Below, piece by piece: positions 1-64,000 of a stretch of DNA of 64,000 bases (its first letter is position 1; the number at the start of each line of letters is the position of its first letter). Source of the DNA: Serratia surfactantfaciens (GTDB lineage: Bacteria > Pseudomonadota > Gammaproteobacteria > Enterobacterales > Enterobacteriaceae); contig NZ_CP016948.1 in the NCBI RefSeq assembly GCF_001642805.2, positions 3,472,001 to 3,536,000 of the forward strand, given 5' to 3'. The notes below the pieces were generated by a model. The model saw only the letters and a list, made by a program, of their open reading frames with translations. It ran no database searches and was not told where the DNA came from. Position numbers and translations under genes: made by a program.

Positions 1-191
1 TGCTGCTGCAGCGGGTAGAAAACCAGGCGCGGCAGATGGGGTTGAAGAAGCTGTTCGTGCTGACCACCCGCAGCATCCACTGGTTCCAGGAGCGCGGATT
101 CACTCCGGCGGAGGTCGACGTGCTGCCGATGCAAAAACAGGCGCTGTACAACTACCAGCGCCGTTCCAAAATCCTGCTGGCCGATCTGTAA
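1..191 (+). CDS. argA: N-acetylglutamate synthase, C-terminal end (partial)
   Basis: Only the last 62 or so codons are in the window, read from base 3 to the TAA at 189-191. The product would be the N-acetylglutamate synthase that starts arginine biosynthesis. The visible part is the end of the C-terminal GNAT acetyltransferase domain, with the segments [19 protein letters not shown] and the closing [10 protein letters not shown], which I recognise from enterobacterial ArgA. The adjacent convergent recD supports the call because argA-recD is the conserved enterobacterial neighbourhood. A hairpin terminator follows directly. Confidence 0.9.
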
Positions 192-198
192 TCCCTGC

Positions 199-228
199 GG
201 GCGCGGCCGTTCCTTGCCGCGCCCTTTT
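199..228 (+). terminator. Intrinsic terminator after argA
   Basis: The 8-bp perfect stem GGGCGCGG / CCGCGCCC (199-206 and 217-224) is followed by TTTT at 225-228. It lies between the argA stop and the convergent recD stop, so it probably ends argA transcription and may also slow transcripts leaving recD. Confidence 0.75.
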
Positions 229-233
229 GCCGC

Positions 234-2084
234 TTATTCCGCTGTCTGCAGCCGTTCAGCCAGCCCGCTGCGACGCTGGGTCGGCGTGCGAATGGCCCGC
301 AACAGCACCGCCTCCGTAGCGTACAGCGAGAGCTGCTTGCGCGCACGGGTGATCGCGGTATAAACCAGCTCGCGCGTCAGCACCGGCAAGAAGTGATTCG
401 GCAATACCAGGACCGTATGGTCAAACTCCGATCCCTGGGACTTGTGCACCGTCATGGCATAGGCGGTTTCATGCGCCGGTAAACGGCTCGGCTGCACCGA
501 TTTGATGCTGCCGTCCGGCAGTTGGAAATGCACGCGCAGTTCCCCCTGTTCATCCGGCAGCGTAATGCCGATATCCCCATTGAACAGCCCCAGCGCGCTG
601 TCGTTGCGGCCGATCATCACCGGCCGCCCTCGGTACCAGCGGCCGAGCACGCCCGGCTTACGGTCGATCAGACCGGCGCGCTGCAACCCGAGCTCAATGC
701 GCTCGTTCAGGCCGGCGACGCCGAACGGCCCTTCACGCAACGCGCACAGCACCTGGAAACGGCCAAAGGCCGCCAGCACCGTCGCTGCGTCCGCGCCTTC
801 GGCGGTCAGCCGTAGAGAATCGCGATAGCCCGCTACGCAGGCATCCAACAGCGCCTGATACTCTTCACTCGTCGCCAGCGCATAGCCCGCGACATCGCCG
901 AAACTGCCCTTTAGTGCCGCCAGCGCGCGATCCCCGGCACCGGCGTTAACCGCCAACGCCAGTTGGCCGATGCCGGAGCGGGCATCGAAGCGATAGCTCT
1001 TGCGCAGCAGGCATAGGCTGTCACGCACCGCCGCTTCTGCGTCAGCCTGCTGCCCTTTGATCGCACAACCGGTCAGGCGGCTCAGCTCTGCCGCGCGCAC
1101 ATCGCTGTATCCCTGCTCGGCAAAACGGCAAATGTCCCCCAACACCGCACCGGCCTCCACCGAGGCCAACTGGTCACGGTCGCCAAGGAAAATCACCCGT
1201 GCCTGGTCGGGCAGCGCGGCAATCAGGCGCGCCATCATCGGCAGATCGACCATCGAGGCCTCATCCACCACCAACACATCCAAATGCAGCCGGTTGCCGC
1301 GGTGATAGCGCATGCGCTGGCTGTTCGGCTGCGCCCCCAACAAACGGTGCAGCGTCGCCGCCTCGGTCGGGAACAGCGCCTGCTGCGCCGGGGCCAGCGC
1401 CAGCTGGCGGCTGGCGCTGCCGAGCGACTCCGTCAGGCGCGCCGCCGCCTTGCCGGTCGGCGCCGCCAGCTGAATGCGCAAGCGAGCGCTTTCATCCAGC
1501 TGTACCAGCGCCGCCAACAGTTTGGCGACGGTGGTGGTTTTACCGGTGCCCGGCCCGCCGGAAATGACCGCAATACGCCGCGTTGCAGCCACCGCTGCGG
1601 CGATTTTCTGCCAGTCGGGCTCGTCGCTCGCCGCGCCGAACAAGCGATCGAGAATGGCACGCAGCTCCGCCTCCGGCACCGCCAGCGATTCGCCTTCACC
1701 ACCGATAAACGCCGCCACTTCACCTTCGTTTTGCCACATGCGCTGCAGATATAAACGCGGCCCGCGCAGCACCAACGGCGTAGCGCCGCTGCCGTCTCCG
1801 ACCGCCGCACTGGCCGCCAAACGCTGTTGCCAACGCGCGCTATCCGGTCGCCCGGCGGTTTCCCACATCGCCAGCGCCAGCGCCGGCTGGCGCCCTTCAA
1901 ACAGGGTGTCCGCCTGCAGTTGATCCAGCATCAGGCAGACGTGACCGGCCCCTGCCTCTGCGCTCAGGCAGGCAGCGGCCAGCAAAATATCGGGTTCGTC
2001 TTCGCTCGCCACCACGCGGGCAAACTGCACGTCCAGCGGCCGCAGCGCGCCAAGCGCCACCGCCTGCTCCAGCAGTGCGATCAT
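234..2084 (-). CDS. recD: Exonuclease V (RecBCD) subunit alpha, RecD helicase
   Basis: RecD is the fast 5'-to-3' SF1 helicase motor of the cytoplasmic RecBCD enzyme, which processes double-strand ends for recombination and degrades foreign DNA. The 616-residue product is close to the usual length of about 610. Walker [10 protein letters not shown] lies at residues 176-184 (Lys182). The helicase motif with [12 protein letters not shown] follows, and near the C-terminus there is a UvrD-like segment with [12 protein letters not shown]. Its ATG overlaps the recB stop by 4 bp (ATGA), so the two are translationally coupled. It is the last gene of the recC-ptrA-recB-recD cluster. Confidence 0.97.
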
Positions 2085-5000
2085 GATTCTTCCTCCGCCG
2101 CCGCAGCTTCGCCGCTGAACAAGCGATCCATTCCCGCCACCAGCTCAAACTCGGGGAGACAGGTGAAAATGCCGTTGCCCGGGTGCGCCGCATCCACGCC
2201 GCGCAGGAACAGATAAATCACCCCGCCGAAGTGGCGCCGGTAATCATAATCCGGCAGCCGATGACGCAGATAGCGATGCAACGCCAGCGTGTAGAGCTGG
2301 TATTGCAGATCGTAACGATGCTCCGCCATCGCCTGCTCCATCGCCGGCCGGGTATAAGCGCTGCTGTCTTCCCCCAGCCAGTTGGACTTGTAGTCCAGCA
2401 GGTAGTATTTGCCCTGCCAACAGAACACCAGGTCGATAAAGCCTTTCAGCATGCCCTGCACCTGATGGAAATCCAGCGCCGGGCAGCGAGCGGAAAGCGG
2501 ATCGTAACGCTTCACCAGAGCATCGAGCTCCTGCGCCTGCAACAGCCGGTTAATCGGCAAATAGAACTGCAACTCCGCCTGCTTGTGCTGCGGCGTTAGC
2601 GCCGCCAGCGTCACGCCGCTGCCATCGAGCGGCGTGTTGAGCAACACCTGCATCCACGTCAGCAAAATCGGCTGCCAGTGTTCAGCGAACCCTTGCTGTT
2701 GCAGCTGTTCCAGCAGCCACTGTTCGTCGAGCGGCTGGGTGAAGTCCAGCGTTTCAAACAGGCTGTGCAGGAAGGTGCCGGGCGTCGCGCCGCGCGGGAA
2801 AGTATGCGGTGTAAGCGCTGGCTCACTTTCTTCCCCCCGCTCGCCGGCGGCGTCGATATCCAGACGCGGCAGCAGATCCTGCATCAGGCTCGCGCCGTGC
2901 TGCTGCAAACCGGTATAGCTGGTCACCCGCCAAAAATCCTGGATCCGCCGGGTAAAGCTTTTCGCCGCCAGCGCTTCGGCCAACGCCGTCTGGGGCTGCC
3001 AGGGCACCTCGTCCGGCGATTCAACCAGCGACAGCGCAATGCCGCCACCCGCCAATTGCTGCAGGCGCTCCTGCAGATACACGGCGTCGCCGGGCTGCCC
3101 GCCCTGCACCAGATAACCCAATGCGCTGCGGTGCAGATCGGTATCGCCCTGCTTCTTGCGCGTGCCCTGGAACAACGGCGCGATGCCGATGCTGCAGTGG
3201 TACACCGAGCGGGTCAGCGCCACGTACAGCAGACGCAGGTCTTCCGCCAAGCGCTCCTCCTCCGCCCAGGCCTGGCTCTCTTCATTGGCATCGAGATCCA
3301 GCAACGCCTGGAAACTGTGGCGATCGTGATACAGCGCCTGCTGCTGCTGGCGGAAATTGCCGACGAACGGCAACCACACCAGATCGAACTCTAGCCCCTT
3401 GGACTTGTGAATAGTGATCACCTGCACCAGATGCCGGTCGCTCTCCAGCCGCAGCTGCTGATTGTCGGACTGGCGATTGGGCTGGGCGATCTGCTGCGCC
3501 AGCCAGCGCACCAGCGCATGCTCGCTGTCGAGCTGCGCCGCCGCTTCCTGCAACAGCTCTCCCAGATGCAGCACATCGGTCAAACGCCGCTCGCCGCCGG
3601 GGCTGGCCAACAGGTTCTCCGCCAGCTGGCGCGCTTTCATCACCTCGCTCAGCATCGGCAACACGCCACGGCGCAGCCAAAGCGTGCGGTAATTATCGAA
3701 TTCGTTAACCAGCGCGTCCCAGGCGCGCTCATCGCGGCTCAGGCCGTCCAGCGTCGGCGCATCCAGCCCCATCAGCCCGGTGGCCATAGCGCTGCGCAGC
3801 GTGCGTTCCTGCTCCGGTGCCAACACCGCCTGCAGCAACCACAGCAGGTCTTTGGCTTCCGGGGTGTCGAACACGCTGTCGCGGTTGGACAGGTAGACCG
3901 ACGGAATGGACAATGCGCTTAGCGCATCACGCACCAACGCCGCTTCATTCCGGCTGCGCACCAGCACCGTAATATCGGAGGCTTGTACTGGCCGAGATTC
4001 CTTGCCGCCATGCAGCCGAGCCAGCCCCTGTTGCCCGGCGCTAAGCCAGTCGCGAATTTGCGTGGCGCACAGGCGCGCCATCAGCTGTTGGTAATCGCTT
4101 ACACCCGCGCCTTCCCCCTGCTGCAGCCAGAACTGCATCGCCGGTTGCAGCTTGCCGTGCAGCTCAAACGCCAGCCCTTGGTTCTTTTCCGCCGCGTTGA
4201 CCTCGATAAAGGGGATTTGGCCGAACAGGAAAGGTTTTTCTACCTGAGAAAACAGGTGATTGACGCTGGCGACCATCGACGGCGACGAGCGCCAGTTGGT
4301 CTCCAGCGTATAGTGGGCGCTCACCTCTGAACGCGCACGCATGTAGGTGAAGATGTCGGCTCCGCGAAAGGCGTAAATAGCCTGCTTGGGATCGCCGATC
4401 AACAGCAGGCCGCAATCGGGCCGGCCGACGTAAAGCTTTTGGAAAATACGGTATTGCTGCGGATCGGTATCCTGGAATTCATCGATCATCGCCACCGGGT
4501 AACGCTGGCGGATCGCCTGCGCCAGCTGTTCGCCACCGCCGCTTTGCAGGGCGCCGTCCAACCGGCTGAGCAGGTCGTCAAAACCCAACTCGGCGCGCTG
4601 GCGCTTTTCCTGCTGAATGGAGGTGCGGATTTCGCTGAGGGCACGCGCCATGATTAAATCACGCAACGTCAACGGCTCATCGAACAGCTCGTCGATCGCT
4701 GTAAACAGCGCATGGCGCGGCGGTTCGCCTTTCTTGGTCTTCTCCAACAGCACCGACTGGCGAAACTTGTCCAACTCCTTCGGCAACTGGTAATCCTGGG
4801 TTTCCTGCCCGCTCCATTCGCCGACCTTGTTCAGCCAGTTCGGCAGGTGCTTGCTGCTGTAGCTGCGCTTATCGACGCCGGACTGAGCGATCAATGCCTC
4901 CAGATCGCCCGCCGCCGCCCGCCATTGCGCCTTGATGGCGTCGATGCGCGCAACGATCTGCTCATGGCGCATCAATACGGTTTCTTCGTCTTTCGGCGGC

Positions 5001-5632
5001 CGACGCAGCGCCGGCGCTTCGCCGTGCAGATAACCGGCAAGATCTGCCAGCAACGCTTCCGGGCCGCTCCACTCCTGGCTGATCGCACGCGCCACGCCCA
5101 GCGGCAACGGATAGCAATGACGGCGCCAGAAATCTGCACAGGCCTGCCGCCGCAGCGGCAATTCGTCTTGCACCAGCGTTTGTTCAAACAGCATGCCGGA
5201 CTCGAAAGCGTTGTGGGTCAACATCCGTTGGCAAAAACCGTGGATGGTGTAGATCGCCGCTTCGTCCATTTGCCGCTCCGCCGCCAGCAACTGTGAGGCG
5301 GCGTCGCTCAAATCGTCGATTTCTTCCATCAGCGCCGAAAACAGCGGATTGGCGCTGACGCCCCGCACGCAGGCGATGCGCAGCCCGTGAATATTGTCGC
5401 GGATGCGCCCGCGCAGCTCCTCGGTGGCGGCCTCGGTAAAGGTCACTACCAGGATTTCTTCGACCGTCAGCGGACGGGGAAACGCCGCTTCACCGCCCAA
5501 CCCCAGCAGCAAACGCAGATACAGCGCGCCGATGGTGAAGGTTTTGCCGGTGCCCGCCGACGCCTCGATCAGGCGTTCGCCGAACAGCGGTAACGTCAGC
5601 GGCTCCAGCCTTTGCGGGGCGATTTCCGTCAT
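2081..5632 (-). CDS. recB: Exonuclease V (RecBCD) subunit beta, RecB helicase-nuclease
   Basis: RecB is the 3'-to-5' helicase and the only nuclease subunit of RecBCD, and it loads RecA after Chi. The reading frame is open further upstream. I chose the ATG at 5632 because the sequence from [12 protein letters not shown] onward matches known RecB N-termini and because this ATG overlaps the ptrA stop as ATGA. That gives 1183 residues. Walker [10 protein letters not shown] is at residues 23-31 (Lys30). The helicase motifs [14 protein letters not shown] and [15 protein letters not shown] are present. The nuclease motif [10 protein letters not shown] near the C-terminus carries the Asp and Lys of the metal-dependent nuclease. 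Confidence 0.97.
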
Positions 5633-8523
5633 GGCGTCGCCACTTTGCGCGGCAGGATCTGCTGCAATGCAGAGGCGTTCGGATAGGTGACCCAATCCTT
5701 AGGCGCCGCGTAATCCGCTTTGTCTTGCCCGCTGCCACTGACCTGCGACAGCACCGCCAGCCCTTGCGGCTGGATCACCGCCTGATGGAAATAATCCGCC
5801 AGTTTGGCCGGCGTCAGCTGTTGCACCTGCGCGATCAGCTTCTGCCGGGTATCGAAAGCGAAATTGCCGCGATCGAAATCGTTGGCGAACCGGCTGGCTT
5901 CCTCACTCAACGTTTGCGGCCGCTGCTTCAGTTCATTGATCAGCGCCTGTTTGTATTGTTCAAAATCGGCCTCGCTCATTTCACGCAGACGCTTCTCGGT
6001 TTTCGGGTAGAAATCCTGATAGCGCTGGTACAGGTAGGCCGGCTGTTTGCTGTTGCTCTGCAGCAGGAAGCCGACGCCCCACTGGCGCCCCACCGACATC
6101 GGGAAGGCGAAGACCGCATACCCCAATTGCTCCTGAGTACGCAGCTGGCTGTAGAACCACGGCTGAATGATCTGCCCCAGCAGCGAGCTGTAGGCCATGC
6201 CGGTCACTTCGTCGTAGCCGGTCGGCACGTAGACCGCCGCCAGCGCCGAATCGGTGCTGCTGCCCACCTGTTGCAGGTTGGCCAGCTGATCCTTGTCCAC
6301 CACCACGTCTTCGCCGTGCCACCATTCGATGCCGGTACAGCCCAGACGATGTTTCAGCGTCGACGCCAGCGTATCGACCTGTTGCTTGCTCATGTTGCCC
6401 ACCACCAGCAGCTCCGGCGTGGCCTCGGCCAGCAGGCTGTCGCGATAGGCCAGCACGTCTTTCAGCGTCAGCGTCTTCAGCACTTCGCGGCGCTCGCTGC
6501 GCTCGGAGTACGGCACGCGTGAAACCATTTGCACCGGCTGAATGGCCAGCTCGAACGCCTTGCCCTTCTCGGCGGCGTCCAACTGCTCCAGATACCAGGA
6601 CTTGGCCTGCGCCAGCTGATCTTCCGTCGGCGTGAAGCTGGAATAGCCCTCGATCAGCGCAGTCAGCAACTGCGGCAGACGCTGGGTAAAGCCGTTGGCG
6701 TTAAACATCAGACCGTTATTCGGTGAGGTCGAGAAGCTCAACCCGCCGACCGACGCCTGATAACTCAGCTGATCCAGCGCGAGGCCGGCCAGATAATCCG
6801 TCAGCGAGAACAATACCTGGTTGCGCGCGGAATCCATGGTTTTGGCGTTGCGGAAAGCGACGGTGACGTCGGCCTTCGGCTCGTCGGCAAAGTAGCGGCT
6901 CGGCATGTACAGCACGCGCAGACCGGGTTTATCCACCACCATTTCCGGCTTTTTGAACTCGTGCGACGGCTTGGTCAGGGTAAAGTCATCCGGAATGTAC
7001 GGGTTGAGCGCCGGTAATGACAGGGAAATGCCGCTGCCCAGTTGCTGCCACTGCGTGAAGCGCTGCGGCGTGATTTTGTCGACCTGGTAAGGCGCATTGA
7101 CGAAATAGGCCGTCTTGTTGTGCGGTTCATCCGGGCTGACGAACCAGATGCGCGCATTTTGCGGCGTCATGGCGTCCAGGCGTTCGGCGATCGCCTTAGG
7201 ATCATAGCGATCGGCCAGGTAAGGCGCGTCCAGCGCATGCTCAACCGGCACGCGCAGCATGGTGTCCACCAGCCATTCGATATAGTCCATGTCGCGCGTG
7301 ATCGAGGGATAACGGAAGTCCAGGTTCAGAACATGCGAGATTTCATCGAAGTAGCTCTGCTTGATGCCTTCGCTGCGCAGCATTTTCAGGTAATTGAAGA
7401 TGGCGGCGACGACCTCGTCGCGCTTGGCCAGGCCTTTGTCGGTCAGGGAAACGCTGATGGCGAAGACGCCGCCGTTGCGATCCACCATCGGATCGGCGCC
7501 GGCATTGATGGCGTCCGCCAACCCCTGTTTCTGCAGCCAGTCGGACAGCGTGTTCTTGCTGCGGTTGCCGATCAGGTAACTGATGTAGGTATCGGTTTTG
7601 CTGCGAAACGCGGCGCTGTTGTTATCGATGCGGAACTCGACCTTCAGCTGCTTGCGCGGCTGCGCCGGGACATAGTGAATGATGATGCCTTGCTGTTCCG
7701 GCGTGACGGCCGGCACGGTGATCGGCGGCACGCTGGCGTCGTGATTCGGCACGCGGCCAAAGGTTTTCGCCGCAATGTCAGCCAGCTGCGACAGCGGCTG
7801 ATTGCCGTACAAAACGCCCATCATCAGGTTGGCGGAATAGTAGCGCTTATAGAAGCCGGTCAGTTCATCGTGCAGCTTGCTGTCCGGCTTGTCTTTCAGC
7901 GTGTCGAGATTGCCGCCGGAGAAGCGCGCGCTTGGGTGCGCCGGGTTAAGAGTTTCCGCGCCGACCTGCGCCATACGCATGCCGTCGCGCGAACGCGCCA
8001 TCGTCAATTCGGCATTCACCGCGTTGCGCTCGCGATCGGCGTTGCCCGGATCGAGCAGCGGCTCGGCAATGGCGTCGGCCATGCGATCGACCGCCGGCTC
8101 CAACGCGTCATTTTCCACTTCCAGATAGAAGGCGGTGCGATAAGAGGCCGTACTGGCGTTGTGGCTGCCGCCGTGCTTTTTCAGGAATTCGGACAGGTTT
8201 TCCGGCTCTGGATAGCGTTTGGAGCCCATCAGCACCATATGCTCCAGATAGTGCGCCAACCCCAGTTGGCTGTTCGGATCTTCGAGAGAACCGACCGGCA
8301 ACGCCAGCGCCGCCAGCGACTTCGGCGCCTGGGCGTCTGACACCAGCAGCACCGTCATACCGTTAGCCAGCTTGATCGCCTCGTACTGGCGCGGATCGTG
8401 CTCGCTCTTGTTGATCTTCTCCGCCAGCGGTTGCCATCCTTGCGCGGCCCAACTCAACGGTGCCCAACACATAGCCAATAATACTAGCCCGGCGATACGG
8501 GCCAACTGTCTGCGCATATCCAA
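5629..8523 (-). CDS. ptrA: Protease III (pitrilysin), periplasmic zinc metallopeptidase
   Basis: This 964-residue protein is an M16 insulinase-family peptidase that degrades small periplasmic polypeptides. A Sec signal peptide is visible: a basic start MDMRRQLARI, a hydrophobic core, and an AWA-like end around residue 26. The inverted zinc motif HYLEH is at residues 91-95, and the third ligand is probably Glu172 in NAVNAELTMA. It sits between recC and recB, as in E. coli, although its function is unrelated to recombination. The stop overlaps recB by 4 bp. A 226-bp gap separates it from recC and probably carries its promoter. Confidence 0.96.
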   Translation of the reverse strand: MDMRRQLARIAGLVLLAMCWAPLSWAAQGWQPLAEKINKSEHDPRQYEAIKLANGMTVLLVSDAQAPKSLAALALPVGSLEDPNSQLGLAHYLEHMVLMGSKRYPEPENLSEFLKKHGGSHNASTASYRTAFYLEVENDALEPAVDRMADAIAEPLLDPGNADRERNAVNAELTMARSRDGMRMAQVGAETLNPAHPSARFSGGNLDTLKDKPDSKLHDELTGFYKRYYSANLMMGVLYGNQPLSQLADIAAKTFGRVPNHDASVPPITVPAVTPEQQGIIIHYVPAQPRKQLKVEFRIDNNSAAFRSKTDTYISYLIGNRSKNTLSDWLQKQGLADAINAGADPMVDRNGGVFAISVSLTDKGLAKRDEVVAAIFNYLKMLRSEGIKQSYFDEISHVLNLDFRYPSITRDMDYIEWLVDTMLRVPVEHALDAPYLADRYDPKAIAERLDAMTPQNARIWFVSPDEPHNKTAYFVNAPYQVDKITPQRFTQWQQLGSGISLSLPALNPYIPDDFTLTKPSHEFKKPEMVVDKPGLRVLYMPSRYFADEPKADVTVAFRNAKTMDSARNQVLFSLTDYLAGLALDQLSYQASVGGLSFSTSPNNGLMFNANGFTQRLPQLLTALIEGYSSFTPTEDQLAQAKSWYLEQLDAAEKGKAFELAIQPVQMVSRVPYSERSERREVLKTLTLKDVLAYRDSLLAEATPELLVVGNMSKQQVDTLASTLKHRLGCTGIEWWHGEDVVVDKDQLANLQQVGSSTDSALAAVYVPTGYDEVTGMAYSSLLGQIIQPWFYSQLRTQEQLGYAVFAFPMSVGRQWGVGFLLQSNSKQPAYLYQRYQDFYPKTEKRLREMSEADFEQYKQALINELKQRPQTLSEEASRFANDFDRGNFAFDTRQKLIAQVQQLTPAKLADYFHQAVIQPQGLAVLSQVSGSGQDKADYAAPKDWVTYPNASALQQILPRKVATP

Positions 8524-8749
8524 AATAAACCCCTATTCCGACGTCGCTACGCCCACTCCCTGACGTTGGCGACGTGCATCAAAATCACATAACCAAATCT
8601 GTACTCGCCGAGTTCTCCGCCAGTATGTCGGCCTGAGAAACGGCGGGTATATGCCTGTACGTTATGTAAGACCGGGAATCACCCCAATGGTTGAATATAA
8701 CCTTCGTTATTTTTACCACCTCGCGCCGCACAGCACCACCGGGGGATTG

Positions 8750-11700
8750 TTACCCCAGGTTATGTCGCGCCACCGGCAGCAGATAACGCTCTGTTTCGGC
8801 CAGTATTTGCGCTAAGTAGTCATTGTCTAACTGTCGGAACACTCGCTGCACGTAGGGATCTTCCCCTTCGCCGGGAATGCGCTGATCGCCCTGCCAAGCC
8901 TGCAGCAATTTGGCGCGGGCCTTAATTTGCGCGTCTTCCTCCCAGTCGATTTGCTGTGTTTCCGGCTGATAGCACTGACTCAGCCATGCCCAGCCGCTCT
9001 TGTTCAGCAGCAACAGCGGCTGACACAAACCGCGCTGATAGCCCGCCAGCAGTTCCGCCAGCTGCGCTTGCGCATCTTCAGGAGCCAGCGCGGCAAAGCG
9101 CCAGGCGGAGTTCTTGCGGCCGTAAATGCGGCTCTCGCCGGTGCCGCCGGCGCAGCAGTACACCAGATGCTCCAACCACAGCAATATGCCGTCCACCGCC
9201 GATAGCGTGGCGGGCCGCCAGCGCAGCAGGCCGTCATCCTGCACCTGATGCAACCAGCCGCTGAGGCGCACGCCGGCTATCTCGATATCCAGCTCCAGGC
9301 TATGGCTCGGTGTGCGCTCCGCACGCACCTGTTCGGCCAGTTCGCTCATTTCTTCCTGCTGCTTTTGCCAATAGATTTCGCCGAAAGCGCCATAAGGCAA
9401 GCCGCCGGCGGCGCGCACCCGCTGGAATAGCCGCTCGGGATCGTCGCCGTCGATCAGGGTATTCAGCAGTTGGCTGTTGAATTGGTAGCGGCTGAGATTA
9501 TCCAGCGTGAAGGGCTCTTCGTCCGGCAGTTCGGTCTCTTCCAGGATGAAACTGACGCCCAACCGCAGCTGGAAGAAGGCGCGAATCGGATGACGGTAAA
9601 ACCGCAGCAGCTCATCCAACGAGACCTGCTGCAACGCCTCGGCGGGCAGCGGTTGGTTAAAGGCCGGATGCGCCGCGCCACGCCCGTCGGCGGCGGGCAA
9701 CCACTCGGCGGCATAGCTTTGCTCCTCCGAGCCCGGCAAGAAATTCTCGGCGGCGAACGGCATGCGCGCGTGCCACGTCAACAAGTGCTCGCCAACCCGT
9801 TGGGCGCTGTCGTCCGCGCTGAGCTCTTCATCTCCCGGCAGACAATAGCTTTGTTCGAGGTACTCCAGCAGCTCGGTCACCAATACTGAAGGATAGCGCG
9901 GGCTGTTGTCTTGGATGGAACGGCCGATGAAGCTGATATACAGCCGCTGTTGCGCGGACAGAATCGCCTCCAGGAACAGATAGCGGTCGTCATCGCGGCG
10001 GCTGCGGTCACCGCGTTTGACCTGTTGCGCCATCAGATCGAAGCCCAGCGGCGGCAGCGTGCGCGGATACACGCCGTCGTTCATACCCAGCAGGCACACC
10101 ACCTTGAACGGAATGGAGCGCATCGGCATCAGCGTGCAGAAGTTGATTTGCCCGGCGAGGAAGCGCTGGCTGATGCGCTCCTGATCGAGCCGCGCCGCCA
10201 GATCGTCGCGCAGAATGGTCAACGGCACCTCATCGGGATAGCGGGCCGCCAGGCCAAAATTGATGGCCTGCTGCCATTGCTGCTCGATCAATGCCAGCAC
10301 CACTTCGGTGTCGCTGTCCGCAACGAAGAAAGCATCCAGCAGTTGCCGGCACAGCGGCAGCCACGCGTCGAGCGAGCGCGCCTCGCTCAAGATTTGCCGC
10401 CAATGGCTGAGCTGCGCCAGCAGATCCGCCAGTTGTCCCGCCAGTTCGGCGACCAATCCGCTCGACTCGTCGTAAGGAAAAATGCCCTGCCAATCGCCGG
10501 CATTGCTGTCCATCGCGTAGCCGAGCAGCATGCGCGTAATGCCGAAGCGCCAGGTATGCTGGCCAGTGGCGGGCAGATCCAGTTCGCGCACATTATCGTC
10601 GTCCAGGCCCCAGCGTACGCCGGATTCACCCACCCAATGACGCAGCAGGCGTAACCCCTCTTCGCCAATGGCGAAACGGGCGGCCAGGGCCGGCACCTCC
10701 AGCAGCGCCAGCACCTGCTCCGAAGTAAAGCGGCTTTGCGGCAGATCGAGCAGAGAAATGAACGCCTGCAGCGCCGGATGCGCCTGGCGTGCCTTACGGT
10801 CGGAAATGGCGAACGGCAGGTAGCGCTCGGCGGGGGCATTGCCGAACACCGCCTGAATGTAAGGCGTGTAGCTGTCGATATCCGCCACCATCACGATGAT
10901 ATCCCGTGGCGTCAACGAGGGATCCTCCGCCAGCATGGTCAGCAGCCGATCGTGCAATACCTCCACTTCCCGCTGCGGGCTGTGGCAGGCGTGCAGGCTG
11001 AGGGAACGGTCTTGCGGATCGAGCGGGCGCTTGCTGAAGCTGCTTTCCAGCGTATCCGCCGTAATGCCGATTACCGCATAGTCTTCCAGCTCCAGCATAT
11101 CGCGCTGAACGGCGTGCAGCATGGTATCGGCCGGGATATCGACAAAGGCGTCGACCTCTTGCGCCCCCTCCATCTGCGACAGCAGATAGAGGTGATCGCG
11201 CCCCAGCTTGCCCCAGGAGGCCAGCAGCGGGTTGCTGAGCTGCTGCTGCCCTTCGGCGTCAAACAGATGCGCCGCGTCGCCAGGCTCGCGAAACAACCCC
11301 TGTTCGCGCGCCTGATGGTAGTGACGACGCTTGCGGCTCTGCAAGCGGGCCAGGAAAGCGTAATCCTGAATGTCGCCCCAATAGTAGCGGCAGGGGTTGG
11401 TGAACATCAGGTGGATATCGATATGCCGCCCCAGCGCCTGCAGCGCCTCCAGATAAACCGGCGGCAGCGCTGAAATACCGCAGATAAACACCCGCGGCGG
11501 CAAACCGGCCGGACACGTTGTCGCCTGCTCCAGCGCGTGGATAAAGCGACTGTACAAATTGGCGCGATGCCATTCAGGCTGCCCCAGCTCGCGCGTGTAT
11601 TCCACCAGACGCACCCAGAGCGGCGCCTGCCATTGCTGCGCCTCCGCCAGACCGTCGATGCGCTCGCCGCGCTGCCAGCTCTCCAGCCACTGCGGGCGGT

Positions 11701-12121
11701 AAACCAAGTATTGGTCGAACAGGTCAGCTACCCGGCCGGCCAACTGGTGGATTTTACGCTTGTCGCCGTCATCGGTCAGATAGTGCTGCAGCGGCGCGAA
11801 CGCCGGCTGGGTCAGCATCTCCGGCAGCAGCCACATCAACTTCCAGGTCATGGCGTCCTTGCTGAAGGCGCTCTCTTTCGGGATATCCGGCAATACCCGG
11901 GTGAACATGTCCCAAATGAAGGTCGCCGGCAGCGGAAACGCGACATTGGCGGCGATGCCGAACTGTTCCGCCAGCTGCATTTGCAGCCATTGCGCCATGC
12001 CGGGGCTCTGCACCAGTACCACTTCCTGTTGAAAAGGATCGGCCAACGGATCTCTGGCTATCAGCGCGCTGGTCAGCGTTTTCAATAAATCCAGCTGATT
12101 GGAATGATAAACCGTGAACAT
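8750..12121 (-). CDS. recC: Exonuclease V (RecBCD) subunit gamma, RecC
   Basis: RecC is the scaffold and Chi-recognition subunit of RecBCD. The frame extends upstream to 12235, but the ATG at 12121 is preferred. It begins MFTVYHSNQLDLL like known RecC and is preceded by a strong Shine-Dalgarno AAAGGAG about 8 bases upstream. This gives 1123 residues, against about 1122 in E. coli. Recognisable blocks include FPLPATFIWDMFTRVLPDIP near the N-terminus, RVFICGISALPPVYL, HSPQREVEVLHDRLL and GDRSRRDDDRYLFLEA. The degenerate helicase and nuclease folds are the expected RecC architecture. Confidence 0.96.
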   Translation of the reverse strand: MFTVYHSNQLDLLKTLTSALIARDPLADPFQQEVVLVQSPGMAQWLQMQLAEQFGIAANVAFPLPATFIWDMFTRVLPDIPKESAFSKDAMTWKLMWLLPEMLTQPAFAPLQHYLTDDGDKRKIHQLAGRVADLFDQYLVYRPQWLESWQRGERIDGLAEAQQWQAPLWVRLVEYTRELGQPEWHRANLYSRFIHALEQATTCPAGLPPRVFICGISALPPVYLEALQALGRHIDIHLMFTNPCRYYWGDIQDYAFLARLQSRKRRHYHQAREQGLFREPGDAAHLFDAEGQQQLSNPLLASWGKLGRDHLYLLSQMEGAQEVDAFVDIPADTMLHAVQRDMLELEDYAVIGITADTLESSFSKRPLDPQDRSLSLHACHSPQREVEVLHDRLLTMLAEDPSLTPRDIIVMVADIDSYTPYIQAVFGNAPAERYLPFAISDRKARQAHPALQAFISLLDLPQSRFTSEQVLALLEVPALAARFAIGEEGLRLLRHWVGESGVRWGLDDDNVRELDLPATGQHTWRFGITRMLLGYAMDSNAGDWQGIFPYDESSGLVAELAGQLADLLAQLSHWRQILSEARSLDAWLPLCRQLLDAFFVADSDTEVVLALIEQQWQQAINFGLAARYPDEVPLTILRDDLAARLDQERISQRFLAGQINFCTLMPMRSIPFKVVCLLGMNDGVYPRTLPPLGFDLMAQQVKRGDRSRRDDDRYLFLEAILSAQQRLYISFIGRSIQDNSPRYPSVLVTELLEYLEQSYCLPGDEELSADDSAQRVGEHLLTWHARMPFAAENFLPGSEEQSYAAEWLPAADGRGAAHPAFNQPLPAEALQQVSLDELLRFYRHPIRAFFQLRLGVSFILEETELPDEEPFTLDNLSRYQFNSQLLNTLIDGDDPERLFQRVRAAGGLPYGAFGEIYWQKQQEEMSELAEQVRAERTPSHSLELDIEIAGVRLSGWLHQVQDDGLLRWRPATLSAVDGILLWLEHLVYCCAGGTGESRIYGRKNSAWRFAALAPEDAQAQLAELLAGYQRGLCQPLLLLNKSGWAWLSQCYQPETQQIDWEEDAQIKARAKLLQAWQGDQRIPGEGEDPYVQRVFRQLDNDYLAQILAETERYLLPVARHNLG

Positions 12122-12153
12122 GAAGGCTCCTTTAAAACAAGATACGTACCGGC

Positions 12154-12510
12154 TCAAAAACGGGTGCAATACCAGCGGCTCAGCGTCGCCCACTGCCGCT
12201 GCGGCGTTTGTATACTGGCCGTCAATCGGCGGCACCCCACATCAGCACCCTCGAGCACCGTCTCGCGTCGCCAGCCTTCCGGCGGCGGTTCAGCATCGGG
12301 CCGCCCGGTGACGGCAAACGCTTCAAGCTGCTGGTGCGCCAATATCCAGGCTTGCCGGTAGTGCCACTGGCGCTGGAACGACTGCAACAGCACCTGATGA
12401 TACTGTAACAAGCCAAGCAGCGACACCGAGAACAGCAAAGCCGCCACCAGCACCTCCGGCAAACTGAAGCCGTTGCGGGATATCCGCCGTACGCGAGCAT
12501 TAGCCGTCAC
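12154..12510 (-). CDS. ppdC: Prepilin-like protein PpdC
   Basis: This is a type II pseudopilin-like protein of 118 residues. The GTG at 12508-12510 is the best start because it gives a short basic leader (TANARVRRISRNG) followed by the prepilin cleavage site G|FSLPEVLVAA with a glutamate at +5 and a long hydrophobic helix. The start lies inside the end of ygdB, overlapping it by 11 bp. It is the last of four co-oriented pseudopilin-type genes upstream of recC, the order ppdA-ppdB-ygdB-ppdC known from E. coli. The family's pilus or secretion partner is not known with certainty. The frame extends further upstream, so the start is inferred. Confidence 0.78.
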   Translation of the reverse strand: MTANARVRRISRNGFSLPEVLVAALLFSVSLLGLLQYHQVLLQSFQRQWHYRQAWILAHQQLEAFAVTGRPDAEPPPEGWRRETVLEGADVGCRRLTASIQTPQRQWATLSRWYCTRF

Positions 12511-12946
12511 AGTCGGCCAGCCTTTTCTCAGGGCAAAAATCCAGCCGGCCATCGGGCTGCGCCAAGATCCTGCTGGCAACCTCCGCCCCCTCAAACGCAC
12601 CCAACTGATAAAGCCATAACGGCTCACCGCCGCGCATCTCGCCCCGGCCGCGCACCATCACTACGCCCGCTCTGGCAGATAACCGGGCGCAGGCCGTCAG
12701 TTCCGCGCGTTGCCGGCATGACCAGGCCCCTGTAGCCAAATCGGCGCGTGGCCAGCGCTGGATCATGCCCCAACTCAGCGCCGAAGCGGCCTGATTGTAA
12801 GCCTGGAGGTAACGTTGCTGATCGGCCGCCAGCAACAGAGCGTTGTCCAATTGCCGATGCTGAGCATTGAGCAACATCAGCCCCAACGCCAGCAGCAACA
12901 TCACCGCCGCCAGGGTGCTGCCGCCTTGCTGAGTACGCCGGTTCAT
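12500..12946 (-). CDS. ygdB: YgdB family prepilin-like protein (DUF2509)
   Basis: The product has 148 residues with a short leader NRRTQQGG followed by STLAAVMLLLALGLMLL, a degenerate prepilin N-terminal helix that lacks the Glu5 of true pilins. This is typical of YgdB/PilX-like minor pseudopilins. Its ATG overlaps the ppdB stop by 4 bp and its stop overlaps the ppdC start, so the cluster is tightly coupled. It contains four cysteines, two of them near the C-terminus (DFCPEKRLADCDG), which could form a disulfide in the periplasm. That last point is inference. Confidence 0.8.
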   Translation of the reverse strand: MNRRTQQGGSTLAAVMLLLALGLMLLNAQHRQLDNALLLAADQQRYLQAYNQAASALSWGMIQRWPRADLATGAWSCRQRAELTACARLSARAGVVMVRGRGEMRGGEPLWLYQLGAFEGAEVASRILAQPDGRLDFCPEKRLADCDG

Positions 12947-13521
12947 GGCAACGCCGCCATCTCAACGCTCCCGTTCAGGCTGCGCCCGATACGCGCATCG
13001 CCGACAGAGCGCCCCGCCAGGCTCAAACGGGCCAACACGGCCCCGTGCTCCCCCCGTTCGATCGCCACATGAAACCGCTCAATGCGCACTTCGTCACGAT
13101 CGAGCAACCGCTCCCAGCCGCCGCCATCGCATTGGTTTACGCCGCGCTGCCCTTCCAAGCCGCCATTACGCAGCCGATAACCGAAGTAGCCCGCATCTTC
13201 ACCCGACGTGAGCCATTGCCCGCTGCGCGTGATGTCGTAGGCGACGATGACGCAGCTCCCCGCCGCCTCTCCCGCTGCCTGACCGATCAACAGCGGACGC
13301 CCGGCGCACTGTCCGGCGCAAAAACCGGCGCGGCGCAGGTCTTTCTCGATGTTGAACGCCAGCTGCCGCAGCGTTGACTCCAGCCGGAAATGCTGGCCGA
13401 CGGCCACGTTTTGCTGGCGCAGCAGCGGGTAGGTTTTCGCCGCGCCGAGCGCGATCACGCTACCGAACACCAGTGCCAGCATCACCTCCGGCAAAGTAAA
13501 ACCGCGTTCTAAGGTCAACAT
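12943..13521 (-). CDS. ppdB: Prepilin-like protein PpdB
   Basis: The ATG at 13521 gives 192 residues starting MLTLERGFTLPEVMLALVFG, a standard type IV prepilin leader with cleavage after Gly8 and Glu at +5. The frame also extends 12 codons upstream, but the shorter start gives the normal leader length. Cysteines in the GFCAGQCAGR segment are typical of PpdB/PilW-like minor pseudopilins. The first 7 bp overlap the end of ppdA and the stop overlaps ygdB, so the gene lies inside a coupled cluster. Processing by a prepilin peptidase encoded elsewhere is expected. Confidence 0.82.
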   Translation of the reverse strand: MLTLERGFTLPEVMLALVFGSVIALGAAKTYPLLRQQNVAVGQHFRLESTLRQLAFNIEKDLRRAGFCAGQCAGRPLLIGQAAGEAAGSCVIVAYDITRSGQWLTSGEDAGYFGYRLRNGGLEGQRGVNQCDGGGWERLLDRDEVRIERFHVAIERGEHGAVLARLSLAGRSVGDARIGRSLNGSVEMAALP

Positions 13522-14018
13522 AGCCCGATGCCCCTTATCCGATGCCCTTCGCTGCACAAACGCAGCCTTCCCCGCGCGGACAGCACCAGCCGCAGGCCGC
13601 CAGCATCGTTACTGAGAAGAATGTGCCCCGCCTGGGCGGTATTGCGCAAACCGTAAAACCCGATCTCTTTGCCGGTGTAGCCCCTCAAAACGACGTCGGG
13701 ATAAGGCGATGAAAAGACCGGCCCCTCGGCGGAAGCGCAATCCGGCGGCGGCGCACCACCGCCCAGGCACCAGGGGGCGCCGTGCTTGAACCACAGCAGC
13801 GTCGTGCGGTTGCGCCCGTTAGCCTCCGCCTGCAATCGCAGTAAAAACGCCAGCAGCTGCTGGCCGGTGTGCTCCAGCCGCAGCGCTTGCTGATGGTGGC
13901 GCCATTGGCCGACGCCCCAACCGGTGAGCATGCCGGCGATCAGGAGCGCCGCCAGCAGCTCAATCAGCGTCATGCCGCGCTGGCGATCATCGATGTTCGA
14001 TAGCGTATTTTCGTTCAT
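13515..14018 (-). CDS. ppdA: Prepilin-like protein PpdA
   Basis: This is a 167-residue pseudopilin, first gene of the ppdA-ppdB-ygdB-ppdC cluster. The leader ends in DDRQRG, followed by the class III signal MTLIELLAALLIAGMLTGW with Glu at +5. The soluble part contains a GspH/FimT-like C-terminal domain with paired cysteines. It follows thyA in the same orientation after a thyA terminator, so it probably has its own promoter in the gap at 14019-14140. The function of the cluster in enterobacteria is poorly defined. Confidence 0.82.
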   Translation of the reverse strand: MNENTLSNIDDRQRGMTLIELLAALLIAGMLTGWGVGQWRHHQQALRLEHTGQQLLAFLLRLQAEANGRNRTTLLWFKHGAPWCLGGGAPPPDCASAEGPVFSSPYPDVVLRGYTGKEIGFYGLRNTAQAGHILLSNDAGGLRLVLSARGRLRLCSEGHRIRGIGLC

Positions 14019-14140
14019 GCGGCCAGTGTACGGAGGACCACAAGGCGGTAAAGCCGTATGCGCAAGCCTTGCGGCAAGCTGCGCAAGGTTTTTTCTGTAG
14101 CGACAAGTGGCGACAGTAAAATGCGGCGCGCAATGCGGAT

Positions 14141-14169
14141 AAAAAAAGGGGGCGCAATCGTGCGCCCCC
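14141..14169 (-). terminator. Intrinsic terminator after thyA
   Basis: Read on the minus strand, the 9-bp stem GGGGGCGCA / TGCGCCCCC with a 4-base loop is followed by seven T. The hairpin occupies 14148-14169 and the T-run is the complement of 14141-14147. It lies 20 bp downstream of the thyA stop. Confidence 0.9.
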
Positions 14170-14188
14170 TGGTGTGATGCGGTTAAGG

Positions 14189-14983
14189 TCAGATCGCGAC
14201 CGGCGCCTTGATGGCCGGATGCGGATCGTAACCTTCGATCTCGAAGTCTTCGAAGCGGTAATCGAACAGCGAAGCCGGCTTGCGTTTGATCACCAGCTTC
14301 GGCAACGGGCGCGGTTCACGCGTCAGCTGCAGCTGAGTCTGCTCCATGTGATTGCTGTACAGGTGAGTATCGCCACCGGTCCAGACGAAGTCGCCCACTT
14401 CCAGATCGCACTGCTGCGCCATCATGTGCACCAACAGCGCATAGCTGGCGATGTTGAACGGCAGGCCAAGGAACACATCGCAGGAACGCTGGTACAGCTG
14501 GCAAGAGAGCTTGCCGTCCGCCACGTAGAACTGGAAGAACGCGTGGCACGGCGCCAGCGCCATCTGGTCCAGCTCGCCGACGTTCCAGGCGGAAACGATG
14601 ATGCGGCGCGAGTCCGGATCTTGCTTCAGCTGTTGGAGCACGTTGCTCAGTTGATCGATCTGACGGCCGTCCGCCGCGCCCCAGGCGCGCCACTGTTTGC
14701 CGTAAACCGGGCCGAGATCGCCGTTTTCGTCGGCCCACTCGTCCCAAATGGTGACCTTGTTGTCACGCAGGTAGGCGATGTTGGTATCGCCGTTCAGGAA
14801 CCATAACAGCTCATGAATGATCGAACGCAGGTGACATTTCTTGGTGGTCACCAACGGGAAACCTTCCTGCAAATTGAAACGCATCTGGTGGCCGAAAATC
14901 GACAACGTGCCAGTGCCGGTACGGTCGGCTTTAGGGGTGCCCTCGGCGAGCACCTTGTTCATCAAATCCAGATACTGTTTCAT
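14189..14983 (-). CDS. thyA: Thymidylate synthase
   Basis: ThyA converts dUMP and methylene-THF to dTMP and dihydrofolate in the cytoplasm. The product has 264 residues, the same length as E. coli ThyA, so the catalytic Cys is Cys146 in [12 protein letters not shown]. The phosphate-binding arginines lie in [12 protein letters not shown]. Other family marks are [21 protein letters not shown] near the N-terminus and [13 protein letters not shown] at the C-terminus. It starts 7 bp after lgt and is probably cotranscribed with it, as is known for the lgt(umpA)-thyA pair. A strong terminator follows. Confidence 0.98.
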
Positions 14984-14990
14984 TTGTCCC

Positions 14991-15863
14991 TCACGACACT
15001 TGTTGCTGCGGGCGACGACGGTACGCCCAAATCATCATAATAACACCGGCCACCACCATTGGGATGGACAGGATCTGCCCCATGCTGATCACGCCGTCAA
15101 ACAGGCCGAGCTGAGCATCCGGCTGGCGGAACGCTTCGACGATGATGCGGAATGCGCCATAACCGATCAGGAACAGGCCCGATACGGCGCCCATCGGCCG
15201 CGGCTTGCGAATGAACAGGTTCAGAATGATAAACAGCACCACGCCTTCCAGCAGCAGCTCATACAGCTGCGACGGATGGCGCGGCAGCACGCCGTACTGA
15301 TTCAGCAGCGGCAGCAGGGAAGGATCGGCGGCGGCGAGAGCCACGTCTTCGCTGCGCGAGCTTGGGAACAGCATCGCCCAAGGGGTGTCGGTGGTCACGC
15401 GGCCCCATAGCTCGCCGTTGATAAAGTTGCCGAGGCGGCCGGCGCCCAAACCGAACGGAATCAAAGGCGCGATAAAATCGGAAACCTGGAAGAAGGTGCG
15501 CTTGGTGCGGCGAGCGAACCAGAACATCACCAGAATCACCCCCATCAAACCGCCGTGGAACGACATGCCGCCATCCCAGACTTTAAACAGATAGAGCGGG
15601 TTATCCAGGAACAGCGGCAGGTTGTAGAACAGCACATAGCCTACGCGGCCGCCGACGAATACGCCCAGGAAACCGGCGTAGAGCAGGTTTTCCACTTCAT
15701 CTTTGGTCCAGCCGCTACCCGGCTTGTTGGCGCGGCGCACCGCCAGCCACATGGCAAAAACGAAGCCGACCAGGTACATCAGGCCGTACCAATGCAGAGA
15801 AACCGGGCCAATGGAGAAAATGACCGGATCAAATTTAGGAAACGCCAGATAGCTATTGCTCAT
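14991..15863 (-). CDS. lgt: Prolipoprotein diacylglyceryl transferase
   Basis: Lgt is the inner-membrane enzyme that moves diacylglycerol from phosphatidylglycerol to the lipobox cysteine of prolipoproteins, the first step of lipoprotein maturation. The product has 290 residues with about seven hydrophobic segments. It shows the HGGL motif ([13 protein letters not shown]) and the Lgt signature [14 protein letters not shown] with the essential arginine and asparagine. Upstream is a 222-bp gap after ptsP that contains the ptsP terminator, so lgt-thyA is a separate transcription unit. The window itself encodes candidate substrates such as YgdR and ActS. Confidence 0.97.
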
Positions 15864-16062
15864 CTATCACCACAACATGTCTGTTATTTTTCCCCATGCG
15901 GGGGCGGCAGGTGCCAAACGGCGACGCAGGTTATCCCACGCCCTTCAAGCGGCAGCGTTGACCGCTGCGGTTTGCAGGGCGACGAGCATGCGCCGCGCTG
16001 AGGTTGCGCATCATAACATAGGCTTAACGCGGTCCGGTCCGGCTGAGCGGGAAAAGTTCTGT

Positions 16063-16086
16063 AAAAAAATTACCGCCTGCGGCGGT
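16063..16086 (-). terminator. Intrinsic terminator at the end of ptsP
   Basis: On the minus strand the 6-bp stem ACCGCC / GGCGGT with a 3-base loop (16072-16086) is followed by AATTTTTTT (16063-16071). The stem overlaps the last base pairs of the ptsP stop codon. Confidence 0.8.
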
Positions 16087-18332
16087 TATCTGCCGCCGCG
16101 AATCAACCCGCCCATGCCGCGTCGTTCCATAAAAGCCGCCACCAAATGGCGCACTTCGGTGGTCATTTGGGTGTTCAACACCCGGTGCGCCAGCACTTCG
16201 GCGTCGGACAGCTCGATATGCCGCAGCAGGTATTTGATGCGCGCCACGCTGCGGCCGTTCATGCTCAGATTGCGGTAGCCCATGCCCACCAGCAACAGCG
16301 CGCCCATGGGATCGCCGGCCAGTTCGCCACACAGGCTAAGCTGCAACCCCGCCGCCTTCCCCTGTTCGGCGATCAGCTTAAGCACCTGCAGCATCGCGGG
16401 ATGCAGGCTGTCATACAGCGAAGCCACCCGGGTGTTGTTGCGATCCACCGCCAACAGATACTGGGTTAAATCGTTGGTACCAACCGAGATGAAGTCAACG
16501 CGCCCGGCCAAATGCGGGATCAGGAAAATCATCGACGGCACTTCCAGCATCACGCCGATTTTCGGTTTCGGTATCCCGTAGCCGAGCACCTCTTCCACCT
16601 CGCGCCCGGCGCGGTCAATCAGGCGTTTGGCCTCGTCGACCTCTTCCAGGCTGGTGACCATCGGCAGCAGAATGCCCAGATTGCCGGTGCCGGCATTGGC
16701 GCGCAGCATGGCGCGAACCTGAATCAAAAAAATCTCCGGCTGATCCAGGGTGATACGGATACCGCGCCAGCCCAGACAAGGGTTCTCCTCACTGATCGGC
16801 ATATAGGGCAGTTGCTTGTCGGCGCCGATGTCTAAGGTGCGCAGCGTGACCGGTTTGCTCGGGTAAAGCTGCAGCATGCCCTGGTACTGCGCGACCTGCT
16901 CCTCTTCGGAAGGGAAGCCGCTTTGCAACATGAACGGGATTTCGGTGCGGTATAGCCCCACGCCATCCACCCGGCCGCCCAACAGCTGCTCATGTTCCGG
17001 GCTGAGACCGGCGTTCAGCATCACCTGAATGCGTTCGCCGCTTTTCAGCTGCGCCGGTTGCTCGACGTCATCTTCCGCCAGTTTGCTCAGCTCCAGCTCT
17101 TCGCTGATCAGCCGCTGATATTCCTGCACCAACACCGGCTCAGGATCGACCAGCAGTTCGCCGCGATAACCGTCGACGATCAGCAGCCGTTGGCTGAGCA
17201 GAGAAGGTTGGATGTCAGCGCCCATCACCGTCGGCACCCCCATCGCCCGCACCAAAATCGCCGCATGCGAGTTGGCGGCGCCGTCGCGCACCACCACGCC
17301 GACCAGGCGATCCTGCGGCACCTCGGCCAGCAATGTCGCGGTCAGTTCATCCGCCACCAGCACGAAACGCGCCGGCCACTGGGTGGCGCCCTGAGTGGTG
17401 TCGTCGAGATGGAACAGCAGGCGCTGGCCGAGCGCGCGCAGGTCGCTGCCGCGCTCGCGCATGTAGGTGTCCTGCAATTTGGCGAACTGCTCGGCAAAGG
17501 CTTCTATCACCTGTTTCACCGCCCACTCCGCCACTGAACCGTTGTCGATTTCGGCGAACAGTTCGCGCTTGAGGCGGGCGTCGTTTAACAGGTGAGAATA
17601 AAGATCGAAGATCGCCGCGCTCTCTTTTTGCGAGCTGGCGGCAAAACGCTTGCTGAAACGGCGAAATTCCGCGCCGGCCTCTTCCAGCGCCAGCGTCAAG
17701 CGTTCGCGTTCGCTGGCGGTGTCCAGCGTCGACGCGCGGTAAACCTGATCGAGCGACGGTTGGCTGCTGTCCTGCCACCCTTCCGCTACGGCTACGCCTG
17801 GCGAGGCCGCCAGCGCGCGCACGCGCGTTTGGCGATACTGGCCGAAAATAGCATTCAACTGCGATTGTGAAAGGATCCCGGCCATCTGCGTGGCCAGAGT
17901 CACCATGAATGACTCTTCGCTTTCGTCGAACTGGCGCAGCTCACGCTGCTGCACCACCAACACCCCCAACAGCTGGCGCCGATGAATGATCGGCACCCCA
18001 AGGAAGGATCGGAAGCGATCCTCTTTCACCTGCGGAACGTATTTGAAGCTGGGGTGGCTTTGGGCATCGGCCAGGTTGATGGGCTCGGCCCGGCGGCCGA
18101 CCAACCCGACGACGCCCTCGTCAAACGCCAATGCGATAGTGCGCCCGCGCGGCTTTTTCAGCCCGCGCGTGGCCATCAGGTAATAGCAGCGACGGTCATT
18201 ATCCGCCAGGTAGATGGAACAGACTTCAGTGTCCATCGCCAGACAGGTTTCATTGACCAGCAGATCCAGCGCATCCGTCAGACTGGCCGCCGCGGCCACC
18301 TTCTCTACAATTTCTCGCAAGCGCGTGAGCAT
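16086..18332 (-). CDS. ptsP: Phosphoenolpyruvate-protein phosphotransferase of the nitrogen PTS (EI-Ntr)
   Basis: EI-Ntr takes phosphate from PEP and passes it to NPr and EIIA-Ntr, linking nitrogen and potassium status to regulation. The 748-residue protein has an N-terminal GAF domain (about residues 1-165, with IALAFDEGVVGLVGRRAEP). It continues with the EI N-domain and the phosphohistidine motif AANSHAAILVRAMGVP, with His356 in the same place as E. coli. The C-terminal TIM barrel has the PEP-binding segments NPCLGWRGIRI and VGTNDLTQYLLAVDR. It starts 12 bp after rppH and is cotranscribed with it, as in E. coli. Confidence 0.97.
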   Translation of the reverse strand: MLTRLREIVEKVAAAASLTDALDLLVNETCLAMDTEVCSIYLADNDRRCYYLMATRGLKKPRGRTIALAFDEGVVGLVGRRAEPINLADAQSHPSFKYVPQVKEDRFRSFLGVPIIHRRQLLGVLVVQQRELRQFDESEESFMVTLATQMAGILSQSQLNAIFGQYRQTRVRALAASPGVAVAEGWQDSSQPSLDQVYRASTLDTASERERLTLALEEAGAEFRRFSKRFAASSQKESAAIFDLYSHLLNDARLKRELFAEIDNGSVAEWAVKQVIEAFAEQFAKLQDTYMRERGSDLRALGQRLLFHLDDTTQGATQWPARFVLVADELTATLLAEVPQDRLVGVVVRDGAANSHAAILVRAMGVPTVMGADIQPSLLSQRLLIVDGYRGELLVDPEPVLVQEYQRLISEELELSKLAEDDVEQPAQLKSGERIQVMLNAGLSPEHEQLLGGRVDGVGLYRTEIPFMLQSGFPSEEEQVAQYQGMLQLYPSKPVTLRTLDIGADKQLPYMPISEENPCLGWRGIRITLDQPEIFLIQVRAMLRANAGTGNLGILLPMVTSLEEVDEAKRLIDRAGREVEEVLGYGIPKPKIGVMLEVPSMIFLIPHLAGRVDFISVGTNDLTQYLLAVDRNNTRVASLYDSLHPAMLQVLKLIAEQGKAAGLQLSLCGELAGDPMGALLLVGMGYRNLSMNGRSVARIKYLLRHIELSDAEVLAHRVLNTQMTTEVRHLVAAFMERRGMGGLIRGGR

Positions 18333-18344
18333 AGTCTGCTTAAC

Positions 18345-18872
18345 TTAACCTCTCTTTCGGCGATAAGCGGGAGCCTGCCGCGGCGCCGCTTGCTCTTGCA
18401 TCGGCATCACGGTCACGGCGAATTCTTTCATCACCCGGCGGTAGACGTCGCGTTTAAACGACACCACCTGGCGCACCGGATACCAGAAGCTCACCCAGCG
18501 CCAACCGTCGAACTCCGGCGTGCTGCTGCGCTGCATGTTGATATCAGCGTCATTGCACAGTAGCTGCAACAAAAACCATTTTTGCTTTTGGCCGATACAA
18601 ACCGGCTTTGTGTCCCAACGCACCAAACGTTTCGGCAATTTATAGCGCAACCAGTTGCGGGTCGAAGCCAGGATGCGCACATCCTTTTTATTCAGCCCCA
18701 CTTCTTCGAACAGCTCACGGTACATCGCCTGCTCCGCAGTTTCACCAGGGTTAATCCCACCTTGGGGAAACTGCCAGGAGTGCTGACCGTAACGGCGGGC
18801 CCATAAGACCTGCCCCTGACGATTACAGATTACGATACCAACATTCGGGCGGTAGCCATCATCATCGATCAC
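18345..18872 (-). CDS. rppH: RNA pyrophosphohydrolase (Nudix)
   Basis: RppH removes pyrophosphate from 5'-triphosphorylated RNA and so triggers RNase E-dependent decay. The product has 175 residues and begins [18 protein letters not shown] like its E. coli counterpart. The full Nudix box runs from Gly38 to Leu60, with the metal-binding RELFEEVG at residues 52-59. The C-terminal tail is basic and low-complexity ([10 protein letters not shown]), as in other RppH. It is the promoter-proximal gene of rppH-ptsP. The divergent 696-bp gap to mutH carries DARS2. Confidence 0.97.
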
Positions 18873-19568
18873 CGGACTACCTCGATAAGCTTAAATTCGC
18901 ATAGATATCCTGATTGTTTCACACAAGCTACAGGCGGTAAACCACTGCTTTACGGTGCTGCGGGCCGGATAACATTGGGATAACTCACAGATATGGGCAA
19001 AGTTATAAACATACCCCAGCATTTCAGAGCGGTTTTATTCACTTTTTCTGTGGATAGGTGTGTGCAGAACTCGAGGGATAAGCCGGTAAAACTCTCAAAC
19101 CCTAAAATCGGCCTTTATCGCCAAAAACATACATTAACTTCAAAAACAAAAAGTTAACCAATGATCCGCAGTTATATACAGGGCAAAAATGTGATCTATG
19201 CACGGTAAGGATCTTACCCTGGCGAAAGATCCACCAACGCCGTTTTTATCCACAGATTATCCGGGCAAGTTACGCACAAAACGGACAAATTCGTAAAAAC
19301 CCGCCCGAGTCAAGGCTGTAAATTGAACCAGTGATCGGTAAAAATTTGGGTTATCCCATAAATCTGTGGATAAATAGGTGTAAGATCCTGTTTATTGTCG
19401 GTGGCTTCAGGTGAACAAGCCCCGCACGCGCATTGCCGCTCACATCGGGAAAGAAAAAAAGTCATGTAAAATCATGCTACTATTATTCTTTTCCCCAGGC
19501 GATAGCGGCCATCGTCCGCCGTGTATAATCGCAGTACATTTTTCAACCAAATTCGACAGGCTTGATTT
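18873..19568. other. DARS2: DARS2 locus: DnaA-box cluster between rppH and mutH
   Basis: No gene is visible in this 696-bp gap. In E. coli the same intergenic region (ygdP/rppH-mutH) holds DARS2, which regenerates ATP-DnaA from ADP-DnaA. Two perfect DnaA boxes are present: TTATCCACA at 19246-19254 (plus) and TGTGGATAA at 19365-19373 (minus orientation). Boxes with one mismatch are TTATTCACT at 19035-19043, TGTGGATAG at 19049-19057 (minus), TTATATACA at 19172-19180 and TTACGCACA at 19270-19278. The stretch is AT-rich compared with its neighbours and could hold the IHF and Fis sites known for DARS2, which I cannot place reliably. The mutH promoter must lie at the right end. Confidence 0.82.
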
Positions 19569-20255
19569 ATGGCGTTTTTATCCCCTTTGCCGCCCCCGCC
19601 GGAAAATGAACGGCAGCTGTTCGAGCGCGCTCAGGCGCTGGCCGGCTTCAGCTTCGGCGAACTGGCCGCCCGCGCACAGTTACCGATCCCCAAGGATCTG
19701 AAACGCGATAAGGGCTGGGTGGGCATGCTGCTGGAGTTGTACCTCGGCGCCATGGCCGGCAGCAAGCCGGAGCAGGATTTTCCCGAGCTGGGCATCGAGC
19801 TGAAAACCATCCCTGTCGACGCCGCAGGCAAACCGCTGGAGACCACTTTCGTCTGCGTGGCCCCGCTCACCGGCAACAGCGGCGTTACCTGGGCCAGCAG
19901 CCACGTTCGCCACAAACTGGCGCGCGTCCTGTGGATCCCGGTTGAAGGCGAGCGCCAAATCCCGCTGGCCGAACGCCGCGTCGGTTCGCCGCTGCTGTGG
20001 AGCCCGAGCGCCGCAGAAGAAGAGAGGCTGCGCCGCGATTGGGAAGAGTTGATGGATCTGATCGTACTCGGCCACGTAGAGCACATCACCGCACGCCACG
20101 GCGAGGTGCTGCAACTGCGACCCAAAGCGGCCAACAGCAAGGCGCTCACCGAAGCCATCGGTGAGCAGGGGCAACCCATCATGACGCTGCCGCGCGGTTT
20201 CTATCTGAAAAAGGGTTTTACCGGCGCATTGCTGGCAAGACATTTCTCGATCTAA
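19569..20255 (+). CDS. mutH: DNA mismatch repair endonuclease MutH
   Basis: MutH nicks the unmethylated strand at hemimethylated GATC sites after activation by MutS-MutL. The product has 228 residues. The catalytic D-(X)n-ExK motif is Asp70, Glu77 and Lys79 in [11 protein letters not shown], at the same positions as E. coli MutH. Further family segments are [21 protein letters not shown] and the C-terminal [15 protein letters not shown]. It lies next to DARS2 and upstream of ygdQ. Its presence shows that the organism uses Dam-directed mismatch repair. Confidence 0.98.
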
Positions 20256-20286
20256 GCGATTTCGTTTAACTCTGGTTTAGCTAACC

Positions 20287-20315
20287 CTGTCAGCGCCACG
20301 ATAAACGCGTATAAT
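20287..20315 (+). promoter_or_regulatory. Sigma-70-type promoter for ygdQ
   Basis: A perfect -10 TATAAT (20310-20315) sits 17 bp after a -35-like CTGTCA (20287-20292). It lies about 40 bp upstream of the ygdQ start and downstream of mutH. Confidence 0.6.
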
Positions 20316-20355
20316 TCACGCTTTGCATTTATTAAGTATTAAGGTGTGCCGGGCA

Positions 20356-21072
20356 ATGTTCGAATGGATTATGGATCCCAATGCCTGGTTAGCGTTAGGC
20401 ACGCTAACCATTCTTGAGATCGTACTGGGTATTGATAACATCATTTTTCTGTCGCTGGTGGTGGCCAAGCTGCCTAAAGCGCAACAGAACAAAGCTCGCC
20501 GACTAGGTCTGGCCGCCGCCATGCTGATGCGTCTGGCGTTGTTGGCCTCTATCGCCTGGGTGATCCGCTTGACGCACCCGCTGTTCACCGTACTGGATCA
20601 CGCCGTTTCCGCCCGCGATCTCATTCTGCTGCTGGGGGGATTGTTCCTGATCTGGAAAGCCAGCAAAGAGATCCACGAAACTATCGAAGGTTCGGAGGAA
20701 GAGCACCACACCAAGGTGCACAGCTTCTTCGGCGCTATCGTGCAGATCATGCTGCTCGATATTATCTTCAGCCTGGATTCGGTGATTACCGCCGTGGGCC
20801 TTTCCGACCACCTGTTCATCATGATGGCGGCGGTGGTGATCGCCGTCGGCGTGATGATGTTCGCCGCCCGGCCGATCGGTGAATTCGTCAATCGCCATCC
20901 GTCGGTAAAAATGCTGGCGCTGGCGTTCCTGATCCTGGTGGGCTTCACGCTGATGCTGGAAAGTTTCCAGGTGCACGTGCCGAAAGGCTACATCTACTTC
21001 GCCATGTTCTTCTCCATGTCGGTAGAAGCGCTCAATCTGATGCGCAGCAAGAAAAACCGCTCGCCGGAATAA
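20356..21072 (+). CDS. ygdQ: TerC/YgdQ family integral membrane protein
   Basis: The product is a TerC-family membrane protein of 238 residues. I start it at the ATG at 20356, giving MFEWIMDPNAWLALG, because this matches the conserved YgdQ start; the frame stays open 11 codons further upstream. The family marks are the acidic membrane motifs EIVLGIDNIIF and DIIFSLDSVITAVGL, in which aspartates sit inside membrane helices and are thought to bind metal ions in TerC proteins. About seven helices are expected. The actual role of YgdQ is unproven; proteins of this family are linked to manganese or other metal export. A hairpin terminator follows. Confidence 0.93.
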   Translation: MFEWIMDPNAWLALGTLTILEIVLGIDNIIFLSLVVAKLPKAQQNKARRLGLAAAMLMRLALLASIAWVIRLTHPLFTVLDHAVSARDLILLLGGLFLIWKASKEIHETIEGSEEEHHTKVHSFFGAIVQIMLLDIIFSLDSVITAVGLSDHLFIMMAAVVIAVGVMMFAARPIGEFVNRHPSVKMLALAFLILVGFTLMLESFQVHVPKGYIYFAMFFSMSVEALNLMRSKKNRSPE

Positions 21073-21080
21073 ACCCTATA

Positions 21081-21105
21081 CGAAAGCCGCCCCCGGCGGC
21101 TTTCG
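21081..21105 (+). terminator. Hairpin terminator after ygdQ
   Basis: The 11-bp perfect stem CGAAAGCCGCC / GGCGGCTTTCG with a CCC loop begins 8 bp after the ygdQ stop. The T-tract is short (TTTCGTCCCTT), so termination may be incomplete. Confidence 0.65.
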
Positions 21106-21228
21106 TCCCTTCGTTGACCTCTCATTTCACTTTTTCTTATCAGATAAAGACTTATCTGAGACGCCCTTCGCCGAGAGTTTGCTAATCTTGAAATAACAAT
21201 GTTTTCTGCACAATCGAGGATCCGCAGG

Positions 21229-21447
21229 ATGAAAAAGTGGGTAATGGCAGTGTCTGCGCTGGTCATGGCCGCCGGTTTGGCGGGATGTTCCAGCGACTAC
21301 GTAATGGCGACCAAGGATGGCAACATGATCCTGACGCAGGGCAAACCGGAGATCGACAAAGACACCGGCCTCATCAGCTATAAAGATGAAAAAGGCAATC
21401 ACCGCCAGATCAACGGCGATCAGGTTTCTCAGGTTATCGAACGCTAA
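21229..21447 (+). CDS. ygdR: YgdR family small lipoprotein
   Basis: This is a 72-residue lipoprotein. The signal peptide [20 protein letters not shown] ends in the lipobox LAGC with Cys20, so the mature protein is lipid-anchored. The mature part [20 protein letters not shown] is the YgdI/YgdR-type beta domain (DUF903) of fixed length. The ATG at 21229 has ATCGAGGATCC upstream. It is a substrate for the Lgt encoded at 14991. The function is unknown. Confidence 0.93.
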
Positions 21448-21653
21448 TTACCGCTCGCCGGCTATCGCCCATTCAAGCGCGGTAGCCCTCATTCGTGTCC
21501 GCACGGAATCCGCTTCCCCCATCTTCACCGCTTGGTTATAGTCAGGAAAGGCGACATCGCCGCCCGACGGACTTCGCGCCGTCTTCTGACATTGGGCTCC
21601 TGTTTTACCGGGCCGCGCGGCCCGTCAGCGCTAACAAGAAAGGAAGGCCGTTA

Positions 21654-22694
21654 ATGCAATACCACCGTATTCCCCACAGTTCTTTAGAAGTGAGCGTGCT
21701 GGGACTGGGCACCATGACCTTTGGCGAACAGAACAGCGAAGCCGACGCCCATGCGCAACTGGACTATGCATTGGCCGCAGGCGTGAACCTGATAGACACC
21801 GCCGAACTGTACCCGGTGCCGCCCCGCCCGGAAACCCAGGGCCTGACCGAGAGCTATATCGGCAGTTGGATCAAGGCGCGCGGCAATCGCGAAAAAATCG
21901 TCCTGGCCAGCAAAGTCTCGGGCCCGGTGCGCGGCACCGACAGCAGCATCCGTCCGCAGCAGGCGCTGGATCGAAAAAACATCCGCGCCGCGCTCGACGC
22001 CAGCCTCAAGCGGCTGAATACCGACTATCTCGATCTCTACCAATTGCACTGGCCGCAGCGCGCCACCAACTGCTTTGGCAAACTCAATTATCAATACACC
22101 GATGACAAAGCCACGGTCACGCTGCTGGAAACGCTGGAAGCGCTGACCGAACAGGTGCGCGCCGGCAAAATTCGCTACATCGGGGTTTCCAACGAAACGC
22201 CCTGGGGCGTGATGCGCTACCTGCAGCTGGCGGAGAAGCACGAGCTGCCGCGCATCGTGTCGATTCAAAACCCGTACAGCCTGCTGAACCGCAGCTTTGA
22301 GATTGGCCTGGCCGAGATCAGCCAGCACGAAGGGGTGGAGCTGCTGGCCTATTCCAGCCTGGCGTTCGGCACCCTGAGCGGTAAATACCTCAACGGCGCA
22401 AAACCGGCCGGTGCGCGCAATACGCTGTTCACCCGCTTCAACCGTTATTCAGGGCAGCAAACCCAGCTGGCGATCGCCGAATACGTGGCGCTGGCCAAAA
22501 AACATGGGTTGGATCCTTCGCAGATGGCCTTGGCCTTCGTGCGCCAACAGCCGTTCGTCGCCAGCACCCTGCTGGGCGCCACCTCGGTGGAGCAGTTGAA
22601 AATCAACCTCGGCAGCCTCGATGTGGTATTGGATGAGGACGTGCTGCAGGCGCTTGAAGAGATCCATACCCGGTTTACCATTCCGGCGCCTTAA
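21654..22694 (+). CDS. tas: Aldo/keto reductase Tas
   Basis: Tas is an NADPH-dependent aldo-keto reductase. E. coli tas was found as a suppressor of starvation-dependent tyrosine auxotrophy. The chosen ATG at 21654 gives 346 residues, the usual length, and starts MQYHRIPHSSLEVSVLGLG after AAGGAAGG; the frame extends upstream but without family similarity. The catalytic Asp and Tyr are in LIDTAELYPVP, the Lys in KIVLASKVSGP, and the His in LYQLHWP. It converges with lplT across a terminator, as in E. coli. Confidence 0.95.
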   Translation: MQYHRIPHSSLEVSVLGLGTMTFGEQNSEADAHAQLDYALAAGVNLIDTAELYPVPPRPETQGLTESYIGSWIKARGNREKIVLASKVSGPVRGTDSSIRPQQALDRKNIRAALDASLKRLNTDYLDLYQLHWPQRATNCFGKLNYQYTDDKATVTLLETLEALTEQVRAGKIRYIGVSNETPWGVMRYLQLAEKHELPRIVSIQNPYSLLNRSFEIGLAEISQHEGVELLAYSSLAFGTLSGKYLNGAKPAGARNTLFTRFNRYSGQQTQLAIAEYVALAKKHGLDPSQMALAFVRQQPFVASTLLGATSVEQLKINLGSLDVVLDEDVLQALEEIHTRFTIPAP

Positions 22695-22702
22695 TACAGC
22701 GA

Positions 22703-22728
22703 GGGCGCAGCCTGCGCTGCGCCCCGTT
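22703..22728. terminator. Bidirectional terminator between tas and lplT
   Basis: A 9-bp stem GGGCGCAGC / GCTGCGCCC (22703-22711 and 22716-22724) with a CTGC loop lies between the convergent tas and lplT stops. The following CGTTTC is only weakly T-rich. Confidence 0.65.
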
Positions 22729-23913
22729 TCACCGCCGCTGCGACCACCACAGTGCGCTAATCGCCAGCGCAAACACCACGCCAAATCCGACGCCGACGCC
22801 CACCACCGGCACGCCCAGCTTCACCACCAGCGAATACAGCGCCAACATCAGCAACATGGCGGCGTTTTCACCCAGGTTTTGCACCGCGATCGCATTGCCG
22901 GCGCCGACCGAATGCTTGCCTCGTTCCTGCAGCAGCGCATTGAGCGGCACTACGAAGAAGCCCCCCAGCATGCCGATGATCGCCAACAAGACATAGGCAT
23001 TGAGCATGGTGGTTTGCAGCGCGAATACCGCGACCGCGACGCCGATCAGGATCCCGGCCGGCATACAGCGCTTCACCGTCTTCAGCGTAATGAAACGCGC
23101 GGCACCGCCAGCGCCCACCACGATGCCGACGGCCACCATGGCGTTCAGCAGCGTCGGCGTGGCGTTATCGGCGATGCCGAGCGCCACCGGCACCCACAGC
23201 ACCAGCAGAAAACGCAGCGTCACGCCGGCACCCCAAAACAGGCTGGTGCCGATCAGGGAGAAACGCGTCTGCCCATCGCGCCATAGCGTAACGCAGGCGG
23301 TAAAGAAGCTGTTCGTCATGGCCCGCGGGCGCCAGGAGGCCCCCGGGCGCGCCGCCGCCAGACGCGGAATATACAGGTTGGCAACCACCGCCCCCGCGTA
23401 AACCAAGGCGCAGGCCGCCAGCGCCGCCACCACATGCCAATCCGCCAGCATGCCGCCGGCCACCGAGCCGGTCAGAATGGCGGCAATGGTCGAGGCTTCC
23501 ATCAGGCCGTTAGCCTTGACCAGCTTCTCGCCGCTGGTGATCTCGCCCAGAATGCCGTATTTGGCCGGTGAATATGCGGCAGCGCCTACCCCGACCAGGC
23601 TGTAGCCGAGGAACGGGTTGAACCCAAAGCAGATCACCAACGCCCCCGCCAGTTTCAGGGCGTTGGCGAACATCATCACCCGCCCTTTGGCGAAGCTGTC
23701 GGCGACCTGGCCGACGAACGGCGCAAGAATGATGTAGGTGGCGACAAAGGCCATCTGCAGGATCGGCTGGCTCCAGTCCGGATAAAGCTGCTGTTTGATC
23801 AGAGCCAGCGTGGCGAACAGCAACGCATTGTCGCCGAACGCCGAGAGGAACTGCGCGCTGATCACAGCGATCATGCCGCGTGACAACAAAGGGGACTCGG
23901 TCGAAGGATTCAT
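22729..23913 (-). CDS. lplT: Lysophospholipid transporter LplT
   Basis: LplT is an MFS-type flippase that brings lysophospholipids across the inner membrane to Aas for re-acylation. The product has 394 residues with about 12 hydrophobic segments and starts [28 protein letters not shown], which matches known LplT. Loop motifs such as [13 protein letters not shown] fit an MFS protein. Its ATG shares a base with the aas stop (TGATG), so aas and lplT are translationally coupled, as expected for a two-gene recycling pathway. Confidence 0.95.
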
Positions 23914-26066
23914 CAGGCACTCTCCGGCTGTTCGGCCATGTGACGCAGGGTGACGAAATCGGGTTTGCCGCTGCCCAGCACCGGCAACGTTTTCAGCAGG
24001 CGGATATCACGTGGCACCGCCAGCTCCGGGCTGCCCAGTTCACGCGCCACCCGCAGCAACGCCTCGCGGGTGATGGCGGGATCGGTGGTGAACAGCACCA
24101 AGGCCTCGCCTTTGCTGCTGTCGCTTTTGACCGTGGCGGCATGCAATTTTTCCGGCGACAGCCGCTGCGCCAGCAGTTCGACGCTCTCCAGCGACACCAT
24201 CTCGCCCGCCAGCTTGGCGAAGCGCTTCACGCGCCCGCGAATGGTGCAGTAGCCCTGCTCATCCAGGCTGACGATATCGCCGGTGTCGTACCAGCCCGGC
24301 TGCAGCACGCCGTTGGCATCTTCCGCCGCCGGCGGCTCCAGTTCGCCGGGGCGCTCAACCCGCAGATAGCCTTTCATGATATTCGGCCCCTTCAGCTGCA
24401 GGCGGCCGCCGTTATCGATCCCCGGCACCGCGATCAGACGCGCCTCCATCTGCGGCATGATGCGGCCGACGGTGCCTACCTTGGTCGCCAGCGGCACGTT
24501 GATCGACACCACCGGCGCGCACTCGGTTACGCCATAGCCTTCCAGGATGCGAATGCCGTATTTATCCTGATAGATCTGTTTGGTGCTGTCCGCCAGTTTC
24601 TCTGCGCCAGCCACCACGTAGCGCAGGCGGGCAAAATCATACGGATGGGCGAAGCGCGCATAGTTGTTGAGGAAGGTCGCCGTGCCGAACAACACCGTGC
24701 AGTTGCGGTCATATACCAGCTCCGGCACCACGCGATAATGCAGCGGGCTGGGGTAGAGAAAAATGCGGCTGCCTGTGAGAAGCGGCGTCAGCAGCCCCAC
24801 CGTCAGGCCAAACGAATGGAATAACGGCAGCGAGGACATGAAGCGGTCGCGCGGCGTGAAATCGGCAATGGTGCGGATTTGTTCTACGTTGGCCAGCAGG
24901 CTGGCATGCGAATGCACCACGCCCTTGGGGTGGCCTTCAGAACCTGAAGTGAACAGGATCAGCGCCGCATCCTCCGGGCGTTGCGGCAACACCGCGCGCT
25001 GCGGCTGCAGCAAATGCCGCAGGATCCACAGCTTGTCCGCCAGCGTGACGGTGTCTTTCAGATCTTCCAGATACACCCAGTTGGCCTGCGTCACCTGCTC
25101 CGGCAGGTGGGTCAGCTTGCCCTTTTCCAGAAACTGACGCGAGGTGACGATGGTCTTGATGCCGGCGGCGAGCATCGCGCTGTTCAGGCCGTTGGCGCCG
25201 GCGGTGTAGTTGAGCATCGCCGGAATACGGTTGCGCAGCGAAGCGCCGAAGATCGCCGCCGCGGTGATGGTGGCATTCGGCAACAGCAGCCCGACGTGCT
25301 CCCCTTCGGCGGTAAAGCGCTGCAGAATGCGGCTGACGCCCAGCGATTTCTTGATCAGCGTCTGGTAACTGTCTTCTTTGAAAGCGATGTCTTCGATGCA
25401 GGGCTTGCGGCGCCCGTAGCGGTGCTGCGCCGCCAGCAAGGCATGGAACAGGGTCTGCGGTTCACGCGTATCCATCCGCGCCCGCATCATGATCTGCATC
25501 AGGCGATCGCCCGCCAGCGCACGGCGTTCGCGCGCACGCGGCGCCTCCGGCATCGGCAGCGTGGTCGGCGGCAAGATGCGGATGCTGATTCGCGGGAACC
25601 AGCGGATCTTGAACACCCCGGCCATGCGGCCGAACGGACTGAATTCGGGGCCGTCGATCCGCACCGGAACCACAGTGGCGCCCGATTTGGCGGCAATAAA
25701 CGCCGCGCCGTCGTAAATTTTCATCAGCGCGCCGGTCACGGTGATGCGCCCTTCAGGGAACACCACGATCGGCCGCCCCTGTTCGACCATGCGCACCAGC
25801 TGCTTGATGGCCATCGGCTTGGTGGGGTCGAGCGAGACAAAATCGATGTAAGGCCGCAGCCAGCGCATAAACCAGCTCTCGCCGATGCTGGCGTAAACCG
25901 CAAACACCGGTTTAATCGGCAGGAACAGCGCCAACAGCACGCCGTCAAGAAAAGAGACGTGGTTCGGTGTAATCAGCAGTTTTTGCCGATCGAAGTGCTG
26001 GACGTCCCCTTCGACCCGTACCCGAAACAACAGGCGAAACAGCGCGCGCAGCAGTGAAAATATCAT
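23913..26066 (-). CDS. aas: Bifunctional 2-acyl-GPE acyltransferase / acyl-ACP synthetase
   Basis: Aas re-acylates 2-acyl-glycerophosphoethanolamine at the inner membrane. The ATG at 26066 ([16 protein letters not shown]) is preferred over the open upstream extension because it matches known Aas and has an AGGGAGAAGG Shine-Dalgarno. This gives 717 residues. The N-terminal domain has the acyltransferase NHVSFLDG motif (HX4D) and the [10 protein letters not shown] motif. The C-terminal domain is an AMP-forming synthetase with [32 protein letters not shown] and [14 protein letters not shown]. It is coupled to lplT. Confidence 0.96.
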
Positions 26067-26129
26067 GCCCTTCTCCCTTGGCCATGGAGGCGTAAATCGT
26101 TGTAGGGAAAAGAATACTATATGGCGGGC

Positions 26130-26223
26130 AAAAAAAAACCTACGCATCCGCGTAGGTTGGTGCAATTGAAAATGGCTTCAGCATGCAAGGCACGCTGATT
26201 TCTCACCAATCAATACCTCTGGG
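26130..26223 (-). ncRNA. omrA: OmrA/OmrB-type small regulatory RNA
   Basis: On the minus strand the gap upstream of aas encodes a sequence starting CCCAGAGGTATTGATTGG, the conserved 5' seed end of OmrA and OmrB. It ends with the stem AACCTACGC / GCGTAGGTT followed by a T-run at 26130-26138. Length is about 94 nt. In E. coli omrA and omrB lie in the same aas-galR interval in the same orientation. They are OmpR-activated Hfq-dependent RNAs that repress outer-membrane proteins such as CirA, FecA and OmpT, and also csgD and ompR. Only one copy is visible here. A weak -10 (TAGAGT) lies just upstream. Confidence 0.92.
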
Positions 26224-26416
26224 ATCACCTACTCTAGAGAGATGCCGTGCAGGAAACTACCGCCGAATCGCAAGAGTTCTGCTCCAAATGCAACCAGCTG
26301 TAAATTTCCCGCGACCGGCTGTAATAACTCAATGAAACTTAAACCTTCACGGCGACCAAAAGATAAATAATCGCCGCGGAGCCCCCTCTCCAGGTACGCG
26401 ATCGGGCGCGCCTCGC

Positions 26417-28675
26417 TCAGCGAGCGCTAACCTCCACCAGACAGCTCATGGCATTCGGCCCCTGCGTCAGCGGCGAGGTGCCGATATCCAGCGTCAGCAC
26501 GTTCGGGTTGCCCGCCTGTTCAATCGGTTGACGCTGCGCGCCAACGCCCGGATCGAACCAGGCGCCGGTCGCCATCAGCACCACCCCACGCGTTACACCG
26601 TCGGTCAGCGATACCCCCGCCAGGCAACCGCCGCGCGCGTTGCTGACCAGCACTTCGGCGCCGTCCAGCACACCGCGCGGCGCGGCGTCGTCCGGATGCA
26701 TATACAGGGTTTCGCGTCCGGCGGTTTTGTTCCCCTGCGCCAGCGGCGCCGGATCCATCTGGCTGTGCAGACGATCGCTCGGTTGGATGGAGATCAGATG
26801 CAGCGGCCAGTTTTTGGCCTGCGGCGCCCCCAACCACTCCACCGGCGGTTGCCACTGTGGATGCGGGGCGAAATCCTGATAGCGATAACCGGCGATCCGC
26901 TCGCTGAACAGTTCAATCTTGCCGCTGGGCGTTTGCAACGGATTGGCCTGCGGATCGGCGCGGAACGCGTCGAAAAACACAAACTCTTTGGCGGGCGCGG
27001 GCAGTTCGACATAGCTCTGCCGCCAAAACGCCTCAAACTCCGGCCAGGCGACGCCGGCGCGCTGCTGCGCTACGCCGCATTGCCGGTAGATCTCTTCGAT
27101 CCAGGCCCGTTCGTCGCGGTTCTCGGTGAAGCGTTCGCGATAGCCGAGACGCTCCGCCAGATCGGCGAAGATATCGAAATCGTTGCGCGCCTGGTGCTGC
27201 GGCGCAATGGCCTGATGCATCGCCAGCACGTAGCGATCGCGCGACGAGCCGCCGATATCGTTACGCTCCAGCGAACTGGTGACCGGCAGCACGATGTCCG
27301 CCATCTTGGCCGCCGCCGTCCACCAGATATCCTGGACGATCACCGTGTCCGGCTTCTGCCAGCCCTCCACCAGCCGATTCAACTGCTGATGATGATGGAA
27401 TGGGTTGCCGCCGGCCCAGTGCACCAAATGAATATCCGGGTAGTGCCGCGTCTCGCCGCAAAATTGATAGGCTTCGCCGGGGTGCAGCAGCATATCGCAG
27501 ATGCGCGCCACCGGGATCGCCAGCCCGGCCGGGTTGTCCCCGACCGGCATGGTCGGCGCGGGCGTGTCCACGCGCGGGTTGCCGACGCCGTTCATCGAAC
27601 CGTGGCCGAACGAGAAACCGCCGCCCGGCAACCCCACCTGCCCCAGCATCGCCGACAGTGCGATCATCATCCAATAGGGTTGCTCGCCGCGGTGCGCGCG
27701 CTGCACCGAGTAAGAACAGGTGATGAAACTGCGCACGCCGATCAGCTGCCGCGCCAACAGCGCGATGCGGGCTGCCGGAATGCCGGTGATAGCGCTGGCC
27801 CAGACGGGGGTTTTCGCCACGCCGTCGCCGGCGCCGTTCAGGTAATCCGCCAGCTGCTGATAACCCACGCAGTGGCTATGCAGGAAGGCTTCGTCCTGAG
27901 CGCCCAGCCGTTGAATTTCGTAAGCCAGCGCCAACATCAGCGCCACGTCGGTATTCGGCCGGATCGGGATCCATTCCGCATTGACGAACTCGGGGCAATC
28001 GTCGCGCATCGGGCTGATGTTGATCACCGGCGTGCCCTTGCGCGCCAGCTTTTGCAGCCAGGGCTTGAGCGCATGCTCCGCCGCGCCGCCGGAAGAGACC
28101 TGGGCGTTTTTCAGCGCCAGCCCGCCGAACGCCACAAACAGTTCGCAGTGTTCCACCACGCTCGGCCAGCTGGTGACCCGGCCGGTGAGCGGCGAGAAAG
28201 TGCCGATCACATACGGCAGGAAGAACTGCGCCGCGCCCCAGCTGTAGTTGCCCTGCTGATCGACGCCGCCGCCGCCGCTGAAGTAGAACCGCCGCACCAG
28301 CGAACGCGCATGGTGCAGTCGCCCGGCCGATGACCAACCGTATGAGCCGGTAAACAGCCCGGAAGCGCCGTAACGGTCGCGCACCCGACGGTTTTCCTCC
28401 GCCACCAGATCGAGCGCCAAATCCCAGTCCACCTCGATGAAATCTTCTCTGCCGCGCAGCGTGCGATCGCTGCCTTCGCGCTTTTGCAGCCACGAACGGC
28501 GCACCGCCGGCTTGCGGATGCGCTTGTCGGAATAAACCATCGGCGCGATGGAATCGAGCAGCGGCGAAGGGTCAGGATCGTCGACGAAGGGTTCACAACG
28601 GATAAGCCGGCCGTCTTCAACCACGGCGGTATAGGCGCCCCAATGGGCGAGCTGCGGATAGCGTTTAATGGACAT
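26417..28675 (-). CDS. Molybdopterin-dependent oxidoreductase, BisC/TorZ type, cytoplasmic
   Basis: The 752-residue protein belongs to the DMSO reductase family and most resembles biotin sulfoxide reductase (BisC) and TMAO reductases. It starts MSIKRYPQLAHWGAYTAVVE with no Tat signal and no N-terminal cysteine cluster, so it should be cytoplasmic without a [4Fe-4S] cluster. The molybdenum ligand is probably Ser116 in GSYGWSSAG. Cofactor-binding segments include GNPFHHHQQLNRLVEGWQ, DIVLPVTSSLERNDIGG and a C-terminal molydopterin-binding domain from about residue 620. The substrate is uncertain: biotin sulfoxide, methionine sulfoxide or another S- or N-oxide. It is divergent from galR. Confidence 0.85.
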   Translation of the reverse strand: MSIKRYPQLAHWGAYTAVVEDGRLIRCEPFVDDPDPSPLLDSIAPMVYSDKRIRKPAVRRSWLQKREGSDRTLRGREDFIEVDWDLALDLVAEENRRVRDRYGASGLFTGSYGWSSAGRLHHARSLVRRFYFSGGGGVDQQGNYSWGAAQFFLPYVIGTFSPLTGRVTSWPSVVEHCELFVAFGGLALKNAQVSSGGAAEHALKPWLQKLARKGTPVINISPMRDDCPEFVNAEWIPIRPNTDVALMLALAYEIQRLGAQDEAFLHSHCVGYQQLADYLNGAGDGVAKTPVWASAITGIPAARIALLARQLIGVRSFITCSYSVQRAHRGEQPYWMMIALSAMLGQVGLPGGGFSFGHGSMNGVGNPRVDTPAPTMPVGDNPAGLAIPVARICDMLLHPGEAYQFCGETRHYPDIHLVHWAGGNPFHHHQQLNRLVEGWQKPDTVIVQDIWWTAAAKMADIVLPVTSSLERNDIGGSSRDRYVLAMHQAIAPQHQARNDFDIFADLAERLGYRERFTENRDERAWIEEIYRQCGVAQQRAGVAWPEFEAFWRQSYVELPAPAKEFVFFDAFRADPQANPLQTPSGKIELFSERIAGYRYQDFAPHPQWQPPVEWLGAPQAKNWPLHLISIQPSDRLHSQMDPAPLAQGNKTAGRETLYMHPDDAAPRGVLDGAEVLVSNARGGCLAGVSLTDGVTRGVVLMATGAWFDPGVGAQRQPIEQAGNPNVLTLDIGTSPLTQGPNAMSCLVEVSAR

Positions 28676-28862
28676 GGCGTTCTCGGCGCAAATCGGAATC
28701 CACAGACGTTACCTCAGCCTGTCGCCAGCGCCAACGTACAAATTGCGCTATCGTTCGGCCGGTGGTGGTTATGCGCGCAGCCACGAAGAGATTCTGCAAC
28801 GGCCGCCACAAGTTGCGCACGACACCGCTTGCAGCCTCGGTTTTTTTCCGCAAGACTGGGGG

Positions 28863-28878
28863 ATGTAAGCGATTACCC
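28863..28878. promoter_or_regulatory. GalR/GalS-type operator upstream of galR
   Basis: ATGTAAGCGATTACCC matches the Gal operator pattern GTGTAANCGNTTACAC at 13 of the 14 defined positions except for the edge bases. It lies 17 bp upstream of the galR ATG, where binding would block transcription or initiation. This points to autorepression, which is inference from position and sequence. Confidence 0.65.
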
Positions 28879-28895
28879 AGGATGTGTTGACTGAT

Positions 28896-29915
28896 ATGGC
28901 TACGATAAAGGATGTTGCCAGGCTGGCGGGTGTTTCCGTGGCCACGGTATCCCGCGTGATAAACCATTCCCCCAAGGCCAGCGAAGGATCGCGCACCGCG
29001 GTGCTGGCCGCCATGGAACAGCTGCAGTATCACCCCAACGCCAACGCGCGGGCGCTGGCGCAGCAATCCACCGAGACGCTGGGCCTGATCGTCTCCGACG
29101 TTTCCGATCCCTTTTTCGGCGCGATGGTCAAAGCGGTCGAACAGGTGGCCTACGCCACCCGCAATTTTCTGCTGATTGGCAACGGTTACCACGACGCCGA
29201 AAAAGAGCGCCAGGCGATAGAACAGCTGGTGCGGCACCGCTGCGAAGCCCTGGTGGTGCACGCCAAAAGGCTGAGCGATCGGGAGCTTTGCGACTGGATG
29301 CAACAAATCCCCGGCATGGTGCTGATCAACCGCACGCTGCCGGGTTTTGAAGCGCGCTGCGTGGCGCTCGACGATCGCTACGGCGCCTGGTTGGCGACCC
29401 GCCATCTGATCCAGCAAGGGCATCAGCGCATTGCCATCATCTGCTCCACCCACCAGATTTCCGACGCCACCGATCGCCTGCAAGGCTATCTCGACGCGCT
29501 GCAAGAGCATGGCATTGCGGTGGATGAAAAGCTGATCGCCTACGGCGAGCCGGACGAGATCGGCGGCGAACAGGCGATGACCGAGCTGCTCGGCCGCGGC
29601 CGCTCGTTCTCTGCCATCACCTGCTACAACGATCCGATGGCCGCCGGCGCGCTGTCAGTACTGAGCGATAACAGCGTCGACGTGCCGGGGCAAATTTCGC
29701 TGATCGGTTTCGATGACGTGCTGATTTCGCGCTATCTGCGGCCCCGCCTGACCACCATTCGCTACCCGATCGTGGCGATGGCCACCCAGGCGGCTGAGCT
29801 GGCGCTGGCGCTGGCCAATCGGCAGCCGCTGCCGGAAGTCACCAACATGTTCAGCCCGACGCTGGTGCGCCGCCACTCGGTCGCCACCCTCAACAACGCG
29901 CACGAACAGCCGTAA
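28896..29915 (+). CDS. galR: HTH-type transcriptional regulator GalR
   Basis: GalR is the LacI-family repressor of galactose transport and metabolism genes, relieved by D-galactose. The ATG at 28896 gives 339 residues. The N-terminal helix-turn-helix MATIKDVARLAGVSVATVSR and the hinge helix (NANARALAQQ) are standard. The ligand domain contains DVSDPFFGAMVKAVEQVAY and ISLIGFDDVLISRYLRPRLTT, nearly identical to E. coli GalR. A GalR-type operator lies just upstream and a strong hairpin terminator follows. In E. coli the next gene is lysA; here a toxin-antitoxin pair is interposed. Confidence 0.95.
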   Translation: MATIKDVARLAGVSVATVSRVINHSPKASEGSRTAVLAAMEQLQYHPNANARALAQQSTETLGLIVSDVSDPFFGAMVKAVEQVAYATRNFLLIGNGYHDAEKERQAIEQLVRHRCEALVVHAKRLSDRELCDWMQQIPGMVLINRTLPGFEARCVALDDRYGAWLATRHLIQQGHQRIAIICSTHQISDATDRLQGYLDALQEHGIAVDEKLIAYGEPDEIGGEQAMTELLGRGRSFSAITCYNDPMAAGALSVLSDNSVDVPGQISLIGFDDVLISRYLRPRLTTIRYPIVAMATQAAELALALANRQPLPEVTNMFSPTLVRRHSVATLNNAHEQP

Positions 29916-29925
29916 TGACATCGCT

Positions 29926-29955
29926 GCATGGGTGAGCCGTCACCCATGCGTTCAT
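29926..29955 (+). terminator. Hairpin terminator after galR
   Basis: The 10-bp perfect stem GCATGGGTGA / TCACCCATGC with a GCCG loop lies 11 bp after the galR stop and is followed by GTTCAT, which is only moderately T-rich. Confidence 0.65.
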
Positions 29956-30016
29956 ATTGCGCAGCCCTCCGCATTTCCCGACTGTTGATTTTTTCCGCTC
30001 CCTGCGTTCGTGCATA

Positions 30017-30061
30017 TTGTTCGAATAATAATCTTTACACTATATAGCATAAACGCTATAT
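30017..30061 (+). promoter_or_regulatory. Promoter and overlapping operator of the toxin-antitoxin operon
   Basis: A -35-like TTGTTC (30017-30022) and a -10 TATATA (30041-30046) are 18 bp apart. The 7-bp inverted repeat ATATAGC-N6-GCTATAT (30042-30061) overlaps the -10 and ends 12 bp before the toxin ATG. This is the usual place for autorepression by the antitoxin or the TA complex. Binding is inferred. Confidence 0.55.
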
Positions 30062-30073
30062 TCGGAGCGAATC

Positions 30074-30418
30074 ATGTGGCAAGTGGTGACCGTCGAACGG
30101 TTCGACGACTGGTTTTTAGCGCTGAACAACGCCCAGCAAACCAGCATCCTGGCGGCGATCTTCAAATTACAGACGTTCGGCCCGCAGTTGGCGCGGCCGC
30201 ACGCCGATACGCTGCATTTTTCCGACGCGGCCCGGCAGTTGAAGGAGCTGCGCGTTCAACATCGCGGGCGCCCTTTCAGAGTGTTTTTCGCTTTTGACCC
30301 ACAGCGGCAAGCGGTGCTGTTGTGCGGTGGCGATAAAACCGGCGACAAGCGCTTTTACCAGCGCATGTTGCCCATCGCCGCCATGGAGTTTTCACATTAT
30401 CTGGCCACCCGGAGGTAG
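30074..30418 (+). CDS. HigB-like toxin, RelE/ParE superfamily (Gp49-like)
   Basis: This 114-residue basic protein has the Gp49-like HigB pattern ELRVQHRGRPFRVFFAFDP...LLCGGDKTGDKRFYQ. Proteins of this type are usually ribosome-associated mRNA interferases. The toxin gene comes first and the antitoxin second, the order typical of higBA. Its stop lies 5 bp before the antitoxin ATG, and the antitoxin Shine-Dalgarno is inside the toxin's last codons, so the two are coupled. The pair sits between galR and lysA, genes that are neighbours in E. coli, so it is probably a laterally acquired insertion. Activity is not shown by sequence alone. Confidence 0.85.
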   Translation: MWQVVTVERFDDWFLALNNAQQTSILAAIFKLQTFGPQLARPHADTLHFSDAARQLKELRVQHRGRPFRVFFAFDPQRQAVLLCGGDKTGDKRFYQRMLPIAAMEFSHYLATRR

Positions 30419-30423
30419 TGCAG

Positions 30424-30726
30424 ATGGCTAAACCTTTATCCCAATTGATCGACAAGCTCGATCCCGCCGTCGTTAGCGCAGCCAGGCAAAAAGCGGACAA
30501 GGAAATTTTCGAGCTGCGGCTGGCGATGCTGCGGGAAGAGCTGGCGGTCTCTCAGGTTGAATTGGCGAAGCGGCTCGGCATCAGCCAACCCTCCGTCGCC
30601 AATTTGGAAAAGCGCGGCAGCGAAATAAAACTGTCGTCACTCAAACGCTATATCGAGGCTATGGGCGGCACGCTGTCGCTGGACGTGCAATTGCCCAATG
30701 GCCAGCACCGCCGCATGACGCTGTGA
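30424..30726 (+). CDS. HigA-like antitoxin, XRE-family HTH protein
   Basis: The product has 100 residues and carries an XRE helix-turn-helix VSQVELAKRLGISQPSVANLEKR at about residues 42-64, followed by a segment (MGGTLSLDVQLPN) found in HigA-type antitoxins. The ATG at 30424 has GGAGG at 30411-30415, 8 bases upstream. It would neutralise the preceding toxin and repress the operon through the inverted repeat over the promoter. A GTG two codons upstream is a less likely start. Confidence 0.85.
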   Translation: MAKPLSQLIDKLDPAVVSAARQKADKEIFELRLAMLREELAVSQVELAKRLGISQPSVANLEKRGSEIKLSSLKRYIEAMGGTLSLDVQLPNGQHRRMTL

Positions 30727-30727
30727 A

Positions 30728-30746
30728 GCGGGCGCCAGGCGCCCGC
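30728..30746. terminator. Hairpin between higA-like gene and lysA
   Basis: The perfect inverted repeat GCGGGCGCC-A-GGCGCCCGC lies in the 27-bp gap between the convergent antitoxin gene and lysA. It has no T-run, so it would at best be a weak terminator for either strand. Confidence 0.45.
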
Positions 30747-30753
30747 CCGCTTA

Positions 30754-32016
30754 TCAGATAAGCTCCAGCGCGATCAGCTCTTCGATGGTTTGGCGGCGGC
30801 GGATCAAACGCGGTTCGCCGTTTTCGAACAGCACTTCAGGCAACAGCGGACGGCTGTTGTAGTTGGAAGACATCGACGCGCCGTAGGCGCCGGTATCGTG
30901 GAACACCAGGTAATCGCCGATCTGCACCGGCGGCAGCTCGCGGGTTTCCACGCCGCCGCCCGCCTGCTGGGTGAACACGTCGCCGGATTCGCACAGCGGC
31001 CCGGCGATCACCGTTTCGCGCAGCGGCTTCCCCGACGTGTCGCGGCCATCGGCCGGCAACAGCGAAATATGGTGGTAGCTGCCGTACATCGCCGGCCGCA
31101 TCAGATCGTTAAAGCCGGCGTCCACCAGCACGAAGTGGCGGCTGCCCATGTCTTTCACCGCCCGCACTTCGGCCACCAGCACGCCTGCCTCCGCCATCAG
31201 GAAGCGCCCGGGTTCAATCTCCAGCTGCACCGGGTGCCCCAAATGCGCGGCGATACGCTCACGCGCCCGGTTCCACAAACCGAAATAGTGCTCGGTATCG
31301 ATCGCTTCTTCGCCGTACTGATAGGGGATAGACAGGCCGCCGCCGGCAGAAATGGCGCTGATGTCATGGCCGAGATCGATCACCTGCTGCACCATCGCGT
31401 CGCAAACTCGCTCCAGATGCTGGTAATCGACGCCGGAACCGATATGCATATGCACGCCGACAAGCTTCAGGCCGTAGCGGCGGATCTTCTCCACCGCCTG
31501 CGGCAGATCGGCATACCAGATGCCGTGCTTGCTGTTCTCGCCACCGGTGTTGGTTTTCTGGCTGTGGCCGTGGCCAAATCCCGGATTAATGCGCAGCCAC
31601 ACCGGGTGCCCCGCAGAAGCCTGACCGAGTTGATCCAGCATGTCGATGGAACCGGCGTTGACCGGGATCTTCAATTCGCTGACGCGCGCCAGCGTGGCGT
31701 GATCCAGCACGTCTGCGGTAAAGACGATCTCGCTCGGTTCGCCGCCCGGCTGAAAACCGGCCTGCAGCGCCCGCTCGATTTCACCCAGCGATACCGAATC
31801 CACCTTCACGCCCTGCTCGCGCATCAAGCGCAAAATATGAATGTTCGAACAGGCCTTCTGCGCGAAGCGGATGGTGTCGAAGTGGCGCAGCTGAGCGATG
31901 CGCTGGCTGATGATGTCGGCATCATAGGCCCAGACCGGGCAACCGAAACGCTGCGGCAAGGCCAGCAGGTTAGCGGCGTTCAACGCGGTGGAGGTGTCGT
32001 GCAACGGGCGTGGCAT
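30754..32016 (-). CDS. lysA: Diaminopimelate decarboxylase
   Basis: LysA is the PLP enzyme that converts meso-diaminopimelate to lysine, the last step of lysine synthesis. The ATG at 32016 gives 420 residues, matching E. coli; the frame runs further upstream without similarity. The PLP lysine is Lys54 in RFAQKACSNIH. Other active-site segments are HMHIGSGVD, SAGGGLSIPY, EPGRFLMAEAG and GPLCESGDVF. It is divergent from lysR, which activates it in E. coli, over a 134-bp intergenic region. Confidence 0.97.
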   Translation of the reverse strand: MPRPLHDTSTALNAANLLALPQRFGCPVWAYDADIISQRIAQLRHFDTIRFAQKACSNIHILRLMREQGVKVDSVSLGEIERALQAGFQPGGEPSEIVFTADVLDHATLARVSELKIPVNAGSIDMLDQLGQASAGHPVWLRINPGFGHGHSQKTNTGGENSKHGIWYADLPQAVEKIRRYGLKLVGVHMHIGSGVDYQHLERVCDAMVQQVIDLGHDISAISAGGGLSIPYQYGEEAIDTEHYFGLWNRARERIAAHLGHPVQLEIEPGRFLMAEAGVLVAEVRAVKDMGSRHFVLVDAGFNDLMRPAMYGSYHHISLLPADGRDTSGKPLRETVIAGPLCESGDVFTQQAGGGVETRELPPVQIGDYLVFHDTGAYGASMSSNYNSRPLLPEVLFENGEPRLIRRRQTIEELIALELI

Positions 32017-32150
32017 GGCGATATTCCCAATTCGAAAGTAACGGCGGATAAAGCCATAGTGCCGCACGCTGAATCGACTGGAAAATATCTATTTAGCCGT
32101 AGTCTATTCATTTATGATATGGCTTTCTTCCCCAGCCGAGCAGCCTCGCC

Positions 32151-33074
32151 ATGCACAACATCTCTTTGCGACAGATCGAAATCTTTCGGGCGGTGATGAC
32201 CACCGGCAACCTGACCGAAGCGGCGGCCCTGCTGCAAACCTCGCAACCGACCGTCAGCCGCGAGCTAGCGCGCTTTGAGAAGCTGATCCGGCTGCAGCTG
32301 TTCGACCGGGTGCGGGGGCGTTTGTCCCCTACCGTGCAGGGGCTGCGGCTGTTTGAAGAAGTGCAACGCTCCTATTACGGCCTCGATCGCATCGTCAACG
32401 CCGCCGCCGGCATTCGCCAGTTTCAGCAGGCGCAGCTGTCGATCCTGTGCCTGCCGGTATTTTCTCAATCGCTGCTGCCGGCGGTGTGTCGGCCCTTTAT
32501 CGAACGTTATCCGGAAGTCAGCTTCAGCGTGATCCCGCAGGAGTCACCGCTGTTGGAGGAGTGGCTGTCGGCCCAGCGCCACGACCTTGGGCTGACGGAA
32601 ACCGCCCTGACGCCGGCGGGTACCGAGCGAATGACGCTGATGACGTTGAACGAAGTCTGCGTGCTGCCGGCGGGTCACCCTTTATCGGCGAAAGACCAGC
32701 TGACGCCGCAGGATTTCGCCGGGCAAAACTTTATCAGCCTGTCGAGCACCGACAGCTATCGTCACTTGCTGGATGCGCTGTTCGCCGAACAGGGCGTCGA
32801 ACGGCGCATGGTGATGGAGACCCACAGCGCAGCATCGGTGTGCGCCATGGTGAGGGCCGGCGTGGGCGTATCGATCGTCAACCCGTTGACGGCGCTCGAC
32901 TATGCCGGCAGCGGGGTGCACGTGCGGCCGTTCAGCATCGAGGTACCGTTCACCGTCAGCCTGATCCGGCCGCTGCATCGCCCTTCTTCTGCGCTGGTCA
33001 CGGCCTTTATCGACCATCTGCATCAGCAGGCGGCCGGTTTCCCCGCTCGGCTCGACGCGGCGATCAGGCGTTAG
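32151..33074 (+). CDS. lysR: LysR, transcriptional activator of lysA
   Basis: This is a 307-residue LysR-type regulator that starts MHNISLRQIEIFRAVMTTGNLTEAA. The N-terminal helix-turn-helix is AAALLQTSQPTVSRELARFE, and the effector domain contains RAGVGVSIVNPLTALDYAG. Divergence from lysA and similarity to E. coli LysR, the diaminopimelate-responsive activator of lysA, give the call. The 3' end overlaps the end of the convergent MFS gene by 11 bp. Confidence 0.93.
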   Translation: MHNISLRQIEIFRAVMTTGNLTEAAALLQTSQPTVSRELARFEKLIRLQLFDRVRGRLSPTVQGLRLFEEVQRSYYGLDRIVNAAAGIRQFQQAQLSILCLPVFSQSLLPAVCRPFIERYPEVSFSVIPQESPLLEEWLSAQRHDLGLTETALTPAGTERMTLMTLNEVCVLPAGHPLSAKDQLTPQDFAGQNFISLSSTDSYRHLLDALFAEQGVERRMVMETHSAASVCAMVRAGVGVSIVNPLTALDYAGSGVHVRPFSIEVPFTVSLIRPLHRPSSALVTAFIDHLHQQAAGFPARLDAAIRR

Positions 33075-34218
33075 CCGGGCGCTTGGCGCGTTTAAAGGTC
33101 ACCAGGCACAGCAGCAGCCCCAGCAGCGCTATCGCCGCCGCCGCCAGAGGAACGCGGGTCAATCCCAGCCCCTGCGCAATCACCGCTCCGCCTACCCACG
33201 CGCCGAGTGCGTTGCCGACGTTAAACGCCGCAATATTCAGTGTGGAAACCAGATTCGGCGCTTTCTTGCCGTAAGTCACCACGTTGATCTGCAGCGCCGG
33301 CACCGCGGCGAAAGCGGCGGCGGCCCACAGGAACAGGGTCATTTCCGCCGGCACCAGCGCATGGCTGGTCCAGTGGAACAAGGCGGCGAACAGCGCAATG
33401 GCCAGGAAAGTGCAGCTGAGCGTCAGCGCCAACCGCCAGTCAGCCAAGCGGCCGCCAACGATATTGCCCACCGTCAGGCCTACGCCCATCAGCAGCAGCG
33501 TCCAGCTTACGCCGCTCGCCGAGACACCGGTCACTTCGGTCAGCAACGGCGCGATATAGGTGAACAGCGCAAACATTGAGGCAGCGAACGCCACCGTCAT
33601 CAGCAGCGACAGCCAAATGCCGCCGCCGCGCAACGCCGCCAGCTCTTTTTTCAGATCGGTCGGCGCCTCATCTTTTAACGCAGGCAGCTTGGCATACAGC
33701 GCCAACAACGACAGCACGCCGATCAGCGCCACCGCCCAGAAGGTGGAACGCCAGCCCAGCGCCTGCCCCAAGGCGGTGCCGAGCGGCACGCCCAGCACGT
33801 TGGCCAGCGTCAGGCCGGTGAACATCAAGGCCACCGCCGAAGCCCGTCGGTTGGGTGCCACCAGATTGGCGGCCACCACGGCGCCGATGCCGAAAAACGC
33901 GCCGTGGCACAGTGCGGTGATGATGCGCGCCAGCATCAGGAAGTTATAGCTGTATCCCAACGCGCACATCACATTGCCGATGATGAAGATCACCATCAGC
34001 AGCAGCAGCGTATTCTTGCGCGGCAGTTTGGCGGTCAACAGCGCCATGATCGGCGCGCCAATCGCCACGCCCAACGCATAGCCGCTGATCAGCCAGCCGG
34101 CCGACGGGATCGACACCTGCAGATCCCCCGCCACGTCGGGCAGCAGCCCCATGATGACGAATTCGGTGGTGCCGATGGCAAATGCACTTAATGCCAGTGC
34201 GAGCAAAGAAACAGGCAT
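33064..34218 (-). CDS. MFS transporter, DHA1/AraJ-YdhP type
   Basis: The 384-residue protein has 12 hydrophobic segments and the drug:H+ antiporter-1 pattern. The start MPVSLLALALSAFAIGTTEFVIMGLLPDVA carries the GTTEFVIMG motif of AraJ/YdhP-like exporters, and LLTAKLPRKNTLLL fits the cytoplasmic motif A region. These proteins usually export sugars, drugs or purine-like compounds, but the substrate cannot be read here. A GGGAG Shine-Dalgarno precedes the ATG. It converges on lysR with an 11-bp overlap. Confidence 0.87.
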   Translation of the reverse strand: MPVSLLALALSAFAIGTTEFVIMGLLPDVAGDLQVSIPSAGWLISGYALGVAIGAPIMALLTAKLPRKNTLLLLMVIFIIGNVMCALGYSYNFLMLARIITALCHGAFFGIGAVVAANLVAPNRRASAVALMFTGLTLANVLGVPLGTALGQALGWRSTFWAVALIGVLSLLALYAKLPALKDEAPTDLKKELAALRGGGIWLSLLMTVAFAASMFALFTYIAPLLTEVTGVSASGVSWTLLLMGVGLTVGNIVGGRLADWRLALTLSCTFLAIALFAALFHWTSHALVPAEMTLFLWAAAAFAAVPALQINVVTYGKKAPNLVSTLNIAAFNVGNALGAWVGGAVIAQGLGLTRVPLAAAAIALLGLLLCLVTFKRAKRPANA

Positions 34219-34535
34219 GGGTAACGCTCCCGGTCAACACAGCCCGGCGTCAGGCGCTCAGGGCTATTCAATAAACAAGCATAATCCCGGGCCACCCGCA
34301 GGGCGGCCCGAACAAGCGGGGTCAGATGAGATGTTCCAAGCGGAGGGATAATGCTTAACCCTATAATTAATAAGTTTTATTCTCGCTTTTCGCCCCACAG
34401 AAATAGCACGCGGCGCAGAGCGAAGACCAGCAGAGACAGGCGGACAGCGCACAAATCATTCAGCGCTGGGCGCTAAGCGCTTGAATGCGCTGACGATGAA
34501 AAATGTGTGCAAATGTTACCGCATTGTTAATTTCA
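34219..34535. other. Gap between MFS gene and LysR gene
   Basis: These 317 bases hold no convincing gene. Near the left end a stem CGGGCC / GGCCCG (34288-34293 and 34305-34310) lies in the probable 5' leader of the MFS gene. Near the right end CATTCAGCGC / GCGCTTGAATG (34457-34466 and 34477-34487, one bulged base) lies downstream of the LysR stop and could be its terminator, although no T-run follows. The AT-rich middle (34344-34380) is the likely promoter region for the MFS gene. Confidence 0.5.
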
Positions 34536-35444
34536 TCAGCGCAGCGTCGCCTGCCACTGCGGATCGCTGGCGAACCACTCCACCAGAAAGTCCAGCATGG
34601 TGCGCAGGGTAGCGGGCATTTGTCGACGTGAAGTGTAGATGCCGTAGATGCCCATCGACTGCGGCCGATAGCCCGGCAACAGTTCCACCAGCTCGCCGCT
34701 GGCCAGCAGCGGCGCCGCCGAATAATAGGGCTGCATGGAAATGCCTGCGCCCTGCACCGTGCCGGCCATCAACACCACCGACTCATTGGCGCTCAGGTTA
34801 CCGCTGACCGCCACCGCCGATTTCACCCCCTGCGCGTCGAAATGCCACAGGCTTTTGCCGAAATAGGAGTAGGTCAGACAGTTGTGCAACGCCAGATCCT
34901 GTGGCTGACGCGGCGTGCCGTGCGCCGCCAGATAAGCCGGCGCGGCGCACACCACCGACGCGCAGCTGGACAGCGGCCGGGCGATCAGATTGGGATCCAG
35001 CTCATTGGTGATGCGTAGCGCCAGATCGATGCGTTCCTCCACCAGATTCACCGCCCGGTTGTTCATCTGCAGATCGACCGCCACCTGCGGGTGACGCTTC
35101 AGATATTGAGCGACGGCCCCCACCAGCGCCGTTTGCCCCAGCGACTGCGAACAGGTGATGCGCAGCAGGCCACGCAGCTCATCGCTCTGCCCTTCCTCCA
35201 CCAGATCGATCTCCCCCGCCAACGCCAACATTTGCCGACATCGCTCAAGAGTGCGCTCACCGGCGTCGGTCAGACTAAGCTTACGGGTAGTGCGATGCAG
35301 TAAACGCGCTCCGGCCCATTGCTCCATTTGCGCCAGATAGCGCGTCACCATCGCACGTGACATCTCCAGCGTTTCCGCGGCGGCGATCATGCTGCCGCGA
35401 TCGACGATGGTGACAAAAACCTCAGCGGCGGTAATGCGATCCAT
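34536..35444 (-). CDS. LysR-family regulator, CrgA-like
   Basis: The 302-residue protein starts MDRITAAEVFVTIVDRGSMIAAAETLEMSRAMVTRYLAQME, an LTTR winged helix with serine-methionine in the position usual for CrgA-type regulators. The effector domain has DLALRITNELDPNLIARPLS and a C-terminal LPGYRPQSMGIYGIYTSRRQMP. It is divergent from the metallo-beta-lactamase-fold gene at 35553 across 108 bp, so that gene and the following DsbA-like gene are the likely targets. The inducer is unknown. Confidence 0.88.
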   Translation of the reverse strand: MDRITAAEVFVTIVDRGSMIAAAETLEMSRAMVTRYLAQMEQWAGARLLHRTTRKLSLTDAGERTLERCRQMLALAGEIDLVEEGQSDELRGLLRITCSQSLGQTALVGAVAQYLKRHPQVAVDLQMNNRAVNLVEERIDLALRITNELDPNLIARPLSSCASVVCAAPAYLAAHGTPRQPQDLALHNCLTYSYFGKSLWHFDAQGVKSAVAVSGNLSANESVVLMAGTVQGAGISMQPYYSAAPLLASGELVELLPGYRPQSMGIYGIYTSRRQMPATLRTMLDFLVEWFASDPQWQATLR

Positions 35445-35552
35445 GATTAGTCCGATTTATGCAACGAATAATTGCTTATTATCCGGTTTTTCTATCGCTT
35501 TATGCAACCTAACATCATTACAACATTAACCGATACCTAAGGACCTCTGCCC

Positions 35553-36437
35553 ATGTTTAAGAAATCACTGTTAACTCTGGCCTTCACCGGCGTCGCCACC
35601 CTGAGCGCTTACGCCACCGCTGCCGACACCCTGACCATGGAAGTGTATAACCCGGGCGAGAAAAGCGTGTTCCCGGTGTCTTCCGAGATCGTCAGCGGCA
35701 AACACGAAGTGGCGCTGATCGACGCTCAGTTCCAGCGCAACGATGCCGAAGAGCTGGTGAAAAAGATCAAGGCGACCGGCAAAAAACTGACCACCGTCTA
35801 CATCAGCCATTCGGATCCGGATTTCTACTTCGGTCTGGACGTGATTAAGGCCGCCTTCCCGGAGGCGAAAATCATCGCTTCGCCGGGCACCATCAAGGAC
35901 ATCAACGCCACCAAAGACGGCAAAGTCGCCTACTGGGGCCCAATCCTGAAAGACAACGCGCCTAAAACCGTGATCGTGCCGCAGCCGCTGCAGGGCGACA
36001 GCTTCACCATCGACGGCCAAAAAGTGGAAGTGAAAGGTCTGAACGGCCCGACTCCCGATCGCACCTTCGTCTGGATCCCGGCGCTGAAAGCGGTAGTGGG
36101 CGGTGTCGCGGTCGCCGGGGACAATATCCATCCGTGGATCGCCGACAACCAGAGCGTGGAATCGCGCCAGCACTGGCAGCAGACGCTGAAAAACATCGAA
36201 GCGCTGAAGCCGCAGGTCGTCGTGCCGGGCCACTTCCTGCCGGGTGCAGCGCAGACGCTGGCATCGGTGCATTTCACTCAGAAATACCTGACCACGCTGG
36301 AAGCCGAGCTGCCTAAGGCCAAGGATTCCACCGCGCTGATTGAAGCGATGAAAAAGCACTACCCGACGCTGAAAGACGAATCGAGTCTGGAACTGAGCGC
36401 GAAAGTGCTGAAAGGCGAGATGAAGTGGCCGCAATAA
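35553..36437 (+). CDS. Secreted MBL-fold protein with altered metal-binding motif
   Basis: The 294-residue protein has a Sec signal peptide (MFKKSLLTLAFTGVATLSAYATAA). The fold looks like a metallo-beta-lactamase: DAQFQRNDAEELV near the N-terminus, then TTVYISHSDPDFYFGLDV at about residues 81-97, then GVAVAGDNIHPWIAD and VVPGHFLPGA. The usual HxHxDH motif reads H86-S-D88-P-D90-F91, so the second and fourth ligands are changed, while later His and Asp positions look intact. It may bind one metal ion or be a different hydrolase in the Vmh-like group; I cannot decide. It is divergent from a LysR gene and followed by a DsbA-like gene. Confidence 0.82.
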   Translation: MFKKSLLTLAFTGVATLSAYATAADTLTMEVYNPGEKSVFPVSSEIVSGKHEVALIDAQFQRNDAEELVKKIKATGKKLTTVYISHSDPDFYFGLDVIKAAFPEAKIIASPGTIKDINATKDGKVAYWGPILKDNAPKTVIVPQPLQGDSFTIDGQKVEVKGLNGPTPDRTFVWIPALKAVVGGVAVAGDNIHPWIADNQSVESRQHWQQTLKNIEALKPQVVVPGHFLPGAAQTLASVHFTQKYLTTLEAELPKAKDSTALIEAMKKHYPTLKDESSLELSAKVLKGEMKWPQ

Positions 36438-36462
36438 GCGCCCGAGCGTGATTGAACCAGTC

Positions 36463-36490
36463 CTGGCGCGGCGGCGAACCGCCGCGCCAG
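36463..36490. repeat. Strong hairpin between MBL-fold gene and DsbA-like gene
   Basis: The 12-bp perfect inverted repeat CTGGCGCGGCGG-CGAA-CCGCCGCGCCAG ends just upstream of the GAGGAG Shine-Dalgarno of the next gene. It lacks a T-run. It could reduce read-through or stabilise the upstream mRNA 3' end. Confidence 0.7.
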
Positions 36491-36503
36491 GCGAGGAGCT
36501 AAG

Positions 36504-37151
36504 ATGACCGAAACCACTTTGCATTACATTTTCGATCCGCTGTGCGGTTGGTGCTACGGCGCCGCGCCGCTGGTGAAAGCGGCTCAGAGCCTCCCAGGGC
36601 TCAAGGTCGTGCCGCACGCCGGCGGCATGATGACCGGCAACAACCGCCGTCAGATTACCGACGAATGGCGCAACTACGTCATTCCGCACGACAAACGCAT
36701 CGCCGAAATGACGGGCCAGCCGTTCGGTGAAGCCTATTTCAACGGTCTGCTGCGCGACACCACGGCGGTGATGGATTCCGAGCCGCCGATCACCGCTATC
36801 CTGGCGGCGGAAAAGCTGGCGGGGCGCGGGTTAGACATGTTGCACCGCATTCAGCAGGCGCACTATCAGGAAGGCCGTCGCATCGCCGACACGCCGGTGC
36901 TGGAAGCGTTGGCGAAAGAGCTGGGATTGCCTTCGGCGGCGTTTATCGCCGAAATGCGCTTCAACAGCGGCGCGCCGACCGCGCAACATATCGCGGAAAG
37001 CCGGGCGCTGCTGGCCAAAGTGCAAGGCCAGGGCTTCCCGACCTTTGCACTGCAGGATAGTGATGGCCGCCTGCATCTGCTGCCGGCCGGCAATTATCTG
37101 GGCAATGTGGAAGCCTGGAAGAATCTGCTGGGCGCCGCCGCCCTGGCGTAA
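36504..37151 (+). CDS. DsbA-family (FrnE-like) thioredoxin-fold protein
   Basis: This 215-residue protein begins with the thioredoxin-fold strand TTLHYIFDPLCGWCYGAAPL. The active-site CGWC has Cys14 and Cys17. It has no signal peptide, so it should act in the cytoplasm like FrnE-type DsbA-family oxidoreductases. The cis-proline loop is probably GQGFPTFALQD near residue 180. The gene follows the MBL-fold gene by 66 bp and may share its LysR control. The partner substrate is not known. Confidence 0.87.
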   Translation: MTETTLHYIFDPLCGWCYGAAPLVKAAQSLPGLKVVPHAGGMMTGNNRRQITDEWRNYVIPHDKRIAEMTGQPFGEAYFNGLLRDTTAVMDSEPPITAILAAEKLAGRGLDMLHRIQQAHYQEGRRIADTPVLEALAKELGLPSAAFIAEMRFNSGAPTAQHIAESRALLAKVQGQGFPTFALQDSDGRLHLLPAGNYLGNVEAWKNLLGAAALA

Positions 37152-37156
37152 CCCTG

Positions 37157-37180
37157 CTCGCCCCGGTCGTCGGGGCGGGT
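37157..37180. terminator. Hairpin between convergent DsbA-like and secreted-protein genes
   Basis: The stem CGCCCCG / CGGGGCG (37159-37165 and 37171-37177), extendable with a G-T pair, lies in the 28-bp gap between two convergent stop codons. No long T-run is present. Confidence 0.5.
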
Positions 37181-37887
37181 CATTCTACCCGCACGAACCG
37201 CCCTTCCGCCCGCACGTTGTGACCGAACCCGCAATCGCCCCGCGTGTGCATTTCCAACGCTTGCTCGCCGAACTCCATCGTCACGTCGCAGACCTGCGCG
37301 CTGTCCGACTCGTGCTGGTGGTAGACGGCCTTGCCGTGTGCGATCGGCAGCTCCGCGGAAAAGTCCCCCATGTTCGGCCCGTAATACAGCCCCATCTGCG
37401 GCATCGCGTAGCCGGAAAAATCGATCAGCCAGTGCTCGCCCTGCGGCTTAACCACCACTTCACTCCACACGCCGCGCCCGGCGTATTGCCAATACACGCC
37501 GCCCGGCCCCTGCGGCTGCGGCCGCTGCGCCAGACGTTGACGCAACAGGCTCAGGTTGTGCTGCGATTTATCGTCGTGCGGTGCCAGCGCCAGATAGGCC
37601 TGCGCCTTGAGCAATTCGCCGGCGTGCATCAGCGACAGCGCCACGTTGTTGTAAGCCGTGGCAACCGCCTGCTCGCTCAGGCCGCAAAATTCGCTCCAGG
37701 CCGCCTGATCGCGAAAGATGTCGGCGGCTTTGGCGTAATCCTGCCGCTGATAGGCCTTTTTTCCCAGTTCGGCGTAGCTCGCCACCTTTTGGCAGTCGGC
37801 AGCAATGTCCGGCTCGTCAATGTGCGCCCAGGCCCGGACGCTGGCGAAGACGCCGCAGGTCAGCAACAGGGGAAACCAAGCCTTCAT
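37180..37887 (-). CDS. Secreted protein with a TPR-like N-terminal part, function unknown
   Basis: I do not recognise this 235-residue protein. It has a signal peptide MKAWFPLLLTCGVFASVRAWA. The next 90 residues (YAELGKKAYQRQDYAKAADIFRDQAAW...VATAYNNVALSLMHAGELLKAQAYLALA) read as two to three TPR-like helical repeats. The C-terminal 110 residues are beta-rich with cysteines at CDVTMEF and GDCGFGH that may pair. It is likely periplasmic or outer-membrane facing. It converges with the DsbA-like gene and is divergent from a YddA-like ABC gene; neither neighbour defines its role. Confidence 0.75.
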   Translation of the reverse strand: MKAWFPLLLTCGVFASVRAWAHIDEPDIAADCQKVASYAELGKKAYQRQDYAKAADIFRDQAAWSEFCGLSEQAVATAYNNVALSLMHAGELLKAQAYLALAPHDDKSQHNLSLLRQRLAQRPQPQGPGGVYWQYAGRGVWSEVVVKPQGEHWLIDFSGYAMPQMGLYYGPNMGDFSAELPIAHGKAVYHQHESDSAQVCDVTMEFGEQALEMHTRGDCGFGHNVRAEGRFVRVE

Positions 37888-38093
37888 CGTTTATCCTTTC
37901 TGCAAAAATTCGGCGCCAGTATAACCGCCCGGCGCCGGAGTGTATGCCGCAATTGCGATCGCCTGCATGGCCGCCGGCGATTCAACCGTATTATTTCAAA
38001 CGGTTAGCGGAGTCAAAACTGCTTACAGTCACGGTTTGTTTGTTACCGGCCCGCGGCCCATGCTGAACAAAATGCCGCAATGAATGAGCCGCT

Positions 38094-39821
38094 ATGAACG
38101 CAACCCCCTTGCAGAAACACGCCGTTTGGCAGCTGATCAAACCCTTTTGGGTGTCAGAGGAGCGATGGCGCGCCTGGATGATGCTGATCGCCATCGTCGT
38201 CCTGTCGCTTGGCCTGGTCTATATCAGCGTGCAGATCAACCAGTGGAACCAGGTGTTCTACGATGCGCTGCAGAACAAGAACTACCCAGTGTTCAAGGCA
38301 CAGCTGTGGCGCTTTACCTATCTGGCGCTGATCTTCATCGTGCTGGCGGTCTATAAAATCTACCTGACCCAGGGGCTGCAGATGCGCTGGCGGCGCTGGA
38401 TGACGGAAAAGTTCATGGATAAATGGCTGGCGCATCAGGCGTATTACCACACCGAGCAGCAGCAGATCGTCGATAACCCCGATCAGCGTATCGCCGAAGA
38501 TCTCAACGTGTTGACCCAATATACCCTGTCGCTGTCGCTCGGGCTGCTCTCCAGCCTGGTGACGCTGTTTTCCTTTATCGACATTTTATGGCACGTCAGC
38601 GGACCGATGACCTTCGCACTCGGCCAGCACGCCATCACCTTGCCCGGTTATATGGTGTGGTTCGCGCTGCTGTATGCGGTGTTGGGATCGCTGTTGATCT
38701 GGTGGGTCGGTAAACCGCTGGTTATGCTGGGCTTCAACCAGGAACGGTACGAGGCGAACTTCCGTTTCGGCCTGATCCGCATCCGTGAAAACAATGACGC
38801 CATCGCGCTGTACCACGGCGAACCGCGCGAGGCACAGCAGTTGGGCGACCGTTTCGATACCATTCGCAGCAACTGGTGGGCGATCATGCGCATCACCCGG
38901 CGGCTGAACATCGCCACCAACTTCTACGGCCAGTTCGCTATCGTGTTTCCGCTGCTGGTGGCGGCGCCACGCTACTTCTCCGGCGCCATCCAGATGGGCG
39001 GCCTGATGCAGATCGCCTCGGCCTTCGGCCAGGTGCAGGGGGCGCTGTCGTGGTTTATCGACGCTTTCAACGATTTGGCGACCTGGAAAGCCTGCGTCAA
39101 CCGTCTGGCGGGCTTCAACGCCGCCGTCGATCAGGTGCATCATCAGCCGCGCGGCATTCAGCTGCGGGAAGAGGCCGTCCATCCGTTAACGCTGGACAAT
39201 CTCAGCCTGAGCTTGCCCGACGGCCAGCCGCTGCTGACCGGCGCCGAGATGACGCTGCAACGCGGCGATCGCCTGCTGATCGTCGGCCCTTCCGGCTGCG
39301 GCAAGTCGACGCTGCTGCGGGCCATCGCCGGCATCTGGCCTTACGGCGCGGGTGCCATCGGGCTGGCGGCCAACGCCAACACGCTGTTCCTGCCACAGCG
39401 CAGCTACATTCCGATCGGCACTCTGCGTGAAGCGTTGAGCTATCCGAGCCTGGCGACAGAATACAGCGACGCGCAGCTGATGCGGGTGCTGGAAAACTGC
39501 CGCCTGAAACACCTGCAGCGCTGGCTGGACACCTCCGCCAACTGGAGCCATCGCCTGTCGCCGGGCGAGCAACAGCGGCTGGCCTTCGCCCGCGCCCTGC
39601 TGATACGCCCTAGCCTCCTGTTCCTTGACGAAGCCACCAGCGCGCTGGACGATGAAACCGAGCAATTGATGTACTGCCTGCTGGTGGATGAACTGCCGGA
39701 CGTGACGCTGATCAGCGTGGCGCACCGCAACAGCGTGGCGAAATATCACCAGACCTGCTGGCGCTTCAGCCGCGGCGAAGACCAACCGGCGCGCCTGGCG
39801 CTGAGCCCGTTGCCGGCATAA
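38094..39821 (+). CDS. SbmA/YddA-type ABC transporter with fused ATPase domain
   Basis: The 575-residue protein joins an SbmA/BacA-like membrane domain to a C-terminal ATPase, as in YddA. The membrane domain contains the family segments RWRRWMTEKFMDKWLAHQAYY and DNPDQRIAEDLNVLTQYTLSLSLGLLSS. The ATPase has Walker A GPSGCGKST, signature LSPGEQQRLAFARALL and Walker B LLFLDEATSAL. Proteins of this family move peptides or long-chain fatty-acid-like compounds, but the substrate and direction are unknown for YddA. A strong terminator follows. Confidence 0.88.
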   Translation: MNATPLQKHAVWQLIKPFWVSEERWRAWMMLIAIVVLSLGLVYISVQINQWNQVFYDALQNKNYPVFKAQLWRFTYLALIFIVLAVYKIYLTQGLQMRWRRWMTEKFMDKWLAHQAYYHTEQQQIVDNPDQRIAEDLNVLTQYTLSLSLGLLSSLVTLFSFIDILWHVSGPMTFALGQHAITLPGYMVWFALLYAVLGSLLIWWVGKPLVMLGFNQERYEANFRFGLIRIRENNDAIALYHGEPREAQQLGDRFDTIRSNWWAIMRITRRLNIATNFYGQFAIVFPLLVAAPRYFSGAIQMGGLMQIASAFGQVQGALSWFIDAFNDLATWKACVNRLAGFNAAVDQVHHQPRGIQLREEAVHPLTLDNLSLSLPDGQPLLTGAEMTLQRGDRLLIVGPSGCGKSTLLRAIAGIWPYGAGAIGLAANANTLFLPQRSYIPIGTLREALSYPSLATEYSDAQLMRVLENCRLKHLQRWLDTSANWSHRLSPGEQQRLAFARALLIRPSLLFLDEATSALDDETEQLMYCLLVDELPDVTLISVAHRNSVAKYHQTCWRFSRGEDQPARLALSPLPA

Positions 39822-39830
39822 CTCACGAAG

Positions 39831-39855
39831 CCGGGCGCGAGCGCGCCCGGTTTTC
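39831..39855 (+). terminator. Terminator between the YddA-like gene and the aga operon
   Basis: The 9-bp perfect stem CCGGGCGCG / CGCGCCCGG (39831-39839 and 39842-39850) is followed by TTTTC on the plus strand, ending the YddA-like transcript. The hairpin may also act on transcripts from the convergent aga operon. Confidence 0.75.
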
Positions 39856-39857
39856 GT

Positions 39858-40292
39858 TCAGATGCCGTCGGCCTGCACGTTTTCGCATTTCACCCGGCGG
39901 CGCTCATGCCACAGGCTGGTCAGGCCGCGTTTACCGCACGCCAGCGCCACCTCGCGAAACTCATCCAGGCTCAACCCGTCGCGCTCCAGCATCATTTCCG
40001 CCGCCAGCTGCATATTCACGCCGGTCAGCACTTCACAATCCCCCTGCGCATCCGCCAGCTCGCAGGCGCTGCGAAAGGGCGAGCCGCCGAGCATGTCGGT
40101 GAGAAACACCACGCCGTCCGGCTGCGCCACTGCGACCAGCGCCGAACGCAAAGCCTCCCTGAGCTGCGCGGTGCTCATCTGTTCGGGGAAATCGACCGCC
40201 GCGCAGTGCGGCTGTGGCCCCACCACCTGTTCCACCGCCTGCAACAGCCCGCTGGCGAAGCCGCCGTGGCCGGTAATCACAATGCCTGGCAT
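39858..40292 (-). CDS. agaF: PTS EIIA component, mannose family, AgaF-like
   Basis: The 144-residue protein is the EIIA of a mannose-family sugar phosphotransferase system. The phosphorylated histidine is His9 in MPGIVITGHGGFASGL. FLTDMLGGSPFRSACELA is the second family motif. It takes phosphate from HPr and passes it to EIIB. Gene order B-C-D-A with kbaZ and a DeoR repressor upstream, and similarity to AgaF, suggest amino-sugar (galactosamine or N-acetylgalactosamine) transport. It ends the operon, with no catabolic genes after it. Confidence 0.87.
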   Translation of the reverse strand: MPGIVITGHGGFASGLLQAVEQVVGPQPHCAAVDFPEQMSTAQLREALRSALVAVAQPDGVVFLTDMLGGSPFRSACELADAQGDCEVLTGVNMQLAAEMMLERDGLSLDEFREVALACGKRGLTSLWHERRRVKCENVQADGI

Positions 40293-40302
40293 ATTCCGCT
40301 CC

Positions 40303-41196
40303 TCACAAAATGCCGATAAATTTGCCCGCTACGCCGATGACTACGGTGACGCCAATCAGCTTCACCGGCGAGAATCCGCGCTTCATCAGGAAGAAAATGA
40401 GCAGCGTGAAACACAGCGGCAGTAAGTTGGGCATCAGCTTGTCCAGCACGTCGGTCTGCAGCGCCACGCTGGCCTTGCCGGCATGCATCACCAGCGGCGT
40501 GGACAGATGCACATACGAGGCCACCAGCGCGCCGATCACCGTCATGCCGACAATGGAGGCGGCGTGCGAAATACGCCGGGTGTGGGTCTTCAGCAGCGCC
40601 AGCGCGCTGGTGCCGGCCTGGTAGCCGTAGTGCGCCAGCCCGAAACGCAGGCCGAAGTGGAACAGGTTGAACAGCAGCAGGAAGACGATCGGCCCGAACA
40701 GGCTGCCCTCCAGCGCCAACGAAGCGCCTATCCCGGCGCAGATCGGCAGCAGCGTCAACCAAAACAGCGCGTCGCCGATGCCGCCAAGCGGCCCCATCAG
40801 CGCCACTTTCACCGCGCGGATGGTGGAGATCTTCTCCTTGTTCTGCTCCATTGCCAGCACCAGGCCGGACAGGAAGGTGACGTCGAACGGGTGCACATTG
40901 ATAAACTCCATGTGCATCTTCATCGAATTGGCCAAATCCTGCGGGTTGCGGTGGATCTTGCGCAGCCCGGGGATCAGCTGATACAGCCAGCCGCCGGCCT
41001 GCATGCGCTCGTAGTTGAACGATGCCTGTAGCAGCAGCGAACGCCAGGCCATGCGGTTGATGTCGCCGCGCGTCAGCGCTTCGGCGGGCTGGCTGTCCAG
41101 GTAATCGTCCTGCTCCACCTGGCTGGTGGCCAGCGCCTGCGCCATACGCTGATCGGCCTTTTGCGCCAGCAGATCGTCGGAATCGTTAAATGCCAT
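40303..41196 (-). CDS. agaE: PTS EIID component, mannose family, AgaE-like
   Basis: This 297-residue EIID subunit forms the sugar-translocating membrane complex with EIIC. The N-terminal part (LTRGDINRMAWRSLLLQASFNYERMQAGGWLYQLIP) and GPLGGIGDALFWLTLLPICAGIG are EIID landmarks. The C-terminus holds several membrane segments. Its ATG lies inside the end of the EIIC gene (11-bp overlap), which implies coupled translation in a fixed ratio. Confidence 0.9.
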   Translation of the reverse strand: MAFNDSDDLLAQKADQRMAQALATSQVEQDDYLDSQPAEALTRGDINRMAWRSLLLQASFNYERMQAGGWLYQLIPGLRKIHRNPQDLANSMKMHMEFINVHPFDVTFLSGLVLAMEQNKEKISTIRAVKVALMGPLGGIGDALFWLTLLPICAGIGASLALEGSLFGPIVFLLLFNLFHFGLRFGLAHYGYQAGTSALALLKTHTRRISHAASIVGMTVIGALVASYVHLSTPLVMHAGKASVALQTDVLDKLMPNLLPLCFTLLIFFLMKRGFSPVKLIGVTVVIGVAGKFIGIL

Positions 41197-41965
41197 CTTC
41201 GGCGTCCTCCTGCGGAGCGGGCCGAGCCGTCGCCTCTGCCGCGCCGCGTTGCGTGTTGAAGAAGTCGATCAGAGCGATCGCCAGGGCGCCCAGCGCCACC
41301 GCCAGAATCGGCAGTTTGAGAAACGTGACCGAGATGAAACCGAGAATGAAATAGGCCACGTAGGTTTTTTTCATCATCACCTTCATCAGCAGCGAGAAAC
41401 CGATCGCCGGCATCATGCCGCCCGCCACCGCCAGCCCGTCCAGCAGCCAGCCCGGTGCCTTCTGCACCATGGCGCTGGCCGCATCGGCGCCGAAGTAAAT
41501 CGGCAGGAACGCCACCACGAAATAGAAGATGAACAGAATGCTGATGCCGAGGTAGTTCACCCGTTCGATGCCGCGCCAGTTCAGCTCTTTCACCATACGA
41601 TCGCAGCGGTGCATCATCGGTGAGAACAGCGTAAACAGCAGCGTGATGCAGCCCTGCACCGCTATCGAGAACGGCACCGCCACGCCGATCGCCACTTTAG
41701 GATCGGCCTTGGTCAGAATGGCGAACGCGGTGCCGATCACCCCGCCGATCACCACGTTCGGCGGTTGGGCGCCCGCCAGCGGCACCATCCCCATCCACAC
41801 CAGCTCCAGCGTGCCGCCCACCAGCAAGCCGGTGTAGACGTCGCCCAAAATCAGCCCCACCAGCGGCCCCATCACCACCGGCCGGTGGAAGTGGGTCAGG
41901 CCGTCGAACAGATCAACCCCCGCCAACCCGGCCAACAGCGCAATCAATAACGCATCCGTCAACAT
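41186..41965 (-). CDS. agaW: PTS EIIC component, mannose family, AgaW-like
   Basis: The 259-residue protein is an EIIC membrane subunit. HFHRPVVMGPLVGLILGDVYTGLLVGGTLELVWMGMVPLAGAQPPN is the EIIC signature region, with the sugar-recognition loop following. The segment GLTHFHRPVV is closer to E. coli AgaW than to AgaC. In E. coli K-12 agaW is broken; here the frame is intact. It overlaps the following EIID gene by 11 bp and is 15 bp from the EIIB gene. Confidence 0.87.
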   Translation of the reverse strand: MLTDALLIALLAGLAGVDLFDGLTHFHRPVVMGPLVGLILGDVYTGLLVGGTLELVWMGMVPLAGAQPPNVVIGGVIGTAFAILTKADPKVAIGVAVPFSIAVQGCITLLFTLFSPMMHRCDRMVKELNWRGIERVNYLGISILFIFYFVVAFLPIYFGADAASAMVQKAPGWLLDGLAVAGGMMPAIGFSLLMKVMMKKTYVAYFILGFISVTFLKLPILAVALGALAIALIDFFNTQRGAAEATARPAPQEDAEDGI

Positions 41966-41980
41966 GCTTCCCCCCCAGGC

Positions 41981-42457
41981 TCAAAAGAGCAGTTTGCCGA
42001 TCGCCTCGCCCGCCTCATCCGGCACCCGGCGCACTTCGCACTCCACGCCCAGCGCCGCAAGCGCGCGGAACGCGGCCACGTCGCCGTCGTCCAGCGACAC
42101 CGTTTTGTGCACCTGCCGCTTCCCCTCGGCGAAATGCATATTGCCGACGTTGACGAAACGGATCGGCACCCCGCCGCGCACCAGCGTCAACACGTCCTGC
42201 GGCGTTTTGCATACCAGAAAGATCTTCTGTCGATCCGCCGCCTTGTGGATCACGTCGATGGTTTTCTGCAGCGTGAAATAACGGGTCTGCACCCCTTCCG
42301 CCACCACCATGTCCATCAGGTTCTGCTGCACCGGATCGGCGGCGGCCTCGTCGTTGGCCACCACCACCAGGTTGGCGCCGAGAGTGTTGGTCCAGGTCAC
42401 GCCCACCTGGCCGTGCACCAGGCGATTGTCGATGCGGGTCATTAAAATGTTCGGCAT
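41981..42457 (-). CDS. agaV: PTS EIIB component, mannose family, AgaV-like
   Basis: This 158-residue EIIB protein passes phosphate from EIIA to the sugar. The phosphohistidine is His15 in TRIDNRLVHGQVGVTW. Other marks are DRQKIFLVCKTPQDVLTLV and NVGNMHFAEGKRQ. It resembles both AgaV and AgaB of E. coli, so the sugar (N-acetylgalactosamine or galactosamine) cannot be fixed. The gene starts 1 bp after kbaZ ends and is part of the kbaZ-agaV-W-E-F unit. Confidence 0.87.
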   Translation of the reverse strand: MPNILMTRIDNRLVHGQVGVTWTNTLGANLVVVANDEAAADPVQQNLMDMVVAEGVQTRYFTLQKTIDVIHKAADRQKIFLVCKTPQDVLTLVRGGVPIRFVNVGNMHFAEGKRQVHKTVSLDDGDVAAFRALAALGVECEVRRVPDEAGEAIGKLLF

Positions 42458-42458
42458 G

Positions 42459-43742
42459 TCAGCGGCCCTCCGGATAGCAGGCGGCGTGGTAATCGTCGAG
42501 CACCTGCGTCACTTTATGCAGCACCCACTCCTGCGGATCGGCGCTCAATTCGCCGGCGTTCAGCGCCCGCGCCTGATCCGGCAGATACTGACTGAGCAGC
42601 GCCAGCGGCGCCGGGCTGCGGCGCAGGTTGTCCAGCAAGCCGTCGACCGCCTGCTGCACCTGCGGCTGCGGCCAGTAGTAACGCACCCGATCGCTCAGGC
42701 TGTAGTGGCGATCGAGGTACTGCTGGTGCGGCGTACCGTGGTAATAGCGGCTCCACTGTTGCGGCTGCTCGCGCATCACCTGTTCCAGCGTGGCGCACAG
42801 CTGCGCCGACTGGCGTTCCCCCAGCCATTCGCGTTCGATGCGATCGAGGGCGAACAGCGCTTCGCGCAGCGCAAAGGTCAGCGCCGGCCCCACCTTCAGG
42901 ATGGCGAAATGATCGCGCACCAGCTGGCGATAGGCCTGCGGCGGTTGGTAGTCCGTGGAGTGCGCTTCATAGATCATGCCCGGCTGCCGTTCGATGAAAT
43001 GGCTCAGTGCATCGGCGCGTTGCGGCTGGTAACGTTCGACGCTGTGGTGATCGAACTCGACGCCCGGCTGCACCACCAGCGCGATGGTTCGCTGCCAGGC
43101 ATCGTTCAGCTCGGCCTTTTGCCAGGCGATACGGTGTGTTTCCAGGGTTTGCGCCACCGCCTGCGGCGTGGTGACCTGCAGGCCCGCCAGCGCTTCCTGC
43201 GCGCCGCCCGGCACCGGCACTTCGGTGCCGATCACATAGACCGGCGCTTCGCCGCCGCTCTGCGCCCAGGCGCGTTCCGCCACCGCGCACAAACGCGCTG
43301 CCCGCTCGGCGACAGCGGCATCCCCCAGAGGCGAGGGATCATCGGCGCACGACATGGAACAATCGAGATGAATTTTGCGAAATCCCGCGCGGACGTAATC
43401 GTCGATCAACGTTTCCGCCAGCGTCATCGCTTCCTGAGCCGGGCGATCTTGCCAGGCGTTGGGCCCCAGATGGTCGCCGCCCAGCCACACGCGCTCGCGC
43501 GCCAGGCCAACCTCATCCGCCAGCCGCCACAGCGCATCGCGAAACTGGGTCGCCGTTTGGCCGGTATAGCCGCCGAACTGATTGACCTGGTTGGACGTCG
43601 CTTCCACCAACACCGGCGTGCCACGGGCTTTGGCCTGCCGCAACGCGGCCTTCAGAACCCAGGGATGGGCGGAACAGACGGAAAAGATCCCGACCGGCAT
43701 ACCGGCCTTGTGCTGCTCGACAAGCTGTAACAACTGCTGCAT
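42459..43742 (-). CDS. kbaZ: Tagatose-1,6-bisphosphate aldolase accessory subunit KbaZ/GatZ
   Basis: KbaZ is the non-catalytic subunit needed for full activity of the class II aldolase KbaY, which splits tagatose 1,6-bisphosphate. The frame extends far upstream, but the ATG at 43742 starts MQQLLQLVEQHKAGMPVGIFSVCSAHP like known KbaZ and has GGGGG upstream. It gives 427 residues. Conserved blocks are VEATSNQVNQFGGYTG, LGGDHLGPN, KIHLDCSMSC and FALREALFAL. No kbaY, agaA or agaS lies in the window, so the pathway must be completed elsewhere or is incomplete. Confidence 0.9.
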   Translation of the reverse strand: MQQLLQLVEQHKAGMPVGIFSVCSAHPWVLKAALRQAKARGTPVLVEATSNQVNQFGGYTGQTATQFRDALWRLADEVGLARERVWLGGDHLGPNAWQDRPAQEAMTLAETLIDDYVRAGFRKIHLDCSMSCADDPSPLGDAAVAERAARLCAVAERAWAQSGGEAPVYVIGTEVPVPGGAQEALAGLQVTTPQAVAQTLETHRIAWQKAELNDAWQRTIALVVQPGVEFDHHSVERYQPQRADALSHFIERQPGMIYEAHSTDYQPPQAYRQLVRDHFAILKVGPALTFALREALFALDRIEREWLGERQSAQLCATLEQVMREQPQQWSRYYHGTPHQQYLDRHYSLSDRVRYYWPQPQVQQAVDGLLDNLRRSPAPLALLSQYLPDQARALNAGELSADPQEWVLHKVTQVLDDYHAACYPEGR

Positions 43743-43765
43743 GAAGCCCCCATGCAGGCGCCCTG

Positions 43766-44539
43766 CTACCGATCGGCGATGATGACCTCCACGCCCAGCT
43801 CGGTTAACGCCCGCTCGTAATCGTCCGGAAGACGGCTGTCGGTGATCAGCCGATGGATTTGTCCGGCTTCGCGAATCATGCAAAAGCTCTTGCGACCAAA
43901 TTTGCTGGCATCCGCCACCGCGATAATCTCGCGTGCCACCTCGCACATTACGCGATTGAGGTGCGCCTCACCGGGGTGAGGCGTGGTGATGCCGGCGCTC
44001 AGATCGAACCCATCGACGCCCAAAAACAGTTTGTCGAATCGGTACTGACGCAATTGCTGCTCGGCAGCCGGACCGTAGAGTGAGTAAGAGTTGCGGCGCA
44101 CGCTGCCCCCCAGCACCATGACCTCCACCCCGTCGTTTCCCGAAAGCTCGTAGGCAATGTTCAGCGCATTGGTCATCACCACCAGATCGCGCCGCCCCTT
44201 CAGGAACGGCACGATCTGCGCGGTGGTGGAGCCGGAATCGAGGATCAGCGCATCGCCGTCGCGCACATAGCCGGCCGCCGCGTTGGCGATCAGCGTTTTG
44301 ACGTCGCGATTCAACCGCCCTTTGTCCCGCAACGGCCGATCGAAAGCGAATTGCTGATTGAGCATCGCGCCGCCGTAAGCGCGCAGCGCACACCCTTTTC
44401 GTTCCAGAAAGCGCAGATCGTTGCGGATCGTCACCGTGGATACCGCAAACTGTTTGCTGAGCTGCTCCACGCGCACGCTGCCGTGCTCGCATAACAGATC
44501 GATGATGTGTTCACGTCGCTTTGCGGTATTCACTGGCAT
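43766..44539 (-). CDS. agaR: DeoR-family repressor AgaR
   Basis: The 257-residue protein is a DeoR-type repressor. The helix-turn-helix is VRVEQLSKQFAVSTVTIRNDLRFLE. The C-terminal sugar-phosphate domain contains LDSGSTTAQIVPFL, MVLGGSVRRNSYSLYGPAAEQ and FLGVDGFDLSAGITT. The gene is first in the same-strand unit agaR-kbaZ-PTS and matches E. coli AgaR in place and sequence. AgaR-type operator sequence lies about 80 bp upstream. The likely inducer is an amino-sugar phosphate. Confidence 0.9.
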   Translation of the reverse strand: MPVNTAKRREHIIDLLCEHGSVRVEQLSKQFAVSTVTIRNDLRFLERKGCALRAYGGAMLNQQFAFDRPLRDKGRLNRDVKTLIANAAAGYVRDGDALILDSGSTTAQIVPFLKGRRDLVVMTNALNIAYELSGNDGVEVMVLGGSVRRNSYSLYGPAAEQQLRQYRFDKLFLGVDGFDLSAGITTPHPGEAHLNRVMCEVAREIIAVADASKFGRKSFCMIREAGQIHRLITDSRLPDDYERALTELGVEVIIADR

Positions 44540-45042
44540 GAGCTGCGGTCCTCAGGTTTCCGGCATCGCCGGGGAGAAGATGGCTTTCGCTCTACTGCGC
44601 TGGCATTACAGCAAAGCGAAAGCAATGAAATTGTGATCGGGCTTACAGCCCCGTTTTAGCAAAAAAATCGCCAAAAAACCTTTCGAATCGAAATAGATCG
44701 AAAAGTCAGGAAGCGGAATGGAGGCAAAGTGAAATGCCATGACGAGCGCGCACGCCGGAGAGCAGCCGCATGGGGGGAGAGAGAAGTGAAAGCGGCGCAT
44801 GGCCCGCCCCGCGCCAGGACTTTTAGTTCACTCAGTGACCAGGATCACATAATGGCAATTATCCTGTCACCGACGGGGATTAACCGCCCCTATCACGCCG
44901 GCCCCTCCCCTTGTCAGCGTGAAGCATCTTCCCTACACTTGCGATCGGATACCGCCAATTTGGCGGTACGTAAGCGTTAACGTCAATCAACGCATCACGC
45001 CATGCAGCGCTGATTGACTGCATGCCCTGGTGCGAGGAACCC
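44540..45042. promoter_or_regulatory. Divergent control region between agaR and the NimT-like MFS gene
   Basis: This 503-bp gap holds no convincing gene. Toward agaR, CAAAGCGAAAGCAATGAAATT (44612-44632) on the minus strand fits the AgaR operator with TTTC repeats at about 15 of 20 positions. Three TCGAAA units follow at 44684-44703. CRP-like sites are TGTGA-N6-TTACA at 44632-44647 and AGTGA-N6-TCACA at 44834-44849. Toward the MFS gene, TACCGCCAA-T-TTGGCGGTA (44950-44968) is a perfect 19-bp palindrome and GTCAATCA / TGATTGAC is an 8-bp repeat with a 21-bp spacer (44982-45018). An 83-codon frame at 44729-44980 lacks support. Confidence 0.6.
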
Positions 45043-46263
45043 ATGCCGCAACCCGCTTCATCCCCATCATCCAGCTTAACCCCGCGCCGCCGTTTACATC
45101 GCCCGGTACTGCTGATCGTCGGCATCATGCTGATCGCGGCCAACCTGCGCGCCGCCCTGACCAGCGTGGGCCCGCTGCTGGAGCAGATCCAGCAACAGCT
45201 GGCGTTATCCGCCACCGCCGCCGGCCTGATCAACTCGCTGCCGCTAATCCTGTTCGCCGTTCTTTCGCCGCTGACCCCGGCGCTGGCGAAACGCATCGGC
45301 ATCGAGCGCACCCTGGGCCTCGCCCTCGCGCTGCTGGTTTGCGGCATTGCGCTGCGTTCCCTGCCGCAAGACGCCATGCTGTGGCTGGGCAGCATCCTGA
45401 TCGGCGCCGCCATCGCCCTCGCCAACGTAGTGCTGCCGACGCTGGTGAAAAGAGATTTCCCACATCGCGCCGCCGCCATGATCGCCGCCTATGCGGCGGT
45501 GATGTCGCTGGTCGCCGCCATCGCCTCCGGCCTGGCGGTGCCGCTGGCTTCGCTGGGCGATCTCGGCTGGCGGTTCTCTTTGCTGTGCTGGGGGTTGCCC
45601 GCGCTGCTGGCGCTGCTGGTGTGGCTGCCACAGCTGCGACGCCCCGCCACGCCCGCAGTCAAAGAGCCGCTGTCGACGGAGCCGCAACGCTATCGTTCTC
45701 CCTGGGGCAGTGCGCTGGGATGGCAGGTGGCGATGTTCATGGGGCTGCAATCTATTGCTTTTTACACCATTATCGGCTGGTTCAGCGCCTTTGCCGCCAG
45801 CCACGGCACCTCGGCTCAGCAGGCGGGCTTCGAGCTGTTCGTGTATCAGGTGGTGGCGATCGTCGCCAACTTTGTGATGGTGGTGATTTTGCCGCGGGCG
45901 CGCGATCAGCGAGCGATCGCGCTGGGCAGTTCTCTGCTGATCTTTATCGGCGTCGGGGGATTATTGGTGCAACCCGCCAGCTCGCTGGTGTGGTTGACGT
46001 TCGCCGGGTTGGGCGCGGGGAGTTCGCTGGTGCTGGCGCTGTCGTTCTTCGGATTGCGCAGTCAGCATCATCACCAGGCGACGCTGTTATCGGGTATGGC
46101 GCAATCCGTCGGTTATCTGCTGGCGGCCTTGGGCCCCACCCTGTTCGGCCTGCTGCATGACCTGACGGAAGGCTGGCGTTTGCCACTGATCGTGTTGCTC
46201 TGTCTGACTCTCCTGCAAATGCTGTTCGGCGCATTGGCCGGCCGTAGCCGCCTGATCGGTTAG
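45043..46263 (+). CDS. MFS transporter, CynX/NimT family
   Basis: The 406-residue protein has about 12 membrane segments. LLIVGIMLIAANLRAALTSVGPLLEQI, with the conserved NLR, is the mark of the CynX/NimT group, which includes cyanate and 2-nitroimidazole transporters. A central GLQSIAFYTIIGWFSAFAASHG also fits NimT. I start at the ATG at 45043 because GAGGAA lies 4 bases upstream; the ATG at 45022 is an alternative. The upstream palindrome at 44950-44968 is a candidate operator. The substrate is not determined. Confidence 0.85.
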   Translation: MPQPASSPSSSLTPRRRLHRPVLLIVGIMLIAANLRAALTSVGPLLEQIQQQLALSATAAGLINSLPLILFAVLSPLTPALAKRIGIERTLGLALALLVCGIALRSLPQDAMLWLGSILIGAAIALANVVLPTLVKRDFPHRAAAMIAAYAAVMSLVAAIASGLAVPLASLGDLGWRFSLLCWGLPALLALLVWLPQLRRPATPAVKEPLSTEPQRYRSPWGSALGWQVAMFMGLQSIAFYTIIGWFSAFAASHGTSAQQAGFELFVYQVVAIVANFVMVVILPRARDQRAIALGSSLLIFIGVGGLLVQPASSLVWLTFAGLGAGSSLVLALSFFGLRSQHHHQATLLSGMAQSVGYLLAALGPTLFGLLHDLTEGWRLPLIVLLCLTLLQMLFGALAGRSRLIG

Positions 46264-46421
46264 CGCCGCTGGGCGATAGGTCGCTCCGCCTCAGGGGCGT
46301 TATCCTGCCACAAATCTTCAATGAAGGCGCGCTGCTCATCGCTCAGCACCCATGAAGGCGGAATTTTGGACTGCGCGCGACGCCGAGCGCCCTCACGATT
46401 TTTAGCCTGCTTTTTGTTCAC
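46260..46421 (-). CDS. Small basic protein of 53 residues, unknown function
   Basis: This small frame starts with GTG (46419-46421), preceded by AGGAAG at a normal distance, and ends in TAA at 46260-46262. The product begins NKKQAKNREGARRRAQSKIP and continues with WVLSDEQRAFIEDLWQD; the N-terminal third is strongly basic and the rest may form a helix. The stop overlaps the stop of the convergent MFS gene. It lies 20 bp downstream of the YmiA-like gene, so the two form a likely operon. I do not recognise a family with certainty. Confidence 0.65.
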   Translation of the reverse strand: MNKKQAKNREGARRRAQSKIPPSWVLSDEQRAFIEDLWQDNAPEAERPIAQRR

Positions 46422-46441
46422 CAATCGTCTTCCTGCTCAGC

Positions 46442-46555
46442 TTACTTAATCAGTAGCCAGTAAATCACGGCAGCGGTTAGCAGCCAGAACAGCCCACAAC
46501 CGATAAACACGCATAGCCATGCCTTACGTTTGATATTTGATCCATCCTTGCTCAC
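46442..46555 (-). CDS. YmiA-like small membrane protein (37 residues)
   Basis: GTG at 46553-46555, preceded by AGGGG, starts a 37-residue peptide: SKDGSNIKRKAWLCVFIGCG and then LFWLLTAAVIYWLLIK. A positively charged N-terminus is followed by one membrane helix. The KRKAW...FIGCGLFWLL pattern resembles the E. coli small membrane protein YmiA. In E. coli ymiA is also paired with a second small gene, which fits the 53-residue gene here. A second GTG one codon upstream is possible. The function is unknown. Confidence 0.7.
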   Translation of the reverse strand: MSKDGSNIKRKAWLCVFIGCGLFWLLTAAVIYWLLIK

Positions 46556-46945
46556 CACAGCGCCCCTAACCAATAGATTAAACCATTCAAACGATGATTA
46601 TTGATCTGTTTTAACGATCGATAAAGTAGTTTGTTCCTATGGATATTTAAAAAATCACTGCTACCCAAATACCTGCATTGCAGTATCAATGAGCACGGCA
46701 CCGTGGATACCACTGTTATCGGCAGCCGATAACGCGTATTGATAGGCGAACGAACATACAGTGTGTCACACCTTTAATGGCTAAAATTAAACCACTGGTA
46801 AATAATTAGTCACTAAATCATTTGACTGGTCATAAGCCAAATCGGCAACAGGCGACGCTGAAGAAGAGGATGAAAATGAAGCGACGTACTGAATCGCATG
46901 AGGAGAAGCGCCGGCCCGTTTGGGTTTCGCCCGGGCCGGCGAGGA
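46556..46945. other. AT-rich gap with a cluster of palindromes
   Basis: This 390-bp gap holds no convincing gene. It contains three nested inverted repeats. TATCAAT / ATTGATA (46684-46690 and 46738-46744) encloses CACGG-CA-CCGTG (46694-46705) and the perfect 19-bp palindrome GTTATCGGC-A-GCCGATAAC (46715-46733). Folded as RNA or single-stranded DNA, this is a three-way junction. The left part is the likely promoter region of the YmiA-like gene. Confidence 0.55.
46909..46941 (-). terminator. Hairpin after the YojI-type ABC gene
   Basis: The 10-bp perfect stem CGCCGGCCCG / CGGGCCGGCG (46909-46918 and 46932-46941) lies 5 bp after the minus-strand stop codon. On that strand it is followed by CTTCTCCTC, so the T-tract is poor but the position fits a terminator. 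Confidence 0.6.
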
Positions 46946-48598
46946 TTAGCCAATTCGACTGACGGAGTCTCGGCTGGCGTGTTCACGCTCGCAGCCGGTC
47001 AGTTCGCGCAGCTGGCCGGAGCGCATCTCAAGCAACCGATCGGCATGTTCGAAATAGTGGTCGTCATGGCTGATGGCGAATACCGTTTTGCCTAACGCGC
47101 GCAACTCTGGCAACAGCTCGCGATAAAAAATACGCCGGAACTGCGGATCCTGATCCGCGGCCCATTCATCCAACAGCAGGATATCGCGCTGTTCCGCCAC
47201 CGCCAGCAGCAGGGCCAGACGTTTGCGCTGCCCCTGCGACAGCTGCGGGTTGGTCACCCTGTCGCCGTCGAACTGCAGTTTGCTTTTCATATTCAAGCGC
47301 TCGAGCCAGACGGCGACCAACTCCGCATCGGGTTCGCCACCTTCCGGCCCTTGCAAGCGATCGAACTGATGAAAATCGGTGAAAATCGCCGAAAACAGCC
47401 GACGATAATCCGGCATATCCGCTGCGGTCTGGGCGATGCCATCCACAACGATGTGCCCGCTCACCGGCCGGTACAACCCGGTCAGCAGCATCGCCAGCGT
47501 TGACTTGCCGCTGCCGTTGCCACCGATCAAAAAGACCAGCTCGCCACGCCGCAGCGTCAGATTGAGCGGCCCGACGGCAAAACCGGGCTGCTGTTCCGTA
47601 TCCGCATAGTGAAAAACCACGTCGCGCAGTTCCAGCGTCTGCCAGGCACGGCCGGTGGCGGCAGGGAACGCCGGTTGGTACTCGGCCAGGCGCAGCGTCT
47701 TCAGCTTGTTGAAGGCGACTTCGGCGCTGACCAGCGTCGGAAACGCTCCGACCGCCTGCAGTAATGGCGTGCGCAAGAACAGCAACGTCAGGGAATACGT
47801 GGCGGCTACCGTCGAGTTCGCCCATCCCAGGCTGTTGGCCATAAAGAACACCAGCCCGATCGCCCCCAACATCATGATATTTGACCAGTTGAGCGCACTC
47901 AGATGGAAGGTATCGGCGCGAATGATATGGTAGCGGTAAGCTTGCGCATCAGGCTGATAGACCTGTTCGTACAGCGCCTGCGCTCGCTTGCGGTTCAACG
48001 TCAGTTCCTTACGACCGTCAATCACCGATTCATAATGATGATAGAGACGCTCTTCTGACTCGCGCAAACTGGCCATATGGCGATAAACCCGCGAGACCAG
48101 ACAACCGCTGCCCACCACGGTGATGGCGACCCACACCGCCGTCACCGCCAGCATTTTCGGTGACAGCCATCCCAGATAGGCCGCCGATCCCAGGGTTAAA
48201 ATCACCCCTTGCACCAGTTCGGGCAAGCGCACGAAGGCGACGGTGATATTGCGCACATCGCTGGACAGGCTGGCCAATAATGAGGCGCTGCCTAGCTGTT
48301 CGAGACGTTCAATATCGGTATCCAGGATGCGCTTCACTAACTGCCCGCGCAGGCGGTAGACGAAGTAATGGCCCAAGGTCGTCAGCGCCAATTGCGAGCC
48401 CAGCGTGACCGCCATCAGCAATGCCAGCAGGGCAAGAAACATCGGCAGCACGGCCAATGCATCGCCGCCGGCGTCCATCAGGTATTGATTGATAAATGCA
48501 ATGATACCGATGCCTAAGCCGGCGCTGGTCATGGTCAATGCCATCACCGCCAGAAAGGGCCAACGATACTGGTGATAAACCACCCGTAGCAGTTCCAT
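46946..48598 (-). CDS. yojI: YojI-type ABC exporter (membrane domain fused to ATPase)
   Basis: The ATG at 48598 gives 550 residues starting [23 protein letters not shown], the same as E. coli YojI; the frame extends 20 codons upstream. The membrane domain contains [29 protein letters not shown]. The ATPase has Walker [10 protein letters not shown], signature [15 protein letters not shown] and Walker [15 protein letters not shown]. coli YojI exports the peptide microcin J25 together with TolC and can export cysteine; whether this protein does the same is inference. A stem-loop terminator follows and a long inverted repeat lies upstream. Confidence 0.92.
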
Positions 48599-48640
48599 GA
48601 AAAAACCTCTGAAGTCGCGATCTGGCAGGCATTGTAAGCG

Positions 48641-48680
48641 GCGCGAGAATGAGATCAAGACGAATTCTCATTGTTCGCGC
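48641..48680. promoter_or_regulatory. Long inverted repeat upstream of yojI
   Basis: GCGCGAGAATGAGA and TTCTCATTGTTCGCGC form an inverted repeat of about 14 bp with one base inserted, around a 10-base spacer. It lies 43 bp upstream of the yojI ATG. The AATGAGA / TTCTCATT core recalls half of a Fur box, but a full 19-bp Fur match is not present. Confidence 0.45.
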
Positions 48681-48776
48681 AGCCTCTGATTTCGGCGTCG
48701 GGGGCATTTTGATGATTGCTTATTGAAACGAGAGACTTACACTGGCGCCACTTGCCGCTGAAGGGAACAGCCGATT

Positions 48777-49697
48777 ATGCTCGCCACTCACGAATACGCC
48801 AACGACCTGATTCTGTTTGCCCTGATTGTCGACTGCGGGTCGTTCAGCAAGGCCGCGGAGAGCGCCGGCATCACCAGCTCGGTGGTCAGTAAACGCATCG
48901 GGCGGCTGGAAAAATCGCTGGGTGCCCGCCTGCTGTACCGCACCACCCGCAGCCTGACGCTGACCGAAAGCGGCCAGGCGCTCTACCAGCAGGCCAAAGA
49001 GATCGGCGCCAAAGTGCAGGAGGCGCTGTACGCCGTCAGCGAAAAGAGCGAAGAGTTGACCGGCACCATCCGCATGTCGGTGCCGACCATTTCGGGCGAG
49101 CTGCTGCTGAGCGAAAGCGTGGCGGAATTTTGCGCCCAGCATCCCAGCCTGAAGGTCGAAATGCGGCTGGAAAACCGCTTCGTCGATCTGGTGGAAGAAG
49201 GCATCGATCTGGCGATCCGGACCGGCACCATGCCGGATTCCAGCCTGATTGCCCGGCCGATCTTCGATTCCCGCTGGGTGATCGTCTGCTCGCCGGGCTA
49301 CCTGGAAAGCCACCCGGAACCGCGCAGCGCCGACGATCTGCTTAGCCACAACTGCCTGACCTACACCTATCAGGAGAGCGGCACCGCCAACTGGCTGATG
49401 AAGCGGCCGGGGCGCAACGACATCTACGAGCTGCAGGTTAACGGCAACCTGTCGGCCAACAATGCGCGGGCGATCCGCAAAGCGGTGATCGGCGGCCACG
49501 GCATCGCCATGGTGCCGCGCTGCATGGTGTACGAAGACTTGCAGGACGGAAAACTGACGGAGATTTTGGCCGGCCACTGCGGCAAGGTGCTGGGCATTTA
49601 CGCCGTCTATCCTTACACCCGCAATCTGCCGTTAAAAACTCGCCTGCTGATCGAACATATCATCGGTTCCTATCAAAATATCAGCCATTACTTTTGA
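48777..49697 (+). CDS. LysR-family regulator next to lldP-lldD
   Basis: The 306-residue protein starts MLATHEYANDLILFALIVDCGSFSKAAESAGITSSVVSKRIGRLE, a typical LTTR winged helix. The effector domain has VDLVEEGIDLAIRTGTMPDSSLIARPIF. It lies upstream of lldP in the same direction, separated by a terminator and 323 bp. E. coli uses the GntR-family LldR for lldPRD; no lldR is seen here, so this LysR protein is a candidate regulator of lactate use. It could instead act on divergent yojI. Confidence 0.87.
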   Translation: MLATHEYANDLILFALIVDCGSFSKAAESAGITSSVVSKRIGRLEKSLGARLLYRTTRSLTLTESGQALYQQAKEIGAKVQEALYAVSEKSEELTGTIRMSVPTISGELLLSESVAEFCAQHPSLKVEMRLENRFVDLVEEGIDLAIRTGTMPDSSLIARPIFDSRWVIVCSPGYLESHPEPRSADDLLSHNCLTYTYQESGTANWLMKRPGRNDIYELQVNGNLSANNARAIRKAVIGGHGIAMVPRCMVYEDLQDGKLTEILAGHCGKVLGIYAVYPYTRNLPLKTRLLIEHIIGSYQNISHYF

Positions 49698-49729
49698 GTT
49701 TTCTGCTCTGATTATTTCTCCATGGCCGG

Positions 49730-49757
49730 AAAATGCCGTGGGGATTACGGCATTTTT
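49730..49757 (+). terminator. Intrinsic terminator after the LysR gene
   Basis: The 10-bp stem AAAATGCCGT / ACGGCATTTT (49730-49739 and 49747-49756) with a 7-base loop ends in TTTTT. It separates the LysR transcript from lldPD. Confidence 0.85.
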
Positions 49758-49910
49758 GGACATAATCTATTGAACATTACCGCTTAATTAATGTGAACTC
49801 GCGCATTCATCACACAAAAACCACTTCTATTAGTCTGATTTTAAACACATTAATTTAACCCCTCACACCGACGTTTTCCCCGCCGGCGGCGCCGTTCGCC
49901 GATGTTAAAA

Positions 49911-49968
49911 AATTACCGCATGGCATCGTCGCCAACGTTGTGATTAGAATAAAAATGTTGCGGTAATT
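49911..49968. promoter_or_regulatory. Perfect 10-bp inverted repeat upstream of lldP
   Basis: AATTACCGCA (49911-49920) and TGCGGTAATT (49959-49968) are exact inverted copies with a 38-bp spacer and end 52 bp before the lldP ATG. The spacing suits two operator half-sites on the same DNA face or a looped structure. It is a candidate site for the adjacent LysR protein. The remaining gap (49758-49910) is AT-rich with no visible gene. Confidence 0.55.
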
Positions 49969-50020
49969 AACCTTTCAGCTACATCTCTCTGCCCATAAAA
50001 ATAATAACCCTGAGGATCTT

Positions 50021-51604
50021 ATGCCCCTGCTTTTCAGTATTGCGCCCATCATCCTGCTGATCTGGATGATGACCAAAAGGAATGGCGTGCCCTCTTACCT
50101 CGCCCTGCCGCTGACGGCCGCCGTGGTGTACGCCGTACAGCTCTTGTGGTTCGATGCCTCGCTGCGGCTGCTGCATGCCCATATCATCACCGCGCTGGTG
50201 TCGACGCTGACGCCGATCACCATCATCGCCGGCGCCATCCTGCTCAACAAACTGATGCAGGTGAGCGGCGCGGAAAACGTGGTGCGCCGCTGGCTGGAAA
50301 CCATCAGCCCCAATCCCGTGGCCCAACTGATGATTATCGGCTGGGCGTTCGCCTTTATGATTGAAGGCGCCAGCGGCTTCGGCACCCCGGCCGCCATCGC
50401 CGCGCCGATTCTGGTCGGGCTGGGCTTCAACCCGCTGCGCGTCGCTCTGTTGACGCTGGTGATGAACTCGGTGCCGGTCTCCTTCGGCGCCGTGGGCACC
50501 CCCACCTGGTTCGGCTTCGCCAATCTCGGCCTGTCGGACGCCAACCTGCTGGAGATCGGCCGACAAACCGCGCTGATCCACTTTGTCGCCGGTTTCGTCA
50601 TTCCTCTGCTGGCGCTGCGCTTTATCGTTTCCTGGCGGGATATCCGCCGCAATCTGCCGTTTATCCTGCTCAGCGTACTGAGCTGCACCGTGCCCTATCT
50701 GCTGTTGGCCCAGGTGAACTATGAGTTCCCGGCGCTGGTCGGCGGCGCGATCGGCCTGGCGCTGTCGGTGCTGCTGGCGCGCGGCGGCATCGGCCTCGCC
50801 CGCAGCGACAAACCGCAGAGCGCCGGGCAAGCGGTGCCGTTCTTGCAGGTGGTCAAGGCCATGACCCCGACCCTGCTGCTGATTGCTATTCTGATAGTGA
50901 CGCGCGTTCACCAACTGGGCCTCAAGGCGCTGCTCAACAACACCGCGCTGCTGTGGCAGGAAAATCTCGGCTGGCTCGGGGAGCTGCGCGTCAGCCGGGC
51001 GCTGATCGTCGAACTGCAACAGGTGCTGGGCACCTCCGCCGCCGCCGGCTACAAAACGCTGTATGTCCCGGCGCTGATCCCGTTCCTGCTGGTGGTGCTG
51101 CTGTGCATTCCGCTGTTCCGGCTGAATGGCGGCCAGGTGCGGCAGATGTTCAGTGAAACCGGCGGGCGCATCGCACGGCCCTTTATCGCCCTGTTCGGCG
51201 CACTGGTGATGGTCAACCTGATGATGCAGGGCGGCGACAACGCGCCGGTGATCCTGATCGGCAAAGCGCTGGCGGCGCTGACCGGCGACAGCTGGCTGCT
51301 GTTCTCGTCATTCCTCGGCGCGCTGGGATCGTTCTTCTCAGGTTCCAATACCGTCTCGAACCTGACGTTCGGCGGCATTCAGCAGTCGATTGCCCAGAGC
51401 AGCGGCCTCGACGTCAATCTGACGCTGGCCTTGCAGTCCGTCGGCGGCGCCATGGGCAACATGGTGTGCCTGAACAATATTATCGCGGTCTGCTCGATCC
51501 TCGGGATCGGCAACGCCGAAGGAAAAATCATCAGAAAGACCGTGCTGCCGATGCTGGCGTACGGCGGGATTGCGGCCGGTATGGCGGCGATCCTCACGCT
51601 CTGA
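50021..51604 (+). CDS. lldP: L-lactate permease
   Basis: This 527-residue membrane protein of the LctP family imports lactate with protons. It has about 13 hydrophobic segments. Family blocks are MIEGASGFGTPAAIAAPILVGLGF, VGTPTWFGFANLGL, GSFFSGSNTVSNLTFGGIQ and VGGAMGNMVCLNNIIAVCSILGI. The start MPLLFSIAPIILLIWMM has TGAGGA upstream. It is 42 bp from lldD and cotranscribed with it. It is shorter than the E. coli LldP and glycolate permease (about 551-560), which is within family range. Confidence 0.93.
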   Translation: MPLLFSIAPIILLIWMMTKRNGVPSYLALPLTAAVVYAVQLLWFDASLRLLHAHIITALVSTLTPITIIAGAILLNKLMQVSGAENVVRRWLETISPNPVAQLMIIGWAFAFMIEGASGFGTPAAIAAPILVGLGFNPLRVALLTLVMNSVPVSFGAVGTPTWFGFANLGLSDANLLEIGRQTALIHFVAGFVIPLLALRFIVSWRDIRRNLPFILLSVLSCTVPYLLLAQVNYEFPALVGGAIGLALSVLLARGGIGLARSDKPQSAGQAVPFLQVVKAMTPTLLLIAILIVTRVHQLGLKALLNNTALLWQENLGWLGELRVSRALIVELQQVLGTSAAAGYKTLYVPALIPFLLVVLLCIPLFRLNGGQVRQMFSETGGRIARPFIALFGALVMVNLMMQGGDNAPVILIGKALAALTGDSWLLFSSFLGALGSFFSGSNTVSNLTFGGIQQSIAQSSGLDVNLTLALQSVGGAMGNMVCLNNIIAVCSILGIGNAEGKIIRKTVLPMLAYGGIAAGMAAILTL

Positions 51605-51646
51605 CCGACAACTCGTTATCGCAAGCAAGACAAGAAGGTAAACACT

Positions 51647-52786
51647 ATGATCATCTCCGCGTCAACCGACTACCGGGCCGCCGCCCAGGCTAAACTGCCG
51701 CCGTTTCTGTTTCACTATATCGACGGCGGGGCCTACGCGGAGCATACGCTAAAGCGCAATACCGCAGACCTGGCCGATATCGCCTTGCGCCAGCGCGTGC
51801 TGCGCAATATGTCCGAACTCAGCCTGGAAACCACGCTGTTCGGCGAGCAGCTGGCGATGCCGGTGGCGTTGGGGCCGGTGGGGCTGACCGGCATGTACGC
51901 CCGCCGCGGTGAAGTGCAGGCCGCGCGCGCCGCAGCCCAAAAAGGCATTCCGTTCACCCTGTCCACCGTGTCGGTCTGCCCGATCGAAGAGGTGGCGCCG
52001 GCGATCGATCGGCCGATGTGGTTCCAGCTCTACGTGCTCAAAGATCGCGGTTTTATGCGCAACGCGCTGGAGCGCGCCAAGGCCGCCGGCGTGAAAACGC
52101 TGGTGTTCACCGTCGACATGCCGGTGCCGGGCGCCCGTTATCGCGACGCCCATTCGGGGATGAGCGGCCCTAACGCCGCCCTGCGCCGCGTGCTGCAGGC
52201 GTTTACCCATCCGCAGTGGGCCTGGGACGTCGGCCTGCTCGGCAAGCCGCACGATCTGGGCAACGTTTCAGCCTACCGCGGCAAACCGACCAGCCTGGAA
52301 GACTACATCGGCTGGCTGGGCGCCAACTTCGATCCGTCGATTTCCTGGAAAGATCTGGAGTGGATCCGCGAATTCTGGGACGGCCCGATGATCATCAAAG
52401 GCATTCTGGATCCGGAGGACGCCAAAGACGCCGTGCGCTTCGGCGCCGACGGCATCATCGTTTCCAACCACGGCGGCCGCCAGCTGGACGGCGTGCTGTC
52501 GACCGCGCGCGCCATGCCGGCGATCGCCGACGCGGTGAAAGGCGACATTACCCTGTTGGCCGACTCCGGCATCCGCAGCGGCCTGGACGTGGTACGCATG
52601 ATCGCGCTGGGCGCCGACACCGTACTGCTGGGGCGCGCCTTCGTCTATGCGCTGGCGGCGGCCGGCGAAGCCGGCGTCGCTAACTTGCTGGATCTGATCG
52701 ACAAAGAGATGCGCGTGGCCATGACGCTCACCGGCGCGAAAACCATCGCGGAGATCAACGCCGGTTCGCTGGTCAGAAACGCCTGA
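51647..52786 (+). CDS. lldD: FMN-dependent L-lactate dehydrogenase
   Basis: LldD oxidises L-lactate to pyruvate and passes electrons to quinones at the inner membrane. The 379-residue protein starts [30 protein letters not shown] like E. coli LldD. It has the alpha-hydroxy-acid oxidase pattern: [20 protein letters not shown], the catalytic His in [10 protein letters not shown] (about residue 275), and the FMN phosphate site [20 protein letters not shown]. It is coupled to lldP. Its stop is 1 bp from the stop of the convergent MoaF-like gene. Confidence 0.96.
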
Positions 52787-52787
52787 C

Positions 52788-53597
52788 TCACAGCGGCTGC
52801 ACGCCCTCCGGATAAGCGTTGTAGCTCATCTTGCTGATGAAAGCCCCGGCCGGCGACACCAGAACCCGGCCGGCGGCGTCCAGCCCGAGGAAGGTGCCGG
52901 TGCAGCGCCCGGAGATAAAGTCGAAGAAGAATACCGAGCACACCGGGATAATCTTTTCCCGGAAGGTGAACAGGAACATCTCTTCCTCAAATTTGTAGTA
53001 GGTGGCGTAGTCCATGTCGCCGTGGCCGAATTGCTCGCCGCGCAGGTTCTGCCAGGCGTAGCGCTCGGTGTTGACGTAAAAGTGTTCGTAATAGTGATTG
53101 GGGCTATAGACGTTCAGCGTGCGGTACCCGATCAGCTCGCGGGTCAGATGCGGCGCAACGCCGCCCGGTGCGATGCCGGCAATCCGGCCGATGTGGAAGC
53201 TTTGTTTGAGACGGGACCCCTTTTCCACCGTCTGTTCCGGCAACAGCGTGCTGCGCACCAGCAGCGCCCGGCCACTTTCACGGTTGAGCACCAGCGTCAG
53301 GCACTCGTTGCCCGGCGACTGCAGCGGAATATTGAAGAAATAACGTGCGGCGGAGGTTTGCACCTCTTCATAAGCGTCCTCGCCGCTCTCCCCGCCCCAG
53401 GCCCAAAGCACCCGCTGCCGATCGGCGCTGAAGCGCAGCGTGATTTCCCCGCCGTCTTCAAAGGCGATCTGCAACGTTTTGCCGCGCCAGTCCTGAGTGC
53501 CCGGCAGCCGGTTGGTGTCGATGCCGCGCGCGAAATCGTCGTAATTCTTCCAGTCCGGTTCGGCATTTTGATTCAGTACGGATGGTTCTGCTGACAT
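52788..53597 (-). CDS. MoaF-like protein
   Basis: The 269-residue protein shows two beta-rich halves. WRGKTLQIAFEDGGEITLRFSADRQRVLWAWGGE starts the first and VCSVFFFDFISGRCTGTFLGLDAAGRVLVSPAGAF ends the second. This fits MoaF of Klebsiella, a calycin-like protein named from a molybdenum-cofactor-linked operon with MoaE. No moaE is nearby here. It lies 35 bp downstream of an MFS transporter gene in the same direction, so the pair may act on the same small molecule. The biochemical role is unproven. Confidence 0.7.
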   Translation of the reverse strand: MSAEPSVLNQNAEPDWKNYDDFARGIDTNRLPGTQDWRGKTLQIAFEDGGEITLRFSADRQRVLWAWGGESGEDAYEEVQTSAARYFFNIPLQSPGNECLTLVLNRESGRALLVRSTLLPEQTVEKGSRLKQSFHIGRIAGIAPGGVAPHLTRELIGYRTLNVYSPNHYYEHFYVNTERYAWQNLRGEQFGHGDMDYATYYKFEEEMFLFTFREKIIPVCSVFFFDFISGRCTGTFLGLDAAGRVLVSPAGAFISKMSYNAYPEGVQPL

Positions 53598-53632
53598 CTT
53601 CGCTCTCCTTGATTAATGGGATGAAAGCCGCT

Positions 53633-54898
53633 TTAAACGTCGACGACGCCCGCCGGTTTCACCGCTCTGCGGTTCACCACGGCAGGAGCCGTTTCATCGA
53701 GAAAACAACTCAGTACGCCGGCGCAGACGGCGCCGGCAGCCGCCAGCCACATCACGCTGACCAACCCGTAGCGATCGGCGATCAGCCCGGCGATGAACGG
53801 CGCCAGACAGCCGCCAATCACCTCGCCGATCCCCATCACCAGCCCCAACGCGGTGGCGATACGGGCCGGCGACACCGTTTCAGAGGGGATGGTGGCCATA
53901 AACAGCGTGAAGCACCCAAGGCCGGTATAAGACAGGAACACCAGCACGCCCAGCAGCCACGGGTTGTCGACGTAGCTCAGGAACAGCGGGCAGCACACCG
54001 CCAACAGCGAAAAGAAGATCAGCGTCGGTTTGCGGCCAAGGCGATCGGAGATCGCCGGTACCGCCACGCCCCAGAAGACCCAGGCGGCGCCGATGGCGCT
54101 CATGATGCCGCCCATCGTGCCTTCGCCGAAGCCGCGGTCGGTCACCAAAAAGTTAGGGGTGAAGGTAATGATGATCATGAACCAGGTGACGAACACGCAG
54201 GAGATCAGAATGCACAGCGCAACGTTCTTGATTTTGAACAGCTCGCCGTAAGCGGCTTTGCCCGCCGCCTTGCCGGCCGCCGGCGCGGCGATAAAGGCGG
54301 GATCCTTTTTACCGTTCACATAGCGATAGATCAGCCACGCCAGAATGATGCCCGGCACGGCGGTCAGGTGAAACGCCATGCTCCAGCCCCACTTCTGCGC
54401 CAGATAGATGATCAGCGGCGGCGCGATAATGCCGCCCAGCAGCCCCGGCGCCGCGCCCTGGATCAAACCCATGTTGAAACCGCGGCGCTGCGGCTGCGAT
54501 TTTTCCACCATCAGCGACTGGGCGATCGGCAGCACCGGCCCTTCGGCGATCCCCATCAGCGCTCGGAAGATCAATAACATGGCAAAGCCGCTGACCAGCC
54601 CCGACAGTGCGGAGAACAGCGAAAACACCAGGATCGATAGGATCAGCATCGGTTTGCGGATATTAAAGCGATCGGCGATAGCCCCCAATCCCGCGCCGGA
54701 CAGCGCCCAGGTTAACGCCAACACCGCCGACAGCGTGCCGAGATGCACGTTGCTCAGCTTAAGGTCGGCGGCAATCATCGGAAACAGAAACGAGATGGTG
54801 AGGCGATCGACGAACACGCAGCCGAAGACAAAAAATAAAATAATCAGCAACCGGTTCTCTTCACTTAATGTTCCGCGTGGCCCTGGCGATGTATTCAT
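53633..54898 (-). CDS. MFS transporter, anion:cation symporter type
   Basis: This 421-residue protein has about 12 membrane segments. Early blocks are FFVFGCVFVDRLTISFLFPMIAADL, GAGLGAIADRFNIRKPMLI and RALMGIAEGPVLPIAQSLMVEKSQPQRRGFNMGLIQG, as in ACS-family carriers of organic acids or aromatic compounds. The gene is upstream of the MoaF-like gene and likely cotranscribed. Two perfect 16-bp palindromes lie in its upstream region. The substrate is unknown. Confidence 0.85.
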   Translation of the reverse strand: MNTSPGPRGTLSEENRLLIILFFVFGCVFVDRLTISFLFPMIAADLKLSNVHLGTLSAVLALTWALSGAGLGAIADRFNIRKPMLILSILVFSLFSALSGLVSGFAMLLIFRALMGIAEGPVLPIAQSLMVEKSQPQRRGFNMGLIQGAAPGLLGGIIAPPLIIYLAQKWGWSMAFHLTAVPGIILAWLIYRYVNGKKDPAFIAAPAAGKAAGKAAYGELFKIKNVALCILISCVFVTWFMIIITFTPNFLVTDRGFGEGTMGGIMSAIGAAWVFWGVAVPAISDRLGRKPTLIFFSLLAVCCPLFLSYVDNPWLLGVLVFLSYTGLGCFTLFMATIPSETVSPARIATALGLVMGIGEVIGGCLAPFIAGLIADRYGLVSVMWLAAAGAVCAGVLSCFLDETAPAVVNRRAVKPAGVVDV

Positions 54899-55553
54899 AG
54901 CGTCATTGGTCCATAAGTTAACTTATGAATGGCGACCCGCCATGGCATAAGTGCGTTAAGCGTTCGGCCAAGGGAGAATTTGGCCATCCGTCACAACAAC
55001 AACTCATTAACATGTTAATGACATAAAATTATCGCAAGCTGCGGACATGTCAAACGGCCGTTGAAAACGGCGTCGGGAGAACAAATCAGGCATTTTTCAC
55101 CGCGCGTGAACGACATGAAAATAAATCAACTTTTTGTTTTTAATAAATAAACCAAATTTATTCGGCACTTTTTCTTTTTATAAAAGAAACCAAAGCCACG
55201 TGATTTATAAATACGTTAATAAACAAAACTTAATCCTTTCTTATAAATAGACGGTATCTTCCCTTTCATCGGCCTTATAACCCCACCCTCTTTATTATTT
55301 GAATCTGTTTGCTTTATAGCGACCATAATGCGAACGATTAACTCCATTGTGTTAATCAATAATCACGCGATGACATTATCAATGCTGAATAATAATAAAA
55401 GCGCAGGCCGTGACAAGAATCACAAACAGAGCTCCCTTTTTCATGCCCAGTGAACGGGTTATTACCGGCGCGGCTAGCTTATGCCAACTCGATCCAAACT
55501 CGGATGGAAAATGGCGGCATGATAAGCGGCAGACAACCCGCAAGGAGATGAAC
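54899..55553. promoter_or_regulatory. AT-rich divergent control region with two 16-bp palindromes
   Basis: No gene is visible in these 655 bases, which are clearly AT-richer than the flanks between about 55,000 and 55,400. CATAAGTTAACTTATG (54912-54927) and CATTAACATGTTAATG (55005-55020) are perfect 16-bp palindromes whose centres are 93 bp apart. The first is 14 bp upstream of the MFS ATG, so a bound protein would block its initiation region. Related half-sites (CATAAG near 54945) occur between them. The AT-rich middle could be an H-NS target. A 70-codon frame at 55379-55591 (minus) has no support. Confidence 0.6.
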
Positions 55554-55985
55554 ATGACGGCAAAACTGACCGAAGCCGGTTTCTGGCGCAAAACCGCCGA
55601 CTCTTCATCGCGGCGCGAGCCGCGCGTGCTGATTCGGGTCTACGTCGACGAAGGCGAGATTGACCGTGCCATCGCGTTCTACGAGCAGCTGCACGGCGTG
55701 GAAGCGGATATGCGCTTCGACTTTCCCGAGCATCGGCTGGTGCTGGCGGCGGTGGGGCCGTTTCTGATTCTGGAAGGGTCGGAAGAGCAGCTGCGCCCTT
55801 TCCGCAGCACCGTCGGCACGCTGCTGGTCGATGACATTTATCCTTACCACCGGCGGCTGCTGGCCGCCGGGGCCGAGATCTTCTTCGGCCCGGTGGAGGT
55901 GCCCACCGGCGCCTGTTTCAATGCGCGCCTGCCGGACGGCACGATTGTCGAGTACGTGCATCACCGGCCGCGCGCGGACGAATAA
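55554..55985 (+). CDS. VOC (glyoxalase/bleomycin resistance) family protein
   Basis: The ATG at 55554 has AAGGAG 6 bases upstream (55542-55547) and gives 143 residues. RVLIRVYVDEGEIDRAIAFYEQLHGVEA is a VOC-fold first repeat, and TLLVDDIYPYHRRLLAAGAEIFFGPVEVPTGACFNARLPDGTIVEYVHH is the second, ending with the metal-ligand position (EY). The first His ligand of classic glyoxalase is not obvious. Such proteins range from glyoxalases to resistance binding proteins, so the substrate is open. It converges with the BCCT transporter gene. Confidence 0.83.
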   Translation: MTAKLTEAGFWRKTADSSSRREPRVLIRVYVDEGEIDRAIAFYEQLHGVEADMRFDFPEHRLVLAAVGPFLILEGSEEQLRPFRSTVGTLLVDDIYPYHRRLLAAGAEIFFGPVEVPTGACFNARLPDGTIVEYVHHRPRADE

Positions 55986-55991
55986 TCTGCC

Positions 55992-57536
55992 TCAGGGAAG
56001 CGCCGGCTTCATGGCGTAACCGCACAGGTCCTTGCGCAGGCTAAGCATATACAGCACGATCACCGCCGAGAACGGCAGGCCGCACAGCACCACTGCGGTC
56101 TGCATCGCGCTGAAGCTGCCGGCGTACAACAGCCCGGCGCACACCAGCGTGGTGACCGCCGCCCAGAACACCCGCAGCCAGGCCGGCGCGTCATCGTGAG
56201 CGGAACCGCCCTGGCAGGAGAGGTTGGCTATCATCAGCGTGCCGGAATCGACCGGCGTCAGAAACAGCACGAAGCTTATCACCACCACGAAACCGGCGGT
56301 CAGCTGGGTATAAGGCAGATATTCGAACAGCTTGAACACCGCCATCGGCGGATCGCTTTGCGCCACCTGTCCCAGGATCGCCTGCCCGCCTTCCAGCACC
56401 AGGCTGATGGCGGTATTGCCGAAGATCGACAGCCACGCCAGCGTGAACCCCAGCGGGATCAACAACACGCCGAAGATCAGTTCGCGGATAGTGCGCCCTT
56501 TGGAAATGCGCGCGATAAACAGCCCGACGAACGGCGCCCACGCCACCCACCAGGCCCAATAGAACAGCGTCCAGGCGCCCTGCCATTGGCGCGCCTTGCC
56601 GTACAGGTACATATCGAAGCTGCGGCTGACCAGCGAAGTCAGATAATCCCCGACGTTCTGCAACAGGCCGTTGAGCAGGTTCAGCGTCGGCCCGGCCAGA
56701 AACACGAACAGCAGCAGCAGGCACAGGAAGCCGACGTTGATGTTCGACAGCATGGCAATACCCTTCTCGACGCCGGTGATCGCCGCCAACGTGGCCACCA
56801 CCATCATCACCACGATCAGTGCCAACAGCACGCCGGTGCTTTGCGGGATATCGAACAGGTAAAACAGCCCCGAGTTCACCAGCAGCGCGCCGATCCCCAG
56901 GTTGGTTACCATCGAGATGACCGTCACCAGAATGCCGAAACTGTCCACCAGATGGCCGACGCCGCCGTGGATGCGCTCGCCGAAGATCGGATACAGTGCG
57001 GAACGCAGCGCCAGCGGCAAACCGCGGCAATAGGCGAAATAGGCCAGCGCAGTGGCGATCAGCGCATACAGCGCCCAACCGTGCAGCCCCCAGTGCAGGA
57101 AGGTGAGTGCCATCGCCTGTCGCGCCGCCTGCACGCTGCCGCCGCTGCCTTCCGGTGGCGACAGGAAGTGATCCAGCGGCTCGTAGGCGCCGTAATACAC
57201 CAGCGCAATGCCGATGCCCGACGAAAACAGCATCGCCACCCAGGAGGGGTAGCTGAACTGCGGCGGCTCGTCATCCTGGCTGAGGCGAATGTGGCCAAAG
57301 CGCGACAGCGCCAGCCAGAACACGAACGCCATGCAGGCGACCATCAACAACATGTAATACCAGCCGAACACGTCGGCCACCCAGTTCTGCGCAACATTCA
57401 GCCACTGTTTGCTGGCGGCGGGAAACAGCACAATCAACGCCCCCAGCAGCAATATCACCGCTGCAGAGCCGAAAAATACCGGGGCATTCAATCTGACAGG
57501 TTCTTCGTCAAGCGATGGAGGAGTTTTTATTGTCAT
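55992..57536 (-). CDS. BCCT-family transporter, BetT/CaiT-like
   Basis: The 514-residue protein has about 12 membrane segments and the BCCT signature WTLFYWAWWVAWAPFVGLFIARISKGRTIRE. SSGIGIALVYYGAYEPLDHF and MALTFLHWGLHGWALYAL complete the pattern. Such proteins take up choline, glycine betaine or carnitine; MTNLGIGA and the short C-terminus suggest an osmotically less controlled BetT-like type. The gene is divergent from the BetI-like gene with a BetI operator between them, so choline is the likely substrate. There are no betA or betB genes here. Confidence 0.87.
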   Translation of the reverse strand: MTIKTPPSLDEEPVRLNAPVFFGSAAVILLLGALIVLFPAASKQWLNVAQNWVADVFGWYYMLLMVACMAFVFWLALSRFGHIRLSQDDEPPQFSYPSWVAMLFSSGIGIALVYYGAYEPLDHFLSPPEGSGGSVQAARQAMALTFLHWGLHGWALYALIATALAYFAYCRGLPLALRSALYPIFGERIHGGVGHLVDSFGILVTVISMVTNLGIGALLVNSGLFYLFDIPQSTGVLLALIVVMMVVATLAAITGVEKGIAMLSNINVGFLCLLLLFVFLAGPTLNLLNGLLQNVGDYLTSLVSRSFDMYLYGKARQWQGAWTLFYWAWWVAWAPFVGLFIARISKGRTIRELIFGVLLIPLGFTLAWLSIFGNTAISLVLEGGQAILGQVAQSDPPMAVFKLFEYLPYTQLTAGFVVVISFVLFLTPVDSGTLMIANLSCQGGSAHDDAPAWLRVFWAAVTTLVCAGLLYAGSFSAMQTAVVLCGLPFSAVIVLYMLSLRKDLCGYAMKPALP

Positions 57537-57633
57537 TGGCAGGCTTCCATGAGGCGAAAGACTGACGATTTAAATGCAACTTTTATTTAACATTTAATCG
57601 TCATTTATTTGACATTTTTGCAGCATATAGAGT

Positions 57634-57655
57634 ATTGATTGACCGTTCAATCAAT
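57634..57655. promoter_or_regulatory. BetI-type operator
   Basis: ATTGATTGA-CCGT-TCAATCAAT is a perfect 9-bp inverted repeat with a 4-bp centre, midway between the divergent BCCT and BetI-like genes. It resembles the known BetI operator, and TetR-type repressors bind such sites. It also looks placed to control both genes. Confidence 0.75.
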
Positions 57656-57694
57656 CAAATCCAAAGTGTGATTGGCCTATCAGTTGAGGAAAAT

Positions 57695-58291
57695 ATGTAC
57701 CGCAGAGACATTCCTGAGCAGCGCAAGGAACAGCTGATTAACGCCGCCTTCGAGGCTATCAGCGTGGTGGGACTGGCCGGCGTCACCCTGTCGCAGGTGG
57801 CGAAAGAAGCCGGACTGTCGACCGGCATCGTCAGCCACTATTTTGGCGATAAGGAGGGATTGCTGAGCGCCACCATGCGCAAGATCCTGCGCGATTTGCG
57901 CGACGCGGTGGCCGAGTGCCGCGCTCAGGCGGCGAGCGACAGCCAGTCGCAGCTGTGCGCCATCATTCAGGGCAACTTCCACCCCAGCCAAACCAACGCC
58001 ATTTCCATGCGCGCCTGGCTCGATTTCTGGGCCGCCAGCATGCATCAGCCGGTGCTGCGCCGCCTGCAGCGCGCCAACGATCGGCGGCTCTATTCCAATA
58101 TTTGCAGCCAGTTCCGCCGCGAGCTGCCGCTGCAGCAGGCGCGCGACGCAGCGCGCGGGCTGGCGGCGATGATCGATGGCCTCTGGCTGCGCGGCAGCCT
58201 GGCCGGGGATGAAACCGATCTGCAGCAGGATTACCGCATCGCCTGCGACTACGTGATACAACGGCTGCAGGCCGCTCCGTCGGCGGAGTAA
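57695..58291 (+). CDS. BetI-like TetR-family regulator
   Basis: The ATG at 57695 has GAGGAAAAT upstream and gives 198 residues; the frame is open 20 codons further. The helix-turn-helix reads VTLSQVAKEAGLSTGIVSHYFGDKEGLLSATM, nearly the BetI consensus. The C-terminal domain has AWLDFWAASMHQPVLRRLQRAN and RRELPLQQARDAARGLAAMIDGLWLRG, which are BetI-type. It probably represses itself and the BCCT gene through the operator at 57634-57655 until choline is present. The full betIBA set is not in this window, so this is likely a second copy. Confidence 0.88.
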   Translation: MYRRDIPEQRKEQLINAAFEAISVVGLAGVTLSQVAKEAGLSTGIVSHYFGDKEGLLSATMRKILRDLRDAVAECRAQAASDSQSQLCAIIQGNFHPSQTNAISMRAWLDFWAASMHQPVLRRLQRANDRRLYSNICSQFRRELPLQQARDAARGLAAMIDGLWLRGSLAGDETDLQQDYRIACDYVIQRLQAAPSAE

Positions 58292-58300
58292 ACGGCGGCG

Positions 58301-60073
58301 TCAGCTCAGTTCGTGATCTTCGCTGTACTGGGTTTGCCACATCGCAGCATAGCGGCCGTTTGCCGCCAGCAGCGCCTCATGCCCCCCGCGCTCGACGATT
58401 TCTCCCGCCTCCAGCACGATGATCTCATCGGCGTCCACCACGGTGGAGAGCCGATGGGCGATCACCAGCGTAGTGTGGTTGCGGCTCACCTCGCGCAGGT
58501 GCCCCTGGATTTCGCGCTCGGTTTGGGTATCCAGTGCGCTGGTCGCCTCGTCGAACACCAGAATGGCCGGATTTTTCAGGATGGTGCGCGCGATCGCTAC
58601 CCGCTGCTTTTCACCGCCCGACAGCTTCAGCCCACGCTCGCCCACCCGGGTATCGTAACCGTCAGGCAGACCGACAATAAAATCATGGATATGCGCCAAC
58701 CGCGCCGCCCGCTCTATTTCTTCATCGCTGGAGCCGGTTTTGCCATAGCCGATGTTGTAGCGCAGCGTATCGTTGAACAGCACCGTATCCTGCGGCACGA
58801 TGCCGATCGCCTGCCGCAGGCTGGCCTGGGTCAGCTGGCGAATGTCCTGGCCATCGAGGGTAATGGCGCCGCCCTGCACGTCGTAAAAGCGAAACAGCAG
58901 GCGCGACAACGTGGACTTGCCCGCGCCGGAGGCGCCGACCACCGCCACCGTGTGGCCCGCCGGTATGGCAAAACTCACCTGTTTGAGGATCGGCCGACGC
59001 ACGTCGTAGCCGAAGCTGACCGCATCGAACCGCACTTCGCCGCGATCGAGACGCAGCGGCTGCGCATCCGGGCTGTCGACGATTTCGCGCTTCTCCTGCA
59101 GCAGATCGAACATGTTCTCCATGTCGATCAGCGCCTGACGCACCTCCGAGTAGATGAAACCAAAGAAGTTCAGTGGCTGATACAGCTGCAACAGGTAGGC
59201 GTTAACCAGCACGAAATCGCCGACCGTCATCGTCCCCCGCGTAATCCCCTGCGCCGCCATCGTCATCATCACGATCAGCCCGATCGAGATAATGGCGGTT
59301 TGCCCCAGGTTAATCGCGGTAAAACTGAATTGGTTCTTGATGGCGGCGTATTCATACAGCCTGCGCGACAGATCGAAACGCTCGGCCTCGAACTCTTCAT
59401 TGCCGAAATACTTCACGGTTTCATAGTTCAGCAGGCTGTCGATGGATTTGCTGTTGGCGTCGGCATTGGCCTTGTTGAGCTCGCGGCGAAAGCGGGTGCG
59501 CCAGCTCACCGCCAGCACGGTGAACAGGATGTAGCAGCCGACCGTCGTCAGGATCGCCAACGCGAACCAGCCGTTCAACATGTGCCACATAATCGCCGTG
59601 ACCAACGTCAATTCGAACAGGATCGGCACGATAGAAAACAGCAGCCGCGACAGCACGGTAGACACCGCCTGGGTGCCGCGCTCAATGGACAGCGACAGCC
59701 CGCCGGTCTGGCGTTCCAGATGGAAGCGCAGGCTCAGCGCGTGCAGCTGACGAAACACCCGCACGCCCAACAGGCGCGTGGCGTTCTGGCTGACGTGGAT
59801 AAACATCACGTTGCGCAGCTCTTCAAACAGCGCGCCGCCCACTCGCGCTACGCCGTAGGCGACGATCAGCCCCAGCGGCACCGCCAGCATTTTCGCCGTC
59901 TCGCCGCTCAGCGCATCGACCATCGCTTTGTAGGCCAGCGGCACCAGCGTGGTGCTGACCTTGGCCGCCACCATGAACACGAAGGCCACCACCAGATACC
60001 AACGCAGCCGCGGGTTGTCTTTCGGCCACAGATAGGGCAGCAGGAATTTCAGCAAACGGGAACGATCCATCAT
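58301..60073 (-). CDS. Atm1-type ABC exporter
   Basis: This 590-residue half-transporter resembles Atm1/ABCB7 exporters. The segment SRLLKFLLPYLWPKDNPRLRWY begins the membrane domain, and SIDSLLNYETVKYFGNEEFEAERFD is the diagnostic Atm1 motif. The ATPase domain has Walker A GASGAGKST, signature LSGGEKQRVAIARTIL and Walker B ILVFDEATSALD. Bacterial Atm1 proteins export glutathione-linked metal or thiol conjugates. The start is uncertain: ATG at 60073 or 60070, while the frame runs to a GTG at 60109. It converges with the BetI-like gene. Confidence 0.9.
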   Translation of the reverse strand: MMDRSRLLKFLLPYLWPKDNPRLRWYLVVAFVFMVAAKVSTTLVPLAYKAMVDALSGETAKMLAVPLGLIVAYGVARVGGALFEELRNVMFIHVSQNATRLLGVRVFRQLHALSLRFHLERQTGGLSLSIERGTQAVSTVLSRLLFSIVPILFELTLVTAIMWHMLNGWFALAILTTVGCYILFTVLAVSWRTRFRRELNKANADANSKSIDSLLNYETVKYFGNEEFEAERFDLSRRLYEYAAIKNQFSFTAINLGQTAIISIGLIVMMTMAAQGITRGTMTVGDFVLVNAYLLQLYQPLNFFGFIYSEVRQALIDMENMFDLLQEKREIVDSPDAQPLRLDRGEVRFDAVSFGYDVRRPILKQVSFAIPAGHTVAVVGASGAGKSTLSRLLFRFYDVQGGAITLDGQDIRQLTQASLRQAIGIVPQDTVLFNDTLRYNIGYGKTGSSDEEIERAARLAHIHDFIVGLPDGYDTRVGERGLKLSGGEKQRVAIARTILKNPAILVFDEATSALDTQTEREIQGHLREVSRNHTTLVIAHRLSTVVDADEIIVLEAGEIVERGGHEALLAANGRYAAMWQTQYSEDHELS

Positions 60074-60250
60074 GTAATATTCATCTTCTCGGTCGGGCTC
60101 GCGGCGCACGGCCGCGCGGGGTTATGATTTTGGCCTGGCCGGCAGCGAACGCCGCGGCCATCCCATTTTCCTGCGATGGCAACTCAGCATCATCCGTCAG
60201 GAGACGCGGCGGCGGTTCGGGCAAAGTTCAGGCATGGAGGAGACAATCAC

Positions 60251-61108
60251 ATGACCCACTCGTATGCAAAACGCTTTGCGCAGGTCTTTGACTATATCGA
60301 CCGCCACCTGGACGAGGCGCTCACCGTCGAAAAACTGAGCGAAGTGGCCCATTTTTCGCGCTTTCATTTTCAACGCCAGTTTAGCGCGTATTGTGGCATC
60401 TCGGTGTGGCGTTATATTCAGTGGATGAGGCTTAAACGCGCCTCGTACCGCCTGGCGTATAACCCGCTGGAGCCGGTGATTGACATCGCGCTGGACGCCG
60501 GTTTTCAGAACCCGGAGTCCTTCAGCCGCGCCTTCAAACAGGCGTTCAGCCAAACGCCGAGCCAGTTTCGCAAACAGCCGGCCTGGATCGATTGGCAACA
60601 GCGCTTTCCCGAACCGAAACACAAAAGGAAACAACCCATGAAGGTAGACATTGTCGATTTTCCGGCCACACAGGTGGCGATGATCGAACATAGCGGCCCG
60701 CCCGCGCTGGTCAACGAAACCGCCGCACGCTTTATCGAGTGGCGCAAACCCAGCGGCCTGTCGCCGGTCAGAAGCAGCCGCACTTACGGCATCGCGCCGC
60801 ACGATCCGGCCATCACCGAAGCGCAGGACTTCCACTTCTTCATTTGCGGCGAAGTCACTACGCCGATCCCGGAGGACAACGCCTTCGGCGTGGTGAACGG
60901 CACGCTGCCGGCCGGGCGCTGCGCGGTGCTGCGCCATCACGGCTCGCTGGATGGGCTCTCGGAAAGTGCCCACTATCTGTACCGCGAGTGGTTGCCGGCC
61001 AGCGGCGAGGAACTGCGCGATTTCCCGCTCTATTTCCACTACCACAACTTCGTGCACGAGGTGGCGGAATATGAACTGGTGACCGATCTTTATCTGCCGC
61101 TGAAATAA
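60251..61108 (+). CDS. AraC-family regulator with C-terminal GyrI-like domain
   Basis: The ATG at 60251 has GGAGGAGA upstream and gives 285 residues. The N-terminal 110 residues are an AraC/XylS domain, VFDYIDRHLDEALTVEKLSEVAHFSRFHFQRQF through IALDAGFQNPESFSRAFKQAFSQTPSQFRK. The C-terminal 150 residues (KVDIVDFPATQVAMIEHSGPP to HNFVHEVAEYELVTDLYLPLK) are a GyrI/SbmC-like effector-binding domain as in Rob and other multidrug sensors. It is divergent from the Atm1-type exporter, so that gene is a candidate target. Confidence 0.88.
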   Translation: MTHSYAKRFAQVFDYIDRHLDEALTVEKLSEVAHFSRFHFQRQFSAYCGISVWRYIQWMRLKRASYRLAYNPLEPVIDIALDAGFQNPESFSRAFKQAFSQTPSQFRKQPAWIDWQQRFPEPKHKRKQPMKVDIVDFPATQVAMIEHSGPPALVNETAARFIEWRKPSGLSPVRSSRTYGIAPHDPAITEAQDFHFFICGEVTTPIPEDNAFGVVNGTLPAGRCAVLRHHGSLDGLSESAHYLYREWLPASGEELRDFPLYFHYHNFVHEVAEYELVTDLYLPLK

Positions 61109-61115
61109 CTCATCT

Positions 61116-61295
61116 CAGGCTCCGCAAGGAGCCTGAAATTAATGGCAAATCTGATGCCGTTGCCGGGCTTACAGAAGACAACCTATAAAAAATAAGGAAA
61201 ATCAATGTATTGATTTTCGGCTGATCACCACCAGGGAGGAAAAACCACGCTTTTTCCTCCCTGGTCAACAGGCTAGGGCTCCGCAAGGAGCCTGA
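61116..61295. repeat. Hairpin cluster with a duplicated 19-bp element
   Basis: Within 180 bp there are four hairpins. The same 19 bases GGCTCCGCAAGGAGCCTGA occur at 61118-61136 and 61277-61295, and each folds as a stem around GCAA. Between them are GAAAATCAA / TTGATTTTC (61197-61218) and a 15-bp perfect inverted repeat ACCAGGGAGGAAAAA / TTTTTCCTCCCTGGT (61230-61265). The first element ends the AraC-type gene and the last precedes the stop of actS, so some could act as terminators. No gene is present. Confidence 0.65.
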
Positions 61296-61301
61296 TTGGC
61301 G

Positions 61302-62054
61302 TTAACAGGATGGCGACGAACCCTGCGGCGGCAGATAACGCTGCGGATCGAGCGCGGTGGCGCGGTAGCGAATCTGGAAATGCAGGAACACCGAATCGGT
61401 GCCGGTGCTGCCCATAGTGCCGATCTTCTGCCCCGCTTTCACATCCTGGCCGTTGCGCACCAGCGTAGTGTCGTTGTGCGCATAGGCGGTGATAAAGTCT
61501 TCACCGTGCTTAATCATGATCAGGTTGCCGTAGCCGCGCAGCTGGTTGCCGACGTACACCACTTTGCCTTTGGCGGAAGCGTAGATCGGCTGGCCGCGTT
61601 TGCCGGCAATATCGATGCCCTTGTTGCCGCCGTCTGAATTGGAGTATGCCTGCACGATTCGGCCGCTGGTCGGCCAGCGCCAGCAGCGAGCGGCGCCCGG
61701 CGGCGGCGTCTGCTTGGCGATCGCGGCGGAAGAAGAGGTTTTACGGCGCGTGGCGGCGGTTTTGGTCGGCGCACCGCCGCTCAGCCGCAGTTTCTGCCCC
61801 ACTTCCAGATTATAGGGCGCGCGTATCTTGTTGATTCTGGCCAGATCGCTGACTTCGCTGTCGGTGATCCAGGCGATGTAATACAGCGTATCGCCCCGTT
61901 TGACGGTGTAGGACTTGCCGGTGTAGCTGCCCTTCGGCAGTTTGTCGTAGTCGCGGTTGTAGGTGTTTTTACCCGAACACCCGGCCAACAGCAGCCCCAA
62001 TGTCAGACACACCGCGATGCGGCGCCACCCTGCCAGTTTGCTTCCTGTGCTCAA
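61302..62054 (-). CDS. actS: Amidase activator ActS (YgeR): LysM + degenerate LytM lipoprotein
   Basis: The product is a lipoprotein with a LysM domain and a C-terminal M23 (LytM) domain. I start at the TTG at 62054 ([26 protein letters not shown]), giving 250 residues, like E. coli YgeR (251), with AGGACAGGA upstream; an ATG at 62129 is possible. The lipobox is LAGC. LysM is [14 protein letters not shown] to LRLSGG. In the LytM domain the first zinc ligand is missing ([10 protein letters not shown] instead of HxGxD) while AYAHND and LHFQIR remain. Such degenerate domains activate septal amidases instead of cutting peptidoglycan. Confidence 0.9.
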
Positions 62055-62203
62055 ATCCTGTCCTCGGTCGTCGTTTCGGTTCTGATGCGCGTCAGCCGCA
62101 CAGTGTAACATTTGCGCCGGGTCAGTCAAAAACCCCCAGACGGTCTATGCTAAACAGGTAAGGATGACTGATTTATTACCCAACGACGAAATGGAGTACT
62201 GTC

Positions 62204-62773
62204 ATGTTGAACCTCGACCGCAATAATCTGCCCCTCCTGAGCGAAGATCTGCTCAAAAAGCAACGCACCACCCTGCTGATCATCGCCTTCCTGCTGCTGG
62301 CCGGCGGCATACTGTGCCTGGTTAATCCTTTCGCCTCCGGCGCGGCATTGAGCATCGTGGTGGGCATCCTGCTGCTGTTGAGCGGCGCCGGGCTGATTAT
62401 CGCCATGATCGCCAATCGGGCGCAGAATACCTGGCCGATGATCGGCGGCATTTTGCTGGGCGTGGCCTACCTGATTATCGGCTATGTGTTCATCACCAGC
62501 CCGCTGGCGGGCATTTTGGCGCTGGCGGTGTACCTTGCCGTGCTGTTCGCGCTCGGCGGCATCGCGCGCCTGGCGGCTGGCTATATGCGCCGCGGATTGC
62601 CGGGCAACTGGCTGCAGTACGTCATTGGCGTACTCGATTTGATCATCGCCTGGATGCTGATCGGTTCAGGCCCGGCGGCGTCGGTCACGCTGGTGACGGC
62701 GATCGTCGGCATCGAGATGCTGGTCAGCTCCTTTGCGCTGTTCCAGGCGGCGAACCTGTTTAAAAAAAGCTAA
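62204..62773 (+). CDS. HdeD-like membrane protein (DUF308)
   Basis: The 189-residue protein has six predicted membrane segments in three repeated pairs, starting LLIIAFLLLAGGILCLVNPFASGAALSIVVGILLLLSGAGLIIAMI. This is the HdeD/DUF308 layout. HdeD of E. coli is an acid-resistance membrane protein, but the role of this homologue is not established. It stands alone between actS and the right-edge gene, with its own terminator. Confidence 0.83.
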   Translation: MLNLDRNNLPLLSEDLLKKQRTTLLIIAFLLLAGGILCLVNPFASGAALSIVVGILLLLSGAGLIIAMIANRAQNTWPMIGGILLGVAYLIIGYVFITSPLAGILALAVYLAVLFALGGIARLAAGYMRRGLPGNWLQYVIGVLDLIIAWMLIGSGPAASVTLVTAIVGIEMLVSSFALFQAANLFKKS

Positions 62774-62780
62774 ATCGGTA

Positions 62781-62807
62781 GCCGCCACTCCTTTGAGCGG
62801 CGGCTTT
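62781..62807 (+). terminator. Intrinsic terminator after the HdeD-like gene
   Basis: The stem GCCGCCACTC / GAGCGGCGGC (62781-62790 and 62795-62804, one mismatch) with a CTTT loop is followed by TTT, 8 bp after the stop. Confidence 0.7.
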
Positions 62808-62831
62808 GAATATCACGGCAATAAAAACTCC

Positions 62832-64000
62832 CTAAGGCATTCTTATTGCGTAACGCCATTCCCCAATCGTTGAACCTATACCATCGAGAGAACGTAGGTG
62901 AATACCAAAGTATTGATTATCAAAAATAGCCGCATAGCCGACGTACTCGGCGGAAAACGAGACAAAGCAATAAACGTGGTCAATCTCCTTAGGAGCGCCA
63001 ATCGGTCCAGAGACACAAATATCTCCCGGTACCAGACTCGCGCGATTGGTTATCTTCTGCCATCCCTGCTCCAGAGCCCATTCAACGAAATAATCAACAT
63101 TAATAGACTGCATGCTGCCAAGCTGCGGATAAGGCAGGCCACAGAGCTTAAGGCAACTGACCTGGTGTGCAACGCAGGCATTACTTGTCGCGGTAGGGCT
63201 GTATTCCGGCACAAACCAGTCTTCTACTGTTTCCCTGATTGAACGGTAATCTTCTTTAAACATCCCGACAAACCGTTCAGCATTGCTAAGAAATGGCTCA
63301 TTCCACATCATTGCATCAGCCAGTTGCACGGCAAACGGTGCATCTATCGTGACCTTTGTTTTGGGCATCAGTTGCAATATCAGAGCGAGTTCCTGAGTAT
63401 CACTATATTCTTTAACAACATGACTTTCTCCCGATTTCGACGAGATAACCACCGTCGGCGTTCCCTTTCCATTACTACCCAACATAACACCAGATATATC
63501 TTCGATTTTCATCGGCAAACTAAAAGGCAAATTTTCTTTGAATAACTCTCTACCATATGCTTGGATTGTTTCAAAACTCACCGTTGCCCCCAAGCTTGCA
63601 GAACCTGCAATGACCTCATAGGTCACGCCATATCCGATCCCCCTAATTATTTTTTTCTTATTTTTACTCCATGGGCTAACGCCAAGCGCTTCTACTGCGG
63701 CAATGGAGGCCTCTCCGATAGAATCTTTTCCACCGACGTCTGCACAGATTGCATAGATATGATTATTTCTATAGCTTATTTTAGCCATATCTCCCATATT
63801 CACAGCAACCCCGGTGATCTTCTTCCAGTTACCTGGAATAACAAAATAGGGAATAATACGTGCATTAACATAATCTCCCTCACCTCGCCAACCATTCCCT
63901 CTTCTTAAGCTGGTTTCCTTTTGTCCTGTCGGATCGATGTCCTCCGCATCAGGACTGCCATCGGCATCCGTATCCGCATCGGCAATAATTAAAACATGGC
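62832..64000 (-). CDS. Two-domain protein: GH75 chitosanase-like plus CHAP/NlpC-like domain (partial, N-terminus outside window)
   Basis: The frame is open from the TAG at 62832 to the window edge, so a GTG at 63803 is not the true start. The part near the edge has an Asp-rich segment of DxDxDGxxDxxD type, as in Ca-binding TSP3/EF-hand loops. Next come NARIIPYFVIPGNWKK and ICADVGGKDSIGEASIAAVEALG, a GH75 chitosanase-like core whose Asp and Glu are 9 residues apart (counted from the GTG: Asp22, Glu31). The last 130 residues hold SNACVAHQVSC (Cys210), IDHVYCF (His276) and IFDNQ (295-296), spaced like a CHAP/NlpC cysteine peptidase. Its DNA is AT-richer than the rest of the window, which suggests lateral transfer. 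Confidence 0.65.
   Translation of the reverse strand, partial: HVLIIADADTDADGSPDAEDIDPTGQKETSLRRGNGWRGEGDYVNARIIPYFVIPGNWKKITGVAVNMGDMAKISYRNNHIYAICADVGGKDSIGEASIAAVEALGVSPWSKNKKKIIRGIGYGVTYEVIAGSASLGATVSFETIQAYGRELFKENLPFSLPMKIEDISGVMLGSNGKGTPTVVISSKSGESHVVKEYSDTQELALILQLMPKTKVTIDAPFAVQLADAMMWNEPFLSNAERFVGMFKEDYRSIRETVEDWFVPEYSPTATSNACVAHQVSCLKLCGLPYPQLGSMQSINVDYFVEWALEQGWQKITNRASLVPGDICVSGPIGAPKEIDHVYCFVSFSAEYVGYAAIFDNQYFGIHLRSLDGIGSTIGEWRYAIRMP

Follow-up and report, generated by a model that had tools for sequence, protein, structure and literature searches.

The right-hand edge of a stretch of 64,000 nucleotides of Serratia surfactantfaciens DNA (G000:C1:3472001-3536000; hereafter, the window) carries most of a gene whose product, P0001, combines a glycoside hydrolase family 75 (GH75) domain with a peptidase-like domain of the NlpC/P60-CHAP type. 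Together with an adjacent gene for a predicted lipoprotein, it is best read, with a probability of about 0.45, as an acquired two-gene toxin-immunity cassette. The GH75 half would cut the glycan strands of bacterial peptidoglycan and the NlpC-type half its peptides, the fusion protein being injected into rival cells by the type VI secretion system (T6SS), presumably its route of exit; the lipoprotein would protect the producer as an immunity protein, presumably by blocking the GH75 half in the periplasm. This reading is ranked first because the genes occur as mobile two-gene cassettes, the linkage of the lipoprotein is specific, and the partner changes fast.

The Two-Gene Island and Its Insertion Site

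The minus-strand frame of the fusion gene ends with a stop at 62832 and stays open past the window edge. The whole gene (L002:333-1595:-) encodes 420 aa and starts with an ATG at genome position 3,536,094, i.e., 94 bases beyond the window (Table 1). The lipoprotein gene shares this strand and lies upstream of the fusion gene, from which 73 bases separate it; its product features the lipobox LSGC. An earlier note on this DNA had envisaged a cluster continuing past the window and including an immunity gene: one further gene is indeed present, and the lipoprotein that it encodes could play this role, but the island consists of two genes, which rules out a larger T6SS cluster outside the window.

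The GC content of the two-gene interval is 0.425 vs. 0.606 for the window; together with the sporadic occurrence of the pair, it makes horizontal acquisition of the cassette likely, in line with the earlier note. The island is flanked by unrelated genes found in many Serratia genomes, one encoding a membrane protein, which we take to be HdeD-like, and the others, on the opposite side, a 2OG-Fe dioxygenase and a class-V aminotransferase-type enzyme. The number of promoter-like sites found there (10) is close to that expected by chance (6.2, sd 2.3).

Table 1. Coordinates of the features of the island and its left border (window positions unless indicated otherwise).
Feature	Position	Strand	Remark
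GH75-NlpC-type fusion gene, window part	62832..64000	-	Residue 33 to stop
GH75 domain	63534..64000	-	Residues 33-187 of 1-187; remainder outside the window
Acid motif D43-A44-D45	63960..63968	-	Matches V-Csn D34/D36
D119 (63738-63740) and E128 (63711-63713)	63711..63740	-	Match V-Csn D148/E157
NlpC/P60-CHAP-type fold	62835..63302	-	Residues 265-420; invariant residues, structure matches
C307; H373; N393	63174-63176; 62976-62978; 62916-62918	-	Invariant among relatives
Second island gene, 240-aa predicted lipoprotein	L002:1669-2391 (genome 3,536,168-3,536,890)	-	Wholly outside the window
189-aa membrane protein gene	62204..62773	+	Flanking gene, left border of the variable interval

Among 30 Serratia species genomes, the fusion gene was found in three and the lipoprotein in two; in one of the three (G017), the fusion gene reaches only about residue 193 before a stop. 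Both flanking genes are kept in 13 of the 19 Serratia loci compared (six lack a left-flank match). Of these 13, G022 has the gene pair, whereas in the remaining 12, different genes occupy an interval of 243 to 2961 bases; the pair is thus at this site in 2 of 14 loci, G000 counted. The variable site (L067-L078), bounded by the HdeD-like gene and that of the 2OG-Fe dioxygenase, harbors assorted small genes, e.g., OmpA-like and acetyltransferase-like ones (labels assigned by eye). A housekeeping role in remodelling the host's own wall is hence very improbable: the gene is rare and in one case interrupted, its GC is low, its insertion site variable, and no export signal is seen by eye.

Beyond the genus, the window's own genome was the only match in a sample of 369 genomes from the class. 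A GH75 match was obtained in 4 of 398 genomes of the genus of the Pseudomonas locus L011 (three of them distant), and a broader GH75 profile matched 3 of 398 genomes of the phylum, the own genome included. The Pfam profile PF07335 matched none of the 398 phylum genomes; as it missed the controls and the window's own genome as well, this absence carries no information. In the genome collection, three of the 15 pattern-matching stretches were relatives (Microcystis, Cyanobium, Pseudomonas). The phage collection contained no match for P0001 or for the GH75 of L011 or L020, viral contigs (searched with P0001 alone) and PHROGs contained none for P0001, and PADLOC returned a chance-level match (E 0.08).

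The GH75 Domain

P0001 passes the gathering score of Pfam Glyco_hydro_75 (28.1 bits; cut-off 27), and its GH75 domain matches the fold of V-Csn, a soil viral GH75 chitosanase (PDB 7TVL-7TVP; PMC9485262). All four conserved acids of the family are kept, D43, D45, D119, and E128 corresponding to D34, D36, D148, and E157 of V-Csn. The polysaccharide-hydrolase core with an Asp/Glu pair (D119/E128) perceived in the earlier note is thereby borne out. The Asp-rich segment considered there to be calcium-binding is the GH75 acid motif D43-A44-D45 itself, and its match to the V-Csn motif rules out a separate calcium-binding segment.

According to the accessible passages of its description, the substrate of V-Csn is chitosan, and glucosamine is bound by its acids (PMC9485262); hence, the matching acids in P0001 may prefer de-N-acetylated glycan. 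The GH75 domain of P0001 probably cuts peptidoglycan rather than chitosan, mainly because its relatives mix GH75 with wall-hydrolase modules, an argument from association. An enzyme of the chitosanase kind that targets fungi or insects or makes chitosan available as food, its second domain assisting in the opening of other walls, seems improbable: it would agree with the retention of the four acids and with the chitosan-cutting activity of GH75 enzymes including V-Csn, but no signal peptide is seen by eye, and the partners of GH75 in the relatives are mostly bacterial-wall domains.

The NlpC/P60-CHAP-Type Domain and Domain Mixing

The predicted model of the second domain matches a papain-like fold with the Cys, His, and polar residues in the order of the NlpC/P60-CHAP superfamily; these residues (C307, H373, and N393) are invariant and would form its catalytic triad. 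Thus, the Cys-His-Asx peptidase domain suggested in the earlier note stands, with the triad as a putative one. Since neither the whole protein nor its last 155 residues matched Pfam NLPC_P60 or CHAP at E <= 10, the domain is classed by fold alone. A module of ~60 residues between the two domains (window 63345-63512) is optional in the family, being absent from P0033 and P0039 and doubled in P0023.

The 54 homologs of the fusion protein belong to Serratia (66-92% identity, the 92% being to a S. marcescens homolog), Pseudomonas (45-47%), and Microcystis, and include many unnamed metagenome proteins. Eleven of them have another precomputed Pfam domain (eight of the 11 were rescanned): in nine, GH75 is fused to Amidase_2, Amidase_3, CHAP, or PG_binding_1, P0052 combines an NlpC-type module with a glucosaminidase and Amidase_3 without GH75, and P0056 has TPR repeats. 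In P0043, the GH75 and NlpC-type modules come in the opposite order. The layout, deemed undescribed in the earlier note, is in part named already, since NCBI calls some Serratia relatives "glycoside hydrolase family 75 protein", but a functional description was not found.

The Lipoprotein Partner

The search for the lipoprotein family returned 15 hits, the named ones exclusively from Serratia or Pseudomonas. In L011, a Pseudomonas integrative element with genes for RadC, DUF3577, TraI, and an integrase, and in L012, a phage contig with tail and virion genes, a homologous lipoprotein gene directly follows a stand-alone GH75 gene (179 or 178 residues), i.e., the gene order is opposite to that in Serratia. 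The lipoprotein family is therefore linked to GH75 in three settings (Serratia, the integrative element, and the phage contig). Since L011 and L012 link the lipoprotein to a stand-alone GH75, it appears to pair with GH75 and not with the peptidase half. Conservation between Serratia and L011 amounts to 54% for GH75 and 25% identity (E 3e-15) for the lipoprotein. The fold of the latter could not be recognized, its model (pLDDT 48) being too poor for searching, and no believable solved relative was found.

A count of lipobox patterns at 18 loci, positive for 7 of the 27 same-strand GH75 neighbors of at least 60 aa (7 of 21 when restricted to at least 100 aa) vs. 12 of 180 other ORFs of at least 100 aa (Fisher 0.005), is treated as a hint, since it includes related loci (L002/L014, L011/L012, L020/L021/L023), some of the seven neighbors are unlike the Serratia lipoprotein (L013, L015, L019, L030), and L022, L024, L035, L037, L038, and duplicate loci were omitted. 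The neighbor in L034 (a Rhizobium plasmid) is lipoprotein-like by eye, fails the pattern, and was scored negative.

Other lipoprotein-like neighbors were encountered as well. In L030:605-2433 and L034:4710-6162, the gene following GH75 encodes a helical product resembling a lipoprotein, for which no similarity to the Serratia partner was detected (hhalign probability < 1 against its family, single sequences compared). In G017 (L015:7828-9936), a predicted lipoprotein distinct from the 240-aa partner and larger (408-459 aa depending on the start codon) precedes the truncated GH75 part; no convincing Pfam match was found for it.

The partner gene, linked in Serratia, L011, and L012, is not intact in G022 or in some S. 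marcescens. In G022, it is split into two frames (L014:7338-8062) beside an intact GH75-NlpC gene; of the 89 sequences in five S. marcescens-type clusters, 27 belong to two S. marcescens clusters with lengths of 136 and 151 aa, and the 136-aa cluster (15 sequences) begins with the same first half as the split G022 lipoprotein. Split or short lipoproteins are odd for strict immunity, under which these strains would have to be protected otherwise or refrain from delivering the toxin.

Export and Delivery

In P0001 and its 54 homologs, the top hydrophobicity of a 15-residue stretch near the start is at most 1.77, a score that alone does not separate exported proteins, as values of 1.59 (L030), 1.70 (L032), and 2.32 (L031) were obtained for GH75 proteins that seem to bear a signal peptide. 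By eye, the best hydrophobic stretches of the family usually contain charged residues and are part of an early GH75 strand (in P0001, PVVMIKDDGHVLIIA). Judging by inspection and hydropathy, the fusion protein seems to possess no signal peptide; hence, it would presumably exit the cytoplasm by injection or lysis.

The genome-wide search, in which the presence of T6SS was judged on TssB, VgrG, and PAAR only, revealed two TssB, three VgrG, and one PAAR match. Besides the broken partner genes, the activity of V-Csn on chitosan, and the unrecognized fold of the lipoprotein, two further observations stand against the toxin-immunity reading. None of these genes lies within 0.9 Mb of the island (nearest TssB 0.91 Mb, VgrG 0.92 Mb, PAAR 1.76 Mb), although the earlier note had named VgrG and PAAR among the genes to look for nearby; inspection by eye of the neighborhood ORF lists showed no Rhs or holin genes either. 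In addition, the full-length relatives from Microcystis and Cyanobium occur in genomes where TssB was not found and are adjoined by no matching lipoprotein gene. TssB is present in G017, G022, and the L011 genome, so that a T6SS route is possible in the proteobacterial hosts and unlikely for the family as a whole. In the main text of a Serratia-wide survey of T6SS, the terms GH75, chitosanase, and glycoside are nowhere mentioned (PMC12165300).

Lysin Modules and Viral GH75 Genes

Alternatively, though with lower probability, the protein can be a phage-type lysin retained by the bacterium, staying in the cytoplasm and acting once the cell is opened, be it by a prophage, by another bacteriocin, or by altruistic lysis; the lipoprotein would then be accessory (spanin-like) or regulatory rather than an immunity protein. 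A broken lipoprotein gene beside an intact enzyme gene is better explained in this way than by strict immunity, and the relatives in cyanobacterial genomes lacking a TssB match also speak for it. The module mixing of the relatives is that of modular phage endolysins, which likewise mix and match wall hydrolases. Moreover, the phage contig L013 encodes GH75 fused to Amidase_2, matching lysis families, after a 74-aa hydrophobic ORF, and the gene following GH75 in L019 is a weak holin match (E 0.0024) with a 4-base overlap. On the other hand, no holin of an endolysin lysis cassette was seen by eye beside the Serratia gene, the PHROGs spanin matches of the lipoprotein are weak (E 0.027) and confined to its start, and the gene pair is also present on an integrative element (L011). 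We regard this lysin scenario as rather unlikely and retain the toxin-immunity cassette as the preferred reading.

Viral GH75 genes, some of them V-Csn-like, overlap or adjoin small hydrophobic ORFs (L019:9929-10893, L020:9132-10354, L013:8762-10473). The V-Csn-like gene of L020 overlaps a 92-aa hydrophobic ORF; neither of the small ORFs of L020 matches a holin family. The viral GH75 genes may encode lysis enzymes rather than metabolic helpers. The main text of the V-Csn paper never mentions peptidoglycan, endolysin, lysis, or holin (PMC9485262). Four Streptococcus phage endolysins are annotated as "Amidase_5 & NLPC_P60 & Glyco_hydro_75" in the available part of another source (PMC12294143). 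The one of the four that was checked (P9903; L085:21234-22079) was rejected as a GH75 protein: its score is sub-threshold (14.8 bits; cut-off 27) and falls on the NlpC-type domain, and the profile comparison was negative.

Comparison with Known Systems

One known pair of an NlpC-fold T6SS effector and its immunity protein is Tse1/Tsi1 of Pseudomonas aeruginosa. Tse1 is small and single-domain; the sequence identity in the alignment is 14%. Tae17 of Acinetobacter baumannii is described in the accessible passages as a two-headed T6SS wall effector that unites a lytic transglycosylase with an amidase and has a VgrG17 of its own for delivery (PMC11796386). Both proteins combine a glycan-cutting with a non-glycan wall-cutting activity (predicted in our case), but their domains differ, and VgrG is not near the Serratia gene. 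The WHIX effectors of T6SS, built on the WHIX domain, can bear two wall toxins, each with its own immunity protein; the passages concerned list "Chitosanases-like" toxic domains for 101 proteins and NlpC_P60-like ones for 22 plus 222 (PMC12135965). In the Serratia protein, no WHIX domain was recognized in the searches described above, and the passages on the WHIX effectors do not state whether "Chitosanases-like" means GH75. In the passages on V-Csn, a role as metabolic helper is ascribed to a GH75 protein that stands alone, whereas the Serratia protein joins GH75 to an NlpC-type domain and has a lipoprotein partner.

Overall, both domains, the two-headed T6SS wall effectors (Tae17, WHIX), and the database GH75 name of some Serratia relatives are already known. 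As far as the literature was searched (subscription papers and preprints being outside the search), the combination of GH75 and NlpC as a wall cutter together with a lipoprotein partner is new, and no report on GH75 with type VI secretion or GH75 with NlpC was found.

Biological Implications

A broader proposal can be put forward tentatively, with the odds rather against it: GH75 would also be a glycan-cutting module for peptidoglycan, common to phage endolysins and mobile toxin cassettes with a dedicated family of lipoprotein immunity proteins. In that case, the "auxiliary metabolic" chitosanases of soil viruses would function in lysis, and lysin modules would be the building blocks of the Serratia protein, a two-headed wall toxin on this view. 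The odds of this proposal are set slightly lower because "Chitosanases-like" domains are listed among those of the WHIX effectors.

If true, the toxin reading would add a glycan-cutting domain, not so described in the searchable literature, to the wall-targeting toxin modules, and would provide a candidate family of lipoprotein immunity proteins, testable at once. It would also call into question the role of viral GH75 genes, i.e., metabolic helpers vs. lysins. Finally, two-headed wall toxins bear on the resistance of bacteria to attack on their walls.
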